DNA of 26,059 nucleotides from a virus, in IMG/VR virus record IMGVR_UViG_3300021963_000577, positions 1 to 26,059 of that record; one strand, 5' to 3'. The notes under the pieces are model-generated. The model searched no databases, had not been told where the DNA came from, and worked only from the letters and a program-made list of their open reading frames with translations. A program made the position numbers and the translations under genes. Positions 1 to 26,059 of the stretch are shown one piece after another. Every line of letters begins with the position of its first letter. Positions within the stretch are counted from its first letter, which is position 1.

Positions 1-76
1 CCAATACAGATGAAGTTACAAGTAGAGCTTCGTTTTCTTTTGTATAGTTTGCTAATGCAGATACATCAAATCCCAT
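1..76 (-). CDS. Major capsid protein, N-terminal fragment (runs off window)
   Basis: Only the first 25 codons are present; the gene continues beyond base 1. The peptide begins MGFDVSALANYTKENEALL, which resembles the N-terminus of major capsid proteins in Bacteroidota siphophages (M-x-FDVS-x-LA-x-Y). The ATG lies 12 nt after the stop of the scaffold-like gene, and the order protease, scaffold, capsid is the usual head-gene order. The product would be the HK97-fold shell subunit. The identification rests on a short N-terminus plus context, so it is probable rather than proven. Confidence 0.6.
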   Translation of the reverse strand, partial: MGFDVSALANYTKENEALLVTSSVL

Positions 77-88
77 TTTATTTTATTT

Positions 89-679
89 TTATTTGTTTAA
101 TAAAGCGTTTCTAAATTTTTCTAATCTTTCTAACTTCATATTATGAGTAGTAACATTAGAACCGAAGTTGTTTTTTGGTTGCGCAATAGGTTCAGCGTTA
201 GGTGTCTTAGTAAGTGCTTCTATTAACTCAGCTACTTGACTAAAACCATTCTTAACTTTTGCCTCTAATTGTGCTACTTGTGTTTTAAGATTTTCATTTT
301 CAGCTACTAAACTTGCGATTTCGTCAGCCATTTTCTCATCCATCTTTTTACCCATTTCAGCAGGAGTTTCCTCAGCTTCTTTTGCTTCTGCTTCTGGTGT
401 TTCAATAGATAAGATTTTTGCAGCTTCGTCTAATACGATTTTAGTGCCGTCTGCTAATTGGTGTTCGCCCATTGGTGCAGGACTTCCGTCTGCTAATGTA
501 ACCTCTCCACCGATAGCAAGTTCGCTAACCATAACCTTTGTACCATCCATAAGGCTATATTCTGCGAATGTAACAGGTACTTCTTCGATAGGTGCTTCAA
601 TAGGAGCAGGTGCTTCTACCGGTGGCATATCTTCGAACAAAGCCCTAATTTGCATAATTGCATCTTTTGCGTTCATCAT
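89..679 (-). CDS. Scaffold-like acidic coiled-coil protein
   Basis: A 196-aa acidic protein. Residues 20-40 are rich in Pro, Ala and Glu (APAPIEAPIEEVP). Residues 40-95 carry short DGT/DGSPAP-type beta repeats (MDGTKVMV, LADGSPAPMG, LADGTKIVLD). Residues 110-160 form a predicted coiled coil (IASLVAENENLKTQVAQLEA), and the C-terminus is basic (MKLERLEKFRNALLNK). Composition, size and position between an XkdF-type protease and the capsid gene fit an internal scaffolding protein that is lost during head maturation. No direct family motif was identified, so the role is inferred from architecture and synteny. The start is a double ATG (ATGATG). Confidence 0.5.
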   Translation of the reverse strand: MMNAKDAIMQIRALFEDMPPVEAPAPIEAPIEEVPVTFAEYSLMDGTKVMVSELAIGGEVTLADGSPAPMGEHQLADGTKIVLDEAAKILSIETPEAEAKEAEETPAEMGKKMDEKMADEIASLVAENENLKTQVAQLEAKVKNGFSQVAELIEALTKTPNAEPIAQPKNNFGSNVTTHNMKLERLEKFRNALLNK

Positions 680-688
680 TCTTTTTGT

Positions 689-725
689 TTAAATATTAAT
701 AAAAGATTTTGTTTATCATTTAACC
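689..725 (-). repeat. Two-part intergenic element, copy 1
   Basis: On the minus strand GGTTAAATGATAA (725-713) is followed after exactly 13 nt by TTAATATTTAA (699-689), just upstream of the scaffold-like gene. It overlaps the last codons and TGA stop of the protease gene. A second copy with the same spacing lies at 1305-1341. Confidence 0.6.
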
Positions 726-1300
726 CGTTGCAATATTTCCTTTATTGCATTCATAAGTTCTTGTTCTTTGCTTGGCTTAGTCTTGTAGGTAAATAATCCT
801 TCTACGCTAAACCCCTTAAATTTGCCTTCTTTTACATCGTTCCACACGTTTTCGTTATCTACTTTGAACGAGCCAAACCACGAGCCGTCAGGAGCATCTT
901 CAAAACCCTTCATCGGAAGTATGCCTCTGCTCTCGTCTGTAATAAAGCTTTCAAACATAGTAACACCCTCTACCTGTGCGTCAGGAGAATGCATCAAGTT
1001 TACGTTTGATTGGTAGCCTCTTTTGAAAAACTTTTGAGCAATCTTAAAAATAGTATCCTTAGAGAACACCACATAGTAATCGCCATAAGTAGCATCGCTG
1101 CGAAAAATAGGTACGTCAGCCAACATAAGAGGTCCAGAAATAATGCGCTTATCTTCGCTAACCACTTCAAAGCGTTGTTGGTTCTTAAAAGCATTCCAAT
1201 TCTTTTGTATAGCCGGTCTATCAACTAATGCAACGTAATCAACTTCTGCATCGTCGTTCATATCCTCGCTAATGTCTAATAAATAAACAGGTAAGTCCAT
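716..1300 (-). CDS. XkdF-like prohead serine protease
   Basis: A 194-aa protein resembling the XkdF family of putative phage serine proteases. It opens with a DYVALVDRPAI block (residues 21-31), which is typical of the family. A candidate catalytic His lies in NLMHSP (about residues 100-105) and a candidate Ser in KFKGFSVEGLF near the C-terminus. Such enzymes process scaffold and capsid during head maturation, and the scaffold-like and capsid genes follow immediately. The stop codon is embedded in the repeated GGTTAAATGATAA element. Family assignment is fairly secure; the catalytic residues are inferred by pattern. Confidence 0.7.
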   Translation of the reverse strand: MDLPVYLLDISEDMNDDAEVDYVALVDRPAIQKNWNAFKNQQRFEVVSEDKRIISGPLMLADVPIFRSDATYGDYYVVFSKDTIFKIAQKFFKRGYQSNVNLMHSPDAQVEGVTMFESFITDESRGILPMKGFEDAPDGSWFGSFKVDNENVWNDVKEGKFKGFSVEGLFTYKTKPSKEQELMNAIKEILQRVK

Positions 1301-1304
1301 ATTC

Positions 1305-1341
1305 TTAAATATTAAGTGTTTTAATTTGTTATCATTTAACC
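1305..1341 (-). repeat. Two-part intergenic element, copy 2
   Basis: GGTTAAATGATAA (1341-1329, minus strand), 13 nt, then TTAATATTTAA (1315-1305), ending 4 nt before the protease ATG. The spacing equals copy 1, but here the first half is read in another frame: the tape-measure gene stops at the TAA inside it, while copy 1 uses the TGA. The conservation is therefore at nucleotide level. Confidence 0.6.
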
Positions 1342-3150
1342 GAATCTTGCTCTCTGTTGTATAGCAGCAATTCTTTGTTGGTTACTCGTTACATCGTTCT
1401 CTACAACGTAAGCCCTAACGGCTTGGTTGCCTATTGCGTTGATTGTCTGGCTGCTTAGGTTTGTAGTCGCTGCTTGTGGTTGAGCCGGAGCAATAGGTGC
1501 TGCTGCTGATAAACTTGGTGAGCTTATATTACCTGCTGCGCTACTTGATGCTCCTGGAACTTTTGTTGCTATGATATTTTTAACTGCACTAAAACCTGTT
1601 GCTGCTGCAAGAGCAACGGCAGGAATAGCAGCCGGGAATCCTAATTTAACACCGGCAGTAATACCCTGATAAGTATTAATTAATGAAGCTGATATTGCAA
1701 GAGCTTTACCTGCTGCGGTTTCTCTTCCTAAAACATCGCTAAATGCCAATAAAGCATCTGCACTTTGTTGTGCCAATGCTATTTTTTGCTCAGATGTTAG
1801 TTTGTCTATTTTAAGTGACGCATCAGAGGCTTCTTGTTGCTTTTGAATACTTAATAAAGTAAAGTTAGTAGTTTTAGCTAGTAACTCTTTTTGAGCCTCA
1901 AATTGCTTATTGTTTGCTTCCTCTTGCTTTAACCTTTCTTGCTCGTCTAATGCTGCAATCTCTTTTTGTGTAATTATCTTAGCATTTACTAAGTCTTTCT
2001 TTCTCCTATCGTACTCAGATAACAAATCATCTGTAAACTTCTTTTCGTCTGCAAGTTGCTTTTCAAGTCTTGATGATTCTATTTCTGCTGCTTCGTCTGC
2101 TGCTGCTTTGTCAATAGCATTTATTTGTAATTGAATACCTGCTTTTTTATTCTTTAATTCTAATAATGATTTTTCAATAGCAGCTATCGATTCTTTACCT
2201 TTTTTCTCTGCTTCTACCGGGTCAAATACTAACCCTGCTATGCCACCAGAAAACTTCTCTTCTAATTTGAAATCTTTACCTAATACCTTTCCTACTTGGT
2301 CAACAGTAGATAAAATAAGTGATAATGGAGCAAATAAAAATCTAACAATGCCCTGCAATATTTCCTTGTTTCTTTTCTCAGCTTCTAACTGAGCTTTTAC
2401 AACTACCCTTTGTTGTATTAATTGCTGCTCAGTTGCTTTAATTACCTCATCAGTTTGTTTAATTTTAATTCCTAAAATCTCTTTTTCTGACTTGCCTTGC
2501 AGCTTCAAAATATTATCCTGGCTATCAATAGCTTGTAACTTCTCTTGTTGTGCTTTTAGATTCTTGTTTGTTTCCTCTGTAAGTTTCTTTTGTTCTACAC
2601 TTACTCCGCTTACTGCTGCTTTAATCTCATCCCAATAAGCAACTATTGCTCCTAATGCTAATACTAATAAACCAATCCCACTTGAACCGATTGCAGCTTT
2701 AATACCTTTGAAGGCATCAATAGCAACAGTTTTAACATTCTTAAACGCATCTCCTAAATCTCCTAATTGTTCAAGACCCTGCGATAATGCAAGAGCTGAC
2801 TGCACTTTTGCCAATGTCTTTTGCACATCTTCGCCTTCTGCACCAAGTAGACCCAATGCTCCTTGTACGGCAGCAAAGCCACCGGCTACTGAGCTAAGTG
2901 TTTGAGAAAAAGCCTTAAACTTAGTATCTGGGTTAAAGGCATCAATTAAGTTTTTAGAATCGCCAATAGCGTCTTTTAATTGCGATGCTCTCTTGGCTGC
3001 TTCTACTGCTTGTTCCGATGTAGCACCAAACTTTTCAGATAAAGCCTGTACTTCTGCCGTTGCTTGTCTTAACTGCGTTTTTAACGAGCCTAATGCTTGT
3101 TCTGTGTTGCCGCCTACTGTTATATTTATACCTACGTTCTCTTGTGCCAT
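1336..3150 (-). CDS. Tail tape measure protein
   Basis: A 604-aa protein with tape-measure architecture. The N-terminal 130 residues are a helical Ala/Gln-rich coiled coil (LKTQLRQATAEVQALSEKFG). A hydrophobic helix lies at about 158-173 (GIGLLVLALGAIVAYW) and another segment near 265-290 (VRFLFAPLSLILS). A long Lys/Glu/Gln coiled coil covers about 300-460, followed by an Ala/Gly-rich membrane-like C-terminal part (ITAGVKLGFPAAIPAVALAA). Such proteins set tail length and help DNA entry. At about 600 aa it implies a modest tail. The start overlaps the upstream stop in TAATG. Its position after the large tail proteins rather than just after the chaperone is unusual. Confidence 0.75.
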   Translation of the reverse strand: MAQENVGINITVGGNTEQALGSLKTQLRQATAEVQALSEKFGATSEQAVEAAKRASQLKDAIGDSKNLIDAFNPDTKFKAFSQTLSSVAGGFAAVQGALGLLGAEGEDVQKTLAKVQSALALSQGLEQLGDLGDAFKNVKTVAIDAFKGIKAAIGSSGIGLLVLALGAIVAYWDEIKAAVSGVSVEQKKLTEETNKNLKAQQEKLQAIDSQDNILKLQGKSEKEILGIKIKQTDEVIKATEQQLIQQRVVVKAQLEAEKRNKEILQGIVRFLFAPLSLILSTVDQVGKVLGKDFKLEEKFSGGIAGLVFDPVEAEKKGKESIAAIEKSLLELKNKKAGIQLQINAIDKAAADEAAEIESSRLEKQLADEKKFTDDLLSEYDRRKKDLVNAKIITQKEIAALDEQERLKQEEANNKQFEAQKELLAKTTNFTLLSIQKQQEASDASLKIDKLTSEQKIALAQQSADALLAFSDVLGRETAAGKALAISASLINTYQGITAGVKLGFPAAIPAVALAAATGFSAVKNIIATKVPGASSSAAGNISSPSLSAAAPIAPAQPQAATTNLSSQTINAIGNQAVRAYVVENDVTSNQQRIAAIQQRARFG

Positions 3151-5201
3151 TAGTATGATGTTTCTATTACTTTAAGAAATGATAGTTTAGTAGTGTTATA
3201 TTCCATAGGGTTAAAGTTCTCAACTTTATTAAGCCTAAATAATACCCCGTCTATAAATACATACTTACTAAAATCTAAGTTAAAAATGTCTATTATATCC
3301 AATAAGCCAAAGCACGTTAATAGTTTACTATCCTTGCTTGTTATCTCTGCAATATAAGGACTATGATAAGCGTTAAATATGTTTGTGCTTGGATATGTGT
3401 TAGGGCTAAATTGTATCTCTTTTGGTGCGCCAAAGTTAATATCGTTTGTAGGGTTAATTGGGTCATCTAAATGTCCGGCATAACCATAACTTGTATAGCT
3501 TCCTAAAACAGTTGTAGTGTTCATTATGTTCCAACTACTAACTTCTGTTATTTTTTTAACCTGCATAATTCTTATTATGCTATCCATTCTATCCTCTGCG
3601 TTATTAGTGTTTGACTTCTTATAGATTGCCGGAAATACTTTGTCTTGTCCTGTTGCTTGATATAAAGTAGATGCTGCAAATATAACTTCTAATGTGTCTG
3701 TTTCTTTTACAAAGTCAAACTCAGTATCGTAAATAAAATCTCCATAGCCTTCTGTGTACTTCTTGCGGTAGTTCTCGCCATAGAAATCATTATCAGCCTT
3801 AAACTTGTAGTTATAGTAACGAGCATTAATCTCACTCATTGGCTTAATACTAAAAGGCTTGGCTCTATCTATTTTGTTAGTCCAATCTTCTGCATTAGCC
3901 GATACCTCAGGATAGAAATCCACATACGGACTAATAACCAACTCCTTGTCGTTAAACTTATTCTCATAAACGTAAAGGTTAAACATCTTAACAATGCTCA
4001 AAAAGAAATCTCTTTGAAATATGCCTCTTGGTATTGTTTCGTTTATCTTAATATTTTCTCCTAAATTAATTTGCACTAATGTAGGCTTTGCGGTTGTGAT
4101 AGTTAAGTTACCTGTAAATATTTCAACCTCCATTAATGTACCTAGTATTTCAACTTGTATGTAATCTGTATTAACAAAAGTTATATTATCTACTGTAAAA
4201 TCACAATCAATAATTCTTCTAACACTTGCATCGAAATCTTGACTACCTATTGGAACTCCATTTTTCCTTAATATAACAGAAAAATTTGAGTTAGCAGGAT
4301 TGAATGAATTTACAAAACCGGTTAAAGTTACTCTTATACTTGTGCTGATACTAGAACCTGTATAAGTAAATACTTCTCCAAAGGCATCTGGTGTAAAGCT
4401 ACCTGCCGTTGTTATAGTATATCTGACATAAGGTTCGCTTGTTAAATTCATTGTCCTGTTATTAGCAGTAGCACTAAAACTTGTATTATTTGAAGCCGTT
4501 ATGTTTGTCTGGTTATGCGGTATAATCAAGCGGTTAAATAAAGCCGTATTAAAGAACGAGCAGTCGAATGTGTAATCTGTTCCGGCAAATATCTTTTGTA
4601 TATACTCCTTAACATATAAAGCCGGTCTAAAAGTTGTATATTGAAAGTCCTTTTTAGCTACCCCGTATGCTCCTGTACTAACGTTTCCGTAATCAATCAA
4701 AGGATAGTAATAACCAGAGCCACCGGCATTATCCCAACTAGAACTAATATTAGCCACGCTATAAGTATGGTTGTATGCGCTAAAATCTAAATCTTCTAAA
4801 CGCTTATTTCCTAACTGATTAATAAAGCCACCAAGTTCTCCTACTACGCTGCATTGGTATTCGATTGTTTCTTTGTCTATAACTATCTCTAATATTCTTA
4901 AAGTGCCTTTGAATATTTGCACTTTATCAATAAAGATTTTGCAGTTAGCTTGTTTAGTTACGTTGAAGTTATAGCCTACGTTTGGCAGCGTGTTGTCTGT
5001 GAAGTTAGCATTGTTTAGCTCAAAAATATAACCAAAGACAAGGTTATTGTTTGCCGTTCCTGGTATGCTAATTGTTTTGCTGTAAGAAGTATTGCGGCTA
5101 CCAAACTCACTTACATCGTCAATGGCATAAGTGAACTCGGTAGATATATCCTGCAATAAATCTATCTTCTGTTCTTCTATGTATATCTCTGTGCTAATCA
5201 T
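3150..5201 (-). CDS. Large tail/baseplate protein
   Basis: A 683-aa protein rich in beta-forming residues, Asn, Thr and Tyr, with no signal peptide or membrane helix. The N-terminus has the pattern FTYAIDDVSEFGSRNTSYSK followed by TISIPGT, which is recurrent in long tail-tip or baseplate proteins of Bacteroidota phages. The segment from about 390 onward (FFLSIVKMFNLYVYENKF) resembles the hub-like half of such proteins. The end couples to the tape-measure start by TAATG, and its own start overlaps the previous stop the same way. A distal-tail or hub role is inferred from context and composition only. Confidence 0.5.
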   Translation of the reverse strand: MISTEIYIEEQKIDLLQDISTEFTYAIDDVSEFGSRNTSYSKTISIPGTANNNLVFGYIFELNNANFTDNTLPNVGYNFNVTKQANCKIFIDKVQIFKGTLRILEIVIDKETIEYQCSVVGELGGFINQLGNKRLEDLDFSAYNHTYSVANISSSWDNAGGSGYYYPLIDYGNVSTGAYGVAKKDFQYTTFRPALYVKEYIQKIFAGTDYTFDCSFFNTALFNRLIIPHNQTNITASNNTSFSATANNRTMNLTSEPYVRYTITTAGSFTPDAFGEVFTYTGSSISTSIRVTLTGFVNSFNPANSNFSVILRKNGVPIGSQDFDASVRRIIDCDFTVDNITFVNTDYIQVEILGTLMEVEIFTGNLTITTAKPTLVQINLGENIKINETIPRGIFQRDFFLSIVKMFNLYVYENKFNDKELVISPYVDFYPEVSANAEDWTNKIDRAKPFSIKPMSEINARYYNYKFKADNDFYGENYRKKYTEGYGDFIYDTEFDFVKETDTLEVIFAASTLYQATGQDKVFPAIYKKSNTNNAEDRMDSIIRIMQVKKITEVSSWNIMNTTTVLGSYTSYGYAGHLDDPINPTNDINFGAPKEIQFSPNTYPSTNIFNAYHSPYIAEITSKDSKLLTCFGLLDIIDIFNLDFSKYVFIDGVLFRLNKVENFNPMEYNTTKLSFLKVIETSY

Positions 5202-6415
5202 TATCTGAATTGGCTTGTTAAGTATTTACCTACTTCTACCTCTATATCGAAGTTAAATAGTTTGTCTGCACTTTCTAACTTGTACTCGTAATTTGTTACA
5301 GTTATGGTAACAGGGAAGTATGCACCAAGAACCTCCATATATACAATAGGACTTGATACAAGCTGAGCCAACCACGCATAGTCCTGTTCACTAACCCAAT
5401 CAGAAGTAAGCCTATATTTATCTTTATGCTGAATAGCATAGTTGAAAGTCGTTTCGTTGTATCTGTTATATCCATCTATATTTGTCATTTGCCCACCTAC
5501 AAGCTGCCAATCGCTTCGCCTGTATGATGCTCTTTGATATTCGCTTGACCTTCTATTAACAAGAGCAAACTTCTTTGTATCCCATCCGCCTAATCTATTT
5601 AGGAACTCTAAATTAAATTGTTGGTATTTAGGATAACACTTTTGCCTTATCTTAATAACCCTAGTCTGTGCGCTACCTCTTTTTAAATAGAAGTTATAGC
5701 CGTATGTATCTTCATTAATAATCGTGCCAGAAGCAAATGCGTTAATATGTCCGGCTTGTAGGTTAAACATATTGAACTGACCGCTTAGAGTTATATTGCC
5801 CGATACTGTGTTAGTAACTACATCTCCTGCTCCTAGTACTTCTACCCAAGCAGAATAACCGCCTGTTGATATGCGAAGGAACGTTATGTAAAAGTTATCG
5901 CCATATTCTAACGTTATCTCGTCTGTATCTCTCTCGGTCAAAAAGTCATCTGTAAAGTTTTCCAATAATAAATTATCGTAATAGTCCGATAACACTAATG
6001 GGGTTTGGTTCTTTGTCAGGAACACATCGGCAAACAATGGCGGTACAAAGTTGTAAGCTGAGTAACTGCCGGATGCTAAGTTTGTAGTAGTTACACCGCT
6101 CACTTCTTCTCCTATTCTTACTTGGTAATCTACTTTAATCTTATCGTTTGAAGCTACAAGTATTGATGTACCTGAAGGCTCAAAGTAATTAGTAACAAAG
6201 CTGCGCACCATTGGAGATGCGTTAAACACCCCATAGCTACCTTCAGCACTTGGCGAAGGGAATACTTTTGATCTAATTACCTGGCTTCCGTTAATATAAA
6301 CGTCGTACACGAATTTAAAGTTAGTAGTTCCGCTATTGGTAGAACTTGATACGAACCACAGATTATCGTGCATAGACGAATATGGTGCAGGACTACTTGT
6401 TATTGTTATTGCCAT
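5201..6415 (-). CDS. Putative tail structural protein
   Basis: A 404-aa, Ser/Thr/Tyr/Asn-rich, beta-rich protein (MAITITSSPAPYSSMHDNLW at the start). It has no recognised catalytic motif, signal peptide or membrane helix. It sits between a tail-completion-like gene, which it overlaps by 23 nt, and the large tail protein, to which it is coupled by TAATG. A virion tail component is the simplest reading. The C-terminal part (YAWLAQLVSSPIVYMEVLGA) resembles a segment seen in paired Bacteroidota phage tail proteins. The specific role is unknown. Confidence 0.45.
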   Translation of the reverse strand: MAITITSSPAPYSSMHDNLWFVSSSTNSGTTNFKFVYDVYINGSQVIRSKVFPSPSAEGSYGVFNASPMVRSFVTNYFEPSGTSILVASNDKIKVDYQVRIGEEVSGVTTTNLASGSYSAYNFVPPLFADVFLTKNQTPLVLSDYYDNLLLENFTDDFLTERDTDEITLEYGDNFYITFLRISTGGYSAWVEVLGAGDVVTNTVSGNITLSGQFNMFNLQAGHINAFASGTIINEDTYGYNFYLKRGSAQTRVIKIRQKCYPKYQQFNLEFLNRLGGWDTKKFALVNRRSSEYQRASYRRSDWQLVGGQMTNIDGYNRYNETTFNYAIQHKDKYRLTSDWVSEQDYAWLAQLVSSPIVYMEVLGAYFPVTITVTNYEYKLESADKLFNFDIEVEVGKYLTSQFR

Positions 6416-7073
6416 TCTTACTCTCGTTAATTGTTTGCTTTATTTGTATTTGCACGTCGCCACCTATTGCGACTGCTAAATTTTGTATAAATTCTTTATT
6501 GAATACTTGTGCTACCGCTCTGTCAAAGTAATGGGTAGACGTAAGACCTTTTGTGTGTATGCTTCTCGCTATTACATAGGCTAATGACTTTTTAGTTTCA
6601 AGTGCCTTCCTTTCAGTTCCAAGCTTTGTGTATTTTTTAACCGATACCGACTTAAGCTTATTGTATCCAAGCCATTTTTCTATTGAGCTAACAGGTACGG
6701 CTTTTTTATTGCCTTTAAATGCGTAAGGAGTTTTGCTATCAGCCTTTATGTTTTTAGTACCCTTAACCCCTTTATTGACAAAGTCGTAGTATTTAGATGC
6801 CTCGCTTCCTGGTTCATAACCTAAACTTAAAACGTATCCCGTTCCGAATTTAGTAATTATAGGCAAAGCAGGTTCTGCCAATCTACCAGAACTTGTAATG
6901 TTATCTTGATCTAATATCTTAACAAGCGTATCGTTAAAGGCTTTACCATATAAAGCAAGGGTTTCCTCTACAATAGGAAGTTCGCCTTCTTTAACTTTTC
7001 CAAAGCCAGTTTCCCCTATGCTTTGTAAAAAGCCACTTCTTAATGCTTCTATTTGCGCCTTTGATATACTCAC
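6393..7073 (-). CDS. Putative tail-completion/terminator-like protein
   Basis: A 226-aa basic protein. The only reasonable start is GTG at 7073, because an in-frame TAG lies 24 nt upstream and no early ATG exists. The C-terminal third contains YVIARSIHTKGLTSTHYFDR, similar in style to the RSI-x(3)-G-I/L-x-x-THFF pattern of small Bacteroidota phage head-tail or tail-completion proteins of the HK97 gp10 type. The location between chaperone and tail proteins fits. It ends in an Asn-rich tail (NGNNNNK). Functional assignment is tentative. Confidence 0.35.
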   Translation of the reverse strand: MSISKAQIEALRSGFLQSIGETGFGKVKEGELPIVEETLALYGKAFNDTLVKILDQDNITSSGRLAEPALPIITKFGTGYVLSLGYEPGSEASKYYDFVNKGVKGTKNIKADSKTPYAFKGNKKAVPVSSIEKWLGYNKLKSVSVKKYTKLGTERKALETKKSLAYVIARSIHTKGLTSTHYFDRAVAQVFNKEFIQNLAVAIGGDVQIQIKQTINESKNGNNNNK

Positions 7074-7151
7074 GCAAATAAATATACCTAATGTCTAAAA
7101 ATAACTAACCCCACCAAAATTGGCAGGGCTTGTCTGGGGGTATGGGGGGTC
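7074..7151 (-). other. C-rich intergenic segment (possible hairpin)
   Basis: In mRNA sense this 78-nt gap contains CCCCCC, CCCCC and CCC tracts, unlike the AT-rich surroundings. ACCCC (7141-7137) can pair with GGGGT (7112-7108), and TTAGTTATTTTT follows, so a weak terminator is possible. The plus strand has matching G-tracts. No gene is visible here. Confidence 0.3.
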
Positions 7152-7316
7152 TTATTTAAGTTTCCTATGCTGCTCCTTATCGTAATCGGCTTTAGCCTTT
7201 AGGTAGGATAGGGTGTTTAAGAATTGGATTGTTGCAAGTTCATAGCTTTGGTCAACTGTGATATTTTCGTGGTCGGCAACAGATTTGGCACAATATTGCC
7301 ATCCAAACTGCTGCAT
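7152..7316 (-). CDS. Second-frame tail chaperone segment (T-like), start or frameshift uncertain
   Basis: The frame -1 to the preceding gene encodes a convincing domain: MQQFGWQYCAKSVADHENIT, then AYEL-like YELATIQFLNTLSYLKAKAD and a charged end (KEQHRKLK). If translated alone it would start at ATG 7316 (54 aa). If made by -1 frameshifting it would be the C-terminal extension of the 230-aa chaperone, as in the lambda G/GT arrangement. The -1 frame is open through a T9 tract at 7431-7423. The residues between the T9 tract and 7316 look less protein-like than the zero frame there, so the exact switch point is unresolved. Confidence 0.5.
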   Translation of the reverse strand: MQQFGWQYCAKSVADHENITVDQSYELATIQFLNTLSYLKAKADYDKEQHRKLK

Positions 7317-7909
7317 AAAATTTGAACCGCCTCTTGTGCTAATTCCGGTGTCATCCCCTTCGCCATCATCTCTTGAATCAAATAAGCCTGAGAAACTTCT
7401 ATCCAATTTCTGTATACTTGATAAAAAAAAACAACCGATTGATAAATATGCATAAAGTTAGAGGCTTGTAGGTCTGCTGCATAATCGCTATGCTTTGCTG
7501 CATCGTAGGTATCATCTACCCATCTGCCGTACCAAGTCCTGCGCTGAGGCATAACCATAGAGGCTGCTAACTTGTGCAGGTTACCAACTAAGTCGGTACT
7601 AAATACTTTGCTCTCTATGTATCTGGCTGCTTTAATCTGCTGCACATCATAAATAAATCTATAACGTTTGCCGTTTACTTCTGTATACCTGACCGGCTTA
7701 CCTTCTATCTTATCATCTAAAAAGCTGAGTGTAGCTCTAAGGTTATTGAACTGCTGAATAGTTAAGCTATCCACCTGAGTGTCTGTAAGGTTGTAAATTA
7801 TACCTACTAGCTTACTCTCTACATCTAAATTAGTCCAATCCTTCTCAGGCTTTGTAACTATTGGATAGATTTGTTGGTACTGCCATACTGTGATTTCGTT
7901 CCAAGTCAT
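7217..7909 (-). CDS. Putative tail assembly chaperone (G-like)
   Basis: A 230-aa protein just upstream of the tail structural genes. It starts MTWNEITVWQYQQIYPIV and is largely helical, with no signal or membrane segment. Residues to about 200 look like genuine coding sequence (for example DVQQIKAARYIESKVFSTDL and MAKGMTPELAQEAVQ). The last 30 residues overlap the better-looking -1 frame and may be a short alternative tail. Position and the paired overlapping frames suggest a tail chaperone that binds the tape measure during tail assembly. The assignment is by context, not by a recognised domain. Confidence 0.45.
   Translation of the reverse strand: MTWNEITVWQYQQIYPIVTKPEKDWTNLDVESKLVGIIYNLTDTQVDSLTIQQFNNLRATLSFLDDKIEGKPVRYTEVNGKRYRFIYDVQQIKAARYIESKVFSTDLVGNLHKLAASMVMPQRRTWYGRWVDDTYDAAKHSDYAADLQASNFMHIYQSVVFFYQVYRNWIEVSQAYLIQEMMAKGMTPELAQEAVQILCSSLDGNIVPNLLPTTKISQLTKAMNLQQSNS
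7424..7430 (-). promoter_or_regulatory. Candidate -1 slippery heptamer T TTT TTT
   Basis: Within GTT GTT TTT TTT TAT (codons 159-163 of the chaperone gene) the nine-T run provides a canonical X XXY YYZ heptamer in the correct phase. A shift after codon 162 would give a 252-aa product ending at 7152. Homopolymer runs are also sites of sequencing error and polymerase slippage. Confidence 0.35.
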
Positions 7910-8016
7910 TTTCTTAGTTTTAACATTATCTCATAAGCAAGATGCCCACCTATGTAGCATAACGCTGCCAAAGGTAAGCAAATTACAAAGAAGTATAATA
8001 TTTTTATTATTTTAAT
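7906..8016 (-). CDS. Small hydrophobic ORF with non-ATG start
   Basis: The gap before the chaperone gene holds an open frame. From a possible ATT at 8016 it encodes about 36 aa: a single membrane helix (ILYFFVICLPLAALCYIGG) followed by HLAYEIMLKLRK. It ends in a TGA that overlaps the chaperone ATG (ATGA), the same coupling used by confirmed neighbours. No ATG, GTG or TTG is available upstream, because an in-frame TAG lies within the previous gene. Either a rare ATT/ATA start is used or the frame is fortuitous. The function is unknown. Confidence 0.3.
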   Translation of the reverse strand: MKIIKILYFFVICLPLAALCYIGGHLAYEIMLKLRK

Positions 8017-8471
8017 GATACGGCAACGTTTGTGGTGCTACTCTTTGCCGGTGGGTAAACCTTTTTAACCTCGCCAGTAACTCCGTTAATAATTTCAAGA
8101 CCTTGATGCGGAACTTTCTTTAAAAACTCTTCCATATCCTTCTTACGCTTTGTGGCATCGTTGAAGTCAGCCATTATCTCCTCGTAGTCTGTGCTTTCGC
8201 ATTTAGAGAAGTCGTATTTAACCCCTACCTCTCTGATGTTGAACTTAGCACTCATATACTCAAAGTCCTTGCCATTTAATACGGCTGCTTGTAATACCGC
8301 ATCTTTGTAGTCCTTATTGCTCTTTAATGTTTCGAGCATATCTTCTAAGGCTTTAACTTGGATATGCGTTTTTAACGGGTCAAGCTCCCCTGCGTTTAAG
8401 CGTTCAATTACTTGGTGGGTAAACTCCACCCTTTGTTCTTTTGTTGTTTCAAAAATTAATTGTAGTTCCAT
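8007..8471 (-). CDS. Conserved-type phage protein of unknown function, 154 aa
   Basis: A soluble, charged, mainly helical protein starting MELQLIFETTKEQRVEFTHQ. An N-terminal helical half (residues 10-75) is followed by a mixed region with YDFSKCESTDYEEI and a C-terminal EVKKVYPPAKSSTTN tail. It has no signal, membrane helix or metal motif. Proteins of this look occur between the terminase and tail genes in Bacteroidota phages, but I cannot assign a role. It lies 17 nt downstream of a membrane-protein gene in the same operon. Confidence 0.6.
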   Translation of the reverse strand: MELQLIFETTKEQRVEFTHQVIERLNAGELDPLKTHIQVKALEDMLETLKSNKDYKDAVLQAAVLNGKDFEYMSAKFNIREVGVKYDFSKCESTDYEEIMADFNDATKRKKDMEEFLKKVPHQGLEIINGVTGEVKKVYPPAKSSTTNVAVSLK

Positions 8472-8488
8472 TTGTTGTGATTATAGTA

Positions 8489-8764
8489 TTAAATAAATAA
8501 AGGTCTAATAAGTAAAACTCCTGCACTAAAACCAAGAGCAAAAGCAAGAGCTATCTTAAATCTTCCTGTAAATGTTTTTACTTCAATAGTAAAATGATTC
8601 ATAGGTAGAGTTAAGAAAGGATTGACAAACACCATCATTACCATACCTATCCATTGCTTGTCTATTAAATACCTAAAACTTGCTATCGAGTTGGCTTCTA
8701 ATGCTATTGCAGAAAAGAATACAATTAGTAATTTCCAATAAGGTATTTTGTCCTTTGGCTTCAT
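8489..8764 (-). CDS. Small integral membrane protein, 91 aa
   Basis: Three hydrophobic segments are visible: about 10-25 (YWKLLIVFFSAIALEA), 38-55 (WIGMVMMVFVNPFLTLPM) and 70-90 (IALAFALGFSAGVLLIRPLF). The first and last helices are separated by a short basic linker (VKTFTGRFK). The start overlaps the preceding stop by 4 nt (ATGA). It is one of four small membrane or membrane-associated genes in a row after the terminase. It has no lysis-gene neighbour, so a holin role is not indicated. Confidence 0.55.
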   Translation of the reverse strand: MKPKDKIPYWKLLIVFFSAIALEANSIASFRYLIDKQWIGMVMMVFVNPFLTLPMNHFTIEVKTFTGRFKIALAFALGFSAGVLLIRPLFI

Positions 8765-8973
8765 ATTGTTTCGGGTTTGTAATTCTCAATGTCAAAAAAT
8801 CCTACTTCTGATTTGTCTTCCGGCTTCCTTAATCTGCGCTTAGAAGGTTCATAACCCTGCTCGTTGCAGTATGTAAGTATTTCCAGATAGGTCGCATCTA
8901 TGTTATTCATCATTATGCTGATAGGCTCACTTGCGTGATATTTGTCTATATACTCTTTGTTGCTTTGGGTCAT
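8761..8973 (-). CDS. Small soluble protein of unknown function, 70 aa
   Basis: Starts MTQSNKEYIDKYHASEPISI at ATG 8973; a TTG 21 nt upstream is a less likely start. The middle resembles a short helical module (YLEILTYCNEQGYEPSKRRL) and the C-terminus is acidic (VGFFDIENYKPETI). It overlaps the preceding 41-aa membrane gene by 47 nt in another frame and the next gene by 4 nt. No family is recognised. Confidence 0.5.
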   Translation of the reverse strand: MTQSNKEYIDKYHASEPISIMMNNIDATYLEILTYCNEQGYEPSKRRLRKPEDKSEVGFFDIENYKPETI

Positions 8974-9052
8974 AGTTTTTAATTGTGTAGTCAAATAATG
9001 CTGCCATTACAAAACCTGTTGCAATTAGCAGAAGGCAGATAGCGTAAATCAT
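8927..9052 (-). CDS. Mini membrane protein, 41 aa
   Basis: ATG at 9052 opens a 41-aa protein with one N-terminal membrane helix (MIYAICLLLIATGFVMAALF) and a basic cytoplasmic-type tail (PKQQRVYRQISRK). The ATG overlaps the stop of the preceding 28-aa gene (ATGA), which supports this start over a GTG further up. Sequence upstream of 9052 in this frame is out-of-phase with the 28-aa gene. The function is unknown. Confidence 0.5.
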   Translation of the reverse strand: MIYAICLLLIATGFVMAALFDYTIKNYDPKQQRVYRQISRK

Positions 9053-9135
9053 TTTGAGTAGAAGTCTTGTAATTGTCCAATAAGGTAACAAGCTGCTACT
9101 AATACGGCTAATAATTGTGCGGTTTCTTTTTTCAT
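9049..9135 (-). CDS. Mini membrane protein, 28 aa
   Basis: ATG at 9135 encodes only 28 residues: MKKETAQLLAVLVAACYLIG and then QLQDFYSK, a single hydrophobic helix with a basic start. The leader is A-rich (AAACTAAACACA just before the ATG), like other starts here. The stop overlaps the next ATG (ATGA). Length and coupling resemble translation-linked mini-proteins. The coding claim rests on start, leader, hydrophobic pattern and coupling. Confidence 0.45.
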   Translation of the reverse strand: MKKETAQLLAVLVAACYLIGQLQDFYSK

Positions 9136-9183
9136 TGTGTTTAGTTTTAAATTGTGCGTTGAATAGTCGCACCCCTATGTAAG

Positions 9184-9426
9184 TTATTTATAATTTTTTA
9201 ATAATAATCCGAGTGTATAAAATATTTTCTTTTGCATATCCTTAGTGTAAGAATTTTGTATAGCCTTTTCTACTCTATCTGGTCCGTTACCTTCAAAGCT
9301 ATCTCTTATTAATAAAACCATAATACTTGCAAAAAATTCGTTTACTGGCTGACAAGCAAATTCATTAGAAAAGATTTCTTTGTTTGTGAATTTACAAGTT
9401 GTGTAGGTGTTTTGAAACTTTGACAT
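9184..9426 (-). CDS. Unknown protein, 80 aa, first gene after a promoter
   Basis: Best start is ATG 9426 (MSKFQNTYTTCKFTNKEIF); codons further upstream would overlap the promoter elements. The remainder is helical (EFFASIMVLLIRDSFEG, then AIQNSYTKDMQKKIFYTLGL) with two Cys and no known motif. It is the first gene of the transcription unit that runs into the tail genes, so an early or regulatory role is possible but not shown. Confidence 0.5.
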   Translation of the reverse strand: MSKFQNTYTTCKFTNKEIFSNEFACQPVNEFFASIMVLLIRDSFEGNGPDRVEKAIQNSYTKDMQKKIFYTLGLLLKNYK

Positions 9427-9447
9427 TGTGTTTGTTTTTGTGGTTAA

Positions 9448-9459
9448 TTGATATATCAA
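9448..9459. promoter_or_regulatory. 12-bp palindrome, operator candidate
   Basis: TTGATATATCAA is a perfect palindrome and overlaps the last three bases of the candidate TATATTTG box, so a bound repressor would block the promoter. Confidence 0.4.
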
Positions 9460-9490
9460 ATATACAACCTTTACACATTCAACATACAAA
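9457..9490 (-). promoter_or_regulatory. Bacteroidota-type promoter candidate
   Basis: TTTG (9490-9487), 22 nt, then TATATTTG (9464-9457) on the minus strand matches the Bacteroidota -33 TTTG and -7 TAnnTTTG pattern, with spacing slightly above the usual 19-21. It lies in the 123-nt gap after the large terminase and 31 nt before ATG 9426. The candidate promoter of the main control region has the same 22-nt spacing. Confidence 0.5.
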
Positions 9491-9549
9491 TGGGCAAACT
9501 TTTTTTATAAAATTGTGATGAACGGCAAATATCAAGGATAAGCGGTAAA

Positions 9550-10698
9550 TTATAGGAAGGCATACCTACCTGTGCCACGTTTAAGGCTGAAATTCTGCCA
9601 AGCCAATGCCAGAGCCATAACGGCATCATCGTGGAAGCCGGAAGGTGCTGAGTACTTTACCCCCGTTGCCGTGTACTGATACTCAAAGACTTCTAACTCT
9701 TGGCTTATTATCCCCTCAGGATAGCCTATCTTCCCTTGATGTATTGCAGCCTGTAAGCCTTCCATTAGCTGCTGCTTACTTGAACTTGTGAACTTTAAGC
9801 CTTGTATCATTACCCCTTCTCTTTGCAGGTCTTCTAAGATAGGGTCTCCTACCCCCGTAGAATCGACAAGGATAGGGCATTTAGGCAGCCTAAGTATAGT
9901 TTGCTTGGTATTGTGCCAATCCATTTGAAAGCGGTCAAAATAAGCCACATTCCCGTCTTCGTCTAATCCTACTATAACAGTCCAATCCACTGACTTGGCA
10001 AGATCAATTCCATAAGCTACTACCGGCATAGTTGTTACTGGGTGTAAGCACTTTCGTATATGTTGGCTACCAAAAGGGTTTGCTGCGTTCTCAGCCGGGT
10101 TTGCCATATACTCCTGCTCGAATACAACCTCGGGTAATTGCCTACGGGCATCGTCTATCTCTTGTGGGTCTATGTACGGGTTATCGTATGTAGTAAACTT
10201 AAAGCTCTGCCAATCCGGCTCTGCTTTGCTAAACAAACTAAAAAAGTAATTCTTGCCTTTTGGGGTGCTAAGGAATATAGCTTTACCCTTATAGTCTGTT
10301 AAAGTAGGTCTTATTGAGTTTAGCCACCCATCTTCAAGGTTAGGTATAAAGGAAGCCTCGTCTACTATTACCAGGTTAAACTTGCGCCCTCTCAGGTTAT
10401 CCAAACGTTCTCCTGTAAAGAACTCCACCTTGCCACCATTTGGGAAGCTAATATTCAAGTCCGATTTGTTATTAGGGAAGGGAAGGCTATTGCATAGCTT
10501 CTCAAAGAATACCTTTGCTAATTTATAGGTCGGTGTTATGTAAGCAACCTGACCGCCTTTGATTGCGGTTGTAATACATTTTATCTGGCTTAGTTCGGAT
10601 TTGCCAAACCTTCTACCGCACATAACAACTATGTATCTATCTTCGCAGTCAAGTATCTTCTTTTGATTTATATGTCCGTTAGGTAGTTCTATTCGCAT
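9550..10698 (-). CDS. terL: Terminase large subunit
   Basis: A 382-aa packaging motor. The ATPase domain has a Walker A-type CGRRFGKSE (residues 28-36), Walker B LVIVDE (109-114) and a motif III-like FLSTPKG (142-148). The C-terminal RNase H-fold nuclease has acidic residues in YGIDLA (D232), ILVDSTG (D279) and GFHDDAV (D357/D358). It cuts concatemeric DNA and pumps it into proheads through the portal, which is not in this window. The start overlaps the small-subunit stop by one base (TAATG). At 382 aa it is on the short side for the family, but all core motifs are present. Confidence 0.95.
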   Translation of the reverse strand: MRIELPNGHINQKKILDCEDRYIVVMCGRRFGKSELSQIKCITTAIKGGQVAYITPTYKLAKVFFEKLCNSLPFPNNKSDLNISFPNGGKVEFFTGERLDNLRGRKFNLVIVDEASFIPNLEDGWLNSIRPTLTDYKGKAIFLSTPKGKNYFFSLFSKAEPDWQSFKFTTYDNPYIDPQEIDDARRQLPEVVFEQEYMANPAENAANPFGSQHIRKCLHPVTTMPVVAYGIDLAKSVDWTVIVGLDEDGNVAYFDRFQMDWHNTKQTILRLPKCPILVDSTGVGDPILEDLQREGVMIQGLKFTSSSKQQLMEGLQAAIHQGKIGYPEGIISQELEVFEYQYTATGVKYSAPSGFHDDAVMALALAWQNFSLKRGTGRYAFL

Positions 10699-11057
10699 TA
10701 AAGAATTGTCTTGCCGTCTACAAATACTATCTCAATTCTATTATCTGTTTGAATATCCATTTGTTCCTTAGGCTTACCATAAACACGAGTAAGCAAGGTT
10801 TCTAAACTATAAAGGCTGCCCTTCTCTAAGCTCTTACGCATAGCTGCTGCTATCGTCTTTTCAAGTATAGTTGCCTTCGGGTTATCCCATACTGTTTTAA
10901 GTTCCTCTAAGTCCATTGACATCATAGCCTGTATGGTATCGTTTATTTCAGCAAGTTTATACCCCTGCTCTTTAAGTAGGCTTACATACTTTCTCGGTCT
11001 GCCGTTTGGGTTGCCTGATTGTCCTGGTTTGTATGGTATTAAATGCTCTTTGCTCAT
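10698..11057 (-). CDS. Terminase small subunit-like protein
   Basis: A 119-aa protein with the N-terminal block KPGQSGNPNGRPRK (residues 10-23), a basic signature of DUF5681-type proteins that often precede large terminase genes. A helical middle follows, with AAAMRKSLEKGS and LLTRVYGKPKEQMD. Direct coupling to the large subunit by TAATG supports a DNA-recognition role in packaging. The N-terminal motif is also found in unrelated phage proteins, so the assignment rests partly on position. Confidence 0.7.
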   Translation of the reverse strand: MSKEHLIPYKPGQSGNPNGRPRKYVSLLKEQGYKLAEINDTIQAMMSMDLEELKTVWDNPKATILEKTIAAAMRKSLEKGSLYSLETLLTRVYGKPKEQMDIQTDNRIEIVFVDGKTIL

Positions 11058-11061
11058 TCTG

Positions 11062-12111
11062 TTATTGTTCTGTTTTAAACCATTGTAAATAAATTTGATG
11101 CGCTATTTGTGCAGTCATAATAGGCGGCACACTCATACCTATTAAATACTTTGGTTTAATTTTTTTAAAATTATAATCTAAAGGGTAAGTTCCAATTTTG
11201 CAATATTCATTTATTGTTAACTCCATTGGGTGTAAATAATGAGAATTAGTGCCACCGCTTGTAATTGTATTAACTACATTATTTGGGCCTGTTTTATACA
11301 TAAAGCCAAAAGTATTCCCACTTGGCGCTTTTGGGTTTGTGCCTTCTTTTGTTTTATGCCATTTTTCTGTATATGAATTACTTAGTGGCTCTCTTTTACA
11401 ACTAAAATCATCTTCAACTTCTTTATATAAAATAGGCTTTTCATTAAAATCTAATTTTAAAGGTTTAAGGTTTAATTCTTTTTTATGCCCTATAAAAAAT
11501 ACTCTTTCCCTTCTTTGCGGAACTCCCATTGAAGCACCATTTAAAAGAAATATTTGTACATTATATCCTGCTTGATCCATTGTTTGAATAATCTTTTTAG
11601 AATATGCTTTAGCATTACCTAAAATAATACCTTTTACATTTTCTAATAAAAATACCTTTGGCTTTAGTTTTATTATTGTATTACAATACTCAAATACTAA
11701 ATCATCTAAAGTTTGAAATGCTTGACCTTCTTTAAATTGCTTTTCTTTACCCCAAGCCTTTTCTCTGCTTCCTGCCATTGAAAATGTAGAACAAGGTGGA
11801 CTTCCGTCTAATAGGTCAAGATTATATAATTCTTCAGGTAAATCAATAAGTTTATTAAATTCTCTTATATCTTGATTATATAAATACTTTGGATTGTGAT
11901 TTGTTTTATAAATATCTGCTACTTGTGGGTCAATTTCAACACCACCTAAATGCGTATACCCTGCTAACTTATAACCCATAGTTGAGCCTCCACCACAAAT
12001 AAAAGTTCCAAATACTTTTAAGCTATTTGCCTCTATACCTTTTGCTGGGTAGCCATCAGTTAAATTCCATTTATAAGGGAATTTATAATTATTATATTCG
12101 TATTTAATCAT
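11062..12111 (-). CDS. DNA (cytosine-5) methyltransferase, orphan
   Basis: A 349-aa enzyme with the C5-methyltransferase motif series. SAM-binding FGTFICGGGSTMGYKLAGY lies at 34-52 and VEID at 58-61. The catalytic motif is GSPPCSTFS with Cys107, followed by LLENVKG (155-161) and VPQRRERVFFIG (197-208). A variable target-recognition stretch follows, then the C-terminal motif (YLIGMSVPPIMTAQIAHQIY). It would methylate cytosine in phage DNA using SAM, plausibly to evade host restriction. No restriction enzyme gene is nearby. It overlaps the ParB-like gene by 8 nt. Base composition is much more AT-rich than the terminase (11 G+C in 60 at 11401-11460 against 31 in 60 at 10081-10140), suggesting recent acquisition. 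Confidence 0.92.
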   Translation of the reverse strand: MIKYEYNNYKFPYKWNLTDGYPAKGIEANSLKVFGTFICGGGSTMGYKLAGYTHLGGVEIDPQVADIYKTNHNPKYLYNQDIREFNKLIDLPEELYNLDLLDGSPPCSTFSMAGSREKAWGKEKQFKEGQAFQTLDDLVFEYCNTIIKLKPKVFLLENVKGIILGNAKAYSKKIIQTMDQAGYNVQIFLLNGASMGVPQRRERVFFIGHKKELNLKPLKLDFNEKPILYKEVEDDFSCKREPLSNSYTEKWHKTKEGTNPKAPSGNTFGFMYKTGPNNVVNTITSGGTNSHYLHPMELTINEYCKIGTYPLDYNFKKIKPKYLIGMSVPPIMTAQIAHQIYLQWFKTEQ

Positions 12112-12640
12112 TTCCTAATAATTTCAAAATTGCTTGTTCTGGTGTAGGTGCTATCTTTGATAAGCTTTCTTTAACTATATAATATTCTTCTTCAGTATAT
12201 TTTAAATTTATAGTCATTGAGTCGCTAATATCATCTAAAGTTAGTTCTTTATTTTTATCTTCATAGCTTATATTATCAAAGCCGGGTATATCTAAACCCC
12301 AATCTTGTAGCTGCTCTGCATCCCAATTATTTGCAAGGTCGTTCCAATCCCATTCCCCATAGCCTACGTTGTCCTTAACTATAAACTCTTTTTGTTGCTC
12401 ATCGGTTAATTCACTTGCCTTGATAATCGGTATCTCTTTAAGTCCGGCTTCCTTACAAGCCTTTAATCTCATATTGCCACCTAGAACTACCATATCATCA
12501 TTTACTACAATAGGTCTTAGGTTTAGCATCTGAGGAAACTCGTTAATTGACTTTACAAGCTTTGCAAACTTATCATCCTTAATTATTCTGGGGTTGTTAG
12601 GGTTTGCTTTTACTGTGTTGATTGGTACGTTTTGTATCAT
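12104..12640 (-). CDS. ParB-like nuclease-domain protein linked to methyltransferase
   Basis: A 178-aa protein with an N-terminal ParB/sulfiredoxin-fold domain: VPINTVKANPNNPRII at residues 5-20 and VVLGGNMRLKACKEAG at 51-66, where GGNMR is the ParB box II-like nucleotide-binding motif. The C-terminus (TEEEYYIVKESLSKIAPTPE) is the type found in ParB-like proteins encoded beside phage DNA methyltransferases. The partner methyltransferase follows with an 8-nt overlap. A role with DNA modification or nuclease activity is likely, whereas plasmid-style partitioning is not suggested. The 3' end shares the AT-rich composition of the methyltransferase. Confidence 0.8.
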   Translation of the reverse strand: MIQNVPINTVKANPNNPRIIKDDKFAKLVKSINEFPQMLNLRPIVVNDDMVVLGGNMRLKACKEAGLKEIPIIKASELTDEQQKEFIVKDNVGYGEWDWNDLANNWDAEQLQDWGLDIPGFDNISYEDKNKELTLDDISDSMTINLKYTEEEYYIVKESLSKIAPTPEQAILKLLGND

Positions 12641-12858
12641 AGTATTCCGTTTATTATGTCGTTTGCTTCGTCTATTGCGTCTTCCTGGTCTAAAAAAGTG
12701 TCTACATCTGCTATGTGCTTATTGATTAAAGTTTCTGCCATTGAATAGGTGTAGTGTCCTATTGTGGTCATATCATCTCCGTTAAAGCCTGTCTTACATA
12801 CCGCTACGAAGTATGCTTTATGGGTTAGTATGTACCAAATTGCTTTTAACTTTCTCAT
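12637..12858 (-). CDS. Unknown protein, 73 aa
   Basis: Starts MRKLKAIWYILTHKAYFVAV with a hydrophobic N-terminal stretch, followed by GDDMTTIGHYTYSMAETLIN and an acidic C-terminus rich in Asp and Glu. It is coupled at both ends by ATGA overlaps with the basic 40-aa gene and the ParB-like gene. The sequence style is common in Bacteroidota phage genomes, but no function is known to me. Confidence 0.6.
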   Translation of the reverse strand: MRKLKAIWYILTHKAYFVAVCKTGFNGDDMTTIGHYTYSMAETLINKHIADVDTFLDQEDAIDEANDIINGIL

Positions 12859-12977
12859 CTGCCTTGCCCTTTATATGGTTTGGGTCTTGGGTTATGTTTA
12901 TTAAAAGACTTCTTAGCAAAGCCTCGCTTTCTTTTCCCGAATGAAATTTTATTCTTGTTCTCGCTACCTTTTGCCAT
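12855..12977 (-). CDS. Very basic 40-aa protein
   Basis: ATG 12977 encodes 40 residues with about a third Lys/Arg: MAKGSENKNKISFGKRKRGF, then AKKSFNKHNPRPKPYKGQGR. The stop overlaps the next ATG (ATGA), and the start overlaps the HNH gene end by 14 nt. The KSFNKHNPRPKPYKGQG ending resembles small basic proteins that recur in Bacteroidota phages. Nucleic-acid binding is plausible from charge only. Confidence 0.6.
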   Translation of the reverse strand: MAKGSENKNKISFGKRKRGFAKKSFNKHNPRPKPYKGQGR

Positions 12978-13236
12978 TTGGTATGTTTTTTAAATGTATC
13001 TCAAATATTTCCTCAGCAGTCCACCTGTTCTTAAAGTCATAATCGTAATGGCACTCTCTACACATAGCACATAAATTAGTTATATGGTCTTGCAGTTGTT
13101 TTCTTTTACTGCCGAATTTTGACCTTGCAACTATGTGTGCTATATCTACCGCTACTTTTCCACACACTTCACAAAGAATGGTATCTGACGAATCAAACCC
13201 CATTCCTTGTAAATAGTTTAATGTGTGTCTCTGCAT
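12964..13236 (-). CDS. HNH endonuclease
   Basis: A 90-aa single-domain HNH nuclease. A first zinc knuckle CEVCGK (residues 22-27) is followed by the DIAHIVARSKFG segment with the catalytic His pair region, then NLCAMCRECHYDYDF with the second Cys pair and final His. This is the compact HNH form that phages often carry near terminase genes, where it can assist packaging; free-standing homing activity is the alternative. It lies about 1.9 kb upstream of the terminase genes, separated by the methylation genes. Confidence 0.85.
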   Translation of the reverse strand: MQRHTLNYLQGMGFDSSDTILCEVCGKVAVDIAHIVARSKFGSKRKQLQDHITNLCAMCRECHYDYDFKNRWTAEEIFEIHLKNIPNGKR

Positions 13237-13299
13237 AGTTTCCCCATTAAATTTTCCGTTGATTAATAATTAATTGATTAAAAAATTTAACTATGCAAA

Positions 13300-13722
13300 T
13301 TATTTTTTGTCTATTTCTTTTAACTTATTGATACTCCACTCTATACCACTAGTTCCTCCCCAAGCATCCCACATAAGACCGCCACAACCTTCGCTATATG
13401 GTACATCTTTATGCTGCTGATGTCTTTTGAATGAAGCCATACGAGCAATCGTGTCTCTGCTTATTGGCTCTCTGTTAGCTAACTGTCTTGCTCTTGCTTT
13501 GCCAGTTGCTTCGCCACAAGAACCCCATCCATTTTTCTCAGCCCATTCTATTGCTCTCTTTGCGTTGTTACTAGCTGATTCTGGGTAGTCGGTATAGCTA
13601 TCAGCAAACTTGCCACCTGCAAGGATAGCCTTCCAAACTTGCATAGCTTTCTCTTCGGTATCGTACACGCAGCCTCCGTTACCAATCCGAAATTTCCCGT
13701 TTGAGCATTTAATTACTGGCAT
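13300..13722 (-). CDS. Unknown two-part protein (CSNGK-type N-terminus)
   Basis: A 140-aa protein with two recognisable blocks. Residues 4-35 are a small Cys-containing module (IKCSNGKFRIGNGGCVYDTE, then a helix AMQVWKAILAGGKF). Residues 45-135 form a second module with YPESASNNAKRAIEWAEKNG, ARQLANREPISRDTIARMAS and a Gly/Trp-rich end (GCGGLMWDAWGGTSG). Similar blocks are found, often fused to head proteins, in Bacteroidota phages; here they are free-standing. The function is unknown. It follows the glycosyltransferases with a 10-nt overlap, and a 63-nt AT-rich gap separates it from the HNH gene. Confidence 0.55.
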   Translation of the reverse strand: MPVIKCSNGKFRIGNGGCVYDTEEKAMQVWKAILAGGKFADSYTDYPESASNNAKRAIEWAEKNGWGSCGEATGKARARQLANREPISRDTIARMASFKRHQQHKDVPYSEGCGGLMWDAWGGTSGIEWSINKLKEIDKK

Positions 13723-14708
13723 AGTTTACTATAAATATACTTTCTGTCTAAATTTATCTCCTCAAAGTTATACTTCTTTTTGCAGAACTCAAATAGTTTA
13801 TCTCCGCTTTCCTTTCGCATCTGCTCATCATTAACTAAATCTTTGATGTGCTTATACCAATCCTTTTGACTTTTAACGTAATGCACCGGCATATCTAGGT
13901 ATGGATTGACACAGCTAACAACGGCAGGGTTCTTTTTAGCAGCCGTTTCTAATACTTTAAGATTGGACTTCATAGCGTTAAACTTGTTATCTACCAAAGG
14001 AACTATTGAAATGTCGCTATCTGTGTAAGCTCCCATATATTCTGTAACCTTTGCATAGTTATAAATCGTTGGGTTAAGTTTTAGTCCGCAAGTGAACGCA
14101 TCTATCATTTTATCCCATATCGGCTTTTCGCCATCGTTGTACCCGGCTATCACAGTTCTTATATTCATACCTTGTAACCTTTTGAAAGGTTGCCTAATTA
14201 AATCTAAGTCCCTTTCGTGTGTTCCGCTGCCGGACCAGAATAGTCTAACCTTGTCGCTTTCTAGCTTCTCATCTCTAAATTGCTCATCTCCGTAAGGTAA
14301 AGCGTTTGGTAATATGTGAACGTTCTTATTGTATTTAGTTATTTCTGCTGCTAGTCTATCGTGGGTGCAAGTGCATAGGTCTGCAACTTCTAAATAGTCA
14401 GTAATTTGTTTAGGTATGTTATTGATCTTGTATCTTAAATACAACAAATGGCTTTCGCTAAGTTCCCAATAATCGTCATTATCTACTACCAACTTAAAGC
14501 CGTATTTAATCCTCCAAGTGCCCATTTGCTTTGCATCTATCTCGTTGAGCATTCTATTCATTAGCACAATATCCCACCCCTGTTCTAATAACTCATCATT
14601 AAGTACATCGGTAATAAGTGCGTAGTCTTTTTGCATATGTACTATTGGCATCATTATCCTATGAAAGCCTACACCCGAATTGGCTGAGGTTATACAAAGT
14701 ATTCGCAT
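13713..14708 (-). CDS. GT-B fold glycosyltransferase (GT4-like)
   Basis: A 331-aa protein with GT-B features. The N-terminal Rossmann start is MRILCITSANSGVGFHRI, and VVDNDDYW lies near residue 95. The second domain opens with RLFWSGSGTHERDLDLI. The donor-binding region includes SDISIVPLVDNKFNAMKSNL and KVLETAAKKNPAVVS, the usual SxxKxxEaaAxg-like end of GT4 enzymes. It presumably transfers a sugar from a nucleotide donor. The acceptor could be a virion protein, phage DNA or host surface glycan. It overlaps the preceding glycosyltransferase by 19 nt. Confidence 0.75.
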   Translation of the reverse strand: MRILCITSANSGVGFHRIMMPIVHMQKDYALITDVLNDELLEQGWDIVLMNRMLNEIDAKQMGTWRIKYGFKLVVDNDDYWELSESHLLYLRYKINNIPKQITDYLEVADLCTCTHDRLAAEITKYNKNVHILPNALPYGDEQFRDEKLESDKVRLFWSGSGTHERDLDLIRQPFKRLQGMNIRTVIAGYNDGEKPIWDKMIDAFTCGLKLNPTIYNYAKVTEYMGAYTDSDISIVPLVDNKFNAMKSNLKVLETAAKKNPAVVSCVNPYLDMPVHYVKSQKDWYKHIKDLVNDEQMRKESGDKLFEFCKKKYNFEEINLDRKYIYSKLCQ

Positions 14709-15373
14709 CTTATATTCTTTTGGTTGTGATAGATGTCCTGGTATTTATCCCACACGCTTTGTGCCCTTGCTAAGCTCTCGTCTTTCATTCGTCTATAATC
14801 TGTTCCGTTGCCTACATCGTGTCCTATATGTTCTGACCTCATATCCGGCAGGTAGTAATTTGTAAATCCGGCAATAGTTGCTCTTTCTCCGTAATCTCTA
14901 TCTTGCATTCCATAGGGGTCATACTCTTCGTTGTAACCGCCAACTGCATCTATAAGCTCACGAGTGATAAAGTTATCGCCAAAAGGTGTATGCGTTTTAT
15001 GAACTCCGTCTACTATTGGTGGCAGTTCCTCTACGCAATGTATTCCTATTATGCCGGTCTTTTCTATTCGTTGTGCAAATAAAACAAACTTAACTAACCA
15101 ATCTTTTGGTAATAAAATATCATTAGCTAATAAACAAACTGCATCATAGTTTTGAGTTATTCTAAGTCCTGAATTTACTCCGGCTGCTATGCCTCGCTTT
15201 TCTTTTGATAAGTCATAACCGGCAAACGGGTAATTAAAGTTCTCGTGTGTGTCGCTGCCGTTATCTATTAAAAAGCAATCTGCGTTATATCCAGAGTTGT
15301 AAAAGTTCTGGTTAATTACACGCTGCGTTAAATCGTGCCTGTTTTGTGTAAGTAATAAAATAGCTACTTTCAT
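14690..15373 (-). CDS. GT-A fold glycosyltransferase (GT2-like)
   Basis: A 227-aa protein beginning MKVAILLLTQNRHDLTQRVI, the classic GT2 first strand and N-R-x-x-L-T turn, with FLIDNGSD at about 35-42. The metal/nucleotide site appears as LLANDILLPKDW in place of a strict DxD, and the acceptor-side acidic motif as YDPYGMQDRDYGERA. It shares a 1-nt junction with the acyltransferase gene and overlaps the GT-B gene. Together they look like a surface-sugar or DNA-sugar cassette. The donor and acceptor are not evident. Confidence 0.75.
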   Translation of the reverse strand: MKVAILLLTQNRHDLTQRVINQNFYNSGYNADCFLIDNGSDTHENFNYPFAGYDLSKEKRGIAAGVNSGLRITQNYDAVCLLANDILLPKDWLVKFVLFAQRIEKTGIIGIHCVEELPPIVDGVHKTHTPFGDNFITRELIDAVGGYNEEYDPYGMQDRDYGERATIAGFTNYYLPDMRSEHIGHDVGNGTDYRRMKDESLARAQSVWDKYQDIYHNQKNIRCEYFV

Positions 15374-15852
15374 TATCTTATATTTGAGCCGATTTCCCTT
15401 GCCGGAACTCCTGCGTATTTAGTATTTGCTTTTGCTTCACCTTTTAAGAAGGCACTTGCTCCTATCATACAATTTTGACCAATGTGTGCAAACTGATGTA
15501 GAACTGCGTTTAGTCCTATATTGCTTCCTTCTTCAATTATAGAATGTCCACCTATTTTTGCTCCGCAGCTTATAGTAACATTGTCTAAAATATTACAATC
15601 GTGTCCGATGTGTGCGTGTTTCATTATAAAACAATTATTGCCGATAAAGGTATCTATCTCTGTTCCTGCGTCTATTGTTACAAGTCCTGTAATAACATTA
15701 TTATCTCCTATGTAAACTTTGCCTTTTTCTTTTTGCCAGAACTTCTTATGCTCGGCTTTGTCTCCGATTATACAATAAGCTCCGATGTAGTTGCCATCTC
15801 CGATAATTACGTTATCGCCAATGATTGCGGTAGGGTGGATAAAGTTAGCCAT
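15373..15852 (-). CDS. Left-handed beta-helix acyl/acetyltransferase (LpxA/hexapeptide type)
   Basis: A 159-aa protein from ATG 15852 (MANFIHPTAIIGDNVIIGDG); a TTG 15 nt upstream is a less likely start. It is made of hexapeptide repeats with Ile/Val at six-residue steps (IIGDNVIIGDGNYIGAYCII, later HIGHDCNILDNVTISCGAKI), typical of a trimeric left-handed beta-helix. His in KHAHIGH may be catalytic, as in LpxA-like enzymes. Likely it acylates or acetylates an amino-sugar. It begins 2 nt after the PAPS-reductase-like stop and leads into two glycosyltransferases. Confidence 0.85.
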   Translation of the reverse strand: MANFIHPTAIIGDNVIIGDGNYIGAYCIIGDKAEHKKFWQKEKGKVYIGDNNVITGLVTIDAGTEIDTFIGNNCFIMKHAHIGHDCNILDNVTISCGAKIGGHSIIEEGSNIGLNAVLHQFAHIGQNCMIGASAFLKGEAKANTKYAGVPAREIGSNIR

Positions 15853-15854
15853 AG

Positions 15855-16559
15855 TTATGTAGTACAAGCGCAGTCATACGCAGGGTTTATGTTATCTAAA
15901 TCAAATTCCTTAAACAAGTTATTCTGTGATATACTTTTAAGCGTTTCTATTGTTACGCCATTAAAGTAAGTGTATTTGCTATTCTTTTCGTCATTTATCC
16001 ATTCGTCTGCAAGTTCTGGGAACTCCCTCAATATTGCTAAGATAGCGTTTTTACCTTTCATAAAACACAAAGTACAGTTGCCTAATATAGAAGGTATTTC
16101 CAAAGTGTAAGGCTTTTTGCTCCAATACTCATTTACCATTTGCTTGGTTACCTTGTTTTCAAACAAAGGAAACTTATCGTGTACCTTCTTAAATCTTTGA
16201 GTGCGTCTGCTAACTCGCATTGGTTCGTCATATCTAAACCCTACTAAGTTTTCAAATTCTCTAACTCCTATGCTTCTTAAATATCTTTTAGCAGTTTTAA
16301 TCTTTAATTCTATTGTGCAAAATCTTTTGAACTGATTAGGTAAGGCTTTATTCTTTTTTAACATTCCCGTAAAGCCACCTTCATAACTTATTCTTGTTAC
16401 GGGTATATTTTCAAAAGCCTCAAAGTCATTAATAAATTTATAGGTCTTAGGGTGTTCCCTCATAGTATCGCAGAACAATACTATATCTCCCGGCTTATAT
16501 TCTTGGATAGTCATATAAGCAGAAGTTTTGCCACCGCTAAAATTAATTACTCTTTGCAT
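15855..16559 (-). CDS. Phosphoadenosine phosphosulfate reductase-like PP-loop protein
   Basis: A 234-aa ATP-pyrophosphatase-fold protein with PP-loop NFSGGKTSAYM (SGGKTS at 8-13), LFCDTMREHPKTY (28-40) and VGFRYDEPMR (106-115). Cys81, Cys162, Cys165, Cys230 and Cys232 could hold an iron-sulfur cluster; the last pair sits in the extreme C-terminus (DCACTT). Phage members of this family may act in thiolation or nucleotide/DNA modification rather than sulfate reduction, and DndC-type phosphorothioation enzymes share the fold. No other dnd genes are present, so that route is not supported. The neighbours are modification-type genes. Confidence 0.82.
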   Translation of the reverse strand: MQRVINFSGGKTSAYMTIQEYKPGDIVLFCDTMREHPKTYKFINDFEAFENIPVTRISYEGGFTGMLKKNKALPNQFKRFCTIELKIKTAKRYLRSIGVREFENLVGFRYDEPMRVSRRTQRFKKVHDKFPLFENKVTKQMVNEYWSKKPYTLEIPSILGNCTLCFMKGKNAILAILREFPELADEWINDEKNSKYTYFNGVTIETLKSISQNNLFKEFDLDNINPAYDCACTT

Positions 16560-16788
16560 TGCGTTTAGGTTTTGGTTGCGCTTCGTACCAAGTATACAAG
16601 CGTTTAATCATATCGAAAATACAATTACCGCACCATACTGTTAAGATAAAATCTGCACTCATATACTTCCGATAAATATGCTCGTACATTTTCAAGATGT
16701 CTAAGTCAATATTACGCACATAACCATTCTGGACTGTATGCCAATTACCAACGTGGTCATCTAAAAATTTGCGGTGTTCTATTTCCAT
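16543..16788 (-). CDS. Unknown small protein, 81 aa
   Basis: Starts MEIEHRKFLDDHVGNWHTVQ at ATG 16788; a GTG nine bases upstream is possible. Later residues YMSADFILTVWCGNCIFDMI and the basic end (PKPKRNAKSN) resemble a recurrent small Bacteroidota phage protein with a conserved Trp-Cys-x-x-Cys segment. The CGNC pair could be redox-active or bind metal. It overlaps the PAPS-reductase-like gene by 17 nt and the upstream gene by 10 nt. The function is unknown. Confidence 0.55.
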   Translation of the reverse strand: MEIEHRKFLDDHVGNWHTVQNGYVRNIDLDILKMYEHIYRKYMSADFILTVWCGNCIFDMIKRLYTWYEAQPKPKRNAKSN

Positions 16789-17012
16789 AAGTTCCACATT
16801 AGTTTAGATAGTAAAGGAGCAGCAACTCCGGGTATAAATACAAACGCAATTATATCGGTACATATTGTAGGCAGTAAATATAAAGCCAAACCTGTCCAAG
16901 CTGCTAAACAACTCGTGCAACTAAACGGCTTAAAATCTAGTTTCCACTTTCTATGAAATTGGTGTATCTCTACAAAGAATATTGCAAAGCATATAGCTGC
17001 TATAATTATCAT
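16779..17012 (-). CDS. Small membrane protein with CxxC, 77 aa
   Basis: An N-terminal hydrophobic segment (MIIIAAICFAIFFVEIHQF) is followed by KPFSCTSCLAAWTGLALYLL, a Cys pair at the entry of a second helix, and a third hydrophobic stretch near the C-terminus (IIAFVFIPGVAAPLLSKLM). The CTSC motif in a loop could bind metal or form a disulfide. It is coupled to both neighbours by short overlaps. No function is known. Confidence 0.55.
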   Translation of the reverse strand: MIIIAAICFAIFFVEIHQFHRKWKLDFKPFSCTSCLAAWTGLALYLLPTICTDIIAFVFIPGVAAPLLSKLMWNLWK

Positions 17013-17251
17013 AAATTACTATTAACTAATTCAATAAATTGTTTGTATTCTAACAAAGTAATAACAGTTACACCACCTAAATAAATTTCTGTATATTCAT
17101 TATCATTATTGTATGTCGGGTGTGCAGCATCAAAATTTACAAGATATAATGGTCTTACTTCTAGTAATCTCCAATCAAATTCAATTCCCATATCTCTATT
17201 ATTTCTTGTTTCAGAGTTATGGTATAAAATATTTATTTCTATTCCTTTCAT
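17009..17251 (-). CDS. Unknown protein, 80 aa
   Basis: Begins MKGIEINILYHNSETRNNRD; a beta-rich first half and FDWRLLEVRPLYLVNF precede YTEIYLGGVTVITLLEYKQF. It is soluble and without known motifs. It is linked by ATGA overlaps to the sigma-like gene upstream and the membrane-protein gene downstream, which supports translation. The role is unknown. Confidence 0.55.
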   Translation of the reverse strand: MKGIEINILYHNSETRNNRDMGIEFDWRLLEVRPLYLVNFDAAHPTYNNDNEYTEIYLGGVTVITLLEYKQFIELVNSNL

Positions 17252-17724
17252 TTCCTTAGTTGTTTTTTAAGTTCTCGTTTCGTTAATTTAAGTTCCCTAT
17301 GGATTGACATATAAGGTATTCCTGTAACTCTGCTAAGTTCCTTAGCGTTGCAGTTATGCTTTATAGCGTACACTCTTAATAGTTCCGCTTTGTACCAATG
17401 CATCTTAGATAGCTCATCTTCTACTTTATTAAGCAAGTCCTCGTCTCTATCGTGTGCTATTAACTCAACCTCTAATGGCTTTCTATAAGTCCTATAAAAT
17501 TGGCTGGTATTACTCTGCATCATATTAATCATAGTGCGAACTAGGTAGAACTTTAATACGTTTCTTTTTCGCATATCAATTATGCGTTCCTCATCCATTT
17601 CGCATAGAACCTTAAATAGTTCACTTCTTAAATCTTCTCGCAGGTCTTCCGGCTGCATCTTGTCTATTGCTTCCTTTAATTCTCGGCTCTCCCAAAGTTC
17701 TAATATGATGCTATTCTTGTTCAT
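17248..17724 (-). CDS. Sigma-70-like transcription factor (region 4-type HTH)
   Basis: A 158-aa protein. The N-terminal helical part (residues 25-75, LREDLRSELFKVLCEMDEER and VLKFYLVRTMINMMQSNTSQ) resembles region 2-like helices of phage sigma-like factors. The C-terminal helix-turn-helix (NCNAKELSRVTGIPYMSIHR, residues about 124-143) matches region 4. It could steer host RNA polymerase to phage promoters. It sits at the end of the replication block and before the packaging and tail genes, where a middle/late regulator would be expected. It overlaps the nuclease gene by 14 nt. Confidence 0.65.
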   Translation of the reverse strand: MNKNSIILELWESRELKEAIDKMQPEDLREDLRSELFKVLCEMDEERIIDMRKRNVLKFYLVRTMINMMQSNTSQFYRTYRKPLEVELIAHDRDEDLLNKVEDELSKMHWYKAELLRVYAIKHNCNAKELSRVTGIPYMSIHRELKLTKRELKKQLRK

Positions 17725-18016
17725 ATTCTTTTAGGGTTAGTTTGCCGTTCTCTTCGGTTGCTATATAGCAGAAACAATTTGCTGTCTTTGCTAAGTTTAA
17801 GAATGCTATCTGATAGCTGCTGAGTTTATCTCCTATTGCTTTCGTCTCGCAGTATACCGCTACTCCTGTTTGTGTGTGGAAGCCTACAACATCAGGAACT
17901 CCTTTTAGTCCTATAAACGTTCTACCTCTAACCGCAAGATTGTTATTGCGCCATACAAAGCACCCGTTTTTGTTTAGGGTCTTTATTGCTTCTTTGGTTA
18001 ATTCGTTTGCGGTCAT
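17711..18016 (-). CDS. VRR-NUC domain nuclease
   Basis: A 101-aa PD-(D/E)xK nuclease of the VRR-NUC type. VWRNNNLAVRGRTFIGLKGV (21-40) leads into PDVVGF with Asp42, then YCETKA with Glu57 and Lys59, and the trailing Gln in SSYQIAFL. Stand-alone phage members of this family can act on branched DNA, so Holliday-junction or replication-fork processing is likely. The placement beside replisome-type genes agrees. Length is normal for a minimal domain. Confidence 0.85.
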   Translation of the reverse strand: MTANELTKEAIKTLNKNGCFVWRNNNLAVRGRTFIGLKGVPDVVGFHTQTGVAVYCETKAIGDKLSSYQIAFLNLAKTANCFCYIATEENGKLTLKEYEQE

Positions 18017-18030
18017 AATACAAAACTATA

Positions 18031-18702
18031 CTAAGAAAATGAAACTTTACCTAATTTTATTTGTTCCTCAAAAAATAAAGCTACTGCTACGGCTCTGGCT
18101 TGGTTCTTTAACCATTGTTCAGTCCATTCATCTCGGTACTGCTTTGCGCTGATTATATCCATTTTATTAGCTTTGTAGGTAATGATTTCCATTAGTTTCT
18201 TTTTAGCAACTGCACCATCTTCTTTGGTCCAGACCTTAATGCCACTATTATTTAACTTTGTAAATACTGATAAAGGATTAAACAATCTATCAAAAGTTCG
18301 GTTTTCTAGAACCTTATATTCTTGGTAACTGTAATCAATTATCTCTAAATCAGTCAAATGTGGGATTGCTTCTACTCGTTCTTGTGGCATCATTTTTCTT
18401 ACTTCGTTTGCTTTTTTCTTGTATCTATCCATAACCTGACTAAAATAAGCCGGACTAAAATTTTGATAATGATCTAAAAAGTCATTAGCTACCATTTGCT
18501 TAAACGCTACTTTAATCTCGTTTATTGTAAAGCCTCCGTATTCACTCCTTATCCAATCTTCTAAAACTGCTAACTTAACTTTGTCTGGTATTACGTTAAT
18601 GCCTACTAGCTGCATAATATAAATCAAGTTCTGATGCAGCATTGTTTGGTTAAGGTTTCTAATCCTCTCACCCGAAAAGGCGGTCATAATCTCCTGCTCC
18701 AT
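18031..18702 (-). CDS. Replication-associated protein of unknown type
   Basis: From ATG 18702 this is 223 aa (MEQEIMTAFSGERIRNLNQT). A longer frame from ATG 18792 would overlap the upstream gene by 125 nt, so a start at 18702 or 18687 is preferred. The protein is helical with AVLEDWIRSEYGGFTINEIK at about 50-70 and FSPAYFSQVMDRYKKKANEV at about 88-108, a layout seen in replication partner proteins of Bacteroidota phages. It follows the replisome-organiser-like gene. No ATPase motif is visible, so a loader or adaptor function is only a guess. Confidence 0.55.
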   Translation of the reverse strand: MEQEIMTAFSGERIRNLNQTMLHQNLIYIMQLVGINVIPDKVKLAVLEDWIRSEYGGFTINEIKVAFKQMVANDFLDHYQNFSPAYFSQVMDRYKKKANEVRKMMPQERVEAIPHLTDLEIIDYSYQEYKVLENRTFDRLFNPLSVFTKLNNSGIKVWTKEDGAVAKKKLMEIITYKANKMDIISAKQYRDEWTEQWLKNQARAVAVALFFEEQIKLGKVSFS

Positions 18703-19360
18703 AGGAAGTAGCGTTGATAAGATTGTAGCCGTCAAGGTTAAACTGTTCTCCTTTTGTAAGTTTTCGCTGATTATTTGAAGTTCCTTTTGCATATTGTTTT
18801 GTGTTAGTTATCCAATTATTTGCTGCTGCTGACCAACTTTTCATAGGGTTCTTACCTACTTTCCACCCGTTGCTAGTATAGTAATTTACAAACTTTTCGG
18901 CTTCAATCTTAGCTTGTTCTGCTCCTATCCGTATTGCCATATATTCGTAAACCTCTTCAAAAGTACACTTAGTTTTATTAATATTTATATCTTCATTTTC
19001 ATTTTCATTTTCATCTTCCATAAGGTTATGTTTAGCTAAACCTAGTGGTTTTGTATTATTTTTAGGTCTACCACCCTTAGAGCCATTGTTTCTGCGGCTT
19101 TCAGTAAATTGAATGCGTTTTTCAATCTCATCCATTAGCCTTTCATTGTAAAAATTTCCGTCTTTGTCTTTTGTAAACTTGCTCAAAACATCAACCGAAA
19201 CCGAACCTAAACATAACCTAATGGTTTTGTCTGTAAGTGTTCCTTTCTGGTGTTGTAAACATAAGAGAGTAATAAATTGTCCTCTCTCTTCCATTGTTAA
19301 GTCAGCTACTCCATTTAGAAAGTCGCTACTATAAAATAGGAATGCAGGGTCTTTTGCCAT
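18668..19360 (-). CDS. Replisome-organiser-like protein
   Basis: A 230-aa protein. The N-terminal DUF1376/Lin1244-like winged-helix region starts MAKDPAFLFYSSDFLNGVAD and continues LTMEERGQFITLLCLQHQKG. It is followed by NGSKGGRPKNNTKPLG, an acidic low-complexity linker (ENENENEDININ) and a C-terminal domain with FVNYYTSNGWKVGKNPMKSW. This layout matches phage replisome organisers that bind the origin and recruit a helicase. ATG 19360 follows directly after the T8 tract of a terminator-like hairpin, so expression probably depends on read-through. Codons of the linker are a 6-bp repeat. Confidence 0.75.
   Translation of the reverse strand: MAKDPAFLFYSSDFLNGVADLTMEERGQFITLLCLQHQKGTLTDKTIRLCLGSVSVDVLSKFTKDKDGNFYNERLMDEIEKRIQFTESRRNNGSKGGRPKNNTKPLGLAKHNLMEDENENENEDININKTKCTFEEVYEYMAIRIGAEQAKIEAEKFVNYYTSNGWKVGKNPMKSWSAAANNWITNTKQYAKGTSNNQRKLTKGEQFNLDGYNLINATSYGAGDYDRLFG
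18994..19014 (-). repeat. Hexanucleotide microsatellite in coding linker
   Basis: About 3.5 tandem copies of CATTTT (plus strand) encode the alternating Glu-Asn linker. A change in copy number would alter linker length by two residues per unit without a frameshift. Confidence 0.6.
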
Positions 19361-19399
19361 AAAAAAAATAAACCCCGATAGCTACGAACTACCAGGGTT
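19361..19399 (-). terminator. Rho-independent terminator / attenuator hairpin
   Basis: On the minus strand AACCCTGGTAG (19399-19389) pairs with CTATCGGGGTT (19381-19371) through 11 consecutive pairs, including two G-U, around a 7-nt loop TTCGTAG. A TTTATTTTTTTT tract follows and touches the ATG at 19360. There is no room for a promoter between it and the gene, so it likely attenuates rather than ends the operon. Confidence 0.75.
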
Positions 19400-19400
19400 A

Positions 19401-19413
19401 TTATCATTTAACC
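19401..19413 (-). repeat. Third copy of GGTTAAATGATAA
   Basis: The 13-mer that ends the tape-measure and protease genes occurs again here between two hairpins, without its TTAATATTTAA partner. Confidence 0.5.
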
Positions 19414-19418
19414 ACTAA

Positions 19419-19450
19419 ACACATAGGCGGTTCGTAGTACGTCTATGTGT
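19419..19450 (-). other. Upstream hairpin with loop complementary to the terminator loop
   Basis: ACACATAG (19450-19443) pairs with CTATGTGT (19426-19419). An A/C mismatch and two further C-G pairs continue the stem. The ten-base loop TACTACGAAC contains CTACGAA, the exact reverse complement of the TTCGTAG loop of the downstream terminator, so a kissing interaction of 7-8 pairs is possible. A weak TATATTCG (19470-19463) lies just upstream and is one base off the -7 consensus. Confidence 0.6.
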
Positions 19451-19472
19451 CTTTTATTTATGCGAATATACA

Positions 19473-19901
19473 CTAAATTTCTTTAAGTTCTAATTTTAAG
19501 CAAAGTTTTTTTAACTTAGTCTTAAACCAATCCTCAGTTTCTATTAGGTTATTCGCTTGTTTTATGTTATGGATAGCAGTTGTGTGGTCGCTTGTTCCTG
19601 TGTATTGGCTTATCTCTTTGAGGCTCAACTTAGTGTACCTTCTAAGTAAATAAGCAGCAGCCTTGCGACCAAACGTTGTTTTTAAGCTCCTATCCTTTAT
19701 CATAACATCGCACTCAAACTCTTCGTCTACCAATTTGACAATCGTTCTTGCACCAATGTCTAAACCCAGAGGCTCGTTATCTTCTATGCCTAGTAACCCT
19801 AACTGCTGCATCATTTCGTGTAGCTGTAAATGTGTGTTACGTTGTGCAAAATAAAGCTCCTTTAACTGTCTTATTGATATGTCTTTCTTTCTAGTTAGCA
19901 T
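19473..19901 (-). CDS. Stand-alone DnaA domain IV-like DNA-binding protein
   Basis: A 142-aa protein. Its C-terminal half is a DnaA domain IV-type helix-turn-helix: GRKAAAYLLRRYTKLSLKEI (78-97) then SQYTGTSDHTTAIHNIKQ (98-115), where DHTTAIHN mirrors the DNA-contacting DHTTV-H signature of DnaA. The N-terminal half is a short coiled coil (LKELYFAQRNTHLQLHEMMQ) and a small beta region. There is no AAA+ ATPase. It may recognise DnaA-box-like sites in the phage origin or modulate host DnaA. It is followed by the structured leader of the replisome gene. Confidence 0.8.
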   Translation of the reverse strand: MLTRKKDISIRQLKELYFAQRNTHLQLHEMMQQLGLLGIEDNEPLGLDIGARTIVKLVDEEFECDVMIKDRSLKTTFGRKAAAYLLRRYTKLSLKEISQYTGTSDHTTAIHNIKQANNLIETEDWFKTKLKKLCLKLELKEI

Positions 19902-19903
19902 AA

Positions 19904-20122
19904 TTAAAACGGCAGTCCTTCCGTATCATCTTTTAGTTTTGAATAGGTTTTGTTTTCAGGGTTAAAATCATTAATGTAAATTTTGTAGTCCGGCTGCTTA
20001 TCTTCTGTCTTATAAGCGTTTTTCCACATTGAGTATTTTACATCATTGATTGTAAAATTAATTACTTCTCCTTTGGTTGTGCTGTTTTTCCAACCGCCAG
20101 TACTCCATTTTTTCTCTGTCAT
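19904..20122 (-). CDS. Small protein with SSB-like acidic tail
   Basis: A 72-aa protein: MTEKKWSTGGWKNSTTKGEV, a central strand region (INFTINDVKYSMWKNAYKTE) and a C-terminus KLKDDTEGLPF. The terminal acidic-x-L-P-F motif resembles the SSB tail that binds replication and repair partners. The core is too short for a normal OB fold. In the ERF/DnaA-like neighbourhood, an ssDNA-linked role is plausible but unproven. It ends 2 nt before the DnaA-like gene. Confidence 0.55.
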   Translation of the reverse strand: MTEKKWSTGGWKNSTTKGEVINFTINDVKYSMWKNAYKTEDKQPDYKIYINDFNPENKTYSKLKDDTEGLPF

Positions 20123-20133
20123 TTTTTTTGTTT

Positions 20134-20337
20134 TTATAGTTTATTAATTTCTTCTATTACCTCTGTTAAAAAAGGGTCTTCCATAAATCTGCCATAAGCC
20201 TCCAAGCAGGAATAAGCATAAGAAGATTTTATTGTTTTTTCTACTGATGCTATTGCTAATTCTTTTGCTTTACTTAAACAATCGGTTTTTAGCATATATT
20301 TATCTACTAACTCTATTGCCATGTCTTCTGGTGTCAT
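20134..20337 (-). CDS. Unknown protein, 67 aa
   Basis: A helical protein, MTPEDMAIELVDKYMLKTDC followed by AKELAIASVEKTIKSSYAYS and FLTEVIEEINKL. It resembles short phage proteins of replication blocks that begin with the same MAIELV-KY pattern. The start overlaps the HTH gene stop (ATGA). No function is known. Confidence 0.55.
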   Translation of the reverse strand: MTPEDMAIELVDKYMLKTDCLSKAKELAIASVEKTIKSSYAYSCLEAYGRFMEDPFLTEVIEEINKL

Positions 20338-20543
20338 TTGATTTTGATTGAATATTGAGCTACTAATTTACTTTGTTTTTTCGTACCAACGTTTATTAAT
20401 TCCGTTTGTACTTTGTAGCCTTTGCGTTTTAATTCAAATACTACGGCTGCTAATCTCAGGCTATTGTACTTCGTTAAAGCCTGAATTGGTGTCAATGTTT
20501 TGCCCGAAAGCAAGTGGTTCAAGATTTGTTGTTTCTGTGTCAT
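20334..20543 (-). CDS. Small winged-helix/HTH protein
   Basis: A 69-aa protein in which MTQKQQILNHLLSGKTLTPI leads to QALTKYNSLRLAAVVFELKR and a wing-like GYKVQTELINVG. This is the layout of small phage HTH domains (HTH_39-like: LTP-x-A-L-x-x-Y/F with RLAA-x-x-x-ELR/K). A DNA-binding regulator or replication accessory is likely. The start has the CAATAACA leader shared with two other genes. It overlaps the preceding gene by 83 nt in another frame. Confidence 0.65.
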   Translation of the reverse strand: MTQKQQILNHLLSGKTLTPIQALTKYNSLRLAAVVFELKRKGYKVQTELINVGTKKQSKLVAQYSIKIK

Positions 20544-20700
20544 TGTTATTGATTGGGTTAAAAAATACAGGTTTGTCTAATTTGTTTTCATACTTTTTAA
20601 TAAAGGCTAATAAGTCCTCGTATGCCTCTTCGTTATACCAAGCGTAATGGTAAACTTCTGCAAGTAATATCTGCCTTTCAAATGGTAGCAATTCTTTCAT
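20461..20700 (-). CDS. Unknown protein, 79 aa, long out-of-frame overlap
   Basis: The first 50 residues look genuine (MKELLPFERQILLAEVYHYA, then WYNEEAYEDLLAFIKKYEN). The last 28 are read through the beginning of the HTH gene and are polar and low in complexity. The start is coupled to the previous stop by TAATG. No function is recognised. Confidence 0.45.
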   Translation of the reverse strand: MKELLPFERQILLAEVYHYAWYNEEAYEDLLAFIKKYENKLDKPVFFNPINNNDTETTNLEPLAFGQNIDTNSGFNEVQ

Positions 20701-20885
20701 TAGTTTTCTTTTTCGTTAATGTCTTCTTCTATTAAATTATCTAATACTTTTTCTGCAAGTAATATGCATATTTCTTTTTCTTTTGTAAGTAAGTTATGTG
20801 CTTTTAATACAACTTGGTCTGCTGAAATCATTTGACCTTTATATTGATTAGCCCAATCTTTTAATTCTTGCATTGCGGTTTTCAT
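20700..20885 (-). CDS. Unknown helical protein, 61 aa
   Basis: MKTAMQELKDWANQYKGQMI followed by a helical region (LLTKEKEICILLAEKVLDNL) and an acidic end (EEDINEKEN). Proteins beginning MKTAMQEL-x-x-W are frequent in Bacteroidota phages, but their role is not known. It starts 2 nt downstream of the ERF gene in the same operon. Confidence 0.55.
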   Translation of the reverse strand: MKTAMQELKDWANQYKGQMISADQVVLKAHNLLTKEKEICILLAEKVLDNLIEEDINEKEN

Positions 20886-20886
20886 A

Positions 20887-21420
20887 TTAGCTTTTTTTTA
20901 TTGTTTCTTTAATCTTATTAAATTCGTCTAAGGTCTTGATGGCATTGATTTTAATGGCAGCCTTTACCTTCTGGTCTTCGGTAAACTTTGTCTTATCTAG
21001 CTGCTCAATTAAGAAAGCTTTTTGTCCTTCGCTTACCTCGTCTTTATGCTCATTAGTAGCATCTGCATCTTTTGTATCGTCTATTGCAAACAGTCCGTTA
21101 AGCGCATACTTTCTGGCATAGCTACTAGCTGCTCCGGTAATCTGAGAAGCATCCATTCCCTTTTTATTTTCCTCTTCACGAGCAAGTCCTGTGCAGGTAA
21201 TATTGTCATCTCCGTTAGATAGACAAGCCGTAGCCTTTACATATACCCGGCCGCCTACTTCTATTACTTCGTCGCTTAACATTAAAGCGTAGCCGTATTT
21301 ATGGCAGATAGGTTTTGCAGCTTCGATAATATCTTCTGCACTTCGGTACTTGTATTTAGCAAAAGCGTTAAACTGATTCTTAGGTGCTTTTAGTTCCTGT
21401 TGTATTTTAATTAAACTCAT
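20887..21420 (-). CDS. erf: ERF-family single-strand annealing protein
   Basis: A 177-aa ERF-superfamily recombinase. The N-terminus is MSLIKIQQELKAPKNQFNAF, followed by YKYRSAEDIIEAAKPICHKY. The core motif GMDASQITGAASSYARKYAL with NGLFAIDDTKDAD is diagnostic of the family. Such proteins coat and anneal ssDNA during phage recombination and replication restart. The C-terminal segment (EGQKAFLIEQLDKTKFTEDQ onward) is a helical tail. The start carries the CCAATAACA leader. Confidence 0.92.
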   Translation of the reverse strand: MSLIKIQQELKAPKNQFNAFAKYKYRSAEDIIEAAKPICHKYGYALMLSDEVIEVGGRVYVKATACLSNGDDNITCTGLAREEENKKGMDASQITGAASSYARKYALNGLFAIDDTKDADATNEHKDEVSEGQKAFLIEQLDKTKFTEDQKVKAAIKINAIKTLDEFNKIKETIKKS

Positions 21421-21440
21421 TGTTATTGGTTTTGTATAAA

Positions 21441-21788
21441 TTAATTAATTTGTTGTTTAGCTTTTTCAATAAAAAATCTAATAGTAGCAAGTTCTGCATC
21501 TTCATAGGTAGCATTGTCTTGTAGTAACTGCGTTGTGCCATAGTGAACAACAGATACATTTGTGTTGCCTATTGAATAACGGAAGTTAAACTTGTCTCTA
21601 AAAAATCTAAACGCTTGTTGGAATAAAGGTGCTTGTATTAAATAGGTCATATTAATAGATAGATTTCTATAAATCTTCCATTTTAATTCTAAATCATCTT
21701 CATCTAAATAATGTGCAGCGCACTTTTCGTTAAATCCTAATTCTTTAAGCTCTAATGATTCTTGATATGGTAAAAATTCTCTGTTCAT
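21441..21788 (-). CDS. Unknown protein of recurrent phage type, 115 aa
   Basis: Starts MNREFLPYQESLELKELGFN, the common opening of a Bacteroidota phage protein family (E-F-x-P-Y-x-E-ALxLKELGF). The middle APLFQQAFRFFRDKFNFRYS and the end LATIRFFIEKAKQQIN are typical too. The function is unknown. It is preceded by the CCAATAACA leader and lies directly upstream of the ERF gene. Confidence 0.65.
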   Translation of the reverse strand: MNREFLPYQESLELKELGFNEKCAAHYLDEDDLELKWKIYRNLSINMTYLIQAPLFQQAFRFFRDKFNFRYSIGNTNVSVVHYGTTQLLQDNATYEDAELATIRFFIEKAKQQIN

Positions 21789-21790
21789 TG

Positions 21791-21976
21791 TTATTGGATT
21801 GTATAATGTTCTAAAATTTCGATGATAGGCTCTTGTCTTTTTTTAAGGCTCACAAAATATTCGTAAGCCTGTGAGTAGTCTAAGTACATACTTGCGCTGT
21901 CATACTTATTGTCTACTAAGGTGTAGTAGAATATTGTTCCGTCTGGCTTTGTTTCTTTTATAAAATCAATTTTCAT
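21791..21976 (-). CDS. Unknown protein, 61 aa
   Basis: A small mixed alpha/beta protein (MKIDFIKETKPDGTIFYYTL, ending EPIIEILEHYTIQ). The TAA stop lies inside the CCAATAACA leader of the next gene. It overlaps the preceding gene by 11 nt. Nothing about the role can be inferred beyond being part of the early operon. Confidence 0.5.
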   Translation of the reverse strand: MKIDFIKETKPDGTIFYYTLVDNKYDSASMYLDYSQAYEYFVSLKKRQEPIIEILEHYTIQ

Positions 21977-22172
21977 AGTCTTGCGTTTTTAATAGTTCAA
22001 GCTCTGATTGATTTTCTACCCAACGAGTAAACGTGTAATCGTCATCTTCGTAATCGTAGTTTTTAGGCAATAATTGAGGGTCATTGGGGTTTTGTGTACT
22101 GCTCCCATTAGGCAGTAAGATGTTCCCATATCGCTGATATTGGAACTTCTGGTAGGTGGTTAAATGTGTCAT
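21966..22172 (-). CDS. First gene of the early operon, 68 aa, unknown
   Basis: ATG 22172 gives MTHLTTYQKFQYQRYGNILL with an acidic region DYEDDDYTF and an end SELELLKTQDYEN. The frame is open further upstream, but there it would read the repeat-filled control region into a Cys/Leu/Tyr-rich, non-native-looking sequence. A promoter candidate with an A-rich leader sits directly before the ATG. The function is unknown. Confidence 0.55.
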   Translation of the reverse strand: MTHLTTYQKFQYQRYGNILLPNGSSTQNPNDPQLLPKNYDYEDDDYTFTRWVENQSELELLKTQDYEN

Positions 22173-22189
22173 TTTGTGTTTTGTTTGCA

Positions 22190-22223
22190 CAAATCTACTA
22201 CAATTAACAATACAAAGTGCAAA
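22190..22223 (-). promoter_or_regulatory. Early promoter candidate
   Basis: TTTG (22223-22220), 22 nt, then TAGATTTG (22197-22190) fits the Bacteroidota pattern with the same spacing as the 9.4-kb promoter. The following leader (CAAACAAAACACAAA before the ATG) also resembles that unit. A second -7-like TACTTTTG (22227-22220) overlaps it. Confidence 0.45.
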
Positions 22224-22258
22224 AGTATAAAAATATTTTAGAATTATTTTTGCAATAA

Positions 22259-22310
22259 TGTTGCAAATAATGTGTCGCATAATTTTAATAATGTCGCATA
22301 AAGTGTCGCA
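22259..22310 (-). repeat. Iteron-like TGCGACA direct repeats
   Basis: TGCGACA occurs at 22310-22304, 22298-22292 and 22279-22273 on the minus strand, with a one-base variant TGCAACA at 22265-22259. Two copies sit in TTATGCGACA, one inserted base away from a DnaA-box-like TTATGCACA. The array could be an origin or operator. Confidence 0.55.
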
Positions 22311-22345
22311 AAAGCACATCAAATTGTGCAGTTTATTACCAATTA

Positions 22346-22363
22346 TGTACGCCAGAACGTACA
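22346..22363. promoter_or_regulatory. Inverted repeat TGTACG-N6-CGTACA
   Basis: Perfect 6-bp arms around CCAGAA, the size of a dimeric repressor site, between the 33-bp repeats and the iteron-like array. Confidence 0.4.
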
Positions 22364-22370
22364 ACTTTAC

Positions 22371-22436
22371 ATAAAGTAAAGCTAAAACTTTACAAATTAT
22401 GTAATAAAGTAAAGCTAAGTCTTGACAAATTCGGTA
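22371..22436. repeat. Two tandem 33-bp repeats
   Basis: Units 22371-22403 and 22404-22436 match at 28 of 33 positions and both begin ATAAAGTAAAGCTAA. Each contains GTAAAG and CTTTAC (CTTGAC in unit 2) arms. Thirty-three bases is about three helical turns, so bound proteins would face the same side. Confidence 0.65.
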
Positions 22437-22449
22437 GTAAAATGCAGCC

Positions 22450-22473
22450 AAAAGTAGTAGAAATACTACCTTT
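22450..22473 (-). terminator. Weak terminator candidate after the acetyltransferase gene
   Basis: GTAGTA-TTTC-TACTAC with a short TTTT follow-on lies 21-44 nt downstream of the GNAT stop. The stem is six pairs plus three A-T pairs beyond a mismatch, so termination strength is doubtful. Confidence 0.35.
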
Positions 22474-22493
22474 TGTTGTACCAAAGTGCAACT

Positions 22494-22922
22494 TTATAGT
22501 AGCTTCTGGAAGTAAAGTTTATCGCTACCCCCGTAAGAATACTCCGGCAGGTACAGTCTAAACCCACAATCTATAAGGTTATTAGCGGAAGGGAAGTTGT
22601 CTAATGTTGTGTATGTTATGGCTATATGGCAAAAGGTAGACGCTGCTTTGATCCTGGTTTTAATCATTCGCCTTTGTATGCCTTGTCCTCTGTAATTTTT
22701 TTTAACCCAAGCTCTGTTAAATATGCAAATGCCTTTGGAATAAATAGAGCCACAATAAGCAACTATCTCACCTTCGTCAAGCATAATCCACCACTCCCGG
22801 TTGAACTGAAACTCATCTCCGCAACCCTTGAAGTTTGGGTTGTTGTAGTCTAGTTCCCTGAGTTGCTCGTAGGTTTCTCGGTCTAAGATATTACCGAAGC
22901 TAAATATCTTTTTGAGGCGCAT
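22494..22922 (-). CDS. GNAT-family N-acetyltransferase
   Basis: A 142-aa protein from ATG 22922; a TTG 15 nt upstream is less likely. Motif A is RAWVKKNYRGQGIQRRMI with the acetyl-CoA-binding R-G-Q-G-I-Q loop. Motif B-like ITYTTLDNFPSANNLIDCGF gives the Asn and the C-terminal F. It would transfer an acetyl group from acetyl-CoA to an unknown amine, for instance on a host or phage protein. It is the last gene before the control region and overlaps the upstream gene by 23 nt. Confidence 0.85.
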   Translation of the reverse strand: MRLKKIFSFGNILDRETYEQLRELDYNNPNFKGCGDEFQFNREWWIMLDEGEIVAYCGSIYSKGICIFNRAWVKKNYRGQGIQRRMIKTRIKAASTFCHIAITYTTLDNFPSANNLIDCGFRLYLPEYSYGGSDKLYFQKLL

Positions 22923-23103
22923 TGTGTATTTGTTCAAGTTTAGTTAAATATAAAATCGCATCTTGCAGCTCTTCCTTCAAATGCGTTATCCATTGACCTG
23001 TTGTTAGATCACTTCTATCCATTGTAGTTCCGTACTTAACTTTACCTACTTGCTCCCGGCTTCGCATATCTTCTATAACTGCTGCTAATATTTTGCTATC
23101 CAT
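22900..23103 (-). CDS. Small MazG-like/phage helical protein, 67 aa
   Basis: MDSKILAAVIEDMRSREQVG, then KYGTTMDRSDLTTGQWITHL and KEELQDAILYLTKLEQ. The KYGTTLDR-like box followed by the EELQDAILYL helix matches compact MazG-like phage proteins, where the Glu/Asp residues would bind metal for NTP pyrophosphohydrolysis. Only half of a full MazG domain is present, so activity is uncertain. It starts one base after the exonuclease stop. Confidence 0.6.
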   Translation of the reverse strand: MDSKILAAVIEDMRSREQVGKVKYGTTMDRSDLTTGQWITHLKEELQDAILYLTKLEQIHNAPQKDI

Positions 23104-23104
23104 T

Positions 23105-23839
23105 TTATTTGTCTGTTTTGCTATGTATCTTAAAACAAGTCTTACACTTATATAAAATCTTTTTTACTCCTGTTGCGGTTGTTCGCCTCATTTGTATTGT
23201 AATCTCATCGCTGCCACATTCAGGGCAAGTGCCTCTATCCTGACCAAATATAACTCCGTAATGTGTTTTAGGTTCGATATGATTTTTAAGTGCGTTAAAC
23301 ACCTGCTCCAATAAAACTACATCCTTCTGGCAGTACTTAATCATTTTAGCCATAGCTACTTTATCCTTATGCAGAACAATGTCCTTCCATAAACTATACT
23401 CAGTTTTTATCTTAGTGCCGATGCCTAAGTAGTCAGCTATATAGTTAAGCTTGTTACTATTAAATCTAAACTTTTGACGAGCTACTTTTAACGTATCAAT
23501 AGTAACGTACTTAGGGAACATCTCAATGCCGTGAAACAAGCAGCGTGTTCTTATCCACGCTAAATCAAACTTGTCTCCGTTGTGTCCTACTAACTCCGAT
23601 GCCGTGTTTGCTACTTCTATAAAACTTTGTAGCATTCGTTTGTCGTTTTGTTTGCTATCCCATTGTAAGTGATAAACCTCTTTTTCATCTTCCCACTTAT
23701 AGCAGATGCAAATAATAGCACGTTCCTGAATTATGCTATCAGCAGTTACATTAAGTTTATATCCGGCAGACCAGAAGAAGCCAACGTTGGGCGAGGTTTC
23801 GATGTCAAAGAATAGTCGTTTGCGTTTTGATTTTAGCAT
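23105..23839 (-). CDS. DEDD 3'-5' exonuclease with C-terminal zinc ribbon
   Basis: A 244-aa RNase H-like exonuclease. Motif I is FFDIETS (Asp12, Glu14), motif II GHNGDKFDLAWI (Asp92), and motif III YCQKDVVLLEQV (Asp173 with Tyr169). This is the DnaQ/YprB-like arrangement that uses two metal ions. The C-terminus adds a four-Cys zinc ribbon, CPEC at 205-208 and CKTC at 232-235. The catalytic set is complete, so nuclease activity is expected, probably in replication, repair or host-DNA degradation. It lies between the lysis cassette and the small MazG-like gene. Confidence 0.88.
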   Translation of the reverse strand: MLKSKRKRLFFDIETSPNVGFFWSAGYKLNVTADSIIQERAIICICYKWEDEKEVYHLQWDSKQNDKRMLQSFIEVANTASELVGHNGDKFDLAWIRTRCLFHGIEMFPKYVTIDTLKVARQKFRFNSNKLNYIADYLGIGTKIKTEYSLWKDIVLHKDKVAMAKMIKYCQKDVVLLEQVFNALKNHIEPKTHYGVIFGQDRGTCPECGSDEITIQMRRTTATGVKKILYKCKTCFKIHSKTDK

Positions 23840-23842
23840 TAT

Positions 23843-24067
23843 TTATTTTTTGCTGAATTTATCTATTGTGGTGTAACCCATAGCAAACAGCGTAAGATAC
23901 AGAACAGCATCTACCAACTTATCGCTTGGGTTAATTTTTAAGATTATGTTTAAGAACAAGGATATGAAAAGACATAAGCTGCCAAGCAAAGCCACTACTC
24001 TTTTATGGCTAATACTGTTGCTTTCGTCTGATAATAAATTAACTAATATAGTTCTAATGTTGCTCAT
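23843..24067 (-). CDS. Holin-like two-helix membrane protein
   Basis: From ATG 24067 (MSNIRTILVNLLSDESNSIS) the protein has 74 aa; ATG 24085 would add six residues. Two hydrophobic helices, about 23-40 (ALLGSLCLFISLFLNII) and 48-65 (AVLYLTLFAMGYTTI), with a basic end (DKFSKK), resemble small holin-like proteins of Bacteroidota phages. It follows the lysozyme gene with a 14-nt overlap. The lysozyme lacks a signal peptide, so a holin is needed; this and the 56-aa gene are the two candidates. Confidence 0.6.
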   Translation of the reverse strand: MSNIRTILVNLLSDESNSISHKRVVALLGSLCLFISLFLNIILKINPSDKLVDAVLYLTLFAMGYTTIDKFSKK

Positions 24068-24500
24068 ATAGTTTTGCTTCGGCATCCCTTCGCCTCACTA
24101 AACCTTTTAGCACCTCTCCGTTTGCCCTTACCCATTTTCTAAACTCAGCCGGAATAGTTGCATCCTTCGGGTTAGCATTTACCTTTTTAAGCAAAGTGCT
24201 ATTCTTTAAGTTGCCTATCCCTACATTGTAAGCAAACGATACAATCGCAGAAAAATTGTTTGCAGTTACATTTGATTTTACAAGCGCATCTACTTGTTTA
24301 GCAAAATCATCAACTACCGCATTAAAGTAATCCTCTGCCTGTTGCTGCGTAATCACATCGCCTTCCTTTACTTTTTTGCCGTCTGGGTAAAAAGTTAAAC
24401 CCCACGATATAGTCCATAAACCTGCCGGGCATTTATAAGCCTTTAATTTGCAGCCTTCAAACTGCTTTATTAAATCTCTACCGGCTTTGTTTACTTCCAT
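24054..24500 (-). CDS. Endolysin, GH24 lysozyme
   Basis: A 148-aa T4/P22-type lysozyme. The catalytic triad is visible as Glu15-x8-Cys24-x5-Thr30 (FEGCKLKAYKCPAGLWT), with Cys in the place of Asp as in P1 Lyz. The usual WTIGYG-T is WTISWGLT. Later GH24 blocks are AIVSFAYNVGIGNLKNSTLL and FRKWVRANGEVLKGLVRRRD. It cleaves the MurNAc-GlcNAc bond of peptidoglycan. No signal peptide or SAR helix is present, so it should be released by a holin. It overlaps the spanin-like gene by 10 nt. Confidence 0.92.
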   Translation of the reverse strand: MEVNKAGRDLIKQFEGCKLKAYKCPAGLWTISWGLTFYPDGKKVKEGDVITQQQAEDYFNAVVDDFAKQVDALVKSNVTANNFSAIVSFAYNVGIGNLKNSTLLKKVNANPKDATIPAEFRKWVRANGEVLKGLVRRRDAEAKLYEQH

Positions 24501-24928
24501 AATCTATTCCAATAAGCTAAAATTAATATAATGGCTATTATTAGCCCTATTAGAGCCTTCCAAAAGTTATTGGCAGTACTTACCTTATTTTTATCTACAA
24601 TCGAAATTTGAGCCGTTTCTGTGCGATTAAAGGCTATTGTATCTTTTTTGACTAAGCTATTGTCGGTTTCTTTCTCTTTTGTTTGATACACCCACTTAGT
24701 TACTATTTTGGGAACTACTATAATGCTATCCTTTGTTACACGGATTGTGTCATAAATAGTAACTTCTTTTGTAAATACCTGTTCCTTCTCGATAATCTTA
24801 GTAACACTATCATAAAAAGTAAGATGCACGGAGTCAATCTTAGTTGTCCCCGTGCTATCATAACGCTTTTCGAACTTCTTAACCGAAGCGCAAGAAGTAA
24901 ATAATAAGGCTAAAAGTATTAATCTCAT
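24491..24928 (-). CDS. Unimolecular spanin-like lipoprotein
   Basis: A 145-aa protein. A lipoprotein signal (MRLILLALLFTSCAS) gives lipid-modified Cys13. A roughly 105-residue periplasmic stretch of beta-prone heptad-like repeats follows (KIIEKEQVFTKEVTIYDTIR). The end is a membrane helix (FWKALIGLIIAIILILAYW, 122-140) with a short basic tail. An outer-membrane lipid anchor plus C-terminal inner-membrane helix is the topology of u-spanins such as T1 gp11, which fuse the two membranes in the last lysis step. The adjacent endolysin supports this. Sequence homology was not checked. Confidence 0.65.
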   Translation of the reverse strand: MRLILLALLFTSCASVKKFEKRYDSTGTTKIDSVHLTFYDSVTKIIEKEQVFTKEVTIYDTIRVTKDSIIVVPKIVTKWVYQTKEKETDNSLVKKDTIAFNRTETAQISIVDKNKVSTANNFWKALIGLIIAIILILAYWNRLWK

Positions 24929-25095
24929 TTAAGTTTCTTGGTCATTTTGTAATAGTATCGAATAGCCATAAGACCTGAAACGATAGCCACCAAACTTGCA
25001 ATCAATGTGAATAGCGGTTGAATATTGGATAGGCTTAAAATAGCACTAACTACTGATACGATTGTTGATTGGTCTGCTTGGTTGTTATTTGCCAT
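24925..25095 (-). CDS. Small membrane protein in lysis cassette, 56 aa
   Basis: ATG 25095 follows the previous TAA immediately (TAAATG), and the stop overlaps the next ATG (ATGA). The 56 residues include a polar start (MANNNQADQSTIVSVVSAIL) and one strong helix (LFTLIASLVAIVSGLMAIRY) with a basic tail (KMTKKLK). Position just before the spanin-like and endolysin genes makes it a second holin candidate. Single-helix holins exist, but an inhibitor or accessory is equally possible. Confidence 0.6.
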   Translation of the reverse strand: MANNNQADQSTIVSVVSAILSLSNIQPLFTLIASLVAIVSGLMAIRYYYKMTKKLK

Positions 25096-25482
25096 TTATA
25101 GTTCTTCTTCTTCTTGTTTGTTAAATTCTATGCCGGTAGTCCAATCTTCTAAGAAGGTAAAATCTTCCAAGCCATTGGGGTTCACAACGTTAATTATTTG
25201 AAAATCAAATTCTTTATCATTTAAGGCTTCAATATCTTTGGTTAGCTTCTTGATGCCTTCCTTTGAGAATTTGTATTCCCCTTTCTCCGTAAGCAATAGG
25301 CAATCGTTACTATCCGTTTGCGCATTGTCTAATCTTAGGCTTTCTACTTCCGTGTTATAGGCTTCGTGATAAGGCTTTACTTTGTTGTAAATTTGCACTA
25401 ACTTTTTTTGTGTCTTTGTTTCACTGTTACCGATTACGGCATTAAGGTTTGCTACTAATTGGAGCAGTTGTTTGTTCTTCAT
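25096..25482 (-). CDS. Unknown phage protein, 128 aa
   Basis: A soluble, helical and acidic protein. MKNKQLLQLVANLNAVIGNS begins a helix-rich N-terminal half and EGIKKLTKDIEALNDKEFDF a second helix; it ends TGIEFNKQEEEEL. It has no signal, membrane helix or metal motif. It overlaps the preceding gene by 41 nt. Its location after tail-fibre-type genes and before lysis genes fits an accessory structural or chaperone role, which is a guess. Confidence 0.55.
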   Translation of the reverse strand: MKNKQLLQLVANLNAVIGNSETKTQKKLVQIYNKVKPYHEAYNTEVESLRLDNAQTDSNDCLLLTEKGEYKFSKEGIKKLTKDIEALNDKEFDFQIINVVNPNGLEDFTFLEDWTTGIEFNKQEEEEL

Positions 25483-25849
25483 TTTCGTTTGTTTTTGTTT
25501 GTAAAGATAATTGTGGATTGCTAAACGGCAAAGGTAATGTTACAATCTTTGGATTAATTTGGTCTGCTATCTGGCTATCTAAGTTTTCGTTAAGTGATTC
25601 AACATTTAAAATGCTTTCAAGCCAACCGCATACCATTTCATAAGTAACTTGCTCATAAGGAACAAAATCAGCCGGGTCAGGAGAAGGAACGCTTGATGCT
25701 CCATAAACTTCTGCGCTGTATGTTTTCTCCCCGTCTACTTGCTCCGCTTGGTATCTCCAATGTATTACGCAGATAACGTCTGTTAAATCATCTTTTGTTT
25801 TTGGGTAAGAATCCATTGAGCTAATTACCCATTTGTAACTTGTTGTCAT
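25442..25849 (-). CDS. Tail-associated protein resembling DUF7936
   Basis: A 135-aa protein starting MTTSYKWVISSMDSYPKTKD, followed by VICVIHWRYQAEQVDGEKTY and SAEVYGASSVPSPDPADFVP with YEQVTYEMVCGWLESILN. This W-x-I-x-x-M-D-x-Y-P, W-R, YG-x-x-x-V pattern matches small proteins found beside tail-fibre genes (DUF7936-like). The last 25 residues are Gln/Thr/Pro-rich and overlap the next gene. The function is unknown; it is probably structural. Confidence 0.6.
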   Translation of the reverse strand: MTTSYKWVISSMDSYPKTKDDLTDVICVIHWRYQAEQVDGEKTYSAEVYGASSVPSPDPADFVPYEQVTYEMVCGWLESILNVESLNENLDSQIADQINPKIVTLPLPFSNPQLSLQTKTNENEEQTTAPISSKP

Positions 25850-25861
25850 TTTTATTTATTT

Positions 25862-26059
25862 TTAAGGTAAACCATTTAAGGCAGGTATTGAATAAGTAGT
25901 TCCGTTTACTGATACTATTATGTAGCTATTTGTTGATATAGAGCCTGAACGTGCATCTCCTAATTTCCAAGGTTGTGCAGTTCCGTTTGTTGGTGCGCCT
26001 GTCTTTATTGAGCCTGTGTTTATTTCTACATTACCCCCACTTGTTATGCGCATACGTTC
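25862..26059 (-). CDS. Tail fibre-type protein, C-terminal fragment
   Basis: The frame is open to the window edge, so only the last 65 codons are present. ERMRITSGGNVEINTGS is the typical repeat unit of phage tail fibres and peptidase S74-type surface proteins, and the fragment ends TNSYIIVSVNGTTYSIPALN-GLP. The usual S74 chaperone domain does not follow; a short strand-rich cap closes the protein instead. The ATG at 26053 is internal to the longer gene. Confidence 0.65.
   Translation of the reverse strand, partial: ERMRITSGGNVEINTGSIKTGAPTNGTAQPWKLGDARSGSISTNSYIIVSVNGTTYSIPALNGLP

Follow-up and report, generated by a model that had tools for sequence, protein, structure and literature searches.

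A Conserved Leader in Which a 5′ Hairpin Is Matched to the Loop of a Terminator before Phage Replication Genes: a Candidate Transcription Attenuator

The window, which is the whole stretch of 26,059 nucleotides analyzed here, corresponds to the IMG/VR virus record IMGVR_UViG_3300021963_000577 (26 kb), and its main genes are encoded by the minus strand. On that strand, 112 non-coding bases separate the gene of a DnaA-C-domain protein (19473-19901) from a primosomal-like gene (18668-19360). The two genes and the leader between them are composed as follows:

19473 to 19901, minus strand: upstream gene, a small protein with a DnaA C-terminal DNA-binding domain (PF08299, E 2.6e-11)
19463 to 19470, minus strand: predicted promoter -7 box TATATTCG of the Bacteroidota TAnnTTTG type (consensus match)
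19419 to 19450, minus strand: hairpin 1, with 8 bp, one mismatch, 2 bp and a 10-nt loop (fold and covariation)
19431 to 19437, minus strand: kissing sequence CTACGAA of loop 1 (7-bp kissing helix)
19400 to 19418, minus strand: single-stranded linker TTAGTGGTTAAATGATAAT, 19 nt, of which the part TTTAGTGGTTAAAT is invariant in the window family
19371 to 19399, minus strand: hairpin 2, the terminator stem-loop, with 11 bp and a 7-nt loop (fold and covariation)
19382 to 19388, minus strand: kissing sequence TTCGTAG of the terminator loop, the complement of loop 1
19361 to 19370, minus strand: terminator T-tract TATTTTTTTT, its last base directly before the ATG at 19360 (sequence)
18668 to 19360, minus strand: downstream gene, a primosomal/replisome-organizer-like protein (weak DUF1376 match, PHROG primosomal protein)

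A sequence-only reading of this DNA had described an 11-pair hairpin with a T tract ending one base before an ATG, and a second hairpin upstream of it whose loop CTACGAA exactly complements TTCGTAG. Both are present, the former at 19399-19361 of the minus strand and the latter separated from it by the 19-nt linker. Hairpin 1 (19450-19419) reads ACACATAG A CG-TACTACGAAC-CG C CTATGTGT, and the terminator (19399-19371) reads AACCCTGGTAG-TTCGTAG-CTATCGGGGTT, its 11 pairs including two G.U. The kissing sequences of loop 1 (19437-19431) and loop 2 (19388-19382) match each other as exact reverse complements, and C19430 and G19389 could form an eighth kissing pair; in the minimum free energy fold of the terminator alone, the loop is closed by two weak extra pairs that the kiss would displace. 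Hairpin 2 has the form of an intrinsic terminator, a G+C-containing stem passing directly into a T-tract, and termination is predicted there. The 20 nt 5′ of the ATG at 19360 (13 T, 2 A) are the T-richest and A-poorest among window genes with full context, and the leader folds more stably than 200 shuffled versions (z -3.2). No further copy of the motif turned up in the window or in 33 family loci, where weaker matches overlap the same site. The window holds one other strong terminator-like hairpin, at 7107-7130, in a 143-nt gap before a GTG start at 7073.

What the sequence-only reading had missed is the -7 box (19470-19463) just 5′ of hairpin 1. The -7 box of Flavobacterium psychrophilum spans -12 to -5 (PMC9723704), which places the predicted transcription start near 19458, 8 nt 5′ of hairpin 1. 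The window has a weak -33 element.

Is this arrangement maintained? Protein and pattern searches gathered more than 150 loci of the window's phage family (L001-L282); no close DNA-level relative was found among isolated phages. The leader lies at the same place in all 80 loci retrieved through the downstream protein, and relatives carry TATATTTG or TATATTCG immediately 3′ of the dnaA-like stop codon. In an alignment of 57 distinct leaders of the family, which come from related phages so that covariation counts are not independent events, hairpin 1 is paired in 99.5% of cells, with double compensatory changes at three pairs, and the terminator stem in 98.2%. The seven pairs of the kissing helix are formed in 99.7% of cells. 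Five of these pairs show double compensatory changes, and at no pair is change limited to one side; the complementarity of the loops in relatives, which had been set beforehand as a refuting test, is thus maintained. Six loop classes occur, with CTACGAA, CTGCGAA, GTACGAA, GAGCGAA, AGTCCAG or AGTCGAG as loop 1. Twelve pairs of leaders have differences confined to the kissing loops, and eight of these represent a single clean two-sided change. In each of the remaining four, L045 is one of the two leaders. This leader (3908-4000 of its locus), the sole mismatched one of the 57, carries a class A loop 1 and a class B loop 2 and is either an intermediate or a recombinant. Given the non-independence of the counts, our argument rests on the minimal pairs, on the many unrelated loop codes and on the controls described below. 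The linker part TTTAGTGGTTAAAT is invariant throughout the family, protein-found sets included, an invariance partly due to loci having been found with the linker itself. Retained as well is the T-rich tract before the ATG, despite different downstream genes.

Mapped onto the upstream-gene tree (116 rows), the six loop classes require 61 changes, where the minimum is 5 and the shuffled value 70. Among 67 rows that share one downstream gene, they require 30 changes on the upstream tree (36.6 when shuffled) and 24 on the downstream tree (36.5 when shuffled). These counts indicate that leaders have often been exchanged between phages, and the loops remain matched, with one mismatch in 57 leaders, despite this exchange and the identical linker between them. 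A tie between loop class and downstream gene was considered and set aside, the picture being mixed and linkage to the downstream tree only slightly above that to the upstream tree.

The gene behind the leader varies within the window family, between three replication-protein N-termini, HNH-like ORFs and a GIY-YIG-like ORF (the latter two kinds named by reading their sequences). Whichever gene follows, HNH and GIY-YIG ORFs included, its start codon usually lies directly 3′ of the T-tract, which leaves no room for another promoter. A gene starting within about 20 nt of the T-tract must have its transcripts pass the terminator, which bears out the earlier proposal that transcription of the downstream gene has to cross it. 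At five loci (L087, L088, L092, L106 and L121), HNH-like or GIY-YIG-like ORFs lie exactly between leader and replication gene, their start codons abutting the T-tract and their ends, in those read, overlapping or abutting the next start.

The same plan recurs, without sequence similarity, in other Flavobacteriia phages, reached through weak DnaA-like matches in isolates, and in IMG/VR contigs, before replication and homing-endonuclease genes. Examples among isolates are:

Polaribacter phages P12002L/S: kiss GTCGTAG x CTACGAC, before a replication protein
hattifnatt9-1: kiss GCTTCGAC, before a helicase
tooticki6-1: kiss GTCGTCG, before an endonuclease
Freya_1/Danklef_1: kiss GGTGGAA x TTCCACC

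Further isolates with scanner matches are Flavobacterium 11b, FCL-2, Cellulophaga phi19:1 and Croceibacter P2559S (6 bp), and 80 IMG/VR helicase loci yielded about ten additional unrelated versions, most of these loci being without a leader. The scanner found no element in crAss001, RAP44, FCOV-F6, phi10:1, ctsTn925 or phi46:1. Overall there are about 35 loop codes, with one to three elements per carrying genome; among the 34 listed codes, six have only 6 bp and two are doubtful (AAAGCC and TTGGCGT). Kissing partners lie about 50 nt apart (42-63 nt in 33 of the 34 elements), most elements have 2-11 nt between the end of the -7 box and hairpin 1, and only seven of the 34 show the TTG of a -33 element at 19-nt spacing. 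Linker sequences differ between families, and some classes have interrupted T-tracts. Most elements (28 of 34) have an internal loop between the outer terminator stem and the apical kissing hairpin, in the recurring forms UGAN/NGAN, GGA/AAA and (G)AGUA/GAAA (for example in L444, L464, L510, L516, L559 and L561), the last of which we take to be like a loop-E/sarcin-ricin motif; the window family has a plain 11-bp terminator stem with no such loop. The only hint beyond Flavobacteriia is a candidate in the record of Bacteroides phage B40-8 (L590, near 20810, minus strand), a possible 6-bp kiss GCAACG after TAGATTTG.

The genes behind these other elements encode helicases, Lin1244_N, DUF6291 and weak DUF1376 proteins, and also HNH_3 and GIY-YIG endonucleases and a metallo-beta-lactamase-like protein; in hattifnatt the operon behind the element ends in a primase. 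Many phages with the same helicase gene carry no such leader. The earlier suggestion that the structure controls replication is borne out in part, in its link to replication genes. The element is not confined to the replisome-organizer gene, given the HNH and GIY-YIG ORFs, helicases and other replication proteins behind it elsewhere.

Could the complementarity be due to chance? We reject this on the strength of shuffle, reverse and complement controls together with covariation. The plan scanner, whose sensitivity is incomplete (K=7 settings missed window-family classes D, E and F), gave 52 matches in 593 kb, 45 of which had a -7 box no more than 25 nt away; 358 kb of shuffled sequence gave two and reverse-not-complement pairing six, none with a box. 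A box-anchored scan returned 60 matches in 1.11 Mb of phage DNA, 53 with an ORF start behind, as compared with zero in shuffled, two in reverse and three in complement-only controls. Mixed genome loci (888 kb) contained two matches at K7. In 800 kb of a Flavobacteriaceae (Hanstruepera) chromosome there were two, one of them a tRNA gene and neither followed by an ORF, compared with 20 in 1.06 Mb of phage genomes, 16 of them with an ORF. The least biased search asked for box, 5′ hairpin, terminator and ORF without requiring complementarity: at least 6 nt of loop-loop complementarity was found in 26 of 29 places with a following ORF, while in shuffled sequence the plan turned up six times, each time with less than 6 nt of complementarity and without an ORF. 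This implies that the kiss belongs to the plan. Compensatory changes in relatives, and recurrence in unrelated leaders at near-zero background, are what argue against chance.

We consider the conserved hairpin and kissing-terminator structure, as read from sequence, to be near certain, and the leader is a real and apparently undescribed element with a putative control function. Its most probable role, to which we would assign a probability of roughly 0.6, is that of a promoter-proximal, cis-acting transcription attenuator. We envision that the RNA, predicted to start close to hairpin 1, folds this hairpin first, and that hairpin 1 would then catch the terminator loop as it emerges from RNA polymerase. 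The 5′ hairpin might in this way set the timing and efficiency of terminator stem closure, such that most transcripts would end as an RNA of about 90 nt and a limited share would read through to the replication gene. The kiss may help or delay termination, and a phage factor or signal may modify its action. Weighing against this reading are the weak -33 element, the interrupted T-tracts of some classes and the lack of a leader in many phages that carry the same helicase gene. Loop complementarity reaches at most 9 nt and is confined to the loops in every case, so that kiss and terminator stem can coexist; an alternative helix using part of the terminator stem, as in a classical antiterminator, was not found. 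Loop letters that are free to change as long as they stay matched are what would be expected of an architectural contact. Since the loop codes of elements within one genome differ and cross-pair over no more than 3 nt, no shared trans-acting RNA reads them, and no pairing partner following loop class was found elsewhere in 20 family genomes. More tentatively, and at somewhat less than even odds, the elements may represent a new class of regulatory RNA in Flavobacteriia phages, consisting of self-contained promoter-hairpin-kissing-terminator modules with free loop codes, several per genome, that would meter replication genes and perhaps act on RNA polymerase or serve as a phage-specific code.

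Alternatively, the terminated RNA of about 90 nt might itself be what the leader serves to make: a stable small RNA with a hairpin at either end, held closed by the kiss, in which the linker would do the work while the gene would be expressed by read-through. Possession of its own promoter and its own terminator would suit such an RNA, as would the invariance of the window-family linker while stems and loops vary. We nevertheless think it unlikely, because start codons of unrelated genes directly behind the T-tract would be unneeded for a free-standing RNA, because linkers differ between families, and because 20 family genomes showed no conspicuous target for the linker. Exact linker matches in bacterial genomes were dismissed, as the inspected flanks looked like chance matches.

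Less probable again is a put-like antiterminator, whereby the nascent two-hairpin RNA would bind RNA polymerase, in put at the beta' zinc-binding domain, and promote read-through of its own and later terminators. The leader resembles HK022 putL (PMC9378689) in its size, its two hairpins and its position just behind the promoter. The structured, purine-rich internal loops could be read in the same sense, GA on both strands (tandem GA) being found in 14 of 32 elements as compared with 11 of 429 further terminators in these phages. Against this, put has neither kissing loops nor a terminator as its second hairpin, terms that do not occur in PMC9378689.

We regard it as improbable that the loops form a trans-acting specificity code for copy control, incompatibility or superinfection immunity, in which the RNA of one genome would kiss the nascent leader of the same class from another. 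Six classes do co-circulate at similar frequencies in one phage family, scrambled on the flanking-gene tree (61 changes, minimum 5), but recombination accounts for the scrambling equally well, and intramolecular pairing should outcompete pairing in trans. Nor was an antisense promoter seen in the window family, with an antisense -7 box in 0 of 112 regions; it occurs in 11 of 34 regions of other elements. An integrase domain (PF00589, Phage_integrase) was likewise found in 0 of 28 window-family records (G001-G028), so the family may be virulent, the records being perhaps incomplete.

Finally, window positions 19408-19416, beside the DnaA-C-domain gene, resemble a DnaA box on our reading (TTAACCACT as compared with TTATCCACA, 7/9). 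That the leader acts as DNA, the linker being a site for the DnaA-like protein or the hairpins a single-stranded-DNA origin, is very improbable. In its favor, AGTGGTTAA agrees with a DnaA box complement at 7 of its 9 positions and the adjoining gene has PF08299. Against it, the window has no excess of TTAACCACT (9 sites, 9.7 expected), and the positions of promoter box and T-tract, as well as the other families, which lack this linker, point to RNA.

The leader gives a pointer to how Bacteroidota phages may meter their replication genes, in a phylum whose phage gene regulation is little known. The recurrent architecture is recognized by a rule rather than by sequence, and family-based searches therefore miss it. 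Dozens of natural compensatory variants are available for studying the effect of a loop-loop contact on intrinsic termination.

How does the leader relate to known systems? The literature searched contained no description of this plan, and Rfam 15 gave no match to the window at gathering threshold, the best sub-threshold hit being the trpB motif (26 bits, threshold 59). Attenuators of the trp/his type have a leader terminator before the gene together with a mutually exclusive antiterminator; the terminator is common to both, whereas the kissing leader has no alternative stem and its structures coexist. Loop-loop contacts of about 7 nt govern replication in antisense attenuation of pT181 and pIP501 and in ColE1 RNAI/RNAII, but here the partner hairpin resides in the same transcript, and the window family lacks the antisense -7 box. 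The guanidine-II (mini-ykkC) riboswitch also places two hairpins with kissing loops before a start codon; its loops are conserved ACGR, in contrast to the 7-9 Watson-Crick pairs of free sequence found here, and the window has no Rfam match. The packaging RNA of phi29 (pRNA) carries a pair of loops that complement each other and differ from phage to phage; they pair between molecules, whereas pairing in the kissing leader would be intramolecular and the leader includes a terminator. Type III toxin-antitoxin loci (ToxIN) differ in that no tandem repeats were found in the window leader, and replication or endonuclease genes follow rather than a toxin. HK022 put is a phage leader RNA of about 70 nt with two stem-loops, putL lying just behind the early promoter (PMC9378689). 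Put and the kissing leader have no sequence relation, no loop-loop kiss has been described for put, and its second hairpin does not form a terminator that abuts a gene; what the two share is a pair of stem-loops right behind a promoter, here a predicted promoter box.
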